A stretch of 64,000 nt of DNA, from contig CAJQPN010000001.1 of assembly GCA_905480195.1 (NCBI GenBank), forward strand, positions 1 through 64,000. Direction: 5' to 3'. Below the pieces are notes generated by a model that worked only from the letters and a program-made list of their open reading frames with translations, was not told the DNA's origin and searched no databases. The stretch's first letter is position 1, and each line of letters begins with the position of its first letter. The DNA comes from an uncultured Acidimicrobiales bacterium. Its GTDB lineage: Bacteria; Actinomycetota; Acidimicrobiia; Acidimicrobiales; Aldehydirespiratoraceae. The position numbers and the translations under genes are program-made. Shown here piece by piece: positions 1-64,000 of the stretch.

Positions 1-402
1 GAGGGTGGTGTTGAGCGCCTCGGTGACGTGGTAATCCCAGCATTTGCCGACGATGCAAACGACTTCGGTACCGGCGGCGACAAGGTTCGCCAGGGTCTGG
101 TCCGAGTCGACCTTTCCTTTGGCTCGACGAGTCGAACCGAAGGCGACGAACTTCGACGTCGACAACGAGAGCTCGGTGCGCGCCCGGGCGAAGAACTCGT
201 CGTCCTTCGGGTTGGCACCCGGCCAGCCACCCTCGATGTAGGCGACCCCGAGCCGGTCGAGTTGCTCCGCGATGCGGAGCTTGTCGTCGACCGTGAGCGA
301 GATACCTTCGAGTTGGCTGCCGTCGCGCAGGGTGGTGTCGTAGATGTCGACCGCCGTCGGCCACGACGGGTCGCGATGCGCGGAACGGTCGATCACGGTC
401 AT
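1..402 (-). CDS. cimA: (R)-citramalate synthase, N-terminal part (cut by the window edge)
   Basis: Only the first 134 codons lie in the window; the 3' end is beyond position 1. The translation begins [11 protein letters not shown] and carries the alpha-isopropylmalate/homocitrate synthase family signature DTTLRDGSQ at residues 22-30, followed by [12 protein letters not shown], which is typical of the CimA-like branch rather than LeuA. CimA condenses acetyl-CoA with pyruvate to citramalate, the entry to a threonine-independent route to 2-oxobutyrate and isoleucine. Its ATG overlaps the ilvE stop by one base (TGATG), so the two are probably translationally coupled in a leuB-ilvE-cimA operon. 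A distant alternative is another Re/Si-specific acyl-CoA lyase, but the neighbours favour CimA. Confidence 0.85.
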
Positions 403-1319
403 CAACCCGCCAGTTCGTTCCAGGCGCGGTACTTGTCGTTGCGACCGCGGACGAGGTCGGCGTATGCAGCGGCAAGTGCGGTGGTGGCTGGGCCGGGGCA
501 CGGCACCGTGCGGTCATCGACCGAGTTCACGGCCGAGACCTCAGCTGCGGTCCCGACGACGAAGATCTCATCGGCGATGTAAAGGTCGCTGCGAGCCAGA
601 TCACCGATCTCGATGTTGATGCCGAGGTCGGCGGCGAGCCTCATCACGGTGTCTTGGGTGATGCCGGGAAGTGCACCTGACGAAGACGGCGGGGTGATGA
701 CGACATCCCCCTTCGCGCAGAACAGGTTCTCACCCGAGCACTCGCTCACGAGACCAGCGCCATTGAGCATGATTGCCTCGTCATAGCCCGCGTTGAGGGC
801 TTCCATCTTGGCGAGCGTGCTGTTGGCATAGTTGCCGGTGGTCTTGGCCGCCGGCGGCATGATGTTGTGGTCGTGGCGCGTCCAGGAACTGATCTTCATC
901 CGCACGCCCTTGCTGACCGCGTCATCGCCCAGATACGCACCCCACGGCCACGCCGCGATCGCAATATCGGTGGTGCACGCACCCGTGGCGAGGCCCATCT
1001 CGCCGAAGCCGTAGTAGGCGATGGGCCGCAGGTAGCACGCGTCGAGACCGGAATCGGCAACGACGTCTTTGCACGCCTGGACGATCGTCGCAACGTCGAA
1101 CGGCATCGGCATGCCCAGGATCTTGGCCGAGTTGTACAAGCGTTCGATGTGCTCCGTCAGCCGAAAGATCGCAGGTCCCTGCTCGGTCTCGTACGCACGG
1201 ATCCCCTCAAAGACGCCCGTGCCGTAATGGAGCGTGTGGGTGAGGACGTGGATCTTTGCGTCTTCCCACGGAACCATCTCGCCGTTCATCCAGATGTTGG
1301 GGGTTGTTTCGATGGGCAT
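402..1319 (-). CDS. ilvE: Branched-chain amino acid aminotransferase
   Basis: Class IV PLP aminotransferase of 305 residues, the usual IlvE length. It interconverts 2-oxo acids and Leu/Ile/Val in the last step of branched-chain synthesis. [13 protein letters not shown] near residues 31-43 is the family N-terminal signature, and the Schiff-base lysine is K159 in [11 protein letters not shown]. The ATG is preceded by GAGGAG, which overlaps the leuB stop, so leuB and ilvE are closely coupled (9 nt apart). The stop overlaps the cimA start. It is probably controlled by the attenuator upstream of leuB. D-amino acid aminotransferase or ADC lyase share the fold, but sequence and context favour IlvE. 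Confidence 0.93.
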
Positions 1320-1328
1320 GAGTGCTCC

Positions 1329-2294
1329 TCAGAGACGGGCGACGACCAGGTCGCCGATCTCGCTGGTGGATCCGGTGAGTGTGTTCGGGTTGGCGCACGC
1401 CGCCCGAATGCGATCGGCCGCCTCGGTCTCACCAAGGTGGTCCAACATCATCGCACCGCTCAAGATGGCGGCGACAGGGTTTGCCTTGCCCGTGCCGACA
1501 ATGTCGGGTGCCGAGCCGTGCACCGGCTCGAACATCGACATGCCGCTCGGGTTGAGGTTCGCGGTGGGTGCCAGGCCGATTCCACCCGAGATGGCGCCAC
1601 CGAGATCAGTCAGGATGTCGCCGAAGAGGTTGTCGGTGACGATCACGTCGTAACTCTCGGGCCGATCGACGAAGTAGATGCACGCAGCATCGACATGGTT
1701 GTACGCCGTCTCGACCTCGGGATACTCGCCGGCGACCTCGTTGAACGTTCGCTCCCACAGGTCACCTGCGAAAGTGAGGACATTGGTCTTGTGGACGAGC
1801 GTGCAGTGCTTGTTTCGCTTCATCGCCAACTCGAAGGCGTAGCGGACACAGCGCTCGACTCCATGGCGGGTGTTGACCGAACCCTGGGTCGCGATCTCGT
1901 AGGGCGTCCCCTTTCGCAGGAACCCACCTTCACCGGCGTAGGTACCTTCGGTGTTTTCGCGGATCACGACGAAGTCGTGGCCTGGGGCGACGAAGGGCCG
2001 GTAGTTGATGTAGAGGTCGAGTTCGAAGCGCATGCGCAGAAGCAGGCCTCGCTCAATCAGGCCCGGCGGGACGTCGGGGGTGCCGACGGCACCGGCGTAC
2101 AGAGCGTCGATACCGCGCCATTCCTCGATGATCTCGTCAGGAAGGACAGTGCCGTCCTTCAGGTAGCGCTCGCCACCGAGGTCATAGTCGATGCGGTCGT
2201 ACTCGATGCCGAGCGCGTCGATGACCTTCAGGCCCTCGGTGATGACCTCGGGACCGATGCCGTCGCCACCCATGATGCCGATGCGATGCGCCAT
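1329..2294 (-). CDS. leuB: 3-isopropylmalate dehydrogenase
   Basis: Isopropylmalate/isocitrate dehydrogenase family, 321 residues. The chosen start is the ATG before AHRIGIMGGDGIGPEV (signature GGDGIGPEV at residues 9-17). AGGGAG lies about 10 nt upstream, and a longer in-frame extension to 2354 would run through the attenuator hairpin. DNLFGDILTDLGG supplies the metal-binding aspartates, and FEPVHGSAPDIVGTG is the NAD-binding region. LeuB oxidatively decarboxylates 3-isopropylmalate. The same enzyme handles 3-methylmalate in the citramalate route, which fits cimA downstream. It is the first gene of a leuB-ilvE-cimA operon. Confidence 0.92.
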   Translation of the reverse strand: MAHRIGIMGGDGIGPEVITEGLKVIDALGIEYDRIDYDLGGERYLKDGTVLPDEIIEEWRGIDALYAGAVGTPDVPPGLIERGLLLRMRFELDLYINYRPFVAPGHDFVVIRENTEGTYAGEGGFLRKGTPYEIATQGSVNTRHGVERCVRYAFELAMKRNKHCTLVHKTNVLTFAGDLWERTFNEVAGEYPEVETAYNHVDAACIYFVDRPESYDVIVTDNLFGDILTDLGGAISGGIGLAPTANLNPSGMSMFEPVHGSAPDIVGTGKANPVAAILSGAMMLDHLGETEAADRIRAACANPNTLTGSTSEIGDLVVARL

Positions 2295-2310
2295 GTTTGT
2301 GAAACTCCCT

Positions 2311-2340
2311 GAAACAAGAAAATCCGCCCACCAGAGCGGA
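2311..2340 (-). terminator. Attenuator terminator hairpin before leuB
   Basis: On the minus strand TCCGC (2340-2336) and GCGGA (2327-2323) form a short GC-rich stem, extendable by one G-T pair, around an 8-nt loop. TTTTCTTGTTTC follows directly. This is a stem plus U-rich tract about 30 nt before the leuB start, in the right place for a conditional terminator. The stem is short (5-6 bp), so efficiency is uncertain. Confidence 0.6.
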
Positions 2341-2346
2341 CGGAGG

Positions 2347-2374
2347 CCGCGCACGCCGGATGCCCGACGTGCGC
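2347..2374 (-). promoter_or_regulatory. Attenuator hairpin preceding the leuB terminator
   Basis: GCGCACG (2374-2368) and CGTGCGC (2355-2349) are a perfect 7-bp inverted repeat. The first arm begins at the last base of the leader-peptide stop codon. GCGG (2350-2347) can instead pair with CCGC (2339-2336), which would sequester the 5' arm of the terminator stem. The segment therefore has the mutually exclusive pairing expected of a ribosome-controlled attenuator. Pairings were found by eye; no folding energy was calculated. Confidence 0.55.
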
Positions 2375-2409
2375 TACGAAATGCTGATGATGAGCGCGGT
2401 AGCCATCAC
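2374..2409 (-). CDS. Branched-chain amino acid leader peptide
   Basis: An 11-codon reading frame, GTG start, encodes MMATALIISIS (valine codon read as initiator Met) and stops with TAG. One Leu and three Ile codons among eleven is the control-codon enrichment expected of a leucine/isoleucine attenuator peptide. The GTG lies exactly 7 nt after a TAGGCT -10 element with no Shine-Dalgarno, so it is probably translated from the first base of the mRNA. The stop codon abuts the first arm of the hairpin before the leuB terminator. Known actinobacterial ilv and leu leaders have the same arrangement; this one is my inference from sequence. Confidence 0.65.
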   Translation of the reverse strand: MMATALIISIS

Positions 2410-2416
2410 GCCCGCG

Positions 2417-2445
2417 AGCCTACCGGGCTGACAACTCGCTCTCAA
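2417..2445 (-). promoter_or_regulatory. Promoter of the leuB-ilvE-cimA operon
   Basis: On the minus strand, TTGAGA (2445-2440), a 17-bp spacer and TAGGCT (2422-2417) form a good sigma-70-like promoter. Transcription should begin at or next to the GTG of the leader peptide at 2409. Confidence 0.65.
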
Positions 2446-2463
2446 TCGGCCGGGTGGCGGCGA

Positions 2464-2469
2464 TATCGT
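2464..2469 (+). promoter_or_regulatory. Leaderless -10 element of greA
   Basis: TATCGT lies 6 nt before the greA ATG, with no Shine-Dalgarno sequence. The predicted transcription start is the start codon itself. Confidence 0.55.
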
Positions 2470-2475
2470 GCACCT

Positions 2476-2952
2476 ATGGCAGCAGCACAGCAGCTTTCCC
2501 AGGCCGCCTTCGACCGACTCAAGGCCGAGTACGACGACCTGACTTCGCGCGGCCGCATCGATATCGCTCGCAAGATCGAAGCCGCTCGCGAACTCGGCGA
2601 CCTCTCCGAGAACGGCGACTACCACGCCGCTAAAGAGGAACAGGGCAAGATGGAGGGTCGCATCATGCACCTCAGCCGCATGATCGAAGACGCCGTGATC
2701 GTCGAGAACGATGGCGGCGGCGATTCGGTCATGACCGGCGCCATCGTCACGATCGTCTTCGACGGTGACGACGAAGACGATGCTGAGCGTTACCTCGTCG
2801 GCTCGATCGAAGAGCAGGCCGACGACGTCACGGTCGTGTCTCCGGGCTCACCGATGGGCGCTGCACTGCTTGGTGCGGCGGTTGGTGACGAGGTCGAGTA
2901 CGAAACCCCCTCCGGCGCAACGCTCAAAATCAGGGTCCTCGCGATCGACTGA
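2476..2952 (+). CDS. greA: Transcription elongation factor GreA
   Basis: 158 residues, the normal GreA length. It binds the RNA polymerase secondary channel and stimulates transcript cleavage in backtracked complexes. The N-terminal coiled coil carries the conserved tip LGDLSENGDYHAAKEE at residues 40-55, with acidic D42 and E45 as catalytic residues. The C-terminal half is the FKBP-like domain, ending VEYETPSGATLKI. The chosen ATG has a TANNNT element 6 nt upstream; a frame open to 2191 runs into the divergent leuB leader and is rejected. It is followed after 21 nt by an unrelated exported cupredoxin. Confidence 0.94.
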   Translation: MAAAQQLSQAAFDRLKAEYDDLTSRGRIDIARKIEAARELGDLSENGDYHAAKEEQGKMEGRIMHLSRMIEDAVIVENDGGGDSVMTGAIVTIVFDGDDEDDAERYLVGSIEEQADDVTVVSPGSPMGAALLGAAVGDEVEYETPSGATLKIRVLAID

Positions 2953-2960
2953 CCGGCCGC

Positions 2961-2966
2961 TACCGT
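2961..2966 (+). promoter_or_regulatory. Leaderless -10 element of the cupredoxin gene
   Basis: TACCGT lies 7 nt before the ATG at 2974, within the short gap after greA; no Shine-Dalgarno is visible. Confidence 0.5.
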
Positions 2967-2973
2967 CGCCCTC

Positions 2974-3483
2974 ATGCGTGCGGGCCTCGCCATCGTCCTC
3001 TGCCTCATCACGGCCTCGTGCGCCGGCGACGACCCCGTGGGTCTGTTCGCCCAGTCGCGTGTTGACGCCGAACCGATCGTCGAGTCAGTGACGCTCGACG
3101 TCGACTCCCTGGCCGATGACACCGCCGAACCTGAAAACGCAGTTCCGGCACGGGTCGAGATTCCCGATGCCGCTCTTGACGAGACCGACCGACGAACCGT
3201 CAACATCGACATCCGAGACAACGTCTTCGAACCGCGTGTCGTCGTCGTCACGGTCGGGACCAAGATCACCTGGACCAACCAGGGACGCAACGAGCACAAC
3301 GTACGGCCGGCGACTGACGGTGCCTTCGAGTCGATCTCGGCAGCGGCGCTAGCGGTGAAGGGCGACTCCGAGTCGCTCGCGTTCGCCGAGCCCGGCGATT
3401 ATCGCTACTTCTGCAGTCTGCACGGCACGGCGACCAACGGACAGACCGGCCGTATCATCGTCGTTCCGGCCGATTCGGCGTGA
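2974..3483 (+). CDS. Cupredoxin-domain lipoprotein
   Basis: 169 residues. A short signal peptide ends in the lipobox LITASC (C16), so it is probably anchored outside the membrane. An acidic linker is followed from about residue 75 by a plastocyanin/azurin-like domain: H108 in GRNEHNV, C147 and H150 in YFCSLHG, the expected copper ligands. At the axial position, where related domains usually show Met (GGM-TG), this protein has Q157 in NGQTG. Gln is the axial ligand in stellacyanin-type sites, so copper binding remains plausible. It lies just ahead of a beta-helix lipoprotein and a di-heme protein, suggesting an extracytoplasmic redox function. The partner is unknown. Confidence 0.8.
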   Translation: MRAGLAIVLCLITASCAGDDPVGLFAQSRVDAEPIVESVTLDVDSLADDTAEPENAVPARVEIPDAALDETDRRTVNIDIRDNVFEPRVVVVTVGTKITWTNQGRNEHNVRPATDGAFESISAAALAVKGDSESLAFAEPGDYRYFCSLHGTATNGQTGRIIVVPADSA

Positions 3484-3532
3484 GCGAACGAGACCGCTAC
3501 CCTCACCGGCGGACCACACCTGGAGGGATGTG

Positions 3533-4960
3533 ATGCGCCGATTCCTGGCTCTCTTGTTCACACTGGCGCTCGCCGCGGCGGCCTGCGGCAGCGATCCCGA
3601 CGAGGGTGCCGGCACCAGCACCGGTGCCAGCGAGCCGGGGGCCGACACCAGTGAGCCTGAAGAACAACTGGACCCTGAGCCTGACGAGGACAACCCTGAC
3701 GAGGACAACAAGGTCGACGAGGAACCCGAGCCAGAAGCGGAAGCCGAACCAGTAGCGGATCCGAACCCACTCGGGGCGCTCCGCGTTCCCGAGGACTATC
3801 CCACCATTCAGGAAGCCGTCGACGCTGCAGCCCCCGGCGACATCGTGCTGATCGGTGAGGGCGTCTACAACGAGTCCGTCTCGGTCGAGACCGACAACAT
3901 CGTCATCCGCGGCGTCGACCGGCAAGGCGTCGTGCTCGACGGGATGCACTCCGAGGATCTCGCGAACGGCATCATCGTGTTTGCGAACGGCGTCGCCGTC
4001 GAGAACCTGACCGTGCAAAACTATTACAGCAACGGCGTGTTCTTCACCGGCGACTACGACTCTGACTTTCTCCTTGAGGGCTACCGGATCAGCCATGTCA
4101 CAGCGCTCAACAACCGCAAGTACGGGCTCTATGCGTTCAACGCCACCTACGGCCTGATCGAGAACAGCTACGCCGCTGGCCACACCGATTCGGGGTACTA
4201 CGTCGGCCAGTGTCAGCCGTGCCGGGTCCTGCTGACCAACAACATCTCGGAGTACAACACCCTCGCCTACTCCGGCACGAATGCCGGTGGTGAGTTGTAC
4301 GTAGTCAACAACGAGTTCCGTCTCAACCGCATCGGTGTCACACCCAACACGCTCAGCTCCGAGGAGCTCGCCCCGCAGCGCAGCGGCGTGTTCGCAGGCA
4401 ACTGGATCCACTCCAACGGCAATCCTGAGACGAGTAAGGGCGGCGACATCTGGGAACTTGCATACGGCGTTGGCATGGTGCTCCCTGGCGCCAACGAAAA
4501 CCTGATCCTGCGGAACCTGATCGAGAACAACCGCAATGGCGGTGTAGCAATCTCGTTCCTCCCGGACGGTGACATCTTGTGGCAAGCGACCGACAACCAG
4601 ATCCGAGAGAACGTCTTCATCGGCAACGGCATCGACATCGTGATGGTGCAGCAGGCTCCGGGGGATGGTCTCGGCAACTGCTTCGCCGGCAACAACTACA
4701 CGTCGTCGCGACCCGCCGACATCGAAACCGTTTTGCCCTGCGACGGGCCTCAGGGCGACGTCAGCGACATGATTGGCATCGAATTCTTCGCCCCGCCGGC
4801 GGCGGACGAGAACGTTGCGTACGAAGACGTCGCAAGTCCCGGCGCACCTGATCAGCCCGGGATGGCTGATCCGTTGACTGCGCCAGCGGTGACGGCCGAC
4901 GTAATTCCAGAGTTCGATACGTTCGACCTCGATGCGATCACGGTTCCCTCCGGCGGTTGA
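3533..4960 (+). CDS. Right-handed beta-helix lipoprotein
   Basis: About 475 residues. The signal peptide has a lipobox ending at C18 (ALAAAACGS), followed by an Asp/Glu/Pro-rich tether to about residue 75. The domain starts VPEDYPTIQEAVDAAAPGD, the usual entry to pectate-lyase-type or NosD-type parallel beta-helices, and repeats Asn-rich strands (NNRKYGLY, NNISEYN, NRNGGVAI). The ATG at 3533 sits 5 nt after GGAGGG; a GTG one codon earlier is spaced too closely. Such proteins bind or cleave polysaccharides or act as carbohydrate-binding periplasmic proteins. No catalytic residues can be assigned. The di-heme protein gene overlaps its 3' end by 29 nt. Confidence 0.8.
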   Translation: MRRFLALLFTLALAAAACGSDPDEGAGTSTGASEPGADTSEPEEQLDPEPDEDNPDEDNKVDEEPEPEAEAEPVADPNPLGALRVPEDYPTIQEAVDAAAPGDIVLIGEGVYNESVSVETDNIVIRGVDRQGVVLDGMHSEDLANGIIVFANGVAVENLTVQNYYSNGVFFTGDYDSDFLLEGYRISHVTALNNRKYGLYAFNATYGLIENSYAAGHTDSGYYVGQCQPCRVLLTNNISEYNTLAYSGTNAGGELYVVNNEFRLNRIGVTPNTLSSEELAPQRSGVFAGNWIHSNGNPETSKGGDIWELAYGVGMVLPGANENLILRNLIENNRNGGVAISFLPDGDILWQATDNQIRENVFIGNGIDIVMVQQAPGDGLGNCFAGNNYTSSRPADIETVLPCDGPQGDVSDMIGIEFFAPPAADENVAYEDVASPGAPDQPGMADPLTAPAVTADVIPEFDTFDLDAITVPSGG

Positions 4961-6377
4961 TGCCATTCGTCTGACGCTTTGTGGCGTCGTCGTGATCCTC
5001 ACTCTTCTCGGGGTGGGCTGCAGTGGCGACGCCCAGAGCGCAGACACGTCGCTGCCTCACACCTTCGGGGCCGAAGACGCGGCCGATCCATCGGCTGCAG
5101 CTGATCTCGTTCGCGCCGAGCCCGTACCGGTTGCCGAGGCACCTTCCTGGCTGATCGAACGAGCCGGCGACGCGACCACCACCTTCGAGGTCAGCGAGCG
5201 GTCATACAACCTGTCGGCCCGCAACGTCGGGCTCACGGCACGCATTCGGTTCGCCGGTGGTGACGAGATCTTCGAAGCGGTCTTCACCCCGGCATCGGGT
5301 CTCGGTCCCGACTTCAACGGCGACGGCTGCACCGCATGCCACGTCAACAACGGACGTCAGGGCGCGCCGCTCGACGGTGCGTACCTCGGCATCGGCCCGG
5401 TCGTCCATGTCTCTCAAGCTGGCGCCAGTGAGTTCGAGGCACCGTTCGCCCTTCCCGGCTACGGGACCCGCCTTCAGACGTACGCAGTCGATGGCGGGCC
5501 CGAAGCACAGATCAACATCCTCTGGGAATACGAGGAGGGCGAGTATCCCGACGGCACGAGCTACCAGCTCCGCCGACCCATCGTCTCCGTCGTCGGACGT
5601 GAGGGCATGCTGCCGGCCGGTACCGAGCTGAGCCTTCGCATCCCACCCCAGGTCGCAGGGCCTGGGCTGCTCGAGTTCGTGCCGAAGGCCGACATCGTTG
5701 CCGCCGCCGATCCCGGCGACGCCGACGGCGATGGCATCTCCGGCGAAGTTCAGTGGATCCTTGACGCCGATGGCGCACGTCGGATCGGACGCCACGGCTG
5801 GAAGGCCGAGAGCGTCGATCTGATCCACCAGTCGGCCGGTGCGCTCGCCGAAGACATCGGAATCAGTACGTCGCTCGACCCCGACGGTGACGGCATCGAG
5901 TTGAACGACGAAGATCTCGCCGACCTTGCGTTCTACGTGGAGGCCTTGGCGATCCCCGCCGGCCGCAACGTCGACGACCCGACGGTGATCGCAGGAGCGA
6001 ACCTGTTCGCATCGATCGGGTGCACCCGATGCCACACCCCAGAGCAGCGCACCGGCAAGACCAATACGCCCGAGCTCGATGACCTCGTCATTTATCCCTT
6101 CACCGATCTGTTGCTCCACGACATGGGACCGGGGCTCGCCGACGGTCGACCCGTCTACGCCGCGTCGGGCAGCGAGTGGCGCACGGCGCCGCTCTGGGGT
6201 GTGGGACTGCTCGACGAAGTCAACGGGCACCAGTCGCTCCTCCACGACGGTCGCGCTCGCTCAGTGGAGGAAGCCATCCTCTGGCATGGTGGCGAGGCAC
6301 AGCGGGTCACCGATGCCTTCAAGACCCTCACCGGTGAACAACGCGCAGCCATCATTGCCTTCGTCGAGAGCCGTTGA
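4932..6377 (+). CDS. Di-heme oxidoreductase (COG3488-like) lipoprotein
   Basis: 481 residues with a lipobox LLGVGC (C30) and two c-type heme sites, CTACH at 133-137 and CTRCH at 364-368. The C-terminal half carries LLHDMGPGLADG, EWRTAPLWGVG, LLHDGRARSVEEAILWHGGEA, which I recognise as the di-heme oxidoreductase (DUF1111/COG3488) family, distantly related to MauG and cytochrome c peroxidase. Expected role: extracytoplasmic electron transfer or peroxidase-like chemistry. The ATG at 4932 overlaps the preceding gene by 29 nt and is the only start that includes the full signal peptide. It ends 2 nt before the stop of the convergent peptidase gene. The substrate is unknown. Confidence 0.87.
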   Translation: MRSRFPPAVDAIRLTLCGVVVILTLLGVGCSGDAQSADTSLPHTFGAEDAADPSAAADLVRAEPVPVAEAPSWLIERAGDATTTFEVSERSYNLSARNVGLTARIRFAGGDEIFEAVFTPASGLGPDFNGDGCTACHVNNGRQGAPLDGAYLGIGPVVHVSQAGASEFEAPFALPGYGTRLQTYAVDGGPEAQINILWEYEEGEYPDGTSYQLRRPIVSVVGREGMLPAGTELSLRIPPQVAGPGLLEFVPKADIVAAADPGDADGDGISGEVQWILDADGARRIGRHGWKAESVDLIHQSAGALAEDIGISTSLDPDGDGIELNDEDLADLAFYVEALAIPAGRNVDDPTVIAGANLFASIGCTRCHTPEQRTGKTNTPELDDLVIYPFTDLLLHDMGPGLADGRPVYAASGSEWRTAPLWGVGLLDEVNGHQSLLHDGRARSVEEAILWHGGEAQRVTDAFKTLTGEQRAAIIAFVESR

Positions 6378-6379
6378 CC

Positions 6380-7699
6380 TCAGGCGCAGCGGTCGATGCG
6401 GACCCTGCCATCCACCATTCCAGCGGTACCGCCGACCCCGATGCCCCATCGGCTCAGTTCCTCGAAAAGTTCGTTCGTGTCGCGCGCAGTATCGCCCACC
6501 ACATCCCAACGAAGGCATGCTGAGCCGTTGCGGTCGCGATAAACGGTGATCGCATCACCGCCCCAACCGGTAGCTGCGATCTGTCCGGGATCGGTCAGAA
6601 ATGTGAGCGCAGCGATCAACGCTCGGCCTCCTCGACCCTCCCACAGCACCTCTCCATCGACAGCAGGCGAGGCAACCTCGATCGGGTCGAGGTTCGCAGC
6701 ATTGAGCGGCATCGAAACGACCTCGCTACTCGGGGCACCGTTGATCAGAACATCGTCGATGGCGGTGATGCCTGCTTCGGCAACGAGGCGATCGATCCAG
6801 ATACGGCCCGCGTCGTAGACCGAGGTCTGGTAGATCAGAAAACCGAGATCGAGCGAGAAGAGACCACCCGGGTCAAAGCTCAGCTCCTCATCTCGGAGCA
6901 GCGAGGCCTCCGCCGGCGTCAGGGTGGCGCGCCATTCCTGCTCGACCCACGACGCGCTGCCCTCGATAGCCGCAGCGAACGTCCAGCCGACATCACCGTC
7001 ATCAGCCAACTCGTCTCGACCGAGATCGAAGTGCTGATCGTCGAACGCATGCACCAGCTCGTGAACGATGGTGGATTTGGTACTGGGCGTCAGTTCGCCG
7101 ACCGATCGCACCAGGAGGCGGTCCGAGGTGGGGAAGTACACCCCAAGCACCCCGCTGGATACGAAGACGTCGTAGATGTCGAGAAAATCCTCGGTCACGG
7201 CGAAGAACCCGATCGCGCGAGCGAAGGCGAGACTCGCCTCAGCCGCCGTCGGGTCCGCCTCGAGCTGCTCACGAATGTCATCGAGCACGATCTCGGTCAT
7301 TGCGTCGACGCTCACGACTTCGACACCAGGTCGCTCCACGAATGATCGTTGCCGGGTCGCTTCGATGAACGCCATTGCCTCATCGACAAACGCCATGAGC
7401 TCGGTGTCGGCGTTCGATGCGGGAGTACCGCTCGTCGTGGTCTCGATCGGTTTGCTGCTCGGCGGAGGGGCCTTCGACGTCAGGGGCGTCTCGTCGGTCG
7501 ACTCGTCGTCGTGAAACATCTCCTCGGTCTCGACGGGATCGTCGGAAACGTCAAGTTCCTCGCCATCGTCGAACAGGCCGAGCGTGGCATGCACGACGAA
7601 GCCGAGCACGACAAGGCTGGTGACCACGACTGCACCGCGAAGCAACCAGATCGAAGCGGCACCGACCTCTGCGTTGTCCATCGGGATCTGGTCGTTCAT
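6380..7699 (-). CDS. Membrane-anchored HExxH metallopeptidase-like protein
   Basis: 439 residues. One membrane segment (about 17-40) is followed by an acidic Ser/Thr/Pro linker to about residue 98, placing the rest outside the cell. HELVHAFDDQHF (HELVH at 213-217) is a zinc metallopeptidase motif. E246 in EGSASWVEQEW is a plausible third ligand, giving a gluzincin-like site. The C-terminal domain shows no recognised motif. The ATG overlaps the stop of the upstream IclR regulator (ATGA), so the two are co-translated. A peptidase coupled to a leucine-biosynthesis regulator could supply amino acids, but that is speculation; the substrate is unknown. Confidence 0.7.
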   Translation of the reverse strand: MNDQIPMDNAEVGAASIWLLRGAVVVTSLVVLGFVVHATLGLFDDGEELDVSDDPVETEEMFHDDESTDETPLTSKAPPPSSKPIETTTSGTPASNADTELMAFVDEAMAFIEATRQRSFVERPGVEVVSVDAMTEIVLDDIREQLEADPTAAEASLAFARAIGFFAVTEDFLDIYDVFVSSGVLGVYFPTSDRLLVRSVGELTPSTKSTIVHELVHAFDDQHFDLGRDELADDGDVGWTFAAAIEGSASWVEQEWRATLTPAEASLLRDEELSFDPGGLFSLDLGFLIYQTSVYDAGRIWIDRLVAEAGITAIDDVLINGAPSSEVVSMPLNAANLDPIEVASPAVDGEVLWEGRGGRALIAALTFLTDPGQIAATGWGGDAITVYRDRNGSACLRWDVVGDTARDTNELFEELSRWGIGVGGTAGMVDGRVRIDRCA

Positions 7700-8349
7700 A
7701 CGATCCCGGCCTCCTGCGCGATCCGGGCGGCTGCAGCCACCACCGCCGCACCATGGACACCCCCCGGGGTGTCGGTGAGTCTCTCGATCGGGCCGCTCAC
7801 CGACACCGCAGCAATCACCGCATCGTTGCGATCGAGAACGGGAGCGCTGACCGACGCGACACCGGCTTCACGCTCGGCCACCGACGCAACCCACCCCTCG
7901 GCGCCGACCTCGCCGGTCAGCACACGACCACCCGAACCCTGGTCGAGCGCCAACACTGCTCCGGTGGAGACAATCGTGCGAAGTCCGTGCGGTGACTGCA
8001 GCGACGCGACACAGACGCGGACGTCGCCATCGCGGACGTAGAGCTGAGCAGACTCACCCGTGGCGTCGCGAAGCTCGGCGAGCGCAGCACGTGCTGCGTC
8101 TGCGAGCGGCCAGCCGGCTGCGGCGCTCGACCCCAAAGCCACGAGGCGCGGGCCGAGAGCGAAGCGTCCGTCGACGGAACGCCGAAGAAGCCCGTGTAGT
8201 TCGAGTGCCGACGCAAGGCGGTGGGCTGTCGCTCGGGAGAGACCCGTGCGCTCAACGAGCTCACCGAGGTTGGCGCCGTTCGGATCGACGGCAGCCAGCA
8301 CGGCGATGGTCTTGTCGATGACGCCAACGCCGCTTACACTCTGTTCCAC
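7696..8349 (-). CDS. IclR-family regulator, NdgR/LtbR type
   Basis: 217 residues: N-terminal winged helix ([16 protein letters not shown], then [14 protein letters not shown] at about 38-51) and a C-terminal IclR effector domain ([36 protein letters not shown]). The motifs and the divergent position next to leuCD match Streptomyces NdgR and Corynebacterium LtbR, regulators of leucine genes. The start is GTG at 8349; TACAAT lies 8 nt upstream and no SD is visible. The start codon lies inside a 15-bp palindrome, which suggests autoregulation. The 3' end overlaps the HExxH peptidase gene by 4 nt. Confidence 0.88.
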
Positions 8350-8362
8350 AATTCAGAATTGT
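8348..8362. promoter_or_regulatory. Palindromic operator candidate between the IclR gene and leuC
   Basis: ACAATTCAGAATTGT is a perfect odd palindrome with 7-bp arms. It covers the GTG start and the TACAAT -10 element (8363-8358) of the IclR gene and lies about 55 bp upstream of leuC. The nearby ACAATCTGAGA (8368-8378) resembles one half-site and could be a second, weaker site. Confidence 0.6.
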
Positions 8363-8417
8363 ATCCCACAATCTGAGACAGTCGTCCACGACGTGGTTCA
8401 CCGCCAGGGAGACCAAG

Positions 8418-9827
8418 ATGTCCGAACCCCGCACCCTCAGCCAGAAAATATGGGATCGCCATGTCGTCACCGCCGGCCTCGGCGGCGATCCTGACCTGCT
8501 CTACATCGATCTCCACCTCATCCACGAGGTCACCTCGCCACAGGCCTTCGATGGACTGCGCCTGACTGGTCGCAGCGTGCGTCGCCCCGACCTCACCGTC
8601 GCTACCGAAGATCACAACACACCGACGATCAATCAGGACCAACCAATCGACGACGAGACCAGCGCGAAACAGATCGAGACGCTGCGGGTGAACACCGAGC
8701 AATTCGGAATCGTCAACTATCCGATGGGCCACGAGAACAACGGCATTGTGCACGTGATGGGCCCCGAGCAGGGCCTCACGCAGCCGGGCATGACCATCGT
8801 GTGCGGTGATTCGCACACCGCAACGCACGGCGCGTTCGGTGCGATTGCGTTCGGCATCGGCACCAGCGAAGTCGAGCACGTCCTCGCAACCCAGACCCTG
8901 CCACAGACAAAACCGGGCACGATGGCGATCACGGTCCATGGCGAACTCGACCCCGGTGTCACCCCGAAGGATGTGATTCTTCACATCATCGGCGTGATCG
9001 GCACCGGCGGCGGGATCGGCAAGATCATCGAGTACCGCGGCGACGTGTTCGAAGAGATGTCGATGGAGGGCCGCATGACGGTCTGCAACATGTCGATCGA
9101 AGGGGGCGCCAAGGCCGGCCTCGTCGCGCCCGACGAAACGACCTTCGCCTACATGAAGGGTCGCCCTCACGCCCCGACCGGCACCGACTGGGACGCCGCC
9201 GTCGCCGACTGGCAGACCCTCGTCACCGACGAGGGTGCTTCGTTTGACGAAGAAGTCGTGATCGACGCAGCCGAGATCAAACCCCAGGTCAGCTGGGGCA
9301 CCAACCCGGCCCAGGTCATGCCGATCGACGGCGTGATCCCCGGGCCGGACGACTTCGACGATCCGAATCTGGCCAACACCGCTGCTCGGGCGCTTGAGTA
9401 CATGGATTTCAAGGCCGGCACGCCGATCAAGAGCGTGGCGGTCGACACCGTCTTCATCGGAAGTTGCACCAACAGCCGTATCGAAGACTTGCGCGCCGCT
9501 GCAGCAGTTGCGAAGGGGCGCACCGTCGCTGAAGGCGTTCGCACCCTGGTCGTGCCCGGCTCCGGAAAAGTCCGAGCCCAGGCCGAGGCCGAGGGCCTCG
9601 ATCAAATCTTTCGCGATGCCGGATTCGACTGGCGCGAGCCGGGCTGTTCTATGTGCTTGGCGATGAACCCCGACAAGCTCCAACCAGGCGAACGCTGCGC
9701 CAGCACCAGCAACCGCAACTTCGAGGGGCGCCAGGGCCGGGGCGGCCGTACGCACCTCGTCTCGCCGCAGGTCGCCGCGGCAACGGCCATCGCGGGTCAC
9801 TTCGCCGCTCCGTCCGACCTCGACTGA
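8418..9827 (+). CDS. leuC: 3-isopropylmalate dehydratase large subunit
   Basis: 469 residues, the usual bacterial LeuC length; aconitase-superfamily subunit binding a [4Fe-4S] cluster. Signatures include [15 protein letters not shown] and the cluster cysteines in [12 protein letters not shown] and [12 protein letters not shown]. With LeuD it isomerises 2- to 3-isopropylmalate and can also process citramalate. AGGGAG lies about 8 nt before the ATG. leuD follows after 81 nt. It is divergent from the IclR gene across a palindrome, so it is probably controlled by that regulator. Confidence 0.96.
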
Positions 9828-9908
9828 TCACCAACTGCGCCGATCTCTGACTGCTGGGACCGCTCATCCCGATCCCGGAGGTCATCGATCTGAAAAGGAA
9901 CACCGACC

Positions 9909-10502
9909 ATGAAAGCCGTCCGCATCGTCTCGGGGACCGCCGTCCCACTCGACCGCACCGACGTCGACACCGACCAGATCATCCCGTCCGACTGGCTCAA
10001 GCGCGTCGAACGCACCGGGTTCGAGAAGGGTCTCTTCTCGGAATGGCGAGACGACCGCGAGTTCGTGCTCAACCAGGAGCAGTACACCGGCGCCAACATC
10101 TTGATCGGTGGTCTCAACTTCGGTACCGGTTCAAGCCGCGAACACGCCGTGTGGGCGATTCAGCAGTACGGTTTCGACGCTGTCGTCTCGCCGCGCTTCG
10201 CCGACATCTTCCGCAACAACTGCACGAAGAACGGCCTCGTCCCAGTGACGGTGTCCGACGAGTTCAACGCGAAGCTGATGGCTGCGGTCCAAGCCGATCC
10301 GACACTCGAGATCACCATCGACGTCGAGCGTCTCACCGTCGAAGCTCCGGCCATCGGCCTGGAGACGACGTTTCCGCTCGACTCGGCCGTTCAGGAGCGC
10401 TTCCTCGAGGGGCTCGATGACATCGGCCTGACGCTCCGCCACGAATCCGACATCGACTCCTTCGAGGCGGGTCGCAAGCCCTGGATGCCAGCTCAGGCCT
10501 GA
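9909..10502 (+). CDS. leuD: 3-isopropylmalate dehydratase small subunit
   Basis: 197 residues, normal for LeuD. It provides the swivelling domain that completes the LeuCD active site. Characteristic segments are DRTDVDTDQIIPSDWLKR near residues 17-34 and GGLNFGTGSSREHAVWAI near 68-85. AAAGGAAC lies about 10 nt upstream of the ATG. It is co-directional with leuC with an 81-nt gap containing no clear terminator, so it is probably the same transcript. Confidence 0.96.
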   Translation: MKAVRIVSGTAVPLDRTDVDTDQIIPSDWLKRVERTGFEKGLFSEWRDDREFVLNQEQYTGANILIGGLNFGTGSSREHAVWAIQQYGFDAVVSPRFADIFRNNCTKNGLVPVTVSDEFNAKLMAAVQADPTLEITIDVERLTVEAPAIGLETTFPLDSAVQERFLEGLDDIGLTLRHESDIDSFEAGRKPWMPAQA

Positions 10503-10592
10503 CCCACCGGCAAATCTTTGCACCTGGGGAACCAGACGGGGAGTCCGAGCGTCTCACCGTCACCCAAGCCCTGCGAAACCGGAGAACCTAAC

Positions 10593-12965
10593 GTGCGCAG
10601 AATCCTCGTTCCTTTATGCCTCCTGCTGAGCCTGACGCTCCTCACCGCAGCGTGCAGCGATGGGGACCCGGTCACCTCGCCCAGAGACGGCACACCGGCG
10701 ACCAATGATGAGGGTGAGATCATCATTGAGGTCGACGGCGACGAGATCGTGTTGACGTCTGGGCTCTCCGGCTTCGACGACTGCAACACACTGCTCGAAC
10801 ACCTGCGCACGGAGGCCGCCGATCGGGTCACCCCTTGGGGTCTCAACACCGACGGTTGGTACGGGCCGGTTTTCGCTCGCGAGGCAATGGCCGTCGACGA
10901 GGCTTTCGAGAGCGACGATGCAGGCGCCGCCTTCGACATGGCCGACAGCAGCACAGCTTCCACAGCCGGAGACTCGGCGGCACCGGTCGAGGGTGTCGAC
11001 TTCTCGGGTACAAACGTCCAAGAACTCGGCGTCGACGAGGCCGACATCATCAAGACCGACGGCACCCGTATCTTCGTCATCGCCGCCCAGCAACTCATCG
11101 TCGTCGACGCCGTTGCTCGAGAGGTCGTCGGCACACTCGAGCTCCCGGACGACATCTGGCAGGGCGAACTCTTCCTCGACGGTGACGATCTGCTCCTGGT
11201 TAGTTCCGGTTGGGGCGGCAAGGACGCGCTCGAGAGTGTCAACACAGGCAGCGCGAGCGATACCGATGCGGCGTCCATCGCGATCGAAGACTCGATGTAC
11301 GGCGGGAGCAGCATCGTGCGCATCGCTCGGATCCAACTCTCCGGAGACCAGCCCTCACTGATCGGCGAATTGTTTGTCGAGGGTGACTACGTCTCGAGCC
11401 GGGCCATCGACGGAACGGCCCGGGTCATCGTCCGCAGCAACCCGCAGTACAACTTCCCCTTCGTCTATCCCCAAAGCGAGGCAGGCGAGGAGACCGCTGA
11501 GAACGCCAACCGCGCTGCCGTACTCGACTCTGACCTCGACTCCTGGCTCCCGGCGTACGGAATCATCGACGGCAACGGAAACACCACCGAAACCGGTCTG
11601 CTCGCCGACTGTGGCGCCGTCCACGCGCCAACCGAGTTCTCCGGCTTCGGCGTGCTCTCGGTTATCAACATCGGCGTTGGCGGGGATATCACCGACCACA
11701 CGACGACAAGTGTCCTCGCCCCTGGCAGCACGGTGTACGCATCGACGGAGTCGATCTACGTCGCTACCCAAACGTGGCCCGATTTCCGACTCTTCGATGA
11801 CGAGGACACGTGGGAGCGGGTGTGGGATGCCCGCCACACGTCGATCCATCGCTTCGCGCTCTCCGGCGATGATGCTGCGTACATGGCGTCGGGTTCGGTC
11901 GCCGGCGACATCCGCAACCAATTCAACCTGAGCGAGCACAATGGCCACCTCCGGGTCGTGACCACCACGGGTGAGACGTGGGACGAGACCTCCGAAACCC
12001 ACGTCCGTGTGTTGCGCGAAACTGACGGCGAACTCGTCGAGGTCGGCTCGGTCGGCGACATGGGTCGAGGGGAGGCAGTGCAGTCGGTGCGCATGGTCGG
12101 TGATGTCGGCTACGTGGTGACCTTCCGCCAGATCGATCCCTTCTACACGCTCGACCTGAGCGACCCAGAGAACCCTCAGGTCGTGGGCGAATTGAAGATC
12201 CCGGGGTTCTCCAGTTACCTCCACCCGATCGGCGAGGGCCGTGTCCTCGGCGTTGGTTCCGACGGAACCGACGACGGTCGGATCACTGGTTCCAAGGTCT
12301 CGATCTTCGACGTCAGCAACCCGGCCAACCCCAAAGAGGTCGCAATCTGGTCTGCCCCAGGCGGCTGGAACGACGTCGGCTGGGAGCACCGAAGCTTCCT
12401 TTGGTGGGAGGCCGAGCAGATGGCCGTCGTGCCGCTCACGACCTACGACGAGGGTGGCCATTGGGCCGGAGCCATCGTCTTGCAGGTCGACGGCACCGAG
12501 ATCACCGAGGTCGGTCGTATCGATCATGCAGATCCTGGGGCCGAACCCGGTGTCAACGGCTGTCGACGAATCACCGGTGACGACATCCCCGGTTTCGACG
12601 CCGACGACGAGCAGGCTTTCGACTCCGAACTTGAGTGGATCATCGCCTTCGACCAAGAGGGACAGATCCGGTTGTGCGAAGACGGTGAGAAGCCGTCGAC
12701 CACCGGCTTCGACTGCTACGAGGAGCCCTGGCTGCTCGACGAGGCAGAACGCATGAACCTCCCTGTACCCGACGATGCCGGTATCTGGTTGTGCTGGCCG
12801 CGATGGAACCAAATGCCGACCATCGTTCGCACGATGGTCCTTGACGGCGACGAGCTCTGGACTCTCGGTACCGACTGGGGCCACCCCAGCCCAGATGCTC
12901 CCGGGACACTGCAGATCAACGACCTGAACGACCTCGAGCGCCTCGGTCGCATCGTCTTGAACTGA
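10593..12965 (+). CDS. Beta-propeller domain lipoprotein (COG4880-like)
   Basis: 790 residues from the GTG at 10593, which has GGAGAA 7 nt upstream; a longer frame from 10518 adds a non-signal-like segment. The signal peptide ends in the lipobox LLTAAC (C21). LGVDEADIIKTDGTRIFVI (VDEADIIKTDG at about 147-157) is the hallmark of the secreted C-terminal beta-propeller family. Later blades are recognisable from YTLDLSDPENPQVVGELKI and VSIFDVSNPANPKEVAIW. The function of the family is not known; an exported binding or scaffolding role is likely. It is followed by a strong 12-bp hairpin. Confidence 0.85.
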   Translation: MRRILVPLCLLLSLTLLTAACSDGDPVTSPRDGTPATNDEGEIIIEVDGDEIVLTSGLSGFDDCNTLLEHLRTEAADRVTPWGLNTDGWYGPVFAREAMAVDEAFESDDAGAAFDMADSSTASTAGDSAAPVEGVDFSGTNVQELGVDEADIIKTDGTRIFVIAAQQLIVVDAVAREVVGTLELPDDIWQGELFLDGDDLLLVSSGWGGKDALESVNTGSASDTDAASIAIEDSMYGGSSIVRIARIQLSGDQPSLIGELFVEGDYVSSRAIDGTARVIVRSNPQYNFPFVYPQSEAGEETAENANRAAVLDSDLDSWLPAYGIIDGNGNTTETGLLADCGAVHAPTEFSGFGVLSVINIGVGGDITDHTTTSVLAPGSTVYASTESIYVATQTWPDFRLFDDEDTWERVWDARHTSIHRFALSGDDAAYMASGSVAGDIRNQFNLSEHNGHLRVVTTTGETWDETSETHVRVLRETDGELVEVGSVGDMGRGEAVQSVRMVGDVGYVVTFRQIDPFYTLDLSDPENPQVVGELKIPGFSSYLHPIGEGRVLGVGSDGTDDGRITGSKVSIFDVSNPANPKEVAIWSAPGGWNDVGWEHRSFLWWEAEQMAVVPLTTYDEGGHWAGAIVLQVDGTEITEVGRIDHADPGAEPGVNGCRRITGDDIPGFDADDEQAFDSELEWIIAFDQEGQIRLCEDGEKPSTTGFDCYEEPWLLDEAERMNLPVPDDAGIWLCWPRWNQMPTIVRTMVLDGDELWTLGTDWGHPSPDAPGTLQINDLNDLERLGRIVLN

Positions 12966-12977
12966 CCACAGTGACGT

Positions 12978-13007
12978 CGACACCGGGTCCGATGCGACCC
13001 GGTGTCG
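12978..13007 (+). terminator. 12-bp perfect hairpin after the beta-propeller gene
   Basis: CGACACCGGGTC (12978-12989) and GACCCGGTGTCG (12996-13007) are perfect complements around a 6-nt loop, starting 12 nt after the stop at 12965. There is no T-run, as is common for actinobacterial terminators. It ends just before the -10 element of the next gene, so an operator role is possible but less likely. Confidence 0.65.
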
Positions 13008-13009
13008 GC

Positions 13010-13015
13010 TACCGT
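13010..13015 (+). promoter_or_regulatory. Leaderless -10 element of the small anchored protein gene
   Basis: TACCGT lies 6 nt before the ATG at 13022, directly after the hairpin; no Shine-Dalgarno. Confidence 0.5.
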
Positions 13016-13021
13016 CACCTC

Positions 13022-13441
13022 ATGCCCTCAGCGCTCCGACGCCTTCTCCGAATCAGCGGTCTCGGGACCGCAGTTGCGCTCGTATACGGCCTCGCCCGTT
13101 CCACTCGTCGACCCAGTCCACCTGACCCGTCCGGCATTGCCTCGTGGCCGCCGCTCGTCACCGAACCCGAGGTCGAGATCCGAAACGGACCGGTGCGATT
13201 CGCCACGGTACCGGCTGCGAACGAGACCGTTGCTGACGAACGCTCCCAAGCCCCCACAAGTCCGACGTGGGTGGAACCGACCAACGGCATGTGCCCCGAC
13301 TCCCATCCGATCAAGGGCAATGCCGGAAGCATGATCTTCCATGTCCCGGGCGGCAGGTCCTACGAGCGCACACACGCCGAACGCTGCTACTGCACCGCCC
13401 AACACGCCGAAGACGACGGCTTTCGTCAGGCGAAACGCTGA
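13022..13441 (+). CDS. Small membrane-anchored protein with a C-terminal Cys/His domain
   Basis: 139 residues from the ATG at 13022, chosen because TACCGT lies 6 nt upstream; an in-frame start at 12971 would run through the terminator hairpin. The N-terminus has a short hydrophobic segment (ISGLGTAVALVYGLA). The C-terminal 50 residues contain MCPDSHPIKGNAG, MIFHVPGGRSYERTHAER and CYCTAQHAEDDGF. I recognise this as a small actinobacterial domain (annotated elsewhere as a sunset domain) found as a tail on diverse proteins; its function is unknown. It ends directly against the serA stop (TGATCA). Confidence 0.65.
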   Translation: MPSALRRLLRISGLGTAVALVYGLARSTRRPSPPDPSGIASWPPLVTEPEVEIRNGPVRFATVPAANETVADERSQAPTSPTWVEPTNGMCPDSHPIKGNAGSMIFHVPGGRSYERTHAERCYCTAQHAEDDGFRQAKR

Positions 13442-15010
13442 TCAGGACAGCCGGACGGATCGCACCGATCTCACACCCTCGAGACTGCGCAGCGAGTCCT
13501 GCACGCGCTGCGGGACCAACCCGTCGGTGCTGACCACCATCACGGCAACGACCCCGTCATCGTCCTCACCGATGTGCATGTTTGAGATGTTGATCCCTGC
13601 GTCGCCCAGCGCCGTGCCGACGAGTCCAACCATGCCGGGTACGTCGTCGTTGCGAACGAACAGCATGTTCTCGCTCATTCGGATCTCGAGTCGGTGATCG
13701 TCAACCTCGATCAAGCGCGGCTGACCATCGAGCGTCGAGATCGTTCCTGCCACCGCCAGACCACCGCCCTCGACCCGAACGGTGTTGACGTGATCCTTCG
13801 GTGCTGGGCTCGTGATGACCCGGACATCGAGACCGCGAGATTCGGCGAGATCCGCAGCGTTCACATAACTCACCGGGTCGCTGGATGTCTGGCCGAGTAG
13901 ACCCTTCAGGAAACTCAGGCGGCCGAGCGACGCATCGCCCTCCCCCACCTCGCCGCGCAACTCGAGGTCGATGGTCGGCGGCAGGGTGCGGGAAAGACCG
14001 GCGTAGATCCCGCCAAGTGCCTCACAGAGCGGAAGGTGCTCACGCAGCACGCCCGAGGCAGGGCCGGCAGCGACATTCACTGCGAACGGGACGAAGTCAC
14101 CGCCGAGTGCCAGCAGAACCTGCTCGGCGATCTGTTCGCCGGCCCGGTCTTGCGCCTCGCGAGTACTCGCCCCTAGGTGCGGTGTGACCACGATGCCGGG
14201 AACCCCGATCAGCGGGGAATCGGTCGTCGGTTCGTTGTCGAACACGTCGATTGCCGCACCGGCCACCTTGCCCGCACGCACCGCATCAGCGAGCGCTACC
14301 TCATCGATGATCCCGCCACGGGCAACGTTGACAACACGCAGGTTGGGCTTGGCAAGTGCGAGACGATCCTTGTTGATCAGACCGACCGTTTCGGGAGTCT
14401 TGGCGACGTGGACAGTGAGAAAGTCGGCCCTGGCGACCAGATCGTCGAGATCGAGCAGTTCGATGTCGAGGCGTTGGGCTACTGCCGTCGAGACAAAAGG
14501 GTCGTGGGCGACGATTCGCATGCCGAACGCGGCTGCACGCTTCGCCACCAACGTACCGATCCGCCCAAGGCCGATCACCCCGAGCGTCTTGTCGGCGACC
14601 TCAACGCCCTCCCACTGCGAGCGCTCCCACCGTCTGTCGACCAGCGCAGCGTGCGCCTGCGGAATGTTTCGGGCCTGCGCCAACAGCATGGCGAGCGTGT
14701 GTTCTGCAGCCGAGGTGATGTTGGACTCCGGTGCGTTCACGACCATCACGCCACGCTCGGTCGCAGCACGGGTGTCGATGTTGTCGAGTCCGACACCAGC
14801 ACGACCGACCACGAGGAGATCGGTGCCGGCGGCCAGGACAGCCTGGTCGACCTGGGTCACGGAACGAACGATCAGGGCACGAGCACCGGCGACCGCCGCA
14901 ATGATCGCCTCGGGTGAGAGGTCGACTCGGAGATCCACTTCATGACCCGCAGCTCGGAGAGCGTCAAGCCCTGACTCGGCGATTTTTTCGGTGACAAGGA
15001 CCCGGCTCAT
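13442..15010 (-). CDS. serA: D-3-phosphoglycerate dehydrogenase
   Basis: 522 residues, the long actinobacterial SerA form. It catalyses the first step of serine synthesis. The NAD-binding motif is GVIGLGRIG (about 144-152). Catalytic-region signatures include NVARGGIIDEVAL and TPHLGASTREAQDRAG. An intervening domain and a C-terminal ACT domain (about 450-522, DDVPGMVGLVGTALGDAGIN) suggest serine feedback control. GATCCT sits 6 nt before the ATG, a possible weak leaderless -10. SerC is encoded 5 kb away on the other strand. The gene is tail-to-tail with the preceding gene, with no gap. Confidence 0.95.
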   Translation of the reverse strand: MSRVLVTEKIAESGLDALRAAGHEVDLRVDLSPEAIIAAVAGARALIVRSVTQVDQAVLAAGTDLLVVGRAGVGLDNIDTRAATERGVMVVNAPESNITSAAEHTLAMLLAQARNIPQAHAALVDRRWERSQWEGVEVADKTLGVIGLGRIGTLVAKRAAAFGMRIVAHDPFVSTAVAQRLDIELLDLDDLVARADFLTVHVAKTPETVGLINKDRLALAKPNLRVVNVARGGIIDEVALADAVRAGKVAGAAIDVFDNEPTTDSPLIGVPGIVVTPHLGASTREAQDRAGEQIAEQVLLALGGDFVPFAVNVAAGPASGVLREHLPLCEALGGIYAGLSRTLPPTIDLELRGEVGEGDASLGRLSFLKGLLGQTSSDPVSYVNAADLAESRGLDVRVITSPAPKDHVNTVRVEGGGLAVAGTISTLDGQPRLIEVDDHRLEIRMSENMLFVRNDDVPGMVGLVGTALGDAGINISNMHIGEDDDGVVAVMVVSTDGLVPQRVQDSLRSLEGVRSVRSVRLS

Positions 15011-15073
15011 GTGGCCAGGATCGCCCTCAGCTTGCGGCCCACCAACAGGGTTCTGTGAACGCCGCGTGAACGC

Positions 15074-16891
15074 TCAGCCGAGGGCGCGGAACAACATCGC
15101 TGCAGCCTCGTCGCGACGGATTGGCCGTAACGGACAGAACTCGATCTCGGTGCACCCCCGGGTGATACCGGCTGCGGCGATTCGCTCAATGTCTGCTTCG
15201 TTTTCGTTGCCGTCATCGTCGACAAACGTGTCCGTCGTGTCGACCGCAGGCAGGTCAAGCGCTCGAGCGATCATCGAGGCCATCTCCTGACGGGTCAGCA
15301 CCTCGCCGGCACAGAAACGAGCCAGATCACACCCGACCGTGATTCCTGCCACTGCGAGTGCGTTGATGTTGGCCTCGTGCACCGACCCGTCGTCATCGAC
15401 GAACCGGTCGACGCCGGTGGCCGGCACGCCGAACGCTCGAACGAGCAGCGTGGCCGCCTCCCCACGGGTCAGCTCGCGGTCGGGGCAGTAGTCGTCGCGC
15501 CAGGGCGGATTGCAGCCCTGGGTGATCCCTTCGGCTCCGAGCCACGCGATCGCCTGCCCGTAACCATTGGCAGCCGGTACGTCCCAAAAACCTGATGGCG
15601 GGCGCGTCTCCTCGACCGGGGGAGGTACCTGACTCGGCGTCGAGACCTCGTCGGCGAGTGGGATCCCACCCTCGGTGAAGACGCTGCCCGCGTTCCACAG
15701 CATCCATCCCAGTCCGAGCGAGTCGGCCGCATCGATCTGTGCCCGGACCTCCGCCGGCCCGTAACCCCCGAAGTCCTGCAGCCACGGCCGGATGGTCGTG
15801 CGTCCGGCGGTTCGCTCGAGCACATTTCGCATCGACTGGTCGATCACTCCACCCGGATGGTCTTCCGGCGAGGTGTACCCGAACCATCCGGGACCCCAGT
15901 GGTTGGGATAGACCATCGGTGACAGCACATCGGTAACCTCCGCCAGCGCCTCGACCTGATGCCCAATCCCACCATCGTTGGACACCGACGTCACGAAGCC
16001 GAAAATGTCGGCTGCCGTCTGACATCGGGGCCCGACCCGCTCCTTGGCCTCGGCCAGGAATCCGGTGATCGTGGCCACGCGGATTTGTTCGGTGCTTCCA
16101 CCGTCGAAGACGAGAACGGAATGATCGGCGTCGGGGTAACGCACGTAGTCGAACTGGACCTCGTCGACACCAGCCGCGCATGCCTCCTCCGCGAGTTGCA
16201 GCGCGTACTCACGAGCGTTCGGGTCGGTGGCGTCGAGAAAGGTCTGACCGCGGCGAGTGAAGACCTGCCCCCCGGTCGTGCGGACCGCCATGTCGGGAAT
16301 TCGCTTGCCAGCAATGGGATCCTGGAACGCCACAATCCGGGCGATCACATAGATTTCTCGGCGGTGAAGGTCGGTGGTGACGTCGGCGAGATCCCAGCGG
16401 TCGAGGTTCGCACCCGCAGTGATCGCCCAGGACGACGCAGTCTGGGAGAACACTCGGCCCGACTCGTCCTTGAGATCGAGCATGAACGCGTTGATCGATG
16501 TTCGTTCCGCGAGCGCGACGAGATTGTCCCACTGTCGCGTGCCGACCAGCGTGCCTGCGACGTGAATGGCGCGCATGACCGGCGCGCCGAGGACCACATG
16601 AACGCGGTCGCCGGTATCGGTCCACTGAAGCGAACGGCTCGGGAATCGAGGGTGGCGGATCGTGAGCGTTCCGGGGTCAGCGTCACTGATGCTGGCCCGA
16701 CCCCACATGTCGGTGACTCCCGTGCGACTGCCGACCTCGATCGTGGCGTGAGCAAGCGCGACACCTCGGCCGTCGCGAACGTACACGTCGAGTAGTCCAT
16801 CGCCTCGAGTTGCGTCGACCGGCTCGGACCTGACTGCGAACAGCGAGGCGATCATCACCGCCGAAAAGACGAGGCGGTGTCGACGAATCAA
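15074..16891 (-). CDS. Exported TIM-barrel glycoside hydrolase-like protein with S-layer homology repeats
   Basis: 605 residues. A signal peptide (about 1-28) is followed by a carboxypeptidase-regulatory-like beta domain (about 32-95, GVALAHATIEVGSRTG). Next comes a DUF4015-type putative glycoside hydrolase barrel (about 105-400), with VDEVQFDYVRYPD and VLSPMVYPNHWGPGWFG. Three S-layer-homology repeats occupy about 430-605. Each repeat has a Cys pair (GCNPPWRDDYC, GCDLARFC, GCTEIEFC), a style common in Acidimicrobiia. Expected: cell-wall-attached carbohydrate-active enzyme, substrate unknown. It starts with TTG overlapping the stop of the S9 peptidase (TTGA), so it is translationally coupled. 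Confidence 0.8.
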   Translation of the reverse strand: MIRRHRLVFSAVMIASLFAVRSEPVDATRGDGLLDVYVRDGRGVALAHATIEVGSRTGVTDMWGRASISDADPGTLTIRHPRFPSRSLQWTDTGDRVHVVLGAPVMRAIHVAGTLVGTRQWDNLVALAERTSINAFMLDLKDESGRVFSQTASSWAITAGANLDRWDLADVTTDLHRREIYVIARIVAFQDPIAGKRIPDMAVRTTGGQVFTRRGQTFLDATDPNAREYALQLAEEACAAGVDEVQFDYVRYPDADHSVLVFDGGSTEQIRVATITGFLAEAKERVGPRCQTAADIFGFVTSVSNDGGIGHQVEALAEVTDVLSPMVYPNHWGPGWFGYTSPEDHPGGVIDQSMRNVLERTAGRTTIRPWLQDFGGYGPAEVRAQIDAADSLGLGWMLWNAGSVFTEGGIPLADEVSTPSQVPPPVEETRPPSGFWDVPAANGYGQAIAWLGAEGITQGCNPPWRDDYCPDRELTRGEAATLLVRAFGVPATGVDRFVDDDGSVHEANINALAVAGITVGCDLARFCAGEVLTRQEMASMIARALDLPAVDTTDTFVDDDGNENEADIERIAAAGITRGCTEIEFCPLRPIRRDEAAAMLFRALG

Positions 16892-18810
16892 CGGCGAATG
16901 TCGAGCGGAGGAAGCTCATCGGCGGGCACGAACTCCAGCATCGCACCAAAGAACGCCAGTTCGGCTTCGAGAGCCGCAATGACGTTCTCGGCCTTGCGGA
17001 AGCCGTGTTGTTCGCCTTCGAAGAGGAGATAGCTCACGGGAATACCTCGCGCCTCAAGGGCAGCCACGATCATCTCGCTCTGGTTCGGGGGGACGATTGC
17101 GTCCTCGTCGCCCTGCAACACGATCATTGGGGCCGAGAACTTGTCGACGTGATTGATCGGCGACCGTTCGTCGTACACCGCCTTGGTTTCGGGCCACGGC
17201 CCGATCAGCGTGTCGAGATAGCGACTCTCGAACTTATGGGTGTCGGTCGCGAGGGCCTCCAGATCGGCGACACCGTAACGACTCGCACCGGCAGCGAACG
17301 CATCATGGAACGCGAGTGCACTCAGAACGGTGTAGCCACCCGCACTTCCGCCCCGAATCATCAGCCGAGACGGGTCGGCATCACCCCGGTCGGCGAGATA
17401 GCGGGCAGCGGCAACACAGTCCTCGACGTCGGCGATGCCCCACACTCCATCGAGGCTGCGGCGATAGGTTCGGCCGTAGCCGGTGGAACCCCGGTAGTCG
17501 ACATCGACGACGGCGATGCCTCGGGAGGTCCAGTACAGAATCCCGAGCTGTAGTTGACGCCGGGCCTGTCCTGTCGGGCCCCCATGGGCGAGGACGAGAA
17601 GTGGTGGAGCTGCACCTTCCGGACCGACATGGGCGGGATTGGTGGGCGGATAGTAAAGGCCGTGCGCCTGCGCATCACCATCACCGGTGCGGAAGGTGAT
17701 CGACTCGGGTTCGATCAGATAGCCCTGCTCGATCGGTAGCCCCCGCCCTGTCGACAAGACCTCTCGCCGCACGTTGGGGCCGTCGAGGTGGAGCCTGACG
17801 ACTTGCGGCTCGTGGCCGTAGCCGGCGCCGACATAGACGACGCCCCCGCGAGCAGGCTGCAGCGACGAAATCGTCGCGTCGGGCATCGAGACGGTGCGGC
17901 CGTCGATGACCAGTTCATCGCCGGTGGCGAGGCCGACCGCAGCGACCGTGTGGTCGGTCGTGACCGCCCACCGCTGCATCCCGAACACCCAACTAGGTGT
18001 CGCCACCTCAAAGGTCCCGACGACGATTGGCTGAAAGCCAGCCTCGTTGTCGATCGAGACGAGGTTCCACCACTCGTCGCGGTCGGTGCACGCGAGAAGC
18101 CGACCATCGGGCGACCATCCAGGTTCGACCCAGGCCTCGGAACCGTTACCCACCTCGATCGTCACCTCACCGATCGCCCCGTCGCTATACGACGCCGCAT
18201 GCAGTCGAGTCGAGTCCCACGGCATGTTGGGGTGATTCCACGACACCCATACCAGTTGCGCGCCATCAGGCGAGAAGCGGGGTGACGACACGAAGTCGGT
18301 TCCACCCCACACGAGCCGTACGTCCATCGAACCGTCGGTGGGGATCGCCACCAACTCGTTGGTCGGTTCACGATCGTCGTGGTGCGTCTCACGGACTGCG
18401 ACGACAAACCGCCCCTGTGCATCGACTCGGAAGTCGGCGAATCGCACGCCTCGAGGGGTGTCCGGCTCGGGGGTGAGCAAGGTCGGTTCTCGACCGGGCA
18501 CGAGCCGGCGTAACCGTTGGTCGCTGACGTCGACGTAGTACGCCACACCGTTGTGCACCCACCACGACCCACCCCCGTACTCATGCACCAGCGTGCGGAC
18601 GTACGCGTCGAGCGGGGTCACTTCATCGGCACGGCCGTCGCTGAATCGGACCAGCGCCGTTCGGCCACCTTCGTCGGGTCTGACCTCAGCCCACCAAACA
18701 TCGTCGCCATCCACACAGCACTCCGAGATGCCAACAGCGCCGCGAACGAGCGACGCTGCGGTGATCGGAGACGGCCACTCGCCGTAGGGCGTGACCGTCG
18801 GATCGATCAC
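16888..18810 (-). CDS. S9-family (prolyl oligopeptidase-like) serine peptidase
   Basis: 640 residues: an N-terminal beta-propeller (about 1-370) and a C-terminal alpha/beta hydrolase. The nucleophile is S489 in [11 protein letters not shown]; likely acid D570 in QGDEDAIVP and base H602 in GEQHGF complete the triad. It resembles dipeptidyl aminopeptidase/acylaminoacyl peptidase enzymes of subfamily S9C, which cleave short peptides, probably in the cytoplasm (no signal peptide). The GTG start overlaps the stop of the aminotransferase gene (GTGA), and its own stop overlaps the next gene. The three genes form one translationally linked operon. Confidence 0.9.
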
Positions 18811-20003
18811 GACAAGAAGTCGGCAATGCGACCGACACCCTCTCGGAGATCATCGTCGCCGAGCGCAAACGACAGCCGCGCACCGCCGCCAACGCCAAAC
18901 GCCTCGCCTGGCACGACAGCCACTTTGGCCTGCTCGAGCAACACGTCGGCGAGATCAAGCGTGGTGTCGACTCGGTGTCCGCCGATCTCGTTGCCGAGCA
19001 GCGCAGAGAAGTCGGGGTAGGCGTAGAACGCTCCCTGGGGCTCGGGACACAGCACACCCTCGATACTCGACAACATCGAGTACATGGTTGTGCGGCGGCG
19101 ATCAAATGCTTCGCGCATCTGGTGGACGGCATCGAGTGGACCCGATACAGCGGCAAGCGCTGCCGCCTGAGCGACGTTTGCAACGTTGCTGGTGGAGTGC
19201 GACTGAAGATTTTGCGCGGCCTTCACGAGGTCGGCCGGGCCGATCAGCCAGCCAACCCGCCACCCAGTCATGGCGTAGGTCTTGGCCACACCGTTGAGAA
19301 CGATCATTTTGTCGCCGATCTCGGGACAGAGCGTGGCGATCGAATGGAACTCGTTGCCACCGTAGACAAGGTGTTCGTAGATCTCGTCCGCGATCACCCA
19401 GATGTCGTGCTCGGCTGCCCAACGACCGATCGCACGGATCTCTTCCTCGGGATAAATCGCACCCGTGGGATTGGACGGTGATACGAACACGAGCGCCTTG
19501 GTATTTGGCGTACGTGCAGCTTCGAGTTGCTCGACGGTGACCCGAAACCCACCCTCGGCGGTGGTGATGAGCGGCACCGTCACACCGCCAGCCAAGGCAA
19601 TCGGCTCTGGATACGTCGTCCAGTACGGTGCGGGGAGGAGGACTTCGTCGCCCGGGTTGAGCAGGGCCTCGAAGCAGTTGTAGACAGCGTGCTTGCCGCC
19701 ATTCGTGACCAGCACCTGCGACGCCTCAACCTCGTAGCCGCTGTCGCGCATCGTCTTGACTGCGATGGCTTCCTTCAACTCGGGTAGGCCGCCGACCGCG
19801 CTGTACTTGTGCATCAACGGGTCGGAACACGCCTTGATCGCCGCCTCGACGATGTGCTGCGGCGTGGCGAAGTCTGGCTCACCCGCCCCAAAACCGATGA
19901 CGTTTTCGCCGGCCGCTCTCATGGCCTTGGCCTTGTTGGAGACGGCCAGGGTGGCGGACGGGGCGATAGCGCCGACACGGCGCGAGATCCGATCGAGACT
20001 CAT
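18807..20003 (-). CDS. Aspartate-type aminotransferase (class I)
   Basis: 398 residues, PLP fold-type I. Motifs: [24 protein letters not shown] (about 175-184), DEIYEHLVY and the PLP lysine K241 in [16 protein letters not shown]. It belongs to the aspartate aminotransferase Ib group (AspB/AspC-like), transferring the amino group between aspartate and 2-oxoglutarate; prephenate activity is possible in this group. TAGCCT lies 6 nt before the ATG. It leads an operon with the S9 peptidase and glycoside hydrolase-like gene. Confidence 0.9.
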
Positions 20004-20009
20004 CTCTTC

Positions 20010-20015
20010 AGGCTA
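20010..20015 (-). promoter_or_regulatory. Leaderless -10 element of the aminotransferase gene
   Basis: TAGCCT on the minus strand lies 6 nt before the ATG at 20003; no Shine-Dalgarno. Confidence 0.55.
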
Positions 20016-20086
20016 CTGAGCCGTCGACGAGGATTTCGTCGCGAATACGCGCCGTTTTGCTGCCACAGCTGACACGCTGAGAAGCC

Positions 20087-21208
20087 GTGAGCACGCCCGA
20101 TATTGTCATTCCCACTGACCTCCTGCCCGCCGACGGCCGGTTCGGCTCCGGCCCGACCAAGGTCCGTCCCGAGGCCCTCGATGCTCTGGCACGTCGAGCC
20201 ACCGATTACATGGGTACGTCACACCGTCAGATGCCCGTCAAGCTGATGGTCGCCGAACTGCGTAACGGCATCGCCGAACTGCTCCGCGCCCCCGACGGCT
20301 ACGAAATCGTCTGCGGTAACGGCGGATCCACCGGCTTCTGGGACGCTGCCGTGTTCTCACTCATCGAGCACCGATCGCATCACCTGTCGTTCGGCGAATT
20401 CGGCAGCAAGTTTGGCAAGGCCGTGGCGATGGCTCCTCATCTCGAAAATCCGTCGGTCGCGGAATCCGCCATGGGCACCCACCCGGCGCTAGAGCCGGTC
20501 GATGGGGTCGATGCCATCTGCTACACCCACAACGAGACCTCGACCGGCGTCATGCTTGACCCGGTTCGCGTAAGCACGGGAGACCAGTTGATGCTGGTCG
20601 ACGCGACGTCGGGTGCCGGTGGTCTGATGTTCGATGCCGATGCCACCGATGTCTATTACTTCGCACCGCAGAAGGCGTTGGCCGGCGATGGTGGCTTGTG
20701 GATCGCAATGGTCTCACCGGCAGCTGTCGAACGTATCGAGCGGATCGCTGCCTCGGGTCGCTACATCCCGCCATCGCTCGACCTGAAAGCGGCACTCGAC
20801 AACTCCCGCAAGGACCAGACGTACAACACCCCATCTCTCGCCACCGTGTTCCTCGCCGCACAAACCGTCAACTGGTTCAACGAAAACGGTGGCCTGTCGT
20901 GGTCGGCTGGGAGATCGGCCACGTCGGCCGACATCCTTTACGGCTGGGCCGACCGATCCGACGCCGCCGAGCCATTCGTGCAGATCGAAACGCAGCGCTC
21001 CAAGGTCGTGGCCACCATCGACTTCGACGAGTCGATCGACGCCGACACGCTCGACGACGTGCTGCGTGCCAACGGCATCGTCGACGTCAACGGGTACCGC
21101 AAACTCGGCCGCAACCAGCTTCGTATCGGGATGTTCCCAGCGATCGACCCAACCGACACGCAGGCCCTCACCGCCTGCCTCGACTACTGCATCGAACGTC
21201 TCGGCTAA
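20087..21208 (+). CDS. serC: Phosphoserine aminotransferase
   Basis: 373 residues. It converts 3-phosphohydroxypyruvate to phosphoserine. The N-terminus FGSGPTKVRPEAL and YMGTSHRQMPVK match the actinobacterial/archaeal SerC branch, and K196 in YYFAPQKALAGDGG is the PLP lysine. HNETSTGV and the C-terminal GRNQLRIGMFPAI are also family features. The start is GTG at 20087; I see neither a good SD nor a clear TANNNT at the usual distance, so the start is less certain than the identity. It is divergent from the aminotransferase operon across 83 nt. Confidence 0.93.
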   Translation: MSTPDIVIPTDLLPADGRFGSGPTKVRPEALDALARRATDYMGTSHRQMPVKLMVAELRNGIAELLRAPDGYEIVCGNGGSTGFWDAAVFSLIEHRSHHLSFGEFGSKFGKAVAMAPHLENPSVAESAMGTHPALEPVDGVDAICYTHNETSTGVMLDPVRVSTGDQLMLVDATSGAGGLMFDADATDVYYFAPQKALAGDGGLWIAMVSPAAVERIERIAASGRYIPPSLDLKAALDNSRKDQTYNTPSLATVFLAAQTVNWFNENGGLSWSAGRSATSADILYGWADRSDAAEPFVQIETQRSKVVATIDFDESIDADTLDDVLRANGIVDVNGYRKLGRNQLRIGMFPAIDPTDTQALTACLDYCIERLG

Positions 21209-21244
21209 GCCAACGGTGAGCGCCCTCGACGCCGATCCCGGGGT

Positions 21245-22741
21245 TCAGGGCATGATGCCGGTGCGGGCCAACGGCTCAACGGCAGCAAGGCGACGTCGCG
21301 CGGACGAGGCCAGGCCGGCCAATACCTTCTTTCGCAGGTCACGGGGATCGATCAAATCATCGAAGCTCAAACCGTTGGCCGATCGGTAGCTCGATTCGTC
21401 CTCGGCCGCTTGAAGATCAGCTCGGGTCTGGTCGTCGGCCCCGACGGCGTTCCCGGCTCCGGCCGAACCCATGGCCCCTAGCGTCGCACCCGGGAAGCCG
21501 AAGCTAAGGGTCTGCTCGTCGAAGGGATTCATTGCCATCACGCTGGATCCAAAGCCGTAGGCCTTTCGGAACGTGACATGGATTTTCACCGTCTGAGCCC
21601 GAGTCTGCGCCGCGAACATCCGGGCGCCAGCCCGCAAAATACCAGTTTGCTCCGAGGCCCGCCCTGCCAGCACTCCGGGATTGTCGGCCAAGAACACGAG
21701 CGGCAGATGAAAGCTGTCGCACACCTGAATGAAATGGGCTGCCTTGTCGGCTGCGTCGGTGTCGATTGAGCCGGCGAGCACCGCAGGCTGGTTCGCCACG
21801 ATACCGACTGCGTCACCACCGATTCGGCTGAGCGCGCAGATGATCGAGGGGCCGAAGTCGGGCTGCACCTGAAAGAAGCTGCCACCATCGACCAGTTGCG
21901 ACAGGGCAAGGCGCATGTCGTACGACGTATTTCCGTCACGAGGAACGATCGACAGCAGATCGTCGAGCGACCGAGGGCCGGTATCGCCGGTGTCGACCCA
22001 CGGCGGACGTTCCCACGCCGACGAACCGAAGAACGACAAATACGTGCGAATGTCGTGAAGCAGCGTCACGTCATCAGCGGAAACGTTGTGGATCACCCCG
22101 CTCGCAATCGCCACGCCCGGGCCGCCGAGATCGGCCTTGGAGACCTCTTCGCCCAGCGCCGCCTTCACCACAGGGGGGCCTGCTGTGAAGATCGCGCTGT
22201 CGGGCGTCATCAACGAGAAGTCGCATAGCGGCGCTGTGATCGCACCATGACCTGCCGAGGCGCCCATCACGCCCGTGATCATGGGTACCAGTCCCGAGAG
22301 ATTGCCCTGCGCCCCGAGATCACCGGGCCCACCGCCACCGGGGTCACCTGGCATCGGCGGTCGATGGCCGGCCCCTTCGAGCAGCATCACCAGGGGTACC
22401 CGCTCCCGTCGGGCGACGTCAGCAATACGCCAGCGCTTCCGCGATGCTGCCGGGCCGATCGAGCCGCCAAGCGTGGTGAAGTCCTCCGCCCCGACGGCGA
22501 CCGGACGACCATCGATCATCCCGATCCCGGCGACGAGGGCATCGGCAGGGGCTGCACCCGACAATGCGCCGATCTCAGTGAACGACCCCTCATCGAGCAA
22601 CTCGGCAATCCGCTGGCGGGCATCGAGCCGACCCGCGGCATGTTGTTTGGCCACCTTCGCCGAACCGCCCATCGCACGCGCTTGCGCGCGGCGCGAGGCA
22701 AGGTGGTCGAGGGTTGGGTCCCATTCGGTTGGGTCTGCCAT
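21245..22741 (-). CDS. Acyl-CoA carboxylase beta (carboxyltransferase) subunit-like protein
   Basis: 498 residues, crotonase-fold carboxyltransferase. It has AAGRLDARQRIAELLDEGSF, then VAVGAEDFTTLGGSIG in the N-half. The C-half has SFHLPLVFLADNPGVLAG, KAYGFGSSVMAM and a biotin-carboxyltransferase-like GFPGATLGAMG. It resembles propionyl/methylcrotonyl-CoA carboxylase beta chains, but no alpha (biotin) chain is encoded nearby, so its substrate is open. TATCGT lies 8 nt before the ATG. It follows a TetR regulator and CoA-transferase on the same strand, within an acyl-CoA island. Confidence 0.85.
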   Translation of the reverse strand: MADPTEWDPTLDHLASRRAQARAMGGSAKVAKQHAAGRLDARQRIAELLDEGSFTEIGALSGAAPADALVAGIGMIDGRPVAVGAEDFTTLGGSIGPAASRKRWRIADVARRERVPLVMLLEGAGHRPPMPGDPGGGGPGDLGAQGNLSGLVPMITGVMGASAGHGAITAPLCDFSLMTPDSAIFTAGPPVVKAALGEEVSKADLGGPGVAIASGVIHNVSADDVTLLHDIRTYLSFFGSSAWERPPWVDTGDTGPRSLDDLLSIVPRDGNTSYDMRLALSQLVDGGSFFQVQPDFGPSIICALSRIGGDAVGIVANQPAVLAGSIDTDAADKAAHFIQVCDSFHLPLVFLADNPGVLAGRASEQTGILRAGARMFAAQTRAQTVKIHVTFRKAYGFGSSVMAMNPFDEQTLSFGFPGATLGAMGSAGAGNAVGADDQTRADLQAAEDESSYRSANGLSFDDLIDPRDLRKKVLAGLASSARRRLAAVEPLARTGIMP

Positions 22742-22820
22742 GGCCGCCGACGATAGAGCGAGGCCCAGATCAGTGCGAGAACGATGTCCGCCGGCTAGCG
22801 GTAACTCGTGGCCACGGAGG

Positions 22821-23489
22821 CTACGACCCGAGATCAGATCGATTCCAGTGCATCGATCGCTCGATCACGGATGCCATGGTCTCTGCGAGTTCGGTCGACG
22901 ACACCCCCCATGCCTCGAACCCGGGCTGATGCGCACTCACGTGGGCAAGCATCGTGGTCAACACCGAGGCGATGGCACCCGGCGACGACTCCTGCGGAAT
23001 CTCGCCCGTGGCTCGGGCCTCGTGAGCGAGATCTTGGAGCGCAAGGAACACACCATTGAAGAGCCGAGTGCGGAGTTGCCGAAAGCGATCATCGCCCTCC
23101 AGCGCAGCGAGATCGCAGACCCGCAGGAGGTTGCCGTGCTCGTGGAAAAAGGCCATGAAGCCGTGAGCCAAACCCTTGGCGGCCGAATCTCCCTCCCATG
23201 ACGCCTCGGTGACGAGTGTGCGAAGCCGATGCCCTCCAGAGTCGGTGAGTTCGTCGAGCAGCGACAACACCGCCGACTCGATGTCGGGGAAGTACTGGTA
23301 GAACGTTGCCGGGCTCGTCTCGGCCCGCCGCGACACATCGACCACCGTGAGGTCGCGATACCGACCCTCGGCCACCGCTGCACTCATGGCGTCGAGCAAC
23401 CGTTGCCTGGTCGCCTGGCCACGTCGGCCAGCGACACGACCATCCGCTGCTCGTGCCTTTCCGGTACCGGGGGTCCGTGGATCGCCCAT
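22821..23489 (-). CDS. TetR-family transcriptional regulator
   Basis: 222 residues. The N-terminal helix-turn-helix runs about 25-70, with RQRLLDAMSAAVAEGRY and RRAETSPATFYQYFPDIESAV, followed by a divergent all-helical ligand domain. It sits among acyl-CoA genes, so an acyl-CoA ligand is likely. It is the best local candidate to bind the 15-bp palindrome at 30324-30338. TAGGGT lies 8 nt before the ATG and includes the TAG stop of the CoA-transferase gene upstream. The target has not been shown. Confidence 0.9.
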   Translation of the reverse strand: MGDPRTPGTGKARAADGRVAGRRGQATRQRLLDAMSAAVAEGRYRDLTVVDVSRRAETSPATFYQYFPDIESAVLSLLDELTDSGGHRLRTLVTEASWEGDSAAKGLAHGFMAFFHEHGNLLRVCDLAALEGDDRFRQLRTRLFNGVFLALQDLAHEARATGEIPQESSPGAIASVLTTMLAHVSAHQPGFEAWGVSSTELAETMASVIERSMHWNRSDLGS

Positions 23490-23500
23490 CGCGACGGACC

Positions 23501-24736
23501 CTAGGCGAACTCGTCGCGGAGCGCGGGTCCGTGAGCGTCGAATGGTGCCGCCCGGCGGGCCGGAACCCGTGCGCGGGGCGACACCACCGAGACGACCCCT
23601 TCGGGTGCAATGACGTGCCAGTCTCCGTCCGGCGCCGCGTGGACCGGAGCATTCACCTCAGCTCGCCCCGCCCACGCCGCCACCTGCGACAGCGGTGTCT
23701 CGACAAGGGCGGCGCGCTCAGCGGCGAGCAGTTCGGCACCAAGCGAAGCTGCTACGAGGCCGGTCAACGGATCGGCAACGGCGTCGGCGACGAAAAGCGG
23801 ACCGGTCAGATCCTCGACCCAGACCCCGCCCGCAACTGCTGCGTCATCGCCGAAACCCACCCGATCCGGTTCATTGACCCGCCCATGAGCGGTGATCGAC
23901 AACCACGATGTCGAGGTGTCGGCGACCACCACCGCCGGCTGGATGCCGATCTGCTCCATCGCCCGCGGCCGCGACGCCTCGATCACAAGGTCGGCGGCAC
24001 CGATAAGCCGTTGCAGGAGACGAACGTCGGCCCGATTGTGGAAGTCCACGGCGAGCATTTCCTTCCCACCGTTCATCAGATCGAAGAACGGTGCGGGCCC
24101 GAGCCGTGCCCCATCAGGACGGTTCCGACCCTCAATCTTGATGACGCGCGCGCCGGCGCTCGCGAGAATCGATCCGGCAAGTGGCCCTGCCCACAGCGAC
24201 GTGAAATCGATGACGAGTGGGCGGGCGTTCGCCGAGCGGACCGGACCACGAACCAGCGCTCGCTCAGGCACTCCGCAAGAGCGCTGCTCGTCGGGTCTGG
24301 CGATCGCCACTCCCAACAACCGGCCCCGATCGACAAGATCAACCGCCGTTCGCGACGCGATGAGTGCGCTCACCGTGCACCAATCCTGGGGATCGACATC
24401 GGCCTCCAGCAGTGCCGGTAGGGCGGCGATGTCGTCAGGTCGCGGCAAGTTGAGCACAACCCAGCCGTCGCAAGCTCGTTCGAATCGTGCGGCCCCGCCG
24501 ACGGACACGCACCCCTGCCGCACCATGCCTGCGAGCGCTGCACGCTCACCGAGGAGTGCAGGCCCGTCGAGTCGAACGGCCGTCCCGAACCGGGCCGTCA
24601 TTGTCGCAACCGACCCCGCAGCCGACGCCGCCGCGTTCACGAGACCGGCAGGCGCGACGAGCGGTGGTCCGTCGGGCCGCCCGGTGAGCGCCATGGCACC
24701 GCTTGCGGCCCAAACTGCGACATCGGAGTCCGCCAT
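23501..24736 (-). CDS. CaiB/BaiF-type (family III) CoA-transferase
   Basis: 411 residues from the ATG at 24736, which has TACGGT 6 nt upstream; a longer frame lacks support. The family III core is visible as VIDFTSLWAGPLAGSILA (with the D/S-W-A-GP pattern), GARVIKIEGRNRPDGAR, and DLVIEASRPRAMEQIG. The N-terminal 180 residues are Ala-rich and divergent, suggesting a degenerate second half-domain. The order differs from canonical CaiB, so the substrate cannot be predicted. Neighbours are acyl-CoA genes. Confidence 0.8.
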   Translation of the reverse strand: MADSDVAVWAASGAMALTGRPDGPPLVAPAGLVNAAASAAGSVATMTARFGTAVRLDGPALLGERAALAGMVRQGCVSVGGAARFERACDGWVVLNLPRPDDIAALPALLEADVDPQDWCTVSALIASRTAVDLVDRGRLLGVAIARPDEQRSCGVPERALVRGPVRSANARPLVIDFTSLWAGPLAGSILASAGARVIKIEGRNRPDGARLGPAPFFDLMNGGKEMLAVDFHNRADVRLLQRLIGAADLVIEASRPRAMEQIGIQPAVVVADTSTSWLSITAHGRVNEPDRVGFGDDAAVAGGVWVEDLTGPLFVADAVADPLTGLVAASLGAELLAAERAALVETPLSQVAAWAGRAEVNAPVHAAPDGDWHVIAPEGVVSVVSPRARVPARRAAPFDAHGPALRDEFA

Positions 24737-24742
24737 GACCGC

Positions 24743-24748
24743 ACCGTA
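24743..24748 (-). promoter_or_regulatory. Leaderless -10 element of the CoA-transferase gene
   Basis: TACGGT on the minus strand lies 6 nt before the ATG at 24736. Confidence 0.5.
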
Positions 24749-24850
24749 GCGAATCTCAGACGGCGTCGACTTTCGCGGTCGGGCTGGGGGAGGCAAACTG
24801 ACGTAGACACCGCTATGGCGGAAACGGACGACAATCCTGGGGGAACGACA

Positions 24851-25156
24851 ATGGTCGATTTGAAGGCGGGTGCCCGCTTCCAGAGCACGGTGTGCACGAC
24901 GGAGGTGATCGTGGTGAAGGGTGCCGGCGAAGTCGACCTGACCTGCGGCGGTGCGCCGATGGTTGCCGCCGGAACCGCTTCGATCGACGGTTCTCCGGCT
25001 GCCGGTGCAGCGGAGGGCACGCAGCTCGGAAAGCGCTACGGCAACGAAGCCGGCACCATCGAGATCCTCGCCACGAAGGCAGGCGACGGTTCCGTGGCCG
25101 CCGACGGCGAGGCACTGGTGATCGCCCAGGCCAAAACCCTTCCCGCATCCGACTGA
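24851..25156 (+). CDS. Small conserved protein of unknown function
   Basis: 101 residues (a start at 24815 would give 113). The ATG at 24851 has GGGGGAAC a few bases upstream and is preferred. The protein has two Cys (STVCTTEVIVVKGAG and VDLTCGGAPMV), a Gly/Ala-rich middle and ends LVIAQAKTLPASD. I have a general impression that similar small proteins accompany acyl-CoA synthetase genes in actinobacteria but cannot name a family. It precedes an acyl-CoA synthetase by 21 nt and is probably co-transcribed with it. No function is proposed. Confidence 0.6.
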   Translation: MVDLKAGARFQSTVCTTEVIVVKGAGEVDLTCGGAPMVAAGTASIDGSPAAGAAEGTQLGKRYGNEAGTIEILATKAGDGSVAADGEALVIAQAKTLPASD

Positions 25157-25177
25157 TCGAGCCCTCGGGCGCCCGCA

Positions 25178-26701
25178 ATGAACCTGATGATGCTCCTCGA
25201 GATGGCGGCTTCCGGTCTCGGTGACCGCGTCGCCGTCGGGTCGCGAACGAGCGGTCTCACCTACACCGAACTGTTCGACAAGGCACAGGCAGCCGCTTGT
25301 CGCTATCGCAACAGCGGAGTCGAGGCGGCTGTGCTGTGTGATGAGTCAAGCCATGCAGTACCGATTGCGTTGTTTGGTTCGGCATGGGCCGGCGTGCCCT
25401 ACGTGCCGCTCAACTACCGTCTGCCCCCCGACGATTTGCTCGCACTCGCTGGTCGGGTCGGAAGCGCAGTTGCAGTCACCGATGACATCAACCTCGACCG
25501 CCTCGCTTCGATCGATGCCGTAGCCACGGTTCAGCAGGGCACTTTTCTCGCCGACCCTGCCGGTGGTCACGACACCGGAGCCGAACCCGGCGACTGGAAC
25601 ATGGATCCCGACGACATTGCCGTGTTGCTCTTCACCAGCGGCACGACCGGCACGCCGAAGTCGGCGGTGCTGCGCCAGAAGCATCTGGTGTCGTACATTC
25701 TCGGCTCGGTTGAGTTCATGGGTGCCGGCGAGGACGAAGCGACACTGGTCAGCGTTCCGCCGTATCACATCGCCGGCGTCGCAGCGATGCTGTCCTCGGT
25801 CTACGCCGGACGCCGTATCGTTCAGCTACCCCGGTTCGATCCCCATGCCTGGATCGACACCATCGAAGCTGAAGGTGTCACCCACGCGATGGTCGTCCCC
25901 ACCATGCTGACCCGAATCGTCGATGCCCTCGACGAACGCGGGGGCGATCCGCTGCTCGGCGTGCAGGCGCTGTCCTATGGCGGCGGCAAGATGCCGCGAC
26001 CCGTCATCGAGCGGGCACTCGAGCTGTTCCCGATCACTAACTTCGTGAACGCCTACGGTCTGACCGAGACCAGCTCAACGATTGCGCTGCTCGGCCCCGA
26101 CGAGCACCGGATTGCGCAGTACAGCGATGCGCCAACTGAACGAGCTCGCCTTGCGAGCGTTGGCCGGCCATTACCGGGCGTCGAGGTCGTGATTCGTGAT
26201 GTCGAAGGCATCGACCTCCCTGCAGGTGAGGTCGGCGAAATCTTCGTTCGTGGTGAACAAGTCGCAGGGGAATACCGCGAAAACGGCTCGCTGCTCGATG
26301 CCGACGGCTGGTTCCCCACTCGCGATGGCGGGTACCTCGATGCCGACGGTTTTCTGTTCGTGCAAGGCCGCAACGACGACGTCATCATCCGAGGAGGCGA
26401 GAACATGTCACCCGGCGAGATCGAAGACGTCGCGATTTCGCACCCCAACGTCCGCAACGCAGCAGCGATCGGCGTACCCGATCGCGAATGGGGCGAGAAG
26501 ATTGTGCTCGTAGCCGTGGCGGACGGCACGAACACCGACACTGTCGAGCTCGAAGACCTGATCCGATCCCGACTCCGATCGAGCCGAGTGCCCGCCCACA
26601 TTGTCTTCGTCGACGAACTCCCCCACAACGACACCGGCAAGCTCCTCCGCCGCGTGCTGCGTGAGGACTACGCCCACCTCGGCGACGGCCCCACCGGCTG
26701 A
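25178..26701 (+). CDS. AMP-dependent acyl-CoA synthetase
   Basis: 507 residues, ANL superfamily. P-loop-like FTSGTTGTPKSAV (about 151-163), AYGLTETSS, GWFPTRDGGYLDADGFLFVQGR, and the C-terminal catalytic lysine in HNDTGKLLRR. It activates a carboxylic acid as acyl-AMP and then acyl-CoA; the chain length cannot be read. It is first of a run synthetase - crotonase - M20 peptidase; the crotonase ATG follows its TGA after one base. Two more synthetases lie 5 kb downstream. Confidence 0.9.
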   Translation: MNLMMLLEMAASGLGDRVAVGSRTSGLTYTELFDKAQAAACRYRNSGVEAAVLCDESSHAVPIALFGSAWAGVPYVPLNYRLPPDDLLALAGRVGSAVAVTDDINLDRLASIDAVATVQQGTFLADPAGGHDTGAEPGDWNMDPDDIAVLLFTSGTTGTPKSAVLRQKHLVSYILGSVEFMGAGEDEATLVSVPPYHIAGVAAMLSSVYAGRRIVQLPRFDPHAWIDTIEAEGVTHAMVVPTMLTRIVDALDERGGDPLLGVQALSYGGGKMPRPVIERALELFPITNFVNAYGLTETSSTIALLGPDEHRIAQYSDAPTERARLASVGRPLPGVEVVIRDVEGIDLPAGEVGEIFVRGEQVAGEYRENGSLLDADGWFPTRDGGYLDADGFLFVQGRNDDVIIRGGENMSPGEIEDVAISHPNVRNAAAIGVPDREWGEKIVLVAVADGTNTDTVELEDLIRSRLRSSRVPAHIVFVDELPHNDTGKLLRRVLREDYAHLGDGPTG

Positions 26702-26702
26702 C

Positions 26703-27728
26703 ATGCCCGCCGTGCCGCACTGGTCGCTCAGTGACGCGGTGGCAGCCACCGATTCGATCGACCTGCGGTTCGAGATCGGTGCAGCTGTCGACGCTCCGGT
26801 CGTGATCCTCGAGGCGCAGCCCTCCGACGACCCGGTGCAATGGCAGCGGGTGCTCGACCGATTGGCACCTCTACCCGTCGTGACGGTCGCTGCCGACGGT
26901 GACATCGCCGACGCGACCGGCGATATCGACGCCCTCGTCGCAGCCGTGCTCGCCCATCCGCATGCCGCCACGACTGCGCTACAGGTACTCCGATCGACAT
27001 CGGGTTCACTCACCGAGTGCCTGATCGTCGAGTCGATTGCGTATGCCATGCTGCAGGCCGGTCCCGAGCATGCGGCCTGGATCAATTCCCGCGGTCAGCG
27101 GGTGAGAAGCGACACCACGCCTCGAGTCCGTTCCGATGCCAACGACACCGGTATCACGATCACCCTGACCCGCCCTCGACTGCACAACCTGCTCGACCGA
27201 CAGGGCCGCGACGAACTCTCTGCCGCCTTCGCCTTGGCGGGGCTCCCGGGCGAGTCACGCCTCGTCACCTGGCAAGCCGAGGGTGCCTCGTTCTGTGCGG
27301 GTGGCGACCCGGCCGAGTTCGGCGAAGTGACGGATCCACCGACGGCTCACACCATCCGGATGGCGGCTGGGCCCTCATTGCAGCTCGCAGCGATCGCCCA
27401 CCGAACGACGGCACGCGTCCACGGAGCCTGTGTCGGTGCTGGCATCGAATTGGCTGCCTTCGCCGGCACGGTCGTCGCCGACCCAAGCACACGCTTTCGT
27501 CTTCCTGAAGTCACAATGGGACTGATCCCGGGCGTTGGTGGCACCTGGAGCATCGCTCGTCGTATCGGGTGTCGCCGGACCCTCGAGTGGCTCCTCCTCG
27601 ATCAAGACGTCGACGCGGAGACGGCTCTCAGGTGGGGACTCATCGACGAGATCTCTACCGTCGAACGAACCGCTCGAATCAGATCGACGCGATCGATCAC
27701 AAACACTGCGGATACGGTCGAGTCGTGA
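26703..27728 (+). CDS. Enoyl-CoA hydratase/isomerase-like protein with extra N-terminal domain
   Basis: 341 residues, longer than the usual 260. The crotonase core starts near residue 145. Oxyanion-hole regions are GASFCAGGDPAEFG and VHGACVGAGIELAAFAG, followed by RLPEVTMGLIPGVGGTWSIARRIG. The first 140 residues (IDLRFEIGAAVDAPVVILEA to AYAMLQAGPEHAAWI) look like a reduced copy of the same fold, lacking its GGD region. It starts one base after the synthetase stop and overlaps the M20 gene by 4 nt (GTGA). The reaction is probably hydration or isomerisation of an enoyl-CoA; the substrate is unknown. Confidence 0.82.
   Translation: MPAVPHWSLSDAVAATDSIDLRFEIGAAVDAPVVILEAQPSDDPVQWQRVLDRLAPLPVVTVAADGDIADATGDIDALVAAVLAHPHAATTALQVLRSTSGSLTECLIVESIAYAMLQAGPEHAAWINSRGQRVRSDTTPRVRSDANDTGITITLTRPRLHNLLDRQGRDELSAAFALAGLPGESRLVTWQAEGASFCAGGDPAEFGEVTDPPTAHTIRMAAGPSLQLAAIAHRTTARVHGACVGAGIELAAFAGTVVADPSTRFRLPEVTMGLIPGVGGTWSIARRIGCRRTLEWLLLDQDVDAETALRWGLIDEISTVERTARIRSTRSITNTADTVES
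27713..27718 (+). promoter_or_regulatory. Internal leaderless -10 element before the M20 peptidase gene
   Basis: TACGGT lies 6 nt before the GTG at 27725, inside the 3' end of the crotonase gene. It would give the peptidase its own transcript in addition to read-through. Confidence 0.4.
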
Positions 27729-29107
27729 CCCGCGCTGAGGCCCTCGCCCGTATCGAGTCCTATTTCGACGATGGCGGCTACTTCACCGAGCTCGCTCGTC
27801 GTGTCGCGATCCGGACCGAGAGCCAGGAGCTCGACCGCCGCTCCGACCTTCACCATTATCTCCACGACGAAATCGCGCCCTCGCTCGAGCAGATCGGCTT
27901 CACTGCGACTGTCCACCCGAACCCGGACGAACCCGATGGCCCCCCGCTCCTCCTCGCCCACCGCCACGAGTCCGACCGCCGACCGACAGTGCTCGGGTAC
28001 GGCCATGGCGACGTGGTTCGCGGCTACGACGATCAGTGGCGCGACGGGCTGTCACCATGGCGGCTTGAGAAGGTCGGCGACCGGTGGTATGGCCGCGGGA
28101 CCGCCGACAACAAGGGCCAGCACACGATCAACCTCGCTGCGATGGCCAACGTTCTCGAGACGCGCGGTGAACTCGGCTTCAACAGCACCATCCTCATCGA
28201 GACCGGCGAGGAGACCGGCTCGCCCGGCCTGCGAACGTTCTGCGCCGAGCACCGAGCCGAACTTGTTGCCGACGTACTCCTCGCCTCCGACGGGCCGCGC
28301 TTGGCTCCGGACCGTCCCACAATCTTCATGGGTACCCGCGGCGCTCTCAACTTCGACCTTTACCTCGACCTCCGTGATGGGGGCCACCACTCGGGCAACT
28401 GGGGTGGGTTGTTGGCGAATCCTGGAGTCATCCTCAGTCATGCGATCGCCTCGATGATCGGTCGCCACGGTGAGATCCTCATCCCCGAAGTTCGCCCCGA
28501 CGGGGTCCCGGCGCCGATCAGCGCGGCGATCCGTGATCTCGAGGTCGGCGGTGGAGATGGCGCACCGGCAATCGACGCCGACTGGGGCGAGCCGGGCCTT
28601 AGCCCCGCAGAGCGGGTGTTCGGGTGGAACACGCTCGAAGTGCTCGCGTTCACGACCGGCAACCCCGACAAACCGGTGAACGCGATCCCGCCCACCGCGC
28701 GTGCGCACTGCCAGATCCGGTTCGTGGTGCCATCCGACCCCGACACCATGCTCGCAGGAGTGCGACGACATCTCGATGAGCTCGGCTTCGACGCCATCGA
28801 AGTGACGGTGCCCCACATCCCAATGATGGCGACGCGGCTCGACCCCGACCACCCGTGGGTCGAGTGGGCCGCCGCCTCGATCGCGAAGACGATTGGCGAG
28901 CCGCCCACGGTGCTTCCCAACTTGGGGGGGTCACTCCCGAACGACATCTTCGCCGACCTGCTTGGCGTGCCGACCGTATGGGTTCCACACTCCTACGCAG
29001 GCTGCTCCCAGCACGCACCTGACGAACACTTGCTCGCTCCAATCGCCCGTGAAGCGCTTCGCTTGATGACCGGTTTGTACTGGGACCTGGGCGAGCGCCC
29101 GTTCTAG
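27725..29107 (+). CDS. M20-family metallopeptidase (dipeptidase/deacylase)
   Basis: 460 residues from the GTG at 27725, which overlaps the preceding stop (GTGA) and has TACGGT 6 nt upstream. Di-zinc site: H94 in GYGHGDVV, bridging D128 in GRGTADNKGQ, and E162/E163 in ETGEETGSPG; a dimerisation domain occupies about 205-330. It resembles M20 dipeptidases and amidohydrolases that cut dipeptides or N-acyl amino acids. Its place in an acyl-CoA operon suggests an N-acyl or amide substrate, which is inference. The TAG stop shares CTAG with the stop of the convergent acyl-CoA dehydrogenase. Confidence 0.88.
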   Translation: MTRAEALARIESYFDDGGYFTELARRVAIRTESQELDRRSDLHHYLHDEIAPSLEQIGFTATVHPNPDEPDGPPLLLAHRHESDRRPTVLGYGHGDVVRGYDDQWRDGLSPWRLEKVGDRWYGRGTADNKGQHTINLAAMANVLETRGELGFNSTILIETGEETGSPGLRTFCAEHRAELVADVLLASDGPRLAPDRPTIFMGTRGALNFDLYLDLRDGGHHSGNWGGLLANPGVILSHAIASMIGRHGEILIPEVRPDGVPAPISAAIRDLEVGGGDGAPAIDADWGEPGLSPAERVFGWNTLEVLAFTTGNPDKPVNAIPPTARAHCQIRFVVPSDPDTMLAGVRRHLDELGFDAIEVTVPHIPMMATRLDPDHPWVEWAAASIAKTIGEPPTVLPNLGGSLPNDIFADLLGVPTVWVPHSYAGCSQHAPDEHLLAPIAREALRLMTGLYWDLGERPF

Positions 29108-30303
29108 CGAGGCAGTCCGAGCACTCGCTCCCCGATCACGTTTCGCTGCACCTGGTTGGAGCCGCCATAGATCGTGTGCGCGCGGCTGTAGAGGAAAGTG
29201 CGCTGGATCGTGTCGATGGCGTAGTCGGGGCCGTCACCGTGGCCGTTGTGGCCGTCAGGCCCTGCGGCCATGCCACTCGCGCCGGCGACCAGCATCGAGA
29301 GCTCCCCCATGCGGCGATGCCAACCTGCCCAGAACAGCTTGCCGATCGATGCCTCGGGGCCAGGCACCCCGTCGTGGGCAAGGGCCGTAAGCATGCGCAA
29401 CTGGTTGTAGCGGAGAACCTCGAGCCGAATGTAGGCCTCGGTGAGTTCTTGGCGGATGACGGGCTCTTCCCAGCGGCCAGTGCGCTTTGCCGTTGCGATC
29501 AGGTCGTCGAACTCCTGTCGAAAACTCACCTGCTGGCCGAGGGTCGACGCGCCTCGCTCGAACGCGAGCGTGCCCATCGCGACCTTCCAACCGTTGCCGA
29601 CTCCCCCGACGACAAGGTCTTCCTCGGTGAGAGCGTCGGAGAAGAACGTCTCGTTGAATTCGGTGCCACCCGTGATCTGGACAATCGGCCGGATCTCGAC
29701 GCCGGGCTGGTGCATCGGCACGAGCAGGTAGCTGAGACCGGCGTGGCGTTCGCTCCCCGGTTCGGTTCGGGCCACTACGAACACCCAGTCGGCGAACTGG
29801 GCCAGAGAGGTCCATACCTTTTGCCCGTTGATGACCCACTGGCCGTCAACCAACTCGGCCCGAGTCTTGACGTTGGCGAGATCGGAACCGGCATCGGGCT
29901 CGGAGTACCCCTGGCACCACAGCTCCGCGCCCGAAAGGATCGGCGGCACGAAACGCTGCTGCTGCTCGAGACTTCCGAAGGCCATGAGCGTCGGCCCGAG
30001 CAGTGTCACACCCATGTTTGGGATTCGCCCCGGAGCCCTGGCCTCGACATAGGTGAGGTGAAAAACGACCTGCTCGGCGAGAGAGCACTCGCGTCCTCCG
30101 ATCGACGCAGGAAAGTCGATGCCGAGCCAGCCACCTGCCGCCAACTCGCGCTCCCACGCGATCTGAATCTCAGCGGGGATGTCCTCGTGCCCGGTGAGGC
30201 CACGACCTCGATAGCGACCGAATTCACCGCTGAGATGCTCCTCGATCCAGGTTCGGACCTCGTCCTTGAACTCGAGCAGGGCGGGGTCGAGCCGGACGTC
30301 CAT
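29104..30303 (-). CDS. Acyl-CoA dehydrogenase
   Basis: 399 residues from the ATG at 30303, chosen because TATCCT lies 6 nt upstream; a longer frame would cross the operator. Flavoprotein signatures: WCQGYSEPDAGSDLANVKTRA (around 130-150), INGQKVWTSLAQFADW, and the C-terminal YGGSNQVQRNVIGERVLGLPR region of FAD binding and dimer contacts. It introduces the alpha-beta double bond into an acyl-CoA. The C-terminal part before the end is Gly/His-rich (GPDGHNGHGDGPD), a family variable region. It is divergent from a fatty acyl-CoA synthetase across a palindrome and thus probably co-regulated. Confidence 0.92.
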   Translation of the reverse strand: MDVRLDPALLEFKDEVRTWIEEHLSGEFGRYRGRGLTGHEDIPAEIQIAWERELAAGGWLGIDFPASIGGRECSLAEQVVFHLTYVEARAPGRIPNMGVTLLGPTLMAFGSLEQQQRFVPPILSGAELWCQGYSEPDAGSDLANVKTRAELVDGQWVINGQKVWTSLAQFADWVFVVARTEPGSERHAGLSYLLVPMHQPGVEIRPIVQITGGTEFNETFFSDALTEEDLVVGGVGNGWKVAMGTLAFERGASTLGQQVSFRQEFDDLIATAKRTGRWEEPVIRQELTEAYIRLEVLRYNQLRMLTALAHDGVPGPEASIGKLFWAGWHRRMGELSMLVAGASGMAAGPDGHNGHGDGPDYAIDTIQRTFLYSRAHTIYGGSNQVQRNVIGERVLGLPR

Positions 30304-30309
30304 CCCGGC

Positions 30310-30315
30310 AGGATA
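30310..30315 (-). promoter_or_regulatory. Leaderless -10 element of the acyl-CoA dehydrogenase gene
   Basis: TATCCT on the minus strand lies 6 nt before the ATG at 30303. Confidence 0.55.
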
Positions 30316-30323
30316 CGCCGGGC

Positions 30324-30338
30324 CTGACGGACCGTCAG
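30324..30338. promoter_or_regulatory. TetR-type operator candidate between divergent acyl-CoA genes
   Basis: CTGACGGACCGTCAG is a perfect odd palindrome with 7-bp arms. It lies 8 bp beyond the -10 of the dehydrogenase and 9 bp before the -10 of the synthetase, so it covers the -35 zone of both promoters. The size and symmetry fit a TetR-family site. Confidence 0.65.
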
Positions 30339-30347
30339 AATCGGTGA

Positions 30348-30353
30348 CAGAAT
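30348..30353 (+). promoter_or_regulatory. Possible leaderless -10 element of the acyl-CoA synthetase gene
   Basis: CAGAAT lies 7 nt before the ATG at 30361. It differs from TANNNT at its first base but has the usual spacing, and no Shine-Dalgarno is visible. Confidence 0.4.
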
Positions 30354-30360
30354 CCCGCGC

Positions 30361-32061
30361 ATGAGCAGTACGCCAGCCCAACCCACGATGACGATCGCCG
30401 AAGTCGACGCCATGCTCACCGGCAAAGGAGGCTTCTTCGAGACTGAAGAGGTAACCGTCAACGGTGTCGGCGTGACGACTCTCAAGAACCGCGCACCACA
30501 CCTGCGGGCGTTACTGCAGAACTCTTCCAACCATGGAGGCGACGGCAGCAGTCGCTACTACGTCTTCGACGACGGGCGCGAGGCGACGTTTGCAGAGAAT
30601 ATCGGCCACGCCGCATCGGTCGCTGCTGCACTACGCGACCGGTACGAGATCGGCCACGGTGACCGAGTCGCTGTGCTGGCGGCAAACTGTCCCGAATGGC
30701 TCCAGACCTTCTGGGCCGTCACCTCCCTCGGCGGCATCGTTGTCGCCATGAACGGTTGGTGGACCGAGAACGAGATCGACCACGGCCTCGAACTCACGTC
30801 TCCCAAACTGCTCATCACCGACGCCCGCCGCGCCGAACGCATCACCGGCGATCCCGGTATGCCGATGATCGTGATCGAAGACGACTTCGCCGAACTCCTC
30901 GCCCACGCCCCCGATGCAGCACTCCCCGATACGGCGATCACCGAGGACGACCCGGCCACCATCTTGTTCACGAGCGGCACCACCGGCCGGCCGAAGGGCG
31001 CCGTCATCACACATCGAAACTTCAGCGCATACCTCGGCTGTGCTTTTATCCTCGGCGCACGAGACGCGTTCCGGTTTCCTGCCGACCCCGACGCGCCGCC
31101 CGCGCCACCGATGGTCACGCTCGCCGCGAGTCCGCTGTTCCACATCTCCGGCCTCCACTCGTGTTGTGTGACAGCCGTTGCGTCGGGGTTCGGACACGTC
31201 TGGACCACCGGCCGCTTCGATCCCGAGAAAGTCCTGCAACTCACCGAGAAGTTCGGCATCACCCGCCTGAGTGGGGTCACGACCCAGGTATGGCGCATCG
31301 TCGAACACCCGAATTTTCGCAAGTACGACACGTCGACCGTCTCGTCGATCGGTGGTGGCGGTTCGGTCTGGTCGCCAGAACTGCAACGGGCGTGCCGTGA
31401 AGCACTCCCACACGCCGACCGTGTCGTCGGCGTGGGCTACGGCCTGACCGAATGCTCGGGACTCGCCACGAACGCCGGTGACGACGTACTCCTGGAGTAC
31501 CCGGACTCGGTCGGCTATCCGATCCCCACATGTGAGGTCGCGATCCACGACGACGACGACAACGTGCTCCCCGACGGCGAAATCGGCAACGTCATGTTGC
31601 GAGGCCCGATGATCACCCCTGGCTACTGGGACAATCCCGAAGCGACAGCCGAGGTGATCCGGCCCGGGGGCTGGCTTCGCACCGGCGATTTCGGTCGCCT
31701 CGAACACGGCTTGCTCTTCCTGTCGAGCCGCCGCACTGACCTCATCATCCGCGGTGGGGAGAACATCTATCCCGTTGAAATCGAGAACCGCCTCGACGAA
31801 CACCCGGCGGTTCGAGAAGTCGTGGTGCTCGGCGTGGATCACCGCGAGCTCGGCCAAGAGATCAAGGCGGTCATCGTGCCCTACGACGGCGTTGAGATCG
31901 ATCCCGACGAGCTCACCACCTTCGTGGGTGAGACGCTTGCGGCTCACAAAGTCCCGGCCCACTGGGAGATCCGTACCGAGCCCCTACCGCGCAACGCCAC
32001 GGGCAAGATTCTGAAGCGGGTCGTGATGGGGGATGCCGAGAACACCTTCATCGAAGACTGA
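30361..32061 (+). CDS. Acyl-CoA synthetase (AMP-binding)
   Basis: 566 residues. The P-loop is ILFTSGTTGRPKGAVITHRN (around 200-219), followed by GYGLTECSGLATNAG, GWLRTGDFGRLEHGLLFLSSR and the C-terminal lysine in PRNATGKILKRV. The N-terminal 60 residues resemble long-chain or bile-acid/steroid-type synthetases. It is second of three synthetases in the island and is followed 3 nt later by another one. It is divergent from the acyl-CoA dehydrogenase and shares its palindrome, so fatty-acid or other acyl-CoA catabolism is likely. Confidence 0.9.
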   Translation: MSSTPAQPTMTIAEVDAMLTGKGGFFETEEVTVNGVGVTTLKNRAPHLRALLQNSSNHGGDGSSRYYVFDDGREATFAENIGHAASVAAALRDRYEIGHGDRVAVLAANCPEWLQTFWAVTSLGGIVVAMNGWWTENEIDHGLELTSPKLLITDARRAERITGDPGMPMIVIEDDFAELLAHAPDAALPDTAITEDDPATILFTSGTTGRPKGAVITHRNFSAYLGCAFILGARDAFRFPADPDAPPAPPMVTLAASPLFHISGLHSCCVTAVASGFGHVWTTGRFDPEKVLQLTEKFGITRLSGVTTQVWRIVEHPNFRKYDTSTVSSIGGGGSVWSPELQRACREALPHADRVVGVGYGLTECSGLATNAGDDVLLEYPDSVGYPIPTCEVAIHDDDDNVLPDGEIGNVMLRGPMITPGYWDNPEATAEVIRPGGWLRTGDFGRLEHGLLFLSSRRTDLIIRGGENIYPVEIENRLDEHPAVREVVVLGVDHRELGQEIKAVIVPYDGVEIDPDELTTFVGETLAAHKVPAHWEIRTEPLPRNATGKILKRVVMGDAENTFIED

Positions 32062-32064
32062 CCC

Positions 32065-33576
32065 ATGCTCACCGACATCAGCCGTCGAGCGGCCATCGAT
32101 TTCGCCGACACTCCTGCCTTCGTCACCGATCCGCAGCCGGACGGTTCGTGGTCGATCACCTACGCCGAACTCGATCAAGCCGCCGACGAGGCGGCCGCAG
32201 GTCTCGCCGACCGCGGCATTGGAGAAGGCTCAGTCGTTGCGCTCGTCCTTCCTTCGGTGATCGATTATGTGGTCTTGTTCCTCGCAGCTGCGCGCCTGGG
32301 TGCGGTCACCGCAGGGCTCAACCCTCGCTTCCGGCCGGCCGAGAACCGCAGTGCCCTGGGCGTTCTTCGTCCCGATCTCGTCATCACCACATCGGCCTTG
32401 GCTGACGGCTGCGATGCCGTCACCTGTCCGGTCGAGATCGTCGAGCCCGGCGCCACCCCAGCCAGTGTCTCAGCAGCGCTGCGCGTGGATGGAGCCGCAT
32501 CAGTCCCAGCACTGCCAGACGATCCCGAACGCCCCGTCTGCATCTGCTTCACCAGCGGCTCGACCGGCCAACCCCGTGGAGCCTGGTATGCAAACCGGCA
32601 ACTCGCCCGCATCGCCGAACTCGACTCGGGCGGCGCATGGGGTGGCGGAGGCCACGGGCTCTCGAGTACGCAGTTCGCCCACGTTGGGTTCATGACCAAG
32701 CTGCCGTGGATGATGGCCACCGGCCGCACCACTCACCTGTTGGACCGTTGGCGAGCCGACGCCGTCCTCGATCTGATCGTGCGGCACAAGATGCCGGCGG
32801 TCACCGGAGTGGCACCCCAGATTGCGCTGCTGTTGCAGCTCCCCGACATCACCGATCACGACTTCGATCATGTGAAGGCGATCGTCGTCGGAGGTTCTGC
32901 ATCTCCCCCGGCGCTGGTGCACCGTGCGCGTGAAATCTTCGGTGCCCCCTACTCGATCCGCTACAGCTCAACCGAGAGCGGTGGGATCGGGATCGGCACG
33001 GCACTCGACGCCGACGATGACGAGGCGCTGCACACGATCGGGCGTCCCCGACCCGGTGTCGAAGCCGAGCTCCGCAACCTCGAGGGGCATCCCGTCGCTG
33101 CCGGCGACGTCGGGGAGCTCTGGCTTCGCTCCGACGTCATGATGTCGGGCTACTGGAACGACCCGGGGGGCACGGCCGAGACCATCGTCGATGGTTGGCT
33201 GCGAACCGGCGATCTTGCGCTGATCGACCCCGCCGGTGCCTTTCGCCTCCAGGGCCGCACGAAAGAGATGTACATCCGAGGTGGCTACAACGTCTATCCG
33301 ATGGAGGTCGAGTCGGTGCTCGTCGACCATCCATCGGTCGCCGAGGTCTGCGTCATCTCTCGTCCCGACGACGTCATGGGCGAGGTCGGCGTGGCATGCG
33401 TCGTAGCGGTCAACGGAGCACCTGCACCGAGCCTCAACGAGCTCCGCGCATTCGCCGCAACGCGGCTATCGCACCACAAGCTGCCGGAACGGCTGCGGCT
33501 TTGCGCCGAGCTGCCTCGAAACGCTTCCGACAAGGTTGATCGCCGCCAGTTGATCGCAGACGACGCACACTTTTGA
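32065..33576 (+). CDS. Acyl-CoA synthetase (AMP-binding), variant P-loop
   Basis: 503 residues, ANL superfamily. The P-loop reads FTSGSTGQPRGAWYANRQL, with Arg where the family normally has Lys (TSGTTGxPKG). The later motifs are intact: YSSTESGGIG, GWLRTGDLALIDPAGAFRLQGR and the C-terminal catalytic lysine region PRNASDKVDRR. It lies 3 nt after the previous synthetase, so it is translated from the same transcript. It may use a different acid. Its TGA stop abuts the rsgA stop as TGATCA. Confidence 0.88.
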   Translation: MLTDISRRAAIDFADTPAFVTDPQPDGSWSITYAELDQAADEAAAGLADRGIGEGSVVALVLPSVIDYVVLFLAAARLGAVTAGLNPRFRPAENRSALGVLRPDLVITTSALADGCDAVTCPVEIVEPGATPASVSAALRVDGAASVPALPDDPERPVCICFTSGSTGQPRGAWYANRQLARIAELDSGGAWGGGGHGLSSTQFAHVGFMTKLPWMMATGRTTHLLDRWRADAVLDLIVRHKMPAVTGVAPQIALLLQLPDITDHDFDHVKAIVVGGSASPPALVHRAREIFGAPYSIRYSSTESGGIGIGTALDADDDEALHTIGRPRPGVEAELRNLEGHPVAAGDVGELWLRSDVMMSGYWNDPGGTAETIVDGWLRTGDLALIDPAGAFRLQGRTKEMYIRGGYNVYPMEVESVLVDHPSVAEVCVISRPDDVMGEVGVACVVAVNGAPAPSLNELRAFAATRLSHHKLPERLRLCAELPRNASDKVDRRQLIADDAHF

Positions 33577-34608
33577 TCAGCGAGGTCGCTTCTTGCCGCC
33601 TCTGCCTCCTCGCCGTTGTCGCTCCTCCTCACGGCGACGAAGGTTGTCGAGTTCACCGACAAGCTCGAGAAACAGACGGAGCCGCATCTTCGAAATCAGT
33701 CCCGAGTCGACAGCGGCCCGAACGGCGCACCCCGGTTCCTTGCGATGCGCACAGTCACGGAAACGGCAGGCGCCAGCAAGATCGGCGAGGTCACCGAAGA
33801 CCAAGCCAACGGCATGCTCGGCTTCCCAGAGACCGAGACTACGGATCCCAGGGGTGTCAAGGACCATTCCCGCACCGCCGGGCACCAGCACCAGTTCGCG
33901 GGCCGTGGTCGTGTGGCGGCCCTCGGAATCGCCCGCTCGGACCTCTCCGACCTCGAGCAGTTCCCGACCGACCAACGCATTGACGAGCGACGATTTCCCG
34001 GCACCACTTTCACCCACCAGCGCAAGTGTTCGCCCGGCGCCCATCAACGCCCGGAGATCACCGAGGCCCCGACCATCAACGACGCTCGTCATGACGACCG
34101 GAGTTGAACCGGCGACCGCGTCAACCACCTCAAGTGCGCCAGACGGGTCGCTAGCCTCGTCGAGCTTCGTCAGCACGATCACCGGCTCGGCACCGCTGTC
34201 GATCGCCATCACCAACAATCGCTCAAGCCAACCGGGCTGGATGGGCCGATCGAGTCCGAGCACTGCTGCGACTGCGTCGACGTTGCTGGCCAGTACCTGT
34301 TCGACATCCTTTTCGGCCGGATCACGACGGCTCACTGCGGTGCGACGCGGCAGCACCCGGTCGATCACCAGCCCAAGCCCTTCGGCCTCGGCGAGCTCGA
34401 CCCAATCGCCGGTGACGGGAGCGATCTCGCCCTGTGCGCGTTGTGAATCCGAGAGCACTCGGAGTCGACCGCGACTGGTCATCACATCGCACTCACCGCG
34501 GTCGACACGCACGACTCGAGCGCGATCCATCACCGCCACGACGGCACGCCACCCATCGGGATCAACCAGGGCGGCGCCCCAGTCAGCGAGAACGGTGTCA
34601 GACTTCAC
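33577..34608 (-). CDS. rsgA: Ribosome small subunit-dependent GTPase A
   Basis: 343 residues, circularly permuted GTPase that assists 30S maturation. It has an N-terminal OB domain, G4 TKLD (about 147-150), G1 GESGAGKSS (199-207), G3 DTPGIRSLG, and a C-terminal zinc site C281, C286, H288, C294 (CRFRDCAHRKEPGC). The C-terminus is very basic (RRGGRGGKKRPR), probably for rRNA contact. The start is GTG at 34608 without an obvious SD. It is divergent from the molybdopterin oxidoreductase gene. Confidence 0.93.
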   Translation of the reverse strand: MKSDTVLADWGAALVDPDGWRAVVAVMDRARVVRVDRGECDVMTSRGRLRVLSDSQRAQGEIAPVTGDWVELAEAEGLGLVIDRVLPRRTAVSRRDPAEKDVEQVLASNVDAVAAVLGLDRPIQPGWLERLLVMAIDSGAEPVIVLTKLDEASDPSGALEVVDAVAGSTPVVMTSVVDGRGLGDLRALMGAGRTLALVGESGAGKSSLVNALVGRELLEVGEVRAGDSEGRHTTTARELVLVPGGAGMVLDTPGIRSLGLWEAEHAVGLVFGDLADLAGACRFRDCAHRKEPGCAVRAAVDSGLISKMRLRLFLELVGELDNLRRREEERQRRGGRGGKKRPR

Positions 34609-34675
34609 GAGGAGTCAGTGTGCCTCACGGGAACCATTCCCCGTGCTGATGCGTTCCTGAGAGATGGTTTGTGAC

Positions 34676-36337
34676 ATGACGACACCTGACGCATCAGACG
34701 AGAGGGTTACGTATCCGGTCCCGATCTGGATGGGCTGGCTCGCCGGGATGAGCGCCGCCGCCGTCGCACTCGGGTTCAGCCAGTTCATCGGTGGTGCCAC
34801 CGACGTCCCCGGCCTCGTCCTGGGGGTCGGCGAACTCATCATTGACTACATGCCCGGATGGGCCGCCGAGGAGTCGATCGAGAACCTTGGATCGGCCGGG
34901 AAGGGCAACCTCCTGCGCGGCGTCACGATCATCAGTTTCCTCGTCGCGGCCGTTCTCGGCGACCAGTCGGCTCGCCGCACCAGCACGATCGGGATCTGGG
35001 GTTTCGTCACCTTCGGCCTTCTCGGTGGCTGGGCTACGGCCCGTAACCCACAGTCCGACACCGTCGCCAGCTGGTTCTGGGCGTTGACTGCCACATCGCT
35101 CGGCATCGCCACGCTCCTCGTTCTGGTGGGCCGAGCGCGAGCAACCGTCACTGCGAACAACGAACGTGGTGATCCCGATACCGGTGTGCTCGCCAGCCCC
35201 CTCGCACCGCCGGCCTCTCGTCGTTCGTTCCTCGGTTTCTCCGCCGGTGCAGGAGCCTTCGCACTGGCGGGGGTCGGCATCGGACGAACCGTCGAGGGAG
35301 AGTCAGCGGCCGAGCTCGCCCGGGCGAGCATTACGCTCCCAACCACCACCACCGAACGGGTCGGGGCCAGTACCACCACGACCCGGGCCCCGATCGCCCG
35401 GATGACCGCATCGGGCGAGGTCAGCTCCACCGAGTACGCCGGGATCGAAGGGTTATCGAGTTGGGTGACACCGTCGGTTGGCAACAACTTCTATCGCATC
35501 GACACCGCACTGCAGATCCCCCAGGTCGACCCGGCCAACTGGACGCTGCGCATCACCGGCATGGTCGACAACCCACTCGAGTTCACCTACGACGACATCC
35601 TCGCCATGGACCTGGCAGAACACACGATCACCCTCTCGTGCGTGTCAAACAACGTCGGTGGTGACCTGGTAGGCAACGCCGTCTGGACCGGCGTCCCGCT
35701 GATCGATCTGCTCGACCGTGCGGGTGTACAAGAAGGTGCAACTCAGCTGGTGGGCCGCTCCGTCGACGACTTCACCGCCGGTTTCCCCACCGAGGTCCTC
35801 TACGACGGACGTAACGCTCTTCTTGCCGTGGGGATGAACGGTGAGCCGCTCCCCGTTCGCCACGGCTTCCCAGCCCGCCTGGTGATCGCAGGCCTCTACG
35901 GCTACGTCTCTGCGACCAAGTGGCTCGAGGAGATCAACCTCACTACCTGGGAGGACTTCAACGGGTACTGGATCAACCTCGGCTGGTCCAAAGAGGGCCC
36001 CATGAAGACCATGTCGCGTATCGACGTGCCGCGACACCGGGAACGACTCGAGCATGGAACCCAACTACTCGCCGGCGTGGCGTGGGCGCCCAACCGGGGG
36101 ATCTCTGCGGTCGAGGTCTCGATCGACGAGGGTGAGTGGCAGCTGTGCGATCTCGCCGTGCCGGGCACCGACGAATCGTGGGTCCAGTGGAAGGTTGAGT
36201 GGGATGCCGATCCAGGCATCCATCGCGTCGACGTGCGGGCATTCGACGGCGAGGGCGCGCTCCAGCCGCAAGGGCCCAAGGACGTCGCTCCCGACGGAGC
36301 CGAAGGATGGCACGGCATCCTCGTCGAGGTCGTCTGA
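34676..36337 (+). CDS. Membrane-anchored sulfite-oxidase-family molybdopterin oxidoreductase
   Basis: 553 residues from the ATG at 34676 (GATGGT 7 nt upstream; ATG at 34664 is an alternative). About five membrane segments fill residues 15-152. Then [19 protein letters not shown] (181-199) is a typical twin-arginine motif plus hydrophobic helix. The exported part is a sulfite-oxidase-type Moco domain, with the molybdenum-ligand Cys C322 in [35 protein letters not shown], and a C-terminal dimerisation domain (about 440-553). The substrate is unknown. moaA, moaC and moeA lie 9-13 kb away. Confidence 0.87.
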
Positions 36338-36375
36338 CCAGTTGACACACAGCCATCCACCAACCGCGCGCCCGA

Positions 36376-36394
36376 CCTACGTACGGTTCGTAGG
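36376..36394. promoter_or_regulatory. Inverted repeat before the PIN-PhoH gene
   Basis: CCTACG (36376-36381) and CGTAGG (36389-36394) flank TACGGTT. TACGGT inside it (36382-36387) could be the -10 element. The ATG follows 5 nt after the repeat. It could be an operator or an mRNA 5' hairpin. Confidence 0.35.
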
Positions 36395-36398
36395 CAAC

Positions 36399-37691
36399 AT
36401 GACGACCAACCGTCGAACCTACGTCCTCGACACGTCGGTCCTGCTGAGCGAACCGCAGGCCTTGAGACGCTTCGAGGAACACGCAGTCGTTCTTCCCCTG
36501 GTTGTCCTGACCGAACTGGAAGCCAAACGGAACCATCCAGAACTCGGTTGGGCGGCCCGGACCGCACTCCGGGCGCTCGAGGAGCTTCGCGAGCGCCACG
36601 GTTCATTGCTGGAAGAACTACCGGTCAACGAGCACGGCGGCACCATTCGCGTTGAGCTCAACCACACGAGCACCGAGCCGCTTCCCGAGGCGTTTCGCGT
36701 CGATGCCAACGACCATCGGATCCTCACGGTTGCCAACAATCTTGCGATCGAAGGACTATCGGTCACGCTTGTGTCGAAAGACCTCCCACTGCGCCTGAAG
36801 GCCGGAGTGGTGGGCCTCGACGCTGCTGAATACCGCGACACCGAAGTGGCCGATGGGTCGTGGACGGGCTACACCGACTTCGTCGTCGGCAGCGCCGTCA
36901 TCGACGAGTTCTACGACGAAGGCGTGGTCGACCTCGACGACGCTCGGCAGCTCCCGGTCAACACCGGGATCACGCTCGTCTCAGGATCACAGTCGGGACT
37001 CGGCCGGTTACGTGATGACAAGCGAGTCCATCGCATCGCGGACCGTTCGGTCTTCGACGTGCGACCTCGCTCTCGCGAACAGCACATCGCCCTCGACCTG
37101 CTTACCGACGACTCGATCGGCATTGTTTCACTCGGTGGCAGAGCCGGCACCGGCAAGAGCGTCTTGGCGCTTGCTGCTGCGCTCGAGTCGGTGCTCGAAA
37201 ACCGCACCCACTCGAAGGTGATCGTCTTTCGGCCGCTCTACGCCGTCGGCGGTCAGGATCTCGGCTATCTCCCCGGTTCAGAGGCCGAGAAGATGTCGCC
37301 GTGGGCTGCGGCCGTCGGCGATGCGCTCGAGGCCATCGCCGGTCCTGAGGTGGTCGACGAGGTTATCCATCGGGAACTGCTCGAGATTCTTCCCCTGACC
37401 CATATCCGAGGCCGCTCGATCACCGACGCATTCATCATCGTCGACGAAGCGCAAAATCTCGAACGCAACGTCTTGCTCACTGCGCTCACCCGTATTGGTG
37501 AGAACTCGAAGGTTGTGCTCACGCACGATGTTGCCCAACGCGACAATTTGCGGGTCGGCCGGTTCGACGGCATCGGGGCAGTCGTCGACCATCTGCGCGG
37601 CCATCCGCTCTTCGGTCACATCACACTCACCCGCAGCGAACGCAGCCCCGTCGCTGCGTTGGTGGCCGGCTTGCTCGACGGCCACGGCTGA
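36399..37691 (+). CDS. PIN-PhoH protein (PhoH2-like)
   Basis: 430 residues from the ATG at 36399; the longer frame is inside the upstream gene. The N-terminal PIN ribonuclease domain (about 7-150) has VLDTSVLL (D11), TELEAK (E41), DANDHRIL and SKDLPLR acidic residues. The C-terminal PhoH ATPase/helicase has Walker [10 protein letters not shown] (246-254) and Walker [11 protein letters not shown]. In mycobacteria such PhoH2 proteins are RNA-unwinding ribonucleases, usually with a small antitoxin-like PhoAT upstream. Here no such ORF fits, because the gap to the previous gene is only 61 nt. Confidence 0.92.
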
Positions 37692-37701
37692 ACCTCAGCC
37701 G
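37685..37701. repeat. Palindrome containing both stop codons of phoH and the SnoaL-like gene
   Basis: CGGCTGA and TCAGCCG are perfect 7-bp arms around ACC. Each arm carries the stop of one of the convergent genes, so the element could terminate or stabilise both mRNAs. Confidence 0.45.
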
Positions 37702-38144
37702 GCCGAGAGCTTCTCCATCGTCGCCATCATCTGGTCTCTGACGACGTCGAGCGCCTTGTACGGGCGCATCATCACCTTGAACTCGGTGATCCAGCCCTCG
37801 TCATCACACGTGATGATGTCGACGCCATTCACATACATGCCATCGACTGTGGTCTCGAACTCGAGCACAGCGTGATTGCCCTGCAAGATGCGCTTCGTGT
37901 AGCCGAACCCACCCGATGCGTCCGGGCTCGACACCGAATCGCCGGCGCTCTCCCCGGGTAGCACGCTGCCAGCCGCAGTCAGATACAGCTTGCTGATCTC
38001 GCGGCCCTGTTGGGGTGTGTAGACCACCGGCGAGAGGAAGACACAGTCTTCGTGGAGGAGCGCGTCGAGCCCTCCTTCCAACTCACCTCGGAGGTGTTGG
38101 AACCAGCGGTCCATGACGGCGAAGATCGGATCGGAGCTACTCAT
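37695..38144 (-). CDS. SnoaL-like/nuclear transport factor 2-fold protein
   Basis: 149 residues. The small alpha+beta cone fold is suggested by FAVMDRWFQHLRGELEGGLDALLHEDCVFLSPV at the start (read in parts) and ILQGNHAVLEFETTVDGMYVNGVDIITCDDEGWITEFKV later (also in parts). These proteins are ligand-binding or isomerase-like; a precise activity cannot be read. It is divergent from the phosphoribosyltransferase and ends 3 nt from the PhoH stop, inside the palindrome at 37685-37701. Confidence 0.72.
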   Translation of the reverse strand: MSSSDPIFAVMDRWFQHLRGELEGGLDALLHEDCVFLSPVVYTPQQGREISKLYLTAAGSVLPGESAGDSVSSPDASGGFGYTKRILQGNHAVLEFETTVDGMYVNGVDIITCDDEGWITEFKVMMRPYKALDVVRDQMMATMEKLSAG

Positions 38145-38176
38145 AGGAATCCGATCATCTCACGACACGCGCCCGC

Positions 38177-38182
38177 TATGGT
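38177..38182 (+). promoter_or_regulatory. Leaderless -10 element of the phosphoribosyltransferase gene
   Basis: TATGGT lies 7 nt before the ATG at 38190; no Shine-Dalgarno is present. Confidence 0.55.
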
Positions 38183-38189
38183 CCTCCGG

Positions 38190-38696
38190 ATGAGCAACGA
38201 GCGCGAGATTTTGGACTACGCCACGTACGGCCGGGCGGTGCGCGAGCTGGCCCAGCGGGTAGCCGACGACGGCTTCCGTCCAGAAATGATTCTCGCAATC
38301 GCACGAGGCGGGCTCCTCGTGGCGGGATCACTCGGATATGCCCTTTCGGTGAAGAACATCTACGTGATGAACTGCGAGTACTACACGGGAGTCGACGAAC
38401 GCCTTCCCGTGCCGGTGATGCTCCCGCCCTATGTCGACTTCGTCGACATGGAAGACGCAAAGGTGCTCATCGCCGATGATGTCGCCGACACCGGTCACAC
38501 GCTCAAGATGGTGCACGACCACTGCGCCGAGCGGGTCGGCGAGGTCCGTTCGGCTGTCCTCTACGAGAAGTCACACTCGCTTGTGAAGTGCGAATACGTG
38601 TGGAAACGCACAGACCAGTGGATCAACTTCCCTTGGTCCACCGACGAACCGGTAGTGAGCCCCGAAGACGCTCGGCACAAGGTGCTCGACGCCTAA
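38190..38696 (+). CDS. Phosphoribosyltransferase (purine/xanthine type)
   Basis: 168 residues from the ATG at 38190; a longer frame runs into the divergent gene. The type I PRTase fold is shown by ILAIARGGLLVAG near residues 34-46 and the PRPP loop VLIADDVADTGHTL at 92-105. The C-terminal YVWKRTDQWINFPWS resembles hypoxanthine/xanthine-guanine PRTases. It probably salvages a purine base to its nucleotide. The convergent operon beginning at 44387 encodes a nucleoside-type transporter, so a salvage connection is plausible. Confidence 0.85.
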   Translation: MSNEREILDYATYGRAVRELAQRVADDGFRPEMILAIARGGLLVAGSLGYALSVKNIYVMNCEYYTGVDERLPVPVMLPPYVDFVDMEDAKVLIADDVADTGHTLKMVHDHCAERVGEVRSAVLYEKSHSLVKCEYVWKRTDQWINFPWSTDEPVVSPEDARHKVLDA

Positions 38697-38703
38697 CGAT
38701 TGG

Positions 38704-39630
38704 CTAGTTGCCCAGCACCTCGCGGTTGAAGCGCTCGAGGGTCGTCATTTTTTCAGGACCAGTGATTGCGAAATCGGGCACCACGATCTCGTCGACACCG
38801 ACTGATTCGTACGCTTCGATCACGGCCTTGAGTTCGTCGACGGTACCGACAAGTCCGGAGCGGTGATCCAACCCACTTCGGATCTGCTCAGCCTTCTCGG
38901 CATCGTCGACGATGATCAGAAGCCCGACCGCCGTGATGTGCACGCTGGCCATGTCGCGACCCTCGTTGTCGCAGTGGCCCCGAAGGTTCTCGAGATGCCC
39001 GGCGATCGTGTCGGGACGCCCCCACGCGTTCCACTCGTCGGCGTGCCGAGCAACGGTTCGCAGGGTTCGCTTCGCGCCCGCACCGCCGATCAGGATCGGG
39101 AGCGAGCCGTTCACGGGTCCGGGCTCGACGGGGGCCTGGGTGAGCGTGTAGTGCTCGCCGACGAAGTCGACCCGCTGACCGCCCGCTTCGAACATGGCCC
39201 GACACAAGGCGGCAGCCTCTTCGAGACGATCCGAACGCTCCTTGAGCGACGGGAGTTCGATACCGAGTCGCTCATGCTCGTTGCGTTGCCAGCCGGCTCC
39301 GAGCCCAAGTACCGCTCGACCGCCCGACATGTGGTCGAGCGTGATCGCCATATTCGCAACCACGGCAGGGTGCCGGTAGGTGTTGCCTCCCACCATGAGC
39401 CCGAGGCGCACGTCGGGTACGGCGGCAGCGAGCCCACCGAGCAGCATCCAGCCCTCTAGGAACGGTGCCATCTCGACGTCGGTCGGACCCGGACCATTGC
39501 CCGGATCAGCCGAGGGCATGAAGTGATCAGGAACCCAGACCCCTCGCCAGCCTGCGTCAGCGGCGAACCTTGCACCCTCCAGGATCTGACCCCAGCTCTG
39601 TGACGGGTTGGCCCAATACGAGAACTCCAT
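38704..39630 (-). CDS. LLM-class F420-dependent oxidoreductase
   Basis: 308 residues, luciferase-like TIM barrel. It begins MEFSYWANPSQSWGQILEGAR. GGRAVLGLGAGWQRNEHERLGI is the conserved family region, here read in two parts, and LPILIGGAGAKRTLRTVARHADEWN is a further signature. Such actinobacterial enzymes use F420, less often FMN; the substrate is unknown. Its ATG overlaps the stop of the last permease gene (TGATG), so it is the fifth gene of the BMP-type transporter operon. Confidence 0.88.
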   Translation of the reverse strand: MEFSYWANPSQSWGQILEGARFAADAGWRGVWVPDHFMPSADPGNGPGPTDVEMAPFLEGWMLLGGLAAAVPDVRLGLMVGGNTYRHPAVVANMAITLDHMSGGRAVLGLGAGWQRNEHERLGIELPSLKERSDRLEEAAALCRAMFEAGGQRVDFVGEHYTLTQAPVEPGPVNGSLPILIGGAGAKRTLRTVARHADEWNAWGRPDTIAGHLENLRGHCDNEGRDMASVHITAVGLLIIVDDAEKAEQIRSGLDHRSGLVGTVDELKAVIEAYESVGVDEIVVPDFAITGPEKMTTLERFNREVLGN

Positions 39631-40592
39631 CAGCGCTCCTCACGGCGATAGGCGATGCCGAGTCCTGCGGGCGCAGGTGACGGCTGATGCCGAGCCCGGA
39701 TCGAGATCACGATCAGGACAATAACCGTGAGGATGTACGGCAGCATCGACAGCAGAATCGGCGAGAAGTCAACACCGAAGGGCTGAAGCCGGGTCTGGAG
39801 GGCGAGCGTGAAACCGAAGAGCACCGCCCCGGTGGCAACCCGACCAGCGCGCCAAGCCCCGAAGATGACGAGTGCAACGGCGATCCAGCCGCGCCCTGCG
39901 ATGAGACCTTCGCTCCACGCACCGACGATTCCAGTCGTCGTGAGGTATGCCCCTGACAGACCGGCGAAGGCGCCGCCGACCATCACAGCACCCGCTCGAG
40001 TCGCCACCACCGAATGGCCGGCCGCATCGGCAGTCGAGGCGCTCTCACCCACGGCACGAACACCGAGACCGAGCGCAGTTCGGTTCATGACAAACCAGGT
40101 GCCGACACCCAGCACGACTGCCAGGTACGTGACCGGGGTGGTGGAGAATACGGTCTCGCCGACCCACGGGATGTCGCTCAGCAGTGGGATGTCGGCATCG
40201 GTGAACTGCGATCGGCGGGGATCATCGGTGTACCCATCGCCGATGAAGTTGGCCAGCCCGAGGCCGAGGATCGTGAGCGCCAGGCCACTCACCACTTGGT
40301 CGGCGCCGAGCCCAACGGCAACCACGGCATGAACCCCAGCGGCAACCGCCCCGGCGAGCGCCCCGATCAAGAGGCCGAGCCAGGGCGAGCCGGTACTGAC
40401 AGCACCGATGTACCCGCACACCGCGCCGACCGCCATCATGCCTTCAACCCCGAGGTTGAGAACGCCCGATCGCTCGGCGATCGCTTCGCCGAGTGCAGCC
40501 AGGTACAGCAATGTGGCGAACTGGATCGTGGCAACGACGAGCCCAAGAAACGCTGCCTCGCTGATGTCGAGCGCCGCGAGCTGGTTGATCAT
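39630..40592 (-). CDS. Nucleoside-type ABC transporter permease (NupQ-like)
   Basis: 320 residues with about 8-9 hydrophobic segments. Family signature: LYLAALGEAIAERSGVLNLGVEGMM (split here: LGEAIAERSGVLNLG and VEGMMAVGAV), then GADQVVSGLALTILGLGLANF. It belongs to the BPD_transp_2 group used by BmpA/NupNOPQ-type nucleoside importers. The start overlaps the stop of the previous permease. It is the second membrane subunit of the operon. Confidence 0.92.
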   Translation of the reverse strand: MINQLAALDISEAAFLGLVVATIQFATLLYLAALGEAIAERSGVLNLGVEGMMAVGAVCGYIGAVSTGSPWLGLLIGALAGAVAAGVHAVVAVGLGADQVVSGLALTILGLGLANFIGDGYTDDPRRSQFTDADIPLLSDIPWVGETVFSTTPVTYLAVVLGVGTWFVMNRTALGLGVRAVGESASTADAAGHSVVATRAGAVMVGGAFAGLSGAYLTTTGIVGAWSEGLIAGRGWIAVALVIFGAWRAGRVATGAVLFGFTLALQTRLQPFGVDFSPILLSMLPYILTVIVLIVISIRARHQPSPAPAGLGIAYRREER

Positions 40593-41659
40593 GTTGTCAC
40601 CACCTTCCGCTCGACAAGGGCCAACTGGTACGTGGAGAGAACGGCGGCACCGATGGCGCCGAACAGGATGAGCGCCTGGAGGATCCCGGCCACCGCCGGC
40701 GAAACACCAAGGGTCTGGATCGACTGCCCGCCGACCTGGACGGCGCCGAAGAAGACAGCGACGAGGGCAACGCCGCTCGGCCGCATGAGGGCGAGGGCAG
40801 CGACGATGATCCCCGCAAAGCCGAACCCGTTCGAGATGTTCTCGTTCAGACGGGCCGCAGTACCGGTGAGCTCGATGCCACCTGCGAAGCCGGCGACCGC
40901 GCCCGACAGGACCAGAACACCGAGCACCTTTTTTCGCATTGAGATGCCGGCATAGGCCGCTGTCTTTGCCGACGCTCCTGCGATGCGGAGTTCATAACCC
41001 CACACACTGCGATTGACGAACCAGGCGAACCCGGCGATGACTGCGAGCGCTATCAGCACGCCAAGGTGCGATCGTTCCCAGATGATCCCGAGTTGCGAAC
41101 CCTCTGGCTTCACCGTGATCTGAGGGAAGCCGAAGCCGTCAGGGTCTTTCCACGGTCCGGTCTGCAAGTAAACGATGAGACGGACGGCAACTTCGTTGAG
41201 CATGAGGGTCGTGATGATCTCGCTCACCCCGATCTCGGCTTTGGCCAACCCGGGACCGAGCGCCCACAGGGCACCACCGATAGCCGCACCGATGAGCATG
41301 GCGACGATCAGGACCGGACTCGGCCAATCTGCTCCGACCCGGCCAACCAGGGTGGCCGCAGTGGCACCGAACATGATCTGGCCCTCGGCACCAATGTTCC
41401 AGAGGCCCATAGTTGCAGCGATCGAGACAGCCAGCCCAGCCAGCGCAAGCGGGACAGCACGATTGAACGTCGCCGAGAGCGTGTCGGCTGTGCCGAAGCT
41501 GCGATCCCACATGCGCTGATAGGTGCCGAGAACCGGATCGCCCGAGATTGTGAGCAACAACGCGCCGATGACGAGGGCGAAGACGAGACCTGCCGCGAAG
41601 GCGACCGGCTGACCGCCTCGGACGGCCTCCTCTCGGCGGCGAAGGACCAGGCGCTTCAC
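40589..41659 (-). CDS. Nucleoside-type ABC transporter permease (NupP-like)
   Basis: 356 residues, with 8 or more membrane segments. Signatures: TFNRAVPLALAGLAVSIAATMGLWNIGAEGQ (read in parts: PLALAGLAVSIAATMG and LWNIGAEGQIMFG), EIITTLMLNEVAVR. It pairs with the next permease to form the channel. The ATG overlaps the ATPase stop by 4 nt (ATGA), and its own end overlaps the next gene. Confidence 0.92.
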   Translation of the reverse strand: MKRLVLRRREEAVRGGQPVAFAAGLVFALVIGALLLTISGDPVLGTYQRMWDRSFGTADTLSATFNRAVPLALAGLAVSIAATMGLWNIGAEGQIMFGATAATLVGRVGADWPSPVLIVAMLIGAAIGGALWALGPGLAKAEIGVSEIITTLMLNEVAVRLIVYLQTGPWKDPDGFGFPQITVKPEGSQLGIIWERSHLGVLIALAVIAGFAWFVNRSVWGYELRIAGASAKTAAYAGISMRKKVLGVLVLSGAVAGFAGGIELTGTAARLNENISNGFGFAGIIVAALALMRPSGVALVAVFFGAVQVGGQSIQTLGVSPAVAGILQALILFGAIGAAVLSTYQLALVERKVVTT

Positions 41660-43167
41660 GATGATGCCTCGGTGGCAGTGCCCATCATCGCTTCACCGAT
41701 CTGGGTGCGGGTCGCCTCTCGGGCATTGAACTCGCCAACGATACGTCCCGCGTTCATGACGAGGATCCGATCAGCGAGCGACAGGAGTTCGTCGAGGTCC
41801 TCGGAAACCATGAGGACGCCAGTGCCCTCGTCACGCTGCTGCACGATAAGACGCTGAATGGCCCGCACACCGGCGACGTCGAGACCGCGCGTTGGCTGGG
41901 ACGCAACGACAACATCTGGTTTGCCCGAGAGCTCGCGACCGAGCAGCAGACGCTGCAGGTTGCCGCCCGAGAGTCCGGCGAGTGGTGCATCGTGCCTACC
42001 GATCTTGACCTCGAACCGCTCGACGATCCGATCGCAGAACTCACGGGCGCTCGCCCAGTTGAGCAGTGGACCTCGCCGCAACGTTCGGAACTCGCGCATG
42101 ACTGCGTTCTCGGTGATGGGAAGCTTTGGGGCGAGGCCGACCCCGAGTCGGTCCTCGGGCACGTACGCAAGCCCAGCGGCGAAGCGCCGCTGCGGAGGTG
42201 CGGTCGTGACGTCGGTTCGCATAACCGTGACGGTGCCGCCTTCGATCGGTTCGAGCCCGGCGATGGCGTCGGTGAGGGCCCGTTGCCCGTTACCGGCAAC
42301 CCCGGCGATGCCGACGATCTCACCCGATCGGACCTCGAACGACACGCCGTCGACAGCCAGAAGCCCACGCGCGTCGCGCACGGTGAGGTTGTCGACGGTG
42401 AGCGCAGGATCGCCTGGAATGGCAACTGCGATCGGCACCGTTTCGACCGCAACGTCGCCAACCATCAGGCGTGCCAACTCGGAGGCATTGACGTCGGCGA
42501 CCGCAATCGAGGCCGAAACCGTCTCGCCGCTGCGAAGAACGGTCGCTTCGTCGCAAAACGACACGACCTCATCGAGTTTGTGGGAGATGAAGATCACCGA
42601 GCGGCCATCGGCGACCATGCGGCGAAGAACCTCACCCAGCTCGACTGATTCCTGGGGGGTGAGTACTGCGGTGGGTTCGTCGAGAATCAGCACCCGGGCA
42701 TCGCGCCACAGGGCCTTGAGGATCTCGACGCGCTGCCGCTCCCCCATCGAGAGCTGCCATACCGGACGGTCCGGCTCGACCTCGAAGCCAAAGCGTGCAG
42801 CCACATCACCGACCTGCCGTTCAATCACGGCTGCGTCGATGATGGGAGGGGCCGCCCCGAGCACGACGTTCTCCGCAACGGTGAACGTCGGCACCAGGCG
42901 AAACTCCTGATGCACCATCCCGATCCCTGCCCCCAGCGCGTCAGCTGGCGACGAGAAGATCATCTCTTGTCCGTCGATTCGGATATGTCCCTCGTCGGGT
43001 CGGTACACCCCGGCGAGGCAGTTCATGAGGGTGGTTTTCCCGGCACCGTTCTCACCGAGAACAGCGTGCACCGTGCCGGGGCGGACGGTAAGGCCCGCCC
43101 CGGCATTGGCGATCACTCCGGGAAATCGTTTCCAGATGCCGTCGAGTTCGACGGCAGGGTGGGTCAC
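41656..43167 (-). CDS. Nucleoside-type ABC transporter ATPase (two nucleotide-binding domains)
   Basis: 503 residues with two ABC domains, as in the sugar/nucleoside CUT2-like class. Domain 1: Walker A GENGAGKTT (37-45), signature LSMGERQR, Walker B ILILDEPTAVLT-like VLILDEPTAV. Domain 2: degenerate Walker A GVAGNGQRA, signature LSGGNLQR and a Walker B in which the usual Glu is lost (VVVASQPTRGLD). That asymmetry is usual in this family. It begins with GTG overlapping the lipoprotein stop (GTGA). Confidence 0.93.
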   Translation of the reverse strand: MTHPAVELDGIWKRFPGVIANAGAGLTVRPGTVHAVLGENGAGKTTLMNCLAGVYRPDEGHIRIDGQEMIFSSPADALGAGIGMVHQEFRLVPTFTVAENVVLGAAPPIIDAAVIERQVGDVAARFGFEVEPDRPVWQLSMGERQRVEILKALWRDARVLILDEPTAVLTPQESVELGEVLRRMVADGRSVIFISHKLDEVVSFCDEATVLRSGETVSASIAVADVNASELARLMVGDVAVETVPIAVAIPGDPALTVDNLTVRDARGLLAVDGVSFEVRSGEIVGIAGVAGNGQRALTDAIAGLEPIEGGTVTVMRTDVTTAPPQRRFAAGLAYVPEDRLGVGLAPKLPITENAVMREFRTLRRGPLLNWASAREFCDRIVERFEVKIGRHDAPLAGLSGGNLQRLLLGRELSGKPDVVVASQPTRGLDVAGVRAIQRLIVQQRDEGTGVLMVSEDLDELLSLADRILVMNAGRIVGEFNAREATRTQIGEAMMGTATEASS

Positions 43168-44387
43168 CCTTCGGCCGACCCGACCACGCCTTCGACGAAG
43201 ACGCCCATCCCGAGCAGGCTCAGGCCGTCAGGAGCAAAGTCCGGCGGGGTCTCGCCAGCAGCGATGATCTCGTTGCCCTCCTGATCGTTGATCGGACCGG
43301 TGAACGGATCGAAGCTCCCGTTGATCATCTCCTGGCTCCGCTGATCGATGAGGTCGCGAATCTCCTGGGAGACGTCGGAAGCAAGTGAACCGATCTGGAC
43401 CATGCCGGTTTCCATGCCGGGCCAAGTGCCACCGCCGGAGAACGAACCGTCGGCGACGGACTCGATGGCCAGGGCGTAGTAGTGACCCCAGTTCCAGATG
43501 GCCGACGACAGGTAGGCATTCGGCGCGTACTCACACATGTCGGAGTTGTACGAGATCCAACGGGCACCGGCGGCCTCGGCTCGCTCGCCGGCGGCCGTGG
43601 AGTCCTGGTGCATTGCGATCACGTCGGCACCGCCGTCGAGCAAGGCCTGCGCGGCCTCACCCTCAACCGCTGGATCGAACCAGGTGCTGGTCCAGTTGAC
43701 GGTAACGGTGGCATCGGGGTTGGCCTCGCGCACACCGAGGGTGAAGGCGTTGATACCGCGGATGACCTCGGGAATTGGGAAGGCGGCCACGTAGCCGATC
43801 TCGTTGGTCTCGGTGGCTGCACCAGCGGTGAGGCCAGTGAGGTAACGAGCCTGGTAGATCCGGCCGAAGTAGTTACCGAAGTTGGTGTCGTTGCTCTTGT
43901 AGCCGGTGGCGTGGAAGAAGTCGACGTCGGGGAACTCGGCCGACAGGGCCTCCATCGCGTCCATGTAACCGAATGACGTAGCGAACACGGCATCGGCACC
44001 GTCGGCGATGAAGTCACGGACTGACTGATCGAACTCGGGGCTACCTTCCGCAATGTTCTCGACCGTCAGCAAGCTCGCTCCGGTGGCCGCTGCGGCCTGT
44101 TCGGCACCACGGTGGTGGGCCCACGTCCATCCGGCATCGCCTGGGTCGGTCAGGTACACGAAGGCCGCCGTCACATCGGATGCGTCGACCGAACTGGAGG
44201 TGTCATCCGGCTTGACCGGAGCACACTCAGCCGCCGCGCTGTCGTCAGCGGATGCGTCACCCGCCGAGTCGTCAGCGGATGCGTCATCCGTCGAGTCGAC
44301 CGCAGTGTCATCGTCATCGCCGCAGGAGGCGGCGATGAGCGTGAGGGCGAATAGGACAGAAAGAAAGAGCCGGAGTCGGCGTTGCAT
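43164..44387 (-). CDS. BMP-family substrate-binding lipoprotein
   Basis: 407 residues. The signal peptide ends in LIAASC (C22), then an Asp/Ser/Ala-rich tether built from two DNA copies of a 19-bp repeat. The BmpA/Med/PnrA-type binding domain begins near residue 70 (VTAAFVYLTDPGDAGWTWAHHRGAE), with ATSFGYMDAMEAL and WNWGHYYALAIESVADG. Family members bind purine nucleosides. GGAGGG lies 7 nt before the ATG, and a consensus promoter lies upstream. It heads a five-gene operon: binding protein, ATPase, two permeases and LLM oxidoreductase. Confidence 0.92.
   Translation of the reverse strand: MQRRLRLFLSVLFALTLIAASCGDDDDTAVDSTDDASADDSAGDASADDSAAAECAPVKPDDTSSSVDASDVTAAFVYLTDPGDAGWTWAHHRGAEQAAAATGASLLTVENIAEGSPEFDQSVRDFIADGADAVFATSFGYMDAMEALSAEFPDVDFFHATGYKSNDTNFGNYFGRIYQARYLTGLTAGAATETNEIGYVAAFPIPEVIRGINAFTLGVREANPDATVTVNWTSTWFDPAVEGEAAQALLDGGADVIAMHQDSTAAGERAEAAGARWISYNSDMCEYAPNAYLSSAIWNWGHYYALAIESVADGSFSGGGTWPGMETGMVQIGSLASDVSQEIRDLIDQRSQEMINGSFDPFTGPINDQEGNEIIAAGETPPDFAPDGLSLLGMGVFVEGVVGSAEG
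44241..44286 (-). repeat. Direct repeat coding for the acidic lipoprotein tether
   Basis: A 19-bp sequence (plus strand GTCGTCAGCGGATGCGTCA) occurs exactly at 44241-44259 and 44268-44286, a 27-bp period. It encodes part of the Asp/Ser/Ala tether of the BMP lipoprotein and is likely to vary in copy number. Confidence 0.75.
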
Positions 44388-44394
44388 GAGTAAT

Positions 44395-44445
44395 CCCTCC
44401 CAAGTGAGTGCTCCGTCAACCTAGGACAAATTTCACGCGTGTCAA
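44395..44445 (-). promoter_or_regulatory. Promoter and Shine-Dalgarno of the BMP transporter operon
   Basis: On the minus strand TTGACA (44445-44440), a 16-bp spacer and TAGGTT (44423-44418) form a near-consensus promoter. GGAGGG (44400-44395) lies 7 nt before the ATG at 44387. This is a clear leadered gene, in contrast to the leaderless genes in the window. Confidence 0.75.
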
Positions 44446-44598
44446 TTGATAGGAATTGTGGAAAAACACCTGGCAATCCCTCACCCTGGGGACAAGTTGG
44501 TCCGTGCCTGTGGGAAGGTCTGTGGACAGCTCTGCAGGTGCCAAGCGAAAGCGATCGAACCGGGCTGTTAACGCTTCGCGGCGCAGGCTTTCACGGAG

Positions 44599-44671
44599 TG
44601 GAGGTGAGGGGAGTTGAACCCCTGGCCTCCTCGATGCGACCGAGGCGCTCTACCAACTGAGCTACACCCCC
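44599..44671 (-). tRNA. tRNA-Ala (anticodon CGC)
   Basis: 73 nt fold into a cloverleaf: acceptor GGGGGTG/CACCTCC, D arm GCTC/GAGC, anticodon stem CCTCG/CGAGG with loop GTCGCAT (anticodon CGC), T arm AGGGG/CCCCT with loop TTCAACT. The G3-U70 wobble pair, the alanine identity element, is present. The discriminator base is A and the 3' CCA is not encoded. TACCAT (44689-44684) upstream is a possible -10. The anticodon reads the GCG codon. Confidence 0.93.
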
Positions 44672-44729
44672 GTGGGAACGAACATGGTAGCGGCGCCACC
44701 CGCTGAAACGACCTGGCTCGTTCGGTGGA

Positions 44730-45194
44730 TCAAGCGTTGACGCTGTGACGCGGCGCGTGGAGTGGCGTGACGTCCTCCGGGTACAGCATCTGCACCTTGA
44801 TTTCCCGCTCGGCTGCGCGGTTGCGGCGCTGAATCGCGGCCCAGCCGAACGCAACCAGCGCAACGTCGAACAGCACGTGGGCGATGATCGCCACGACACC
44901 CAGGACAAACGATGCAAGCAACGTCACGACAGCCAGACCGGACAGCACGGTGGTGACCTGCCGACGCCGCTGAGCAGCGGCGGTCGATGATTGTGGCTTG
45001 AGTTCGAGGGGATGGAGCCTCAACCCTTGAGCTGATCTCGATGCCGAGCCGCCCAGGCTGCCCATACCGGCGGAGAACGCGTCGATGCGATCGCTGCGAG
45101 CGCCGACGGACTTGCGCGAATCCTTCCACCACATCGCAAGGTAGGCACACCATCCAACGGCCAACACCAACACCACGATCGACGTCGACATCAT
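44730..45194 (-). CDS. Small membrane protein, GlpR/SepX-like candidate
   Basis: 154 residues. One N-terminal membrane helix (about 4-22), a basic/Ser-rich cytoplasmic stretch (about 25-80) and two more helices (about 82-118) are followed by a short C-terminal tail. This layout and its place near galU and moeA match the actinobacterial membrane protein called GlpR in Corynebacterium and SepX in Streptomyces, the membrane partner of the MoeA-like protein Glp at the division septum. No motif proves homology. GAGGGG lies 8 nt before the first ATG, and TATACA at 45244-45239 may be the -10. Confidence 0.5.
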   Translation of the reverse strand: MMSTSIVVLVLAVGWCAYLAMWWKDSRKSVGARSDRIDAFSAGMGSLGGSASRSAQGLRLHPLELKPQSSTAAAQRRRQVTTVLSGLAVVTLLASFVLGVVAIIAHVLFDVALVAFGWAAIQRRNRAAEREIKVQMLYPEDVTPLHAPRHSVNA

Positions 45195-45238
45195 TGAACG
45201 GGCCCCTCAAGCAGACAGCACAACGCTGTGCGGCGCAC

Positions 45239-45244
45239 TGTATA
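45239..45244 (-). promoter_or_regulatory. Possible -10 element for the GlpR/SepX-like gene
   Basis: TATACA on the minus strand lies 44 nt before the ATG at 45194; no good -35 box is seen at 16-18 bp. Confidence 0.35.
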
Positions 45245-45349
45245 GAACTCAGACGGTTGTCCGAGCCGCGTACTCCAAGTGACGATCCTATGACGAAACG
45301 AAATCTTTTGGCAATCCTCTCGGCACGATTTCTCGTCGCAAACCGACGC

Positions 45350-45373
45350 CGGCGCCCCAGCAACCTGGCGCCG
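45350..45373 (-). terminator. Hairpin after moaC
   Basis: CGGCGCC (45350-45356) and GGCGCCG (45367-45373) form a perfect 7-bp stem with a 10-nt loop, 11 nt past the moaC stop at 45385. There is no strong T-run after it on the minus strand, so it may be a weak terminator. Confidence 0.4.
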
Positions 45374-45384
45374 CAACCCTCGCT

Positions 45385-45870
45385 TCAGGCATCGTCGAGG
45401 CGTCGATAGGTACCCGAACGCCCGCCCGTCTTTTCCCAAAGTGCCACTGCATCGATAACCATCGAACGATCCATCGACTTGCACATGTCGTAGATCGTCA
45501 ATGCTGCGACTGAGCATGCAGTGAGGGCTTCCATCTCGACACCCGTCCGGTCGAACGTGTCGACCGCCGCCTCCACCTCGATCGACGCGTCGCTGATCTC
45601 GAAATTGACCGTGACTGCACCGACCATCAGCGGATGGCACAGCGGCAACAGGTCCGATGTCCTCTTTGCGGCCTGAATGCCTGCGACGCGCGCAACGGCA
45701 AGCACATCCCCCTTTTTGATCGCTCCCTGGGCGACCGCCGAGGCCGTCTCGGGAGTCATGTTGACCCGCCCCCGGGCGACAGCCCGTCGATGTGACGGCT
45801 CTTTGGGCGTGACATCGACCATGCGCGCTCGACCGTCGGAGTCGAGATGGGTGAAACCGCGTTCAGACAT
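45385..45870 (-). CDS. moaC: Cyclic pyranopterin monophosphate synthase
   Basis: 161 residues, the usual MoaC size. It acts after MoaA in molybdenum cofactor synthesis. Conserved segments: [32 protein letters not shown] and [24 protein letters not shown] (parts of one active-site region). The ATG at 45870 has TAGACT 6 nt upstream; a TTG two codons earlier is rejected. It is 20 nt downstream of moaA. Confidence 0.95.
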
Positions 45871-45876
45871 AGCCAA

Positions 45877-45882
45877 AGTCTA
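45877..45882 (-). promoter_or_regulatory. Leaderless -10 element of moaC
   Basis: TAGACT on the minus strand lies 6 nt before the moaC ATG; it would allow moaC to be transcribed apart from moaA. Confidence 0.5.
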
Positions 45883-45890
45883 CGGGGCGA

Positions 45891-46874
<984 letters not shown>

Positions 46875-46880
46875 TCGCTC

Positions 46881-46886
46881 AGGCTA
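46881..46886 (-). promoter_or_regulatory. Leaderless -10 element of moaA
   Basis: TAGCCT on the minus strand lies 6 nt before the moaA ATG, inside the 3' end of moeA (stop at 46884). Confidence 0.5.
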
Positions 46887-48086
46887 CCGGAGGGGCAAGA
46901 TCTGGACCTCGTCGCCCGGCGTAATGTTGACGCCGTCGGGCACGAGGGCAAGCGCATCGGCACGGGCCATTGCGGTCAACTGATGCGAGCCCTGCCCACC
47001 GGCTCGCCGTACGTGCCACCGACCAGTGTCGTCGATTCTGCCTTCCACCCGGAGGAAGTGGACCTTGCCATCGGCGGGATGGTCAAGCGTGTCCTCACTG
47101 ATGGCTCGGAGCAGGACGAGCCCCGTGTCGTCCATGCCGGCCATGAAGCCGATCGCCGGACGAGCGAGGAGCTCAAACGAGACCATCGACGAGACGGGGT
47201 TGCCCGGCAACCCGAAGACGGGCGTCGCGCCAACGAGACCGAAGGCAAACGGCTTGGCGGGCTTAATGGCGATCTGCATCCATCGCATGTCACCGATCTC
47301 GTCAAGCACGACCTTCACATAATCGAAGGCACCCATCGAAACGCCACCAGAGCTGAGGATCGCGTCGCACGACTCAGCTGCGGCAAGAAAGGCCTCTCGT
47401 ATGGCGCCGGGCTCATCGACTGCGATGCCGAGATCGACAGCGTCCCAACCCGCCTCGGCCCCAAGTGTCAACAGCGTGCGCCGGTTTGAGTCGCGGATTT
47501 CGCCGGGTAGCAGCGGCCGGCCATCGTCGACCAGTTCGTCACCGGTGGAGATCACACCGACCCGCGGCCGGCGAACCACGGAGACGGTGTGAACGCCGAC
47601 GCTTGCGAGGACACCAAGATGACCGGCGGCAAGCCGCGTTCCCGCGCCGAAGAGCAAGTCGCCAGGCTTCACGTCTTCACCAGCACTGCGGACGTGATTT
47701 CCCTCGTCGACTGCGATCTCGATCTCGACCGTGCTGGCTGCTTCATCGAACGAGGTGCGCTCAACCATCACCACTGCGTCGGCGCCGGGCGGCATCGGCG
47801 CGCCCGTCATAATCCGTGCCGCCTGCCCTGGGCCTACCTCGCCATCGAGCGTTGAGCCGGCCGCTATTGTGCCGATCACCTCGAGGGTGACAGGCGCACC
47901 GACGGTGTCGGCGAACTGCACCGCGAAACCGTCCATCGCCGTGTTGGCGAACGGAGGTACCAGCTCCGCAGCCACGACATCGGCGGCAAGCACGAGGCCG
48001 GCAGCATCATTGAGCGCAACATCGACCGGCCCCAGTCGAGAGACGCGATCGAGAACGTGTTGGCGGGCTCCGTCGAGCGTGAGCAC
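46884..48086 (-). CDS. moeA: Molybdopterin molybdotransferase MoeA / Glp-like
   Basis: 400 residues, with the four-domain MoeA layout. Motifs: PPFANTAMDGFAV, ARIMTGAPMPPGADAVVMVE, STGDELVDDG, RDSNRRTL, SSGGVSMGAFDYVK and GLPGNPVSSMVSFE. MoeA inserts molybdate into adenylated molybdopterin. In actinobacteria the copy next to galU (Glp) also works in cell division with a small membrane partner, and a candidate partner is encoded 2.9 kb downstream. The start is GTG at 48086 with TAGTCT 6 nt upstream. It lies at the head of moeA-moaA-moaC. Confidence 0.93.
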   Translation of the reverse strand: MLTLDGARQHVLDRVSRLGPVDVALNDAAGLVLAADVVAAELVPPFANTAMDGFAVQFADTVGAPVTLEVIGTIAAGSTLDGEVGPGQAARIMTGAPMPPGADAVVMVERTSFDEAASTVEIEIAVDEGNHVRSAGEDVKPGDLLFGAGTRLAAGHLGVLASVGVHTVSVVRRPRVGVISTGDELVDDGRPLLPGEIRDSNRRTLLTLGAEAGWDAVDLGIAVDEPGAIREAFLAAAESCDAILSSGGVSMGAFDYVKVVLDEIGDMRWMQIAIKPAKPFAFGLVGATPVFGLPGNPVSSMVSFELLARPAIGFMAGMDDTGLVLLRAISEDTLDHPADGKVHFLRVEGRIDDTGRWHVRRAGGQGSHQLTAMARADALALVPDGVNITPGDEVQILPLR

Positions 48087-48092
48087 CTCGAC

Positions 48093-48098
48093 AGACTA
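48093..48098 (-). promoter_or_regulatory. Leaderless -10 element of moeA
   Basis: TAGTCT on the minus strand lies 6 nt before the moeA GTG and includes the TAG that ends the decayed galU. Confidence 0.5.
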
Positions 48099-48777
48099 GA
48101 AGCCGTTCGACTCCAGAGCCGCTTTGAGCATCGCAGCAATCGCAGAACTGCTGTCTCCTCGAAGCGACCGTCGACGTTGGCTCGCACCAGTCGACTTTCG
48201 GCCCGGTGTCGAAACCGACGACGTCGACGTCGCCATCACGCGCCGAGTAGCCAGCGCATCCGTACTCGGTGATCTCGATGCCCTCGGTTTCGATCAGCGA
48301 GACCACCGACTCCCCCGCTGACTCGGCGACGTCGATCATCCGCTGCACGGTTTGGCCACCGTCGGGAAGAAGTTCGTCGGGCAGCAATACTGCGAATGGC
48401 TCGTCTCCCCCGTGAGGGGCTGCCACCAAGATCGCGTGGCCGAGACCGGGCGGGGAAGGCTGGAGTGCGAAGTGGAAGGTGGCAAGGTCGGTGATGCGTC
48501 GAACCCGGTCCAACAGCTCGAGATTCTCTCTTTCCTCGAGAACTGACTCGAGCTCGATCATCTGACTGAACTGGTCCTCGAGCGGCTTCTTCGGCGAGCT
48601 CGTGACGATCACGGTCTCATCGATGCCGGCCGCAAGAGCCTCCTCGACAACCCACTGCCTCGACGGCCGATCAACCACGGTGAGCAGCTCTTTGGGCACC
48701 GCTTTGGTAACGGGAAGGAAGCGGGTGCCGACGCCTGCCGCAGGGATCACGGCGGTGCGGACGGAACCGACGGTCAA
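48096..48777 (-). pseudogene. galU: Decayed UTP-glucose-1-phosphate uridylyltransferase
   Basis: The first about 180 codons read as a GalU-like nucleotidyltransferase: AVIPAAGVGTRFLPVTKAVPKE, DRPSRQWVVEEAL, GLGHAILVAAPHGGDEPFAVLLPDELL, ITEYGCAGYS (read in parts). After DGDVDVV the frame jumps straight to GFDTGPKVDW, the region near the GalU C-terminus, so roughly 85 residues, including the VEKP segment, are missing. Past VDW the open frame goes on as non-homologous sequence. Two single-base deletions (near 48185 and 48147) would restore LRANVDGRFEET and AIAAMLKAALESNGF, ending TAG at 48096. The TTG start at 48777 overlaps the plsY stop. Sequencing error could explain the shifts but not the gap. 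Confidence 0.65.
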
Positions 48778-49346
48778 ACGTTTTGCTCGGAACGACCGAT
48801 GATGCGTCTGATGTTGGCCTGGTGGCGAACGACGAGAATCGCTGCGACACCGCTGCCGACCGCGACCTCCCAGCCGGGGCGACCGATCGCAGCGGTGATG
48901 ATCGGGTAGCCGAGCGCGATCGAGAGCGAACCCACGGCAGCGACCCGACCCAACATCACCACCGAGAAGAACAAGACGGCGCACGCAAGGCCGACAAGTG
49001 GCGAGAGGACCAAACCGCCACCACCTGCCGTTGCGACACCCTTACCGCCTCGAAAGCGTCGATAGAAGGGCCAAACGTGGCCTGCCACGGCTGCGGTCCA
49101 AACTGCGTGTGCCTCGGGTCTGCCCGCAAGAACAAGAGCGATTGCGACGGGGATAACGCCTTTCAGCGCGTCGATGACGCCAACCAGCACGCCGTTGCGC
49201 TTGCCCGACAGTCGGTAGACGTTCGATGCACCCGGATTCCCGGATCCGGCCTTCGTGGGATCGACACCAGCCCGACGGCCGAGCCACAGCGCCGTCGGAA
49301 AGGTGCCGACCAGATACGCGGCAACGATTCCGGCGGCCAACCACAT
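48774..49346 (-). CDS. plsY: Glycerol-3-phosphate acyltransferase PlsY
   Basis: 190 residues from the ATG at 49346, chosen because TACGAT lies exactly 6 nt upstream (a GTG at 49352 is in frame). A polytopic membrane protein that acylates glycerol-3-phosphate from acyl-phosphate. Signatures: SGNPGASNVYRLSGKRNG (close to the family GSGNxGATN motif), DALKGVIPV, AGHVWPFYRRFRGGKGVATAGG and VVRHQANIRRI. The gene is divergent from the zinc-ribbon gene; its stop overlaps the start of galU. Confidence 0.92.
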   Translation of the reverse strand: MWLAAGIVAAYLVGTFPTALWLGRRAGVDPTKAGSGNPGASNVYRLSGKRNGVLVGVIDALKGVIPVAIALVLAGRPEAHAVWTAAVAGHVWPFYRRFRGGKGVATAGGGGLVLSPLVGLACAVLFFSVVMLGRVAAVGSLSIALGYPIITAAIGRPGWEVAVGSGVAAILVVRHQANIRRIIGRSEQNV

Positions 49347-49352
49347 GTCCAC

Positions 49353-49358
49353 ATCGTA
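49353..49358 (-). promoter_or_regulatory. Leaderless -10 element of plsY
   Basis: TACGAT on the minus strand lies 6 nt before the ATG at 49346. Confidence 0.5.
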
Positions 49359-49383
49359 CGGTGCTGAGCACCACCGGTACCGG

Positions 49384-49389
49384 TATCCT
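49384..49389 (+). promoter_or_regulatory. Leaderless -10 element of the zinc-ribbon gene
   Basis: TATCCT lies 7 nt before the GTG at 49397. Both divergent promoters therefore fit in the 50 nt between the two genes. Confidence 0.55.
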
Positions 49390-49396
49390 CCGATCC

Positions 49397-49750
49397 GTGC
49401 CGACCTACGACTATCGGTGTGAGCGCACCGGCGAGATGTTTGAGATGTGGCAGTCCTTTGCCGAGGACACGCTCACGGCCTGCCCTCGAACCCACGATGG
49501 CGATTCCGAGATCTGCGGTGCCGAGGTCAAGAAGGTGTTCTCAAAAGTAGGTATCGCGTTCAAGGGCGAAGGCTTCTACAAGAACGACCACGGCTCGTCG
49601 TCCAACGCTTCGTCGTCAAGTGAATCGTCGAGTTCTGAATCGTCGAGTTCTTCCACGACCCCCGCGGGTTCTTCCACGAACTCCGCAAGCGCTTCCACGA
49701 ACTCCGCAAACGCTTCGAACAGCTCCAGCGCCTCGTCGTCTCCCGACTGA
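49397..49750 (+). CDS. FmdB-like zinc-ribbon protein with Ser-rich tail
   Basis: 117 residues. The first 60 match the FmdB-type regulatory zinc ribbon: PTYDYRCERTGEMFEMWQSF and KKVFSKVGIAFKGEGFYKND. The usual first CxxC is reduced to one Cys (C-E-R-T-G), and the second pair is widely spaced (CPRTHDGDSEIC), so metal binding is doubtful. The rest is Ser/Asn/Thr/Ala low-complexity, encoded by tandem DNA repeats. The GTG start has TATCCT 7 nt upstream. The role is unknown. It is followed by a SAF-domain protein. Confidence 0.8.
   Translation: MPTYDYRCERTGEMFEMWQSFAEDTLTACPRTHDGDSEICGAEVKKVFSKVGIAFKGEGFYKNDHGSSSNASSSSESSSSESSSSSTTPAGSSTNSASASTNSANASNSSSASSSPD
49621..49709 (+). repeat. Tandem repeats in the Ser-rich tail
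   Basis: TGAATCGTCGAGTTC occurs twice in tandem (49621-49635 and 49636-49650). An 18-bp unit CTTCCACGAACTCCGCAA occurs at 49671-49688 and 49692-49709 (21-bp period). Both encode Ser-rich low complexity and are probably length-variable. Confidence 0.75.
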
Positions 49751-49806
49751 CGTTTTCCGATCGACACCTCCCCCGGTCCGTTCTCGAATCTCCGGAGTTG
49801 TCTTCT

Positions 49807-50457
49807 GTGGCTGCACCCCCGCGTCCGCCATTCCCCACGCCGCTTCACATCATGGTCGGAGGAAGCCTGCAGTCCGCTGCCGCGCGCTACCGACTCCTGC
49901 GGATCGCTGTGGTCGTCACGATCGCCGTTTTCGTAGCTGCAGCGCTCGAGCGTGCTTACGACAACGCAGCCGACGCCGAAGCCGCCTGGATGACGACTGG
50001 AAATGTGCTCGTCGCCACCGTCGACATTCGCGCCGGCGAGCTCCTAAGCCCGTCCTCGGTCGCCGAAATGCCGGTGCCCGCTGGCCTCCGACCGCCTGAT
50101 GCGCTGACGTCGGTCGAACCTGGTGCACGCACGACGGTGCACCTCGCAATCGGTGAGATTCTGCGATCCGCGCGGGTGGACAGCCGAGCGGGCTCAGCGT
50201 TGGCCGCGCTCTTGCCCGATCACCACCTTGCGTTCACCATCCCCGCCGACGACACCGAGGCCGTCACCGGCGACCTTGTCCGGCTGTATGACCTCACCAC
50301 CCGCCGGGTCGCCGTCGACCACGCACGAGTCCTCGACCGCCAAGACGACAAGATCACGGTGGCTGTCCCCGAACGCGACACCCGCTTCCTCATCGAGGCA
50401 CTCGGTACCGGCGGCACCGTCGTGGCAATCATGCGTCCAGCGGAGGTTGGGGGTTGA
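49807..50457 (+). CDS. SAF-domain (CpaB-like) membrane protein
   Basis: 216 residues from the GTG at 49807, which has GGAG 9 nt upstream; the ATG at 49852 is an alternative. A membrane helix (about 33-50, LLRIAVVVTIAVFVAAAL) is followed by a SAF domain (about 68-130) with VLVATVDIRAGELLSPSSV and AIGEILRSARVD. This pattern occurs in the CpaB/RcpC pilus-assembly family. No pilus genes are seen here, so the role is open. It is convergent with uppP across 94 nt in which I see no clear feature. Confidence 0.72.
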   Translation: MAAPPRPPFPTPLHIMVGGSLQSAAARYRLLRIAVVVTIAVFVAAALERAYDNAADAEAAWMTTGNVLVATVDIRAGELLSPSSVAEMPVPAGLRPPDALTSVEPGARTTVHLAIGEILRSARVDSRAGSALAALLPDHHLAFTIPADDTEAVTGDLVRLYDLTTRRVAVDHARVLDRQDDKITVAVPERDTRFLIEALGTGGTVVAIMRPAEVGG

Positions 50458-50551
50458 TGACGAGATCTTGCACCCCGCGCGCGTGTGGAGCAGCCGGCCA
50501 TCAGAGACCACCCGGTGATCCTGGGCAGTCGACCATCTCGCTCGCCGAAGA

Positions 50552-51355
50552 TCAGCCAACCGCCAACGCGACCAGCACAACCACACCGATGAGGACCCGG
50601 TAGATCACGAAGGGAGTGAAGGAGCGCGAGTTGACCAGCCGCAACATTCCCCAAACCGCAACCCAACCGGTAAACGCAGAACTGGCCATGCCCCAGATGA
50701 ACGGCGCCCAGAAGTCTGTCGGAACCGACACATCGACGAGGGCATAGACACCGGCGCCACCCACGATCGGAAGGCTCATCAAGAACACCAACCGGGCAGC
50801 CGCCTCGCGTTCGAAGCCCAGGAAGCGGCTTACGGTGAGTGTGGCACCGCTCCGGCTCACACCCGGCTGAAGGGCGAGCGCCTGACCGAACCCCATCAGT
50901 AGGGCGTCGCGCATTCGGAACTCGCTCAGCAATCGTCGTTCAGGCATGCGATCAGCGACCAGAAGCACCAAGCCGAACACGATCAGCATCACGGCGATCA
51001 GCCAGATGCGATCGAGCTCATCGATCAGTTTGTCAGCGGCGACGCCCGCAACTGCGGCCGGCACCGCACTCGCCGCAAGGAACCACGCGATCCGGCCATC
51101 GACACCCAACTCTTCGCCACGAAGTGGAGCGAAGCCAGCGAGCAGGTACCTCAACACGTCGTGACGCAGGTACGCCACCGCACCCACCAGCGTGCCGAGA
51201 TGCACGGAGACGTCGAACGGTCGCTCGAGTTCATCGGGCAACGAGTCCCACCCGAAGGCCCATCTTGTGAGTTCGAGATGTCCGCTGCTGGAGATTGGAA
51301 GGAACTCCGAGAGCCCCTGAACGATGCCCAGGACAATGGCGTGCAGGATCGGCAT
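50552..51355 (-). CDS. uppP: Undecaprenyl-diphosphatase
   Basis: 267 residues, BacA/UppP type integral membrane protein. Motif 1: GIVQGLSEFLPISSSGHLEL (residues 10-29); motif 2: ALALQPGVSRSGATLTVSRF. It recycles undecaprenyl pyrophosphate, the lipid carrier of cell-wall synthesis. It follows the second TldE paralogue by 12 nt on the same strand, so it is likely the last gene of the tldD operon. TAGCCT lies 9 nt before the ATG, a possible extra promoter. Confidence 0.95.
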   Translation of the reverse strand: MPILHAIVLGIVQGLSEFLPISSSGHLELTRWAFGWDSLPDELERPFDVSVHLGTLVGAVAYLRHDVLRYLLAGFAPLRGEELGVDGRIAWFLAASAVPAAVAGVAADKLIDELDRIWLIAVMLIVFGLVLLVADRMPERRLLSEFRMRDALLMGFGQALALQPGVSRSGATLTVSRFLGFEREAAARLVFLMSLPIVGGAGVYALVDVSVPTDFWAPFIWGMASSAFTGWVAVWGMLRLVNSRSFTPFVIYRVLIGVVVLVALAVG

Positions 51356-51367
51356 GCGGCAACGAGG

Positions 51368-52726
51368 CTACGCGGAAGATCCGCCACCGAGGGTGAGCCC
51401 CTCCAACAGGAGCGTCGGCATCAACGAACCACCGGGAAGACGCTCCAGATCGGCCCCGACCGCCACGATATCGAGCAGCATCCGTGGGATCGCCCCGGCC
51501 AGTGTGCCTTCGCGGATCGGCTCTTGGAGTTGACCGTCCCGGATCACGACTCCTTCGACACCCACGCTCAGGTCTCCGCTCACCGCATTGACGCCCGAGT
51601 GAAGACCTTGGAGGCTGGCAACGAGGAGACCGTCGTCGATCGACGCGATGAACCCCTCGAGGTCACCCTCACCCGGTGCAACAGAAAGCGAGCGGTAGCC
51701 CGGACTCGGCGTCCCTCTGACACCCCGTAACGCCGAGCCGGTTGTGACCGTGCCGAGCCCGCGGGCACTTCGGCTGTCGTGCAAGAAACCGTTGAGCACG
51801 CCGCCAGTGATCAACGGAACCCGACGACAGGCAATACCTTCGCCGTCGAACGAAGACGCCGACAACGACTCCGGATCGATGGGATCATCGGCGAACGTAA
51901 GCCCTGCAGCAGCGATCTGTTCACCCACCCGATCGGCAAAAGGTGTTCGGCCCTTCACCACTCGCTCGCCCGACAACATGCCCGCGACGATGCCAAGCAT
52001 CGTCGCGGCGAAGCGTGGTTCGAGCACGACCACCGGACGACCGGTAGTAGGCGGCCCGGCGCCAATGAGCTGCACGCCCCGCTCGGCGGCGAGGCGGGCA
52101 ACCTTTTCCACATCGAGATCCTGTGGTGCCCACGCAACGTCGACGGCTCCACCCGTGCGGGTCGAACCATCAGGGTCATCGATCAAGGCGCTGGTCGACA
52201 CTGAACACGAGCCGCCACGGTCCCAACCATCGATACCTAATGAACTGACGATGGCGCTCTCGGCACGGGTGTCGGCGTAGAGGGCCGTGCGAACATTCCG
52301 AACACGCGGGTCGGCGTCGATTGTGGCGCGTTCAAGTTCTTGGGCGAGCGCGAGTTTGTCGTCGACACTGGTGGATCCGATGCGGTCGTCCCACGGGTCG
52401 AGATCGACTGCGTCGACACCGTCGGGCTCCGCCAGTCCGACTCGATCGTCCGGTTCAGCGAACGCTGCATTGTCGCGTGCCTCGGCAACGAGTTCGTCAA
52501 CCACGTCCGCATCGAAGGTGCCGGCGTGGGCGAAACCCTCTCGACCATCGACGATCAGGCGAACGCCGACACCTCGGCTCTCGGCGACCGTCAGCGACTC
52601 GATCCTTCCACCGTGCACCCGCACCTCGGTTCGCACGGCTGACCCAGCGCAGACCTCAATCTGTTCACCAGGTTGCGACTGGCCTACCAGACGCCGTGCC
52701 AGTCGGGTCGATTCGGGAACCGTCAC
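51368..52726 (-). CDS. TldE/PmbA-family protein, second paralogue
   Basis: 452 residues. The TldD/PmbA fold is evident from the N-terminal VRVHGGRIESLTVAESRGVGVRLIV (read in parts) and the C-terminal RLPGGSLMPTLLLEGLTLGG. It lacks the HExxxH zinc motif, so it is an E-type, non-catalytic partner of TldD. Residues around FDGEGIACRRVPLI and GLHSGVNAVSGDLSVGVEG are conserved with the neighbouring paralogue. The GTG start overlaps the stop of that paralogue (GTGA). Confidence 0.87.
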   Translation of the reverse strand: MTVPESTRLARRLVGQSQPGEQIEVCAGSAVRTEVRVHGGRIESLTVAESRGVGVRLIVDGREGFAHAGTFDADVVDELVAEARDNAAFAEPDDRVGLAEPDGVDAVDLDPWDDRIGSTSVDDKLALAQELERATIDADPRVRNVRTALYADTRAESAIVSSLGIDGWDRGGSCSVSTSALIDDPDGSTRTGGAVDVAWAPQDLDVEKVARLAAERGVQLIGAGPPTTGRPVVVLEPRFAATMLGIVAGMLSGERVVKGRTPFADRVGEQIAAAGLTFADDPIDPESLSASSFDGEGIACRRVPLITGGVLNGFLHDSRSARGLGTVTTGSALRGVRGTPSPGYRSLSVAPGEGDLEGFIASIDDGLLVASLQGLHSGVNAVSGDLSVGVEGVVIRDGQLQEPIREGTLAGAIPRMLLDIVAVGADLERLPGGSLMPTLLLEGLTLGGGSSA

Positions 52727-54066
52727 GCGCCGGACATGGTGACGTCACCGACGACCATGGAAACGCCGGCCGCACTCATGGGGAGCCACTCGAGATCGTC
52801 GCCAATCGCAATGATGTCTTGGAGCAGGCGCTGCACGGTCGATGCAATCGTCACCTCGCGAATCGGCTCGGCCAAGGCTCCCTTGCGAATGCGAAGACCC
52901 TCGGCGCCTGTGCTGAAGTCGCCGGACACTGGGTTGACACCGGAGTGCAGGCCGGCGACACCCTGGACCAAGAAGCCGTTGTCGATGTCGGCGATCAGCT
53001 CCGCTTGCGACCGGTCACCGGGAACCAGAGCGAGCGCCTGTGCACCGACACCCGGCGCGCTCTTGAAGCCGGAGCGAACTGCTGAGCCCGTCGACATCGC
53101 AGCTGCGCGGCGGCCGGAGTACGAGTTGTGCAGGAATCCAGTGAGAACGCCGTTGTCGATGAGCGGTGTGCGGCGAGTGGCGAGGCCTTCACCATCGATG
53201 GTGGTCGCCGTGAACGCAGCGGGGTTGGTCGGGTCGTCGACCAGCGTGATCGACGAATGCGCAACCGTGTCACCCATCCGCTCGGCGAACATCGACCGGC
53301 CTTTCAGAACGGCGTCGCCAGTGAGGGTGTGGCCGACGATGCCGAGGAGCTGGGCGGTGACCCACGGGTCCAGTACCACCGTGAGCCGCTCACTTGCCGG
53401 CTTCGATGCACCGAGGAGTCGGGTTGCGCGTTCGGCGGCATCGCTTGCTGCGGCGCCCGGATCGAGCGTCCGTGGGTCGCGACCGATCGAGAAGCCAAAG
53501 CCGGTCTGGATCTCGCCATCTGCCTCCGCCAGCGCGTAGGTCGACAGATAACAGCCAGTCTCACGCTCCAACACTGCAATGCCGGTGCTGGTAGCGACCG
53601 CAGATTCGTAGACGGAATCAATGTACTCAGCTGACTCGATGCCGGAGATGCGCCGATCGGCGGCGAGCGTGGCCCGCTCGAGTTCGATCGCCAACTCGAC
53701 CTTTTCATCGGTGGAGAACGAGGCGAGACCCGGGGCGTAGAGCTCAAGTTCGACGGCTGCGACCCCGTCGGGTTCGGCCACACCGTTGAACTCGTCGGGT
53801 TCGGCGAAGGTGGCGTTATCGCGCGCTTCGCGCAGCGTCTCGTGCAATGCGTCGTCGTCGAGGGTTCCGGCGTACGCGAACCCCTGCTTGCCTCCGACAA
53901 TGACTCGAACACCGATGCCTTGGCTCTCCGCGCTCGTGAATGCCTCGACCTTGCCGTCGTAGGCCCGGGCTTCGGTTTCGCGTTCGTGAACCACGTAGGC
54001 CTCGATGTGTTCGCCATCGTTAGCCCAAGCAACGACGCGAGTTGCAATATCGAGGAGTTCGGCCAT
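52723..54066 (-). CDS. TldE/PmbA-family protein, first paralogue
   Basis: 447 residues, similar in length and motifs to the next gene: AESQGIGVRVIVGGKQGFAYAG, TIDGEGLATRRTPLIDNGV and GLHSGVNPVSGDFSTGAEG (each part of the family core). It has no HExxxH. With TldD it should form the heterodimeric TldD/E metalloprotease, known from microcin B17 processing and CcdA degradation in E. coli. It starts 3 nt after tldD and overlaps the next gene by 4 nt. Confidence 0.87.
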   Translation of the reverse strand: MAELLDIATRVVAWANDGEHIEAYVVHERETEARAYDGKVEAFTSAESQGIGVRVIVGGKQGFAYAGTLDDDALHETLREARDNATFAEPDEFNGVAEPDGVAAVELELYAPGLASFSTDEKVELAIELERATLAADRRISGIESAEYIDSVYESAVATSTGIAVLERETGCYLSTYALAEADGEIQTGFGFSIGRDPRTLDPGAAASDAAERATRLLGASKPASERLTVVLDPWVTAQLLGIVGHTLTGDAVLKGRSMFAERMGDTVAHSSITLVDDPTNPAAFTATTIDGEGLATRRTPLIDNGVLTGFLHNSYSGRRAAAMSTGSAVRSGFKSAPGVGAQALALVPGDRSQAELIADIDNGFLVQGVAGLHSGVNPVSGDFSTGAEGLRIRKGALAEPIREVTIASTVQRLLQDIIAIGDDLEWLPMSAAGVSMVVGDVTMSGA

Positions 54067-54069
54067 GAA

Positions 54070-55461
54070 TCAGGCGGCGGTGCCGCCGACAGTGAGGCTG
54101 GTGACCCGCAGAGTCGGGGTGCCATCACCGACCGGCACACCTTGTCCGTCCTTGCCGCATGTACCGGGCGAGCCCATCTTGAAGTCGTCGCCGAGCATGT
54201 CGATCCGGGTGAGGACCTCAGGCCCGTTGCCGATCAGGTTGCCCTCACGGATCGGTTCGGTGATTTCGCCGTTCTCGATCAGGTACGCCTCGGTCATCCC
54301 GAACACAAAATCGCCGGTGGCAGTGTTGACCTGCCCCCCACCCAGTTGTGCGACGTACACGCCGTAGTCGGTAGCTGCGATGATGTCGGCCGGGTCGTCG
54401 CTGCCGGCAGTGATGTAGGTATTGGTCATGCGGACCATCGGCAGGTGCTGATAGCTCTGCCGACGCCCGTTCCCGGAACTCGGCCGACCCTCCTTGCGGG
54501 CACGAAGCTGATCCCACATGTAGTCGGTGAGCACACCGTCTTGAATCAACACGTTGTGTGCTGCTGGTCGCCCCTCGTCGTCAATGGCGAAATGCCCCCA
54601 CTCGCCGGCCATAGTGCCGTCGTCGATAAGCGTGACCAGTGGAGACGCCACCTCGTCACCGATTCGGTTAGCGAAGACCGATGCCCCCTTGGCGATGAGG
54701 TCGGCCTCAAGTCCGTGGCCACACGCCTCGTGGAACAAGACGCCACCTCCACCAGGACCGACGACAACCGGGATGGCCCCCGACGGCGCCGGGCGAGCCG
54801 CGAGTTTGGTGATGGCGCGCTGCGCTGCTCGACGGCCCATGTCTTCGACATCGGTCTCCTCGAAGAGTTCGAAACCGACAGTTCGACCGGTTGACTCGCG
54901 GCCGGTCTGGAGGCCGGTGTCGCCGGTGGCAACGCACGAGACACTGAACAGCGTCCGAATCTGGTCGTCCTCTGCGAGCAGCCCGTCGCTGTTCGCGACG
55001 AGGATTCGCCGCCGCGAGTCGCCATAGCGGGCCGACACCTGCGAGATCGCAACACCTTCACTGCGAGCAGCCTCGTTCGCGAGCGTCAACAGACCGACTT
55101 TTGTGGCCTTGGCGACGTCTTCGGGCGGGATACGAGCCGGCACACCACGAGCGACATCGATCGGTGAAACAGCGACTGTCTTGGCGCCACCTCCGCCGCC
55201 GCGGGCTGCTGCCGCGGCAGCCTCGGCTGCGCTGCGCAAGCCCGCCTCGGTGAGATCAGCAGTGTGCGCGAATCCGGTCGTGTCGCCGACGATGACCCTG
55301 ATACCGGCACCGCGGTCGCGACCGCTCGTGAGTTCCTCGACCCGTCCGTCATCGAACATGGCCGAAGACGAGCGCTTGTCTTCGACGAACACTTCAGCGA
55401 AGTCGCCGCCGGTATTCATCGCAGTGGACAACGTACGGTTGATCAGTTCGTGGTCGAGCAC
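54070..55461 (-). CDS. tldD: Metalloprotease TldD
   Basis: 463 residues. The zinc site is H244-E245-x3-H249 in VLFHEACGHGLEAD, with C435 in GSPGTCGKDGQGVPVG as the likely third ligand; this is the catalytic subunit pattern. Other family features: ILVANSDGLLAEDDQIRTLF and QVNTATGDFVFGMTEAYLIENG (read in parts). A Gly-rich run (GGGGGAK) lies near residue 88. The start is GTG with GGGAGG just upstream, and TACGAT at 55493-55488 may be the -10. It heads tldD, two TldE paralogues and uppP. Confidence 0.92.
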   Translation of the reverse strand: MLDHELINRTLSTAMNTGGDFAEVFVEDKRSSSAMFDDGRVEELTSGRDRGAGIRVIVGDTTGFAHTADLTEAGLRSAAEAAAAAARGGGGGAKTVAVSPIDVARGVPARIPPEDVAKATKVGLLTLANEAARSEGVAISQVSARYGDSRRRILVANSDGLLAEDDQIRTLFSVSCVATGDTGLQTGRESTGRTVGFELFEETDVEDMGRRAAQRAITKLAARPAPSGAIPVVVGPGGGGVLFHEACGHGLEADLIAKGASVFANRIGDEVASPLVTLIDDGTMAGEWGHFAIDDEGRPAAHNVLIQDGVLTDYMWDQLRARKEGRPSSGNGRRQSYQHLPMVRMTNTYITAGSDDPADIIAATDYGVYVAQLGGGQVNTATGDFVFGMTEAYLIENGEITEPIREGNLIGNGPEVLTRIDMLGDDFKMGSPGTCGKDGQGVPVGDGTPTLRVTSLTVGGTAA

Positions 55462-55521
55462 AGGGCCTCCCGGTTCTGCGACTCGCCATCGTATCGGCCT
55501 GGTGCTCGCTATCTCGACCCA

Positions 55522-56040
55522 TCACCATTCCGGGTCACCGACGCCGATCCGCCAGACGTCCTCCACCTCGCCGTCCGGCGTGAGAATGCGCTGGCGGGCG
55601 ACAGTGGCGCCATTCGACACCTCAACTGAGCCACCCGAGTCTCGGAGTTCGCCGAACATGCGCTGAAAATGACCGATTGAGGCCGCGAGGTCGGCTCCGA
55701 ACCGAACCTCGTCGGTGATCACCACTTCGGAGCGATCGGCAGGGTACGACCCGACGACACGAACGTGCCCGACGTCGCCCGTCCACGCGAAACGCAGTTC
55801 GACAACAACCTCGGTGAGCTGGGCCGACGCGAAATCCGACTCCATGGTGATGGTTCGTTCTAACCAGCCGTGATCACCAAAATGGGTGATCGGCACATCA
55901 ATCTCGCCCATCGGCAACGCGGTTGCGAGGCCGTTGTCGATGGGCGCTGAGACCACTGGCGCCAGGTCGGGACCGTCCTGGCTCACAACGACGAAGACGG
56001 CCACGAAGACGAGTACCACAAGCACGCCTGACCTCGGCAT
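55522..56040 (-). CDS. Exported protein of unknown function
   Basis: 172 residues. A hydrophobic N-terminus (about 5-20, GVLVVLVFVAVFVVVS) acts as signal or anchor; the rest is a soluble domain rich in beta-type residues (DVPITHFGDHGWLERTI, VVVELRFAWTGDVGHVRVVGS) with no recognised motif. GGGAGGTGA lies a few bases before the ATG. It is 60 nt upstream of tldD on the same strand and could be part of, or a substrate for, the TldD/E system; this is speculation. Confidence 0.65.
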   Translation of the reverse strand: MPRSGVLVVLVFVAVFVVVSQDGPDLAPVVSAPIDNGLATALPMGEIDVPITHFGDHGWLERTITMESDFASAQLTEVVVELRFAWTGDVGHVRVVGSYPADRSEVVITDEVRFGADLAASIGHFQRMFGELRDSGGSVEVSNGATVARQRILTPDGEVEDVWRIGVGDPEW

Positions 56041-56137
56041 CGCTCACCTCCCGAGTAAAACTGCTTCGGAAGACGGGGCCCGTCGCACCGCGAGACGCCA
56101 ATGACCGTAGCGCCCGCTGGGTTACGATCATCGGTTG

Positions 56138-56968
56138 ATGTCGGAGCAGCAGGCACCGCCGTCCGATCCCCCTGCGGTCTCGGTCGATACCGATCATCCG
56201 CGCGCGCCCTTGCGCTGGTGGGTCGAGATCCTGCTCACCCTTGCCTTCTATGCGGTGTACTCGGCGATCCGGAACCAGTTTGGGTCGGCGCTCGGCCAGT
56301 CGATCAAGGACGATGCCTTTGACAACGCTCGTCGGGTCATCGACATCGAGAGGGCGATCGGGCTTTATCACGAAGAGTGGGTCCACAACCGCTTTGTCGA
56401 CTGGGACGGATTCATCATCTTCTGGAACGTCTTCTATGGCTCGCTCCACTTCATCGTCACGATCGGGACGATGATCTTTCTCTTTTGCCGCTGGCCGAGT
56501 CGCTACACGTTCATGCGATCGACGCTATGCGCGATGACCGGAATCGCACTCGTCGGCTTCGCTTTCTTCCCGCTGATGCCACCACGGCTCCTGTCGAACT
56601 GCGCGTCACCGTTCGGGGCCTGTGTCCCCGGATTCGACTACGTAGACACACTCGTCGAACCGGGCGGTCTGTGGTCGTTTGAGTCGGGCACGATGGAGGC
56701 GATCAGCAACCAGTACGCCGCGATGCCGAGCCTTCACATCGGCTGGGCAGTCTGGTGCACGATCGGGCTCTACCCGGCCCTGCGCCGTCGCTGGACCCGC
56801 ATCGCGATCGTGACGTACCCGGTCTTGACGTTTTTTTCGATCATCGTGACCGCCAACCATTACTGGATCGACGCAGTCGGAGGCCTCATCGCACTCGCCA
56901 TCGGCCTGCGGATTGCGCCGTCCCTGACCCGACTTCTGCCAGGCCCGAACGGTACGCTCGCGCCCTGA
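56138..56968 (+). CDS. PAP2-superfamily membrane phosphatase/phosphotransferase
   Basis: 276 residues with about six membrane segments. The PAP2 catalytic motifs are AAMPSLHIGWAVW and TANHYWIDAVGG, each with an active-site His; a first arginine motif is less clear. The layout resembles actinobacterial inositol-phosphate/ceramide-type or lipid phosphate transferases. The ATG at 56138 is 9 nt after TACGAT (56123-56128); an in-frame TTG at 56135 is 6 nt after it and possible. It overlaps the dxs start by one base (TGATG). Confidence 0.85.
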   Translation: MSEQQAPPSDPPAVSVDTDHPRAPLRWWVEILLTLAFYAVYSAIRNQFGSALGQSIKDDAFDNARRVIDIERAIGLYHEEWVHNRFVDWDGFIIFWNVFYGSLHFIVTIGTMIFLFCRWPSRYTFMRSTLCAMTGIALVGFAFFPLMPPRLLSNCASPFGACVPGFDYVDTLVEPGGLWSFESGTMEAISNQYAAMPSLHIGWAVWCTIGLYPALRRRWTRIAIVTYPVLTFFSIIVTANHYWIDAVGGLIALAIGLRIAPSLTRLLPGPNGTLAP

Positions 56969-58818
56969 TGTTGCTCGACGCGCTTTCGGGGCCCGACGAT
57001 CTTCGCGGCCGCACGTACGCCGAACTCGATGATCTCGCCGACCAGATTCGGCGCCTGATCATCGACGCCGTCAACGAGCACGGAGGTCACCTCGGCTCGA
57101 ACCTCGGTGCTGTGGAGCTCACGATTGCGCTACACCGGGTCTTCCGTTCGCCCCACGACCTGATCCTCTGGGACACCGGCCATCAAGCGTACGTGCACAA
57201 GATCCTCACTGGACGGGCCACCGACTTCTCGTCGTTGCGCGAGAGTGGGGGCCTCTCCGGATACCCGAGCCGGGCCGAATCAGAGCACGATTGGATCGAG
57301 AACAGCCATGCCTCCACCGTGCTCAGTTATGCGCACGGGCTAGCCACTGCGTTCCGGGCCACCGATGCTCGGCGACGCATTGTGGCGGTCATTGGTGATG
57401 GAGCGATGACCGGGGGCATGGCCTTCGAAGGCCTCAACAACCTCGGCCACGCAGGCAGCGACGTCACCATCGTGCTCAACGACAACGGGCGCTCCTATGC
57501 CCCTACGGTCTCCCGCCTGTCGGAGAGCCTCATCAAAATCCGTAACAACCCCACCTACATGACCCGCCAAGCCAAGGTGGAAGAAATCGCAGGCCGTATT
57601 CCCTGGGTCGGCGACCAGATCAGTCGCGGCGTTCGAATGTCGAAAGCCGCCGTTCGCGAGATGTGGGAGCCGCCGGCCTTCTTCGAAGATCTGGGCGTTC
57701 GCTACATGGGTCCCTTTGATGGCCACGACATCGCCTCGGTTGAGGAAGCCCTCGACAACGCAGCCGAATTCGACGGTCCTGTTGTGGTCCACGTCCTGAC
57801 CCAGAAGGGTCGAGGCTACGAGCCGGCCGAGCAAGACCACATCAAGAACATGCACGATGCGAAGCCAGGGTTGCATGAAACCGGCAGCGCGCTCAAAGAA
57901 GGCTCGTACACCGCTGCCTTCAGCGAGACACTCGTCAAGCTCGGCGACCAATACCCCGAACTCGTCGCGATCACGGCTGCGATGCCGGACTCCACGGGCC
58001 TGCTGCCGTTCCGCGATCGTTTCCCCGATCGGTGCTTCGACGTCGGGATCGCCGAGCAGCACGCGGTCACGGCTGCCGCCGGCATGGCGATGGGCGGACT
58101 GCGTCCGTTGATCGCGGTGTACGCCACCTTCCTGACCCGAGCGATCGACCAGGTCAACCTCGATGTTGGGCTGCACCGCCAACCGGTGATCTTCTGCCTC
58201 GATCGTGCCGGCATCACCGGCCCCGACGGAGCCAGTCACCACGGCATCCTCGATCTCGTGCTGCTCACGAAGGTGCCCGGCATGACTGTGTTCGCGCCAT
58301 CGAATTACCAGGAACTCCAGCAGATGATGGAGGACACCATGGAATTGACCAGCGGACCCGTTGCGATCCGGTGGAGCCGAGGCAAAGCACCGCATGTCGG
58401 CCATGGAGAGGTTGGCGCCGGTCTACGCGCTCGAAAGCTCTGCTCTGGTGACGGCCGCGTCGCCCTCCTCGGTTTCGGGCAGATGCTCGCCGCTGCCACC
58501 GACGCCGCTGCCCTGCTCGCGCAGCAAGGTGTCGACTGCACGCTCTACGATCCGCGCGTCGTGCAACCGCTTGATCCGGCGATGATCGACGACATCGCCG
58601 ACCACGATATTGTCGTTACGATCGAAGATGGACTCCGCATCGGCGGGGCGGGGGCAGGTGTCCGCGACGCACTTGGTGAGCGCGGCGCGAACTGTCGGAT
58701 CAAGGTCCTTGGTGTGCCCACGGAATACATCCCGCACGGCAACCCTGACGTAATCCACGCAGGCTTCGGCCTCGACGGCCCTGGCATCGCCGCCAGCATT
58801 CGAGAACTGCTCGACTGA
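56968..58818 (+). CDS. dxs: 1-deoxy-D-xylulose-5-phosphate synthase
   Basis: 616 residues, the first enzyme of the MEP isoprenoid pathway. N-terminal GGHLGSNLGAVELTIALH (39-56), the thiamine-diphosphate motif GDGAMTGGMAFEGLNN (143-158), pyrimidine domain FDVGIAEQHAVTAAAGMA and a C-terminal transketolase domain are all in order. The ATG at 56968 overlaps the PAP2 stop, so translation is coupled; longer frames lie within the PAP2 gene. It is followed 44 nt later by a sugar-lactone oxidase. Confidence 0.97.
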   Translation: MLLDALSGPDDLRGRTYAELDDLADQIRRLIIDAVNEHGGHLGSNLGAVELTIALHRVFRSPHDLILWDTGHQAYVHKILTGRATDFSSLRESGGLSGYPSRAESEHDWIENSHASTVLSYAHGLATAFRATDARRRIVAVIGDGAMTGGMAFEGLNNLGHAGSDVTIVLNDNGRSYAPTVSRLSESLIKIRNNPTYMTRQAKVEEIAGRIPWVGDQISRGVRMSKAAVREMWEPPAFFEDLGVRYMGPFDGHDIASVEEALDNAAEFDGPVVVHVLTQKGRGYEPAEQDHIKNMHDAKPGLHETGSALKEGSYTAAFSETLVKLGDQYPELVAITAAMPDSTGLLPFRDRFPDRCFDVGIAEQHAVTAAAGMAMGGLRPLIAVYATFLTRAIDQVNLDVGLHRQPVIFCLDRAGITGPDGASHHGILDLVLLTKVPGMTVFAPSNYQELQQMMEDTMELTSGPVAIRWSRGKAPHVGHGEVGAGLRARKLCSGDGRVALLGFGQMLAAATDAAALLAQQGVDCTLYDPRVVQPLDPAMIDDIADHDIVVTIEDGLRIGGAGAGVRDALGERGANCRIKVLGVPTEYIPHGNPDVIHAGFGLDGPGIAASIRELLD

Positions 58819-58849
58819 GCCGAGGCAAGCACTGCGTCGTCCCCGCTGA

Positions 58850-58855
58850 CAGACT
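58850..58855 (+). promoter_or_regulatory. Possible leaderless -10 element of the FAD oxidase gene
   Basis: CAGACT lies 7 nt before the ATG at 58863; it deviates at the first base from TANNNT. Confidence 0.35.
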
Positions 58856-58862
58856 CTGACCC

Positions 58863-60038
58863 ATGCAGCGATGGTCGAACTGGTCCGGAAAGCTGACGGC
58901 GAGGCCAGCAGCGATTCACTGTGTGAAGTCCGAGCTCGACGCCGTCGCTGTTGCCCTCGAGACCGCCCGTTCGGGATCGACCGTCCGGTCGGTGGGTGCC
59001 GCCCACAGCCACTATCCCCTGGTGCCGACGGACGGCACGATCGTCGACGTTTCGGGTCTCAACGGCATCATCTCAATCGACTCAGGCAGAAAGCGGGCTC
59101 GGATCCGGGCCGGCACGGCAATTCACGCTCTCGGCCTCTCCCTCCTCGACGATGGACTCGGTCTGATCAACCAGGGTGATATCGACAGGCAGACGATCGC
59201 CGGAGCCACCGCAACCGGCACCCACGGCACGGGAGCGGACTTGCAGAACTTCAGTGCCATGGTCACGGGGCTCAGCATCGCCACCGCAAACGGAGAACTC
59301 GTTCGGGCTTGCGACGACAACAATGTCGAGTTGTGGACTGCGGCCCGCCACCACCTTGGCGCCTTCGGGATCGTTACCGAGGTCGAACTGCAGCTCTGCG
59401 ATGCCTACCGACTTCGAGAGACCGGATGGAACGCAACCCTCGACGAGACACTCGAGACGCTCCCGGAACTCGTTCACGCCCATCGTCACCTCGAGTTCTT
59501 CTGGTTCCCAACGACCGACACCACCGTGATTAAGGCCACTGACGAGACCAACGACCCAGCCGAATACCCGATTGCAGACGAGGGCAGCCGCTGCGGCTGG
59601 TCCCACGAGGTGTTGTCGAACAGTCGCACGTGGCTCCACTCCGAGATGGAGTACGCCGTCCCGCTCGATGCCGGACCCGATTGTCTGGCTGCAATCCGCG
59701 ATCTTCTCCGTCGTGACTTTCCCGAGATGCCGTTTCCCATCGAGTACCGAACGGTCGCAGCAGACGACGTCTGGCTATCGGTTGCGTACGAGCGACCGAC
59801 CGTCACGATCTCGTTGCACATGGACGCTCGCGAAGACGACGAACCGCTGTTCCGCGCCGCCGAGTCGCTGTTCACCACGTTCGAAGGACGGCCGCATTGG
59901 GGAAAAGTCCACTACCGAACCGGTGCAGAGATGGCATCGCTCCATCCTCGGTGGGACGACTGGTGGGACGCACGCGACACGCTGGACCCTGGTGGCGTGT
60001 TCCTCAACAACGCGCTGCGGCGGCTTCGCAACGGCTGA
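58863..60038 (+). CDS. FAD-linked sugar-lactone oxidase (D-arabinono-1,4-lactone oxidase family)
   Basis: 391 residues. The FAD-binding PCMH domain has RSVGAAHSHYPLVPTDGTIVDVSGLNGI (in parts) and ATATGTHGTGADLQN (about 114-128). The ALO domain ends in a HWGK variant (RPHWGKVHYR) and FLNNALRRL. Similar to L-gulonolactone or xylitol oxidases. The His of the GSGHS motif is retained as GAAHSH, which in related enzymes can carry covalent FAD. Likely a cytoplasmic sugar or polyol oxidase. The stop lies 3 nt from the convergent nfuA stop, inside a palindrome. Confidence 0.87.
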   Translation: MQRWSNWSGKLTARPAAIHCVKSELDAVAVALETARSGSTVRSVGAAHSHYPLVPTDGTIVDVSGLNGIISIDSGRKRARIRAGTAIHALGLSLLDDGLGLINQGDIDRQTIAGATATGTHGTGADLQNFSAMVTGLSIATANGELVRACDDNNVELWTAARHHLGAFGIVTEVELQLCDAYRLRETGWNATLDETLETLPELVHAHRHLEFFWFPTTDTTVIKATDETNDPAEYPIADEGSRCGWSHEVLSNSRTWLHSEMEYAVPLDAGPDCLAAIRDLLRRDFPEMPFPIEYRTVAADDVWLSVAYERPTVTISLHMDAREDDEPLFRAAESLFTTFEGRPHWGKVHYRTGAEMASLHPRWDDWWDARDTLDPGGVFLNNALRRLRNG

Positions 60039-60046
60039 GGCTCAGC
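60034..60046. repeat. Palindrome containing both stop codons of a convergent gene pair
   Basis: GCTGAGGCTCAGC has 6-bp arms (GCTGAG/CTCAGC) around one base. The TGA of the oxidase (60036-60038) and that of nfuA (60044-60042) lie one in each arm. It may act as a small bidirectional hairpin. Confidence 0.45.
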
Positions 60047-60674
60047 TGTAATACGGGTTCTCGCCTTGGTCGTGGTCGGTAGTGTCGACGACCTCACTGA
60101 TCTCAGGGATAGCTTCGAGGATCGCTTTGGTGATGCCTTCGCGAAGCGTCGCTGCGCTCATGGCACAACCTTGGCAACCTCCGCCCATCGTGACGAACGC
60201 TTTGTCGTCTTCAACGCCGACGAGTTCGGCGAAGCCGCCATGGGAAGCCAACGCCGGGTTGATGCGTTCGGCGAGGAGCACTCGAACCTTGTCGGCGGCG
60301 TCACCGGTGAGTTCGAGCTGACCCATGTCGCCGAGAGGATTGGGGCGGTTCGGGTTCCGAATCACGAGACCGCCCTGCCCAGCAACGGACGGAAGATCGA
60401 GCGTGGAGCCTCGCATCGAGTCGACGGAGTTCGCAGGAATGATGACTGCCAAGCCATCGATGATGTGCACATGATCGTCGTCGGCGGCCTCGGCGACCGG
60501 TTCGAGCGACAGGTCGTACGTGTAGTCGACACCAGAGATTCCCGTGACTTCGACGCGCAATCCCAGCCCTTCGGAGTCATCTTCCTTGGCTCGGATCTCC
60601 AGAACGGTCTCCCGCGCAGCATCGGTGACAATCATCACTTCGCCGGCATCAGTGGTCTCCGCGGTGTCGGTCAT
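60042..60674 (-). CDS. Fe-S biogenesis protein NfuA-like
   Basis: 210 residues. The N-terminal half is a HesB/IscA-like fold (GLGLRVEVTGISGVDYTYDL), without clear cysteines, and the C-terminal NifU domain has the cluster motif C167-x2-C170 (MGGGCQGCAMSAATLREG). This domain order is that of NfuA, which carries and transfers [4Fe-4S] clusters. LeuC, MoaA and other Fe-S enzymes in the window are possible clients. TAACCT lies 7 nt before the ATG. Confidence 0.88.
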   Translation of the reverse strand: MTDTAETTDAGEVMIVTDAARETVLEIRAKEDDSEGLGLRVEVTGISGVDYTYDLSLEPVAEAADDDHVHIIDGLAVIIPANSVDSMRGSTLDLPSVAGQGGLVIRNPNRPNPLGDMGQLELTGDAADKVRVLLAERINPALASHGGFAELVGVEDDKAFVTMGGGCQGCAMSAATLREGITKAILEAIPEISEVVDTTDHDQGENPYYS

Positions 60675-60681
60675 GGCGTCA

Positions 60682-60687
60682 AGGTTA
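60682..60687 (-). promoter_or_regulatory. Leaderless -10 element of the NfuA-like gene
   Basis: TAACCT on the minus strand lies 7 nt before the ATG at 60674. Confidence 0.5.
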
Positions 60688-60728
60688 ACGCCCCTGAACC
60701 TCGCTGCATGCCCGGGCGCCAGAGCCGT

Positions 60729-62489
60729 TCAGGCGTGACCGTCGATCGCGTCGAGTTCGGCGGTTCGGTCCAACCAGACGTCTTCAAGCGCAACAAGTTC
60801 GGCCTCGCGGAGCGCCAATTCAGCACCGACCCGCGCAAGTTCCAGGTGGTCGGTCGCCGCTGAAAGCACCTCGCGGAGGTACCCAACATCGCTCTCGACC
60901 TTGGCCATGTCCTTCTCCACCGTCTTGAGTTCGTGGCGAACCGTGGACCGGGACCGGCCAGCTCTGGCGTCGGGCCGCTCCTCCCCCGTCGAGGTCGGGC
61001 GAGACGTCGGCGAGGAGCCGAGGTTTCGTACCGATGTCGGCGTGCGTTGTGCCAACCAACCGGCATAGCCGCCAGGCCAGCGTCGGGCTCGACCGTCGTC
61101 GATGACGATCACGTCGTCGACGGTCCGATCGAGAAAGGTGCGGTCGTGGCTGATGACGATGACAGCACCCGGCCAGTCGTCAAGAAAGTCCTCGAGCGCA
61201 CGAAGGGTGTCGAGATCGAGATCGTTGGTCGGTTCGTCGAGGAGAAGGACGTTGGGCTTGGCAGCCAACGTCAGAACGAGCTGAAGCCGTCGACGCTCAC
61301 CACCAGACAGCATTTCGATCGGCGCCCATTGCGCGTCGGTGTCGAACCAGAACCGCTCGAGCAAGGCAACATCCCACCAGTCGGGCTCGGCACCAGGGCC
61401 GGCGATGGTCTGACGAACTCGCAGCGTCGGGTCAAGCGCAAGCCCGTGCTGATCGTGGAGCCCCACACGAACCGTCGAACCCTCAACCCTGGACCCGGCG
61501 AGCGGCTCCCTGCGCCCGGCGATCACGTCCAGCAGCGTCGACTTGCCCGACCCATTCGCCCCGACGATCCCGAGGCGTTCGCGCCGGTCGAGGAGCAGGT
61601 CCAGCCCCTCGATCAACGGTGGGCTCGAGTCGAATCCGACGGCAACGTCGCGTAATTCGATTACTTGGTCACCGAGCCGGGGGGTGCCGTCGTGGAGTGC
61701 AGCCAGATCGAGGTCGCTCGACCGTGCGGCGGCCTGTGGTCGGGCGGTGACGATGTCGGTCGCCCGTTCAACCCGAGCTCGACTCTTACTGGTTCGAGCT
61801 TTCGGTCCACGCCGCAACCACGCGAGCTCGCGACGGGCGAGATTCTGACGGGTCTTTTCGTGGACGGCTGCCCGCTCCTCACGAGCTGCCCGGCCTTCCA
61901 GATATCCGGCGTATCCGCCGTCGTGGGTATAGGCCGAGCCCCGGTCGAGTTCGAGAACTCTCGTCGCTAGCCGATCGAGTACCGCTCGATCATGGGTGAC
62001 GATGACCAGCCCGCCGTTGAACTGGGCCAAGTCGTTTTCGAGCCATTCGATGGCGTCAACGTCAAGGTGATTGGTCGGCTCGTCCAACACCAAAAGGTCG
62101 GCATCGGCAACGAGCGCTCGCGCAAGCGCAACTCGCTTTTCCTGACCTCCGGACAGCTGGTCGGTGCGACGGTCGATCACGTCGGCGAGACCGAGCCGGT
62201 GGATTGCTGCCTCACCTCGCCAATCACCACCAACTGCGCCACGCACAGAGCCTGACGCAAGGGTGGTCACCTGATCGACAGCTGCGATGGTGACACCCCG
62301 TCCGCGACGAACTTCGCCACCTTCTGGTTCACGGGTTCCGGCGATGATCGACAGCAGCGTCGACTTGCCGGTTCCGTTGATGCCGACCACTCCCAGGCGG
62401 TCACCACTGGCTACCGTGACCGATACGTCAGAGAACAGCGGACGATTCGGTCTACTCATGCTGACGCTCTCGACATCGACGAGGATCAC
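60729..62489 (-). CDS. ABC-F family ATPase (Uup-like)
   Basis: 586 residues from the GTG at 62489 (TAGTCT 7 nt upstream); the open frame continues far upstream but only antisense to the SGNH gene. Two ABC domains: Walker A GINGTGKST and GANGSGKST, signatures LSGGQEKR and LSGGERRR, Walker B VLDEPTNHLD and LLDEPTNDLD, separated by a helical linker with a charged ABC-F tip. The C-terminal coiled coil (about 500-586, VRHELKTVEKDMAKVESD) resembles Uup. No membrane segment: a soluble ribosome- or DNA-linked ABC-F protein is expected. Confidence 0.92.
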   Translation of the reverse strand: MILVDVESVSMSRPNRPLFSDVSVTVASGDRLGVVGINGTGKSTLLSIIAGTREPEGGEVRRGRGVTIAAVDQVTTLASGSVRGAVGGDWRGEAAIHRLGLADVIDRRTDQLSGGQEKRVALARALVADADLLVLDEPTNHLDVDAIEWLENDLAQFNGGLVIVTHDRAVLDRLATRVLELDRGSAYTHDGGYAGYLEGRAAREERAAVHEKTRQNLARRELAWLRRGPKARTSKSRARVERATDIVTARPQAAARSSDLDLAALHDGTPRLGDQVIELRDVAVGFDSSPPLIEGLDLLLDRRERLGIVGANGSGKSTLLDVIAGRREPLAGSRVEGSTVRVGLHDQHGLALDPTLRVRQTIAGPGAEPDWWDVALLERFWFDTDAQWAPIEMLSGGERRRLQLVLTLAAKPNVLLLDEPTNDLDLDTLRALEDFLDDWPGAVIVISHDRTFLDRTVDDVIVIDDGRARRWPGGYAGWLAQRTPTSVRNLGSSPTSRPTSTGEERPDARAGRSRSTVRHELKTVEKDMAKVESDVGYLREVLSAATDHLELARVGAELALREAELVALEDVWLDRTAELDAIDGHA

Positions 62490-63356
62490 GTGGCGCAGAC
62501 TACGAGCCAACCCCCCACCTTGCGGCACCCCATCGCCGATGCCCTCGCTGCCCGCGCGCCGTGGCAGCCAGCCCCGCTCACCCGCCTGCTGACCGGCATC
62601 AGCAGAGCGGTCCGCTCCGTGTCTGCGGCAATCGACGGCATCGAGCGAACGTGGCACGACATCGCCGTCCAGTCGCTCGACGAGACCGGAGCGATCCCCC
62701 ACCGGCCCGAGGCCACGCGGGCGGAGGTTCCACCAGTTGGCAGGCCCCCAATCTGGATTGTGCTCGGAGATTCGACAGCGCAGGGAATCGGTGCCTCGAC
62801 TCTCGATCACAGCTGGGTTTCTCGAATCGAAACTGCGCTCGACGCTGCTGGACGTCGCCATGTGGTGATCAACCTCAGCCGCAGCGGAGCCGACAGCACC
62901 CATGTCATCGAAGAGCAGTTGCCGCTCCTCGACCACCTCCCGTATGCACCGTCGCTGGTGACGATCTGCGCAGGCGCGAACGACCTGATGCGAAACCCAT
63001 ACCCATCTCGGTTGGCACGTCGGCTCGGGCGTATGGCTGCGGCCGCTCCCAGCGGCAGCGTCATCTCGACACTGCCTGCGCCCCAATTCAGTCCGACGGG
63101 TATCCACGTCAACCGGGTACTTCGCCGGGCCGCAGCTGAACACGGACACCTGATCGCTGAACTCGGTCCGCACCTGGTGAGCCCATGGAAGGGGCTTTCC
63201 GTCGACCGCTTCCACCCGAATGACACCGGCTACGGCGCATGGGTTCGAGCGTTCGCCGGGCCTCTCGGAATCGATGCTGATCTCGTCCCGCCGAGGGGTA
63301 CGTTCACTTCTGTCGAACGCGCCCCTGCAAGGCGCGAAACGACAGCGTCTGACTGA
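62490..63356 (+). CDS. SGNH/GDSL-type esterase or lipase
   Basis: 288 residues. Blocks: GDSTAQG (S95), the glycine/Asn blocks NLSRSGAD and GANDLMR (N164), and D239-x2-H242 in SVDRFHPNDTGYGAW form the SGNH active site. The N-terminal 80 residues are helical and variable, with no signal peptide. The start is GTG at 62490, directly adjacent to the GTG of the ABC-F gene on the other strand, with GAGG 5 nt upstream as a possible SD. It ends 53 nt inside the convergent permease gene. Substrate unknown. Confidence 0.85.
   Translation: MAQTTSQPPTLRHPIADALAARAPWQPAPLTRLLTGISRAVRSVSAAIDGIERTWHDIAVQSLDETGAIPHRPEATRAEVPPVGRPPIWIVLGDSTAQGIGASTLDHSWVSRIETALDAAGRRHVVINLSRSGADSTHVIEEQLPLLDHLPYAPSLVTICAGANDLMRNPYPSRLARRLGRMAAAAPSGSVISTLPAPQFSPTGIHVNRVLRRAAAEHGHLIAELGPHLVSPWKGLSVDRFHPNDTGYGAWVRAFAGPLGIDADLVPPRGTFTSVERAPARRETTASD
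62497..62502 (-). promoter_or_regulatory. Leaderless -10 element of the ABC-F gene
   Basis: TAGTCT on the minus strand lies 7 nt before the GTG at 62489, within codons 3-5 of the divergent SGNH gene. Confidence 0.5.
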
Positions 63357-64000
63357 CTGCGGCGAGCCCCACGATGGCGAGCACTGCCTTTCCCAGCTCA
63401 CTCCACTGCCATGAGACGAACAGTGACCGGAGTCCTGCCAGCAGGTACGTGACCGGGTTGTAGCCGGCGATCGCGCCGAGCCAACCAGTCATGTTCTCAA
63501 TCGGCAGGTAGGCGGTAGTGAGAAATGCGAACGGAAAGAACAACAGGAACGAGGAGTTCACCGCGCCCGGATTACCAGTCTTCAGCGCAATGGCGTACGG
63601 GATACCGGTAAACGCAAGTCCCCACGATGCACCGATCAGGATAAAGGCTGCGATGCCGAGCGGACCGGTCGGGAAACGAACCCCGATGAGGAAACCCAGA
63701 CTCAGCACGGGAATGATGAGGGCCACGACCAGCACGAAGTCGGCCAACATGTGGCCCAGGAGCAACGCTCGGCGCGACACCGGTGTCGTCATCAACCGAT
63801 CGAAGTAGCCGTTCTGAATGTCGAGAACGAGTGCCGGTGCACGACTGACGCCAGTGACGGCAAACACGATCGCAACCGGCAATTGGAAGGCCTTGTAGCT
63901 GATTTCGATCGAGGTGAACTCAGCCGCCGACTGCAGCGAACCGATGTTGACCACCAGGAAGAACAGCGGGATCATGAGCGCCGGTACAACGGTGGGGAGA
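63304..64000 (-). CDS. ABC-2 type transporter permease, C-terminal part (cut by the window edge)
   Basis: The frame stays open to the window end, so the N-terminus is missing; about 232 codons are visible. Five or six hydrophobic segments and YFDRLMTTPVSRRALLLGHMLADF, PFAFLTTAYLPIENMTGWL and YNPVTYLLAGLRSLF (each family-typical) identify an ABC-2/DrrB-like drug or lipid exporter subunit. The ATPase is presumably encoded beyond the window. The 3' end overlaps the SGNH gene by 53 nt on the opposite strand. Confidence 0.9.
   Translation of the reverse strand, partial: LPTVVPALMIPLFFLVVNIGSLQSAAEFTSIEISYKAFQLPVAIVFAVTGVSRAPALVLDIQNGYFDRLMTTPVSRRALLLGHMLADFVLVVALIIPVLSLGFLIGVRFPTGPLGIAAFILIGASWGLAFTGIPYAIALKTGNPGAVNSSFLLFFPFAFLTTAYLPIENMTGWLGAIAGYNPVTYLLAGLRSLFVSWQWSELGKAVLAIVGLAAVSQTLSFRALQGRVRQK

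What the first reader, a model, noticed from the sequence alone, without database searches (positions are those of the whole stretch)
2311..2445. Complete branched-chain amino acid attenuator with a leaderless leader peptide before leuB-ilvE-cimA
Seen: TTGAGA-17-TAGGCT promoter, a GTG 7 nt later opening MMATALIISIS, a 7-bp hairpin that begins at the leader stop codon, and a 5-6 bp GC stem followed by TTTTCTTGTTT just before leuB. GCGG at 2350-2347 can pair with the 5' arm of the terminator, giving mutually exclusive structures. Known: attenuators controlling ilv/leu genes use Leu/Ile/Val-rich leader peptides. Inference: ribosome stalling at the Ile codons prevents termination. Unusual point: the leader appears to be translated from a leaderless mRNA, so initiation would differ from the classical SD-driven model. 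The Ile bias fits an operon containing cimA.
Basis: partly seen in the sequence, partly recalled or inferred. Interest (0 to 1): 0.85.

Follow-up and report, generated by a model that had tools for sequence, protein, structure and literature searches.

The report
Isoleucine-sensing leaderless attenuator before leuB
Before the leuB-ilvE-cimA genes of this uncultured actinobacterium lies a tiny isoleucine-rich peptide gene, a hairpin fused to its stop codon and a transcription terminator; the same switch recurs across the class Acidimicrobiia with codons matched to the pathway it precedes, so it is very probably a real amino-acid sensor, but not quite of the textbook design.

Summary
On the minus strand: a -10 element, 7 nt, an 11-codon leader VMATALIISIS*, an 11-bp hairpin (hp1) starting at the stop codon, a 9-bp terminator with U-tract, then leuB. 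It is not chance: 240 of 395 sampled genomes of the class match a covariance model of the element, and I compared 139 distinct copies. Most precede leuB (114); 23 precede cimA and 2 ilvB. Weaker relatives precede ilvB and, once, leuA. The codon run follows the pathway: IIII before cimA, V/I mixtures before leuB, LVV/VLL before ilvB, LLL before leuA. Ile at codon -2 is kept in 137 of 139, as AUU in 107. No Rfam family matches. Leaderless initiation is supported by promoter spacing but is not unusual: C. glutamicum and Streptomyces ilv leaders are leaderless too. Both hairpins coevolve strongly, but no pairing competing with the terminator does, although the tests would detect a 4-bp antiterminator. 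So it looks like a ribosome-mediated attenuator, but the textbook antiterminator was sought and not found. How a stalled ribosome prevents termination is open. No transcript or expression data exist for it.

The parts
2440..2445 (-). -35 element TTGAGA
   Evidence: TTGA also found 20-45 nt before the leader start in 30 of 70 relatives with a strict -10
2417..2422 (-). -10 element TAGGCT, 7 nt before the leader start codon
   Evidence: TANNNT 6-9 nt before an in-frame start in 70 of 139 copies against 2.7 in shuffles
2374..2409 (-). leader peptide ORF VMATALIISIS, start GTG at the predicted transcript start, stop TAG 2376-2374
2380..2382 (-). Ile codon AUU at position -2 from the stop, the most conserved codon of the family
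   Evidence: Ile in 137 of 139, AUU in 107, against 12.6% AUU among Ile codons of the downstream genes
2349..2374 (-). hairpin 1 (11 bp, loop GCAU) whose first paired base is the last base of the stop codon
   Evidence: arms coevolve in the swap test, z -27
2312..2344 (-). intrinsic terminator: 9-bp stem 2344-2323, then TTTTCTTGTTT
   Evidence: arms coevolve, z -19
1332..2294 (-). leuB, 3-isopropylmalate dehydrogenase, first gene of the regulated operon
   Evidence: NCBIfam NF002898, 457.9 bits against a cutoff of 393
402..1319 (-). ilvE, branched-chain amino acid transaminase
   Evidence: NCBIfam NF005146, 413.4 bits against a cutoff of 279
1..405 (-). cimA, citramalate synthase (fragment, cut by the contig start)
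   Evidence: TIGR00977 is the best match, E 1.9e-46, over the first 117 profile positions

Best explanation
It is a leaderless, ribosome-read transcription attenuator that couples leuB-ilvE-cimA expression to charged isoleucine (and valine/leucine) tRNA. Transcription starts at or next to the GTG of an 11-codon leader, which 70S ribosomes translate without a Shine-Dalgarno site. With enough Ile-tRNA the ribosome finishes and leaves, hairpin 1 forms on the stop codon, the terminator forms 30 nt further on, and RNA polymerase stops before leuB. When Ile-tRNA is short the ribosome stalls in the I-I-S-I run, chiefly at the AUU two codons before the stop. Its leading edge then covers the 5' strand of hairpin 1, and more polymerases read through into leuB. 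SHOWN by sequence comparison: leader, promoter spacing, both hairpins, codon identity and its match to the downstream pathway. INFERRED: stalling, premature termination and its relief. UNRESOLVED: how loss of hairpin 1 prevents termination, because no conserved antiterminator pairing was found. Possible routes are weak, unselected pairing of the freed 3' strand with the terminator, or termination that depends on hairpin 1.
For: Element conserved in 240 of 395 class genomes, found first through leuB, not through itself. Downstream genes in 139 copies: leuB 114, cimA 23, ilvB 2. Codon run follows the pathway: cimA IIII; leuB V/I; ilvB VLLI or LVV; leuA LLL. Ile at -2 in 137 of 139, with AUU strongly preferred over the usual AUC. 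Promoter -10 sits 6-9 nt before the start in 70 copies against 2.7 expected, with no 5-mer Shine-Dalgarno match in any of those 70. hp1 begins at stop+0 to stop+4 in all copies and the terminator at 26-34 nt in nearly all. Both hairpins are kept by coevolution. The same organism's ilvB operon has a second copy: leader ending R-L-V-V-V-I-R, -10 CATACT 7 nt before GTG.
Against: No transcript start, terminated RNA or expression data. No conserved antiterminator. With a ribosome over hp1 the terminator still dominates at equilibrium (0.91-0.95). In S. coelicolor, changing ilvB leader codons had no effect on regulation (cited in PMC1262725), so a BCAA leader does not guarantee classical attenuation. 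The leader frame is open further upstream (2374-2670), so the start rests on the promoter and on relatives.
Confidence: 0.78

Rival explanations
1. Classical attenuator with a conserved antiterminator: a stalled ribosome frees the 3' strand of hairpin 1 (or GCGG at 2350-2347) to pair with the terminator's 5' arm, as in trp, his or the reader's model.
For: In this window a 6-bp alternative pairing is predicted when the ribosome covers hp1. Antiterminators are reported for C. glutamicum and M. tuberculosis ilvB leaders (PMC11857589, PMC13236596).
Against: The pairing is absent in nearly all relatives (4 of 139 have any complementary 4-mer). Own 2:3 pairing is no better than swapped or shuffled pairing (swap z +0.7, shuffle z +0.2), whereas implanted 4-bp pairings give -7.4 and -1.35. 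Loop and upstream pairings are negative too.
Confidence: 0.15
2. Hairpin 1 is itself required for efficient termination (for example as a pause or NusA/NusG-contact hairpin, or by keeping upstream RNA away), and the stalled ribosome lowers termination simply by opening it.
For: hp1 is kept with its sequence and at a fixed place while the terminator sequence varies between lineages. No competing pairing exists. A ribosome stalled at codon -2 would open about half of hp1.
Against: No direct evidence; termination needing two tandem hairpins has not been shown here.
Confidence: 0.3
3. The terminator only trims transcription and the leader peptide has no regulatory role.
For: S. coelicolor ilvB leader codon changes had no effect (as cited in PMC1262725).
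Against: Codon identity follows the downstream pathway in cimA, leuB, ilvB and leuA copies, and the -2 Ile is nearly invariant.
Confidence: 0.07

Closest known systems
C. glutamicum ilvBNC attenuator / Corynebacterium ilvB-II motif (PMC11857589, PMC10272879)
   Same: Actinobacterial BCAA gene, transcript start 1 nt from the leader start codon, no ribosome binding site, BCAA-rich leader, intrinsic terminator.
   Different: There the regulatory codons lie mid-leader, the leader is 15 aa, and an antiterminator overlapping the terminator (loop of P1 with P2a) is proposed. Here the codons abut the stop, hp1 starts on the stop codon, and no loop or arm antiterminator is conserved. Known at ilvB in Corynebacterium, not at leuB or cimA.
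Streptomyces lividans IlvL, LeuL1, LeuL2 and TrpL leaders (PMC8079986)
   Same: Leaderless leader peptides before amino-acid genes, several followed by hairpins and a U-rich stretch.
   Different: Different peptides (for example MRTRILVLGKRVG), not the BCAA-run-X-stop-hairpin design; genes ilvB, leuA, leuS.
Seliverstov 2005 actinobacterial ilvB leaders and leuA LEU element (PMC1262725)
   Same: BCAA-rich leader ORFs before BCAA genes in Actinobacteria; ilvB leaders with terminators but unclear mode of regulation.
   Different: The LEU element is a pseudoknot acting at the Shine-Dalgarno site without a terminator; no Acidimicrobiia genome was in that paper's genome list, and leuB or cimA are not described.
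M. tuberculosis ilvB1 attenuator (PMC13236596)
   Same: uORF with LVVI regulatory codons, terminated about 120-nt RNA, BCAA-dependent readthrough proposed.
   Different: 166-nt leader region with a proposed antiterminator; single operon.

Membership tests
Ribosome-mediated transcription attenuator (trp/his/leu type) | short leader ORF rich in codons for the pathway's product | tested here: met
   Ile at -2 in 137 of 139; codon run follows the downstream gene
Ribosome-mediated transcription attenuator (trp/his/leu type) | intrinsic terminator between leader ORF and first gene | tested here: met
   9-bp stem and U-tract here; arms coevolve in the family, z -19
Ribosome-mediated transcription attenuator (trp/his/leu type) | antiterminator pairing that excludes the terminator | tested here: not met
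   no competing pairing above swap or shuffle controls, with power for 4 bp; possible only in this window
Ribosome-mediated transcription attenuator (trp/his/leu type) | regulation depends on translation of the leader and on charged tRNA | not testable with these tools
   needs reporter assays
Leaderless leader peptide | start codon at the transcript 5' end, no Shine-Dalgarno | tested here: inconclusive
   promoter spacing conserved and no strong Shine-Dalgarno; 5' end not mapped
Corynebacterium ilvB-II motif | antiterminator formed by the loop of P1 with the 3' part of the terminator stem | tested here: not met
   loop against terminator 3' arm, swap z +0.06
LEU element (leuA) | pseudoknot with Leu codons paired to the gene's Shine-Dalgarno site, no terminator | tested here: not met
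   a terminator is present and both hairpins are simple; the pseudoknot itself was not modelled
T-box or other Rfam family | match to an Rfam covariance model | tested here: not met
   only a tRNA in the whole window; nothing at the element nor in 14 loci carrying related copies

The most novel reading that the evidence does not exclude
A class-wide attenuator family that works without an antiterminator: a ribosome waiting at the penultimate Ile (AUU) codon opens a hairpin built onto the stop codon, and loss of that hairpin alone lowers termination at a separate terminator. One module, with its codon run exchanged, serves cimA, leuB-ilvE-cimA, ilvB and leuA.
Probability: 0.3. Interest if true: 0.68.

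Novelty: new variant of a known kind. Interest (0 to 1): 0.52.

Why it matters
It gives a compact, recurring amino-acid switch for a class of mostly uncultured bacteria, absent from Rfam, and shows the sensing codons being exchanged to fit the downstream pathway. If termination is really relieved without an antiterminator, a basic assumption about ribosome-mediated attenuation would need revising, and this family would be a simple system in which to test it. The codon run can also help predict which amino acid a neighbouring gene serves, for example separating citramalate synthase from isopropylmalate synthase.

Tried and rejected
Antiterminator by hp1 3' strand, hp1 5' strand, hp1 loop, Ile codons or upstream leader against either terminator arm: all negative in swap tests, with a spike-in power check. 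A positive control with his leaders from enterobacteria could not be run, because the tool does not take an E. coli record as a centre. A pattern census TAGCGCRCG...CGYGCGC over the phylum found family members but also many apparent chance matches (the reversed-pattern control scores in many genomes too), so it was not used as a count. A second covariance model for ilvB and leuA copies was not built because MAFFT misplaced the hp1 3' arm. DNA palindrome for a regulator: considered unlikely, since the hp1 loop varies from 3 to 8 nt. Two weak model hits in the own genome (C29, C44) showed no leader or BCAA gene.

Full report
WHAT IS THERE. The minus strand reads TTGAGA (2445-2440), 17 nt, TAGGCT (2422-2417), 7 nt, then GTGATGGCTACCGCGCTCATCATCAGCATTTCGTAG (2409-2374), encoding VMATALIISIS-stop. 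The last base of the stop codon is the first paired base of hairpin 1 (hp1), 11 bp with loop GCAU. The terminator is a 9-bp stem at 2344-2323 followed by TTTTCTTGTTT. leuB starts at 2294, followed by ilvE and by a cimA fragment cut at the contig start. The leader frame is also open further upstream, so the start codon rests on the promoter position and on relatives.

IS IT MORE THAN CHANCE? Relatives were fetched by LeuB protein similarity only. At least 27 of about 65 actinobacterial leuB loci carry the same element at the same place. A covariance model built from 42 copies matches 240 of 395 sampled genomes of the class at E <= 0.01, in 139 of 183 genera. I retrieved 139 distinct full copies for comparison. 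In every copy hp1 begins 0-4 nt after the first base of the stop codon (94 at exactly 2). The terminator starts 26-34 nt after the stop in nearly all, with a linker of 0-8 nt. Nothing in Rfam matches the element or related copies.

WHAT IT SENSES. The gene downstream is leuB in 114 copies (100 also with ilvE within the retrieved stretch), cimA in 23 and ilvB in 2; representative proteins were checked with NCBIfam. Weaker matches in the same genomes and in other families of the phylum lie before ilvB and, once, before leuA. The codons before the stop follow the pathway. Copies before cimA, which feeds only isoleucine synthesis, end in I-I-I-I-X. Copies before leuB end in V/I mixtures. Copies before ilvB end in V-L-L-I, L-V-V-x or L-V-L-I. 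The leuA copy ends in N-L-L-L-T. Ile at codon -2 is present in 137 of 139 and is AUU in 107 and AUC in 30, whereas AUU makes up 12.6% of Ile codons in the downstream genes and 1 of 44 at codon -5. A codon decoded by a wobble pair at the most conserved position would fit a stalling site (inference).

LEADERLESS START. A strict TANNNT box lies 6-9 nt before an in-frame start codon in 70 of 139 copies against 2.7 in shuffled upstream sequence. Many of the others show variants such as GACACT or CATACT at about the same place (seen, not tested statistically). In the 70, no 5-mer Shine-Dalgarno match occurs. This supports a leaderless transcript but does not prove it. It is not new in kind: in C. 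glutamicum the ilvBNC transcript starts one nucleotide from the leader start, and a paper of 2000 reports leader peptide formation without a ribosome binding site (PMC11857589). Several S. lividans leaders, IlvL and LeuL among them, are leaderless (PMC8079986).

THE MISSING ANTITERMINATOR. Only 4 of 139 copies, this one included, have any perfectly complementary 4-mer there. I compared each copy's own pairing energy with that obtained after exchanging partners between copies. The hp1 arms and the terminator arms are strongly matched (z -27 and -19). No pairing that would compete with the terminator is: hp1 3' strand to terminator 5' arm z +0.7; others between -1.8 and +2.0. Shuffling gives the same result (mean z +0.2). 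Implanting a 4-bp antiterminator moves these values to -7.4 and -1.35, so a 4-bp pairing shared by the family would have been seen. Folding with a ribosome over the 5' strand of hp1 leaves only weak alternatives, about -5 to -8 kcal/mol on average, and the terminator wins at equilibrium. The tests have limits: pairings peculiar to one lineage, tertiary contacts and protein factors are not excluded.

MECHANISM. The best-supported reading is an amino-acid attenuator read by the ribosome. With enough Ile-tRNA the ribosome clears the leader, hp1 and the terminator form, and transcription stops before leuB. With too little, the ribosome waits at codon -2 and its leading edge covers about half of the 5' strand of hp1. 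Stalling, early termination and its relief are inferred. How opening hp1 affects a terminator 30 nt away is unknown: either weak, unselected competition by the freed 3' strand, or termination that needs hp1. In this window the particular 6-bp pairing may help.

SECOND COPY IN THE SAME GENOME. The organism's ilvB operon (G000:C12) has CATACT, 7 nt, GTG, a leader ending R-L-V-V-V-I-R, TAG, a weaker hairpin and a terminator. The covariance model did not detect it, so copies before ilvB are undercounted.

VERDICT. A real, class-wide regulatory element whose function is inferred with good confidence. It works like a classical attenuator but fails one tested defining feature, so it is filed as a new variant rather than as a member. 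The leaderless start is ordinary for Actinobacteria. The pathway-matched codon run, the stop-codon hairpin and the missing antiterminator are the interesting parts.

Noticed in passing
L302:1270-1450 (G000:C12, upstream of ilvB): A second leaderless-type BCAA leader (ending RLVVVIR-stop) with hairpin and terminator GACCTCCCC..GGGAGGTC lies before ilvB in the same genome; the covariance model missed it.
   Followed up: partly
L113 (G000:C3 near 79554-79573, minus strand): A weak model hit lies in a sequence that resembles a cobalamin riboswitch upstream of an ABC-type substrate-binding protein; seen by eye only.
   Followed up: no
L242, L246, L247, L249 (family f73, other branch of the phylum): Between the BCAA leader and the next long gene lies a conserved ORF of about 90 aa (MKFEIYNGEHVGTAEWQGPGRVALEV...) without an NCBIfam match for the one member scanned.
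   Followed up: partly
2380-2382 and relatives: The codon at -2 is AUU in 107 of 139 copies although AUC is the usual Ile codon; codons -4 and -5 are nearly always AUC when Ile.
   Followed up: partly
2376-2374 and relatives: The leader stop codon is TAG in 129 of 139 copies, unusually uniform for GC-rich genomes; its G is part of hairpin 1.
   Followed up: no
2494-2952 (+): greA is divergent from the leader, so the leuB promoter lies in a short intergenic stretch; several relatives without the element also show a greA-like gene next to leuB.
   Followed up: no
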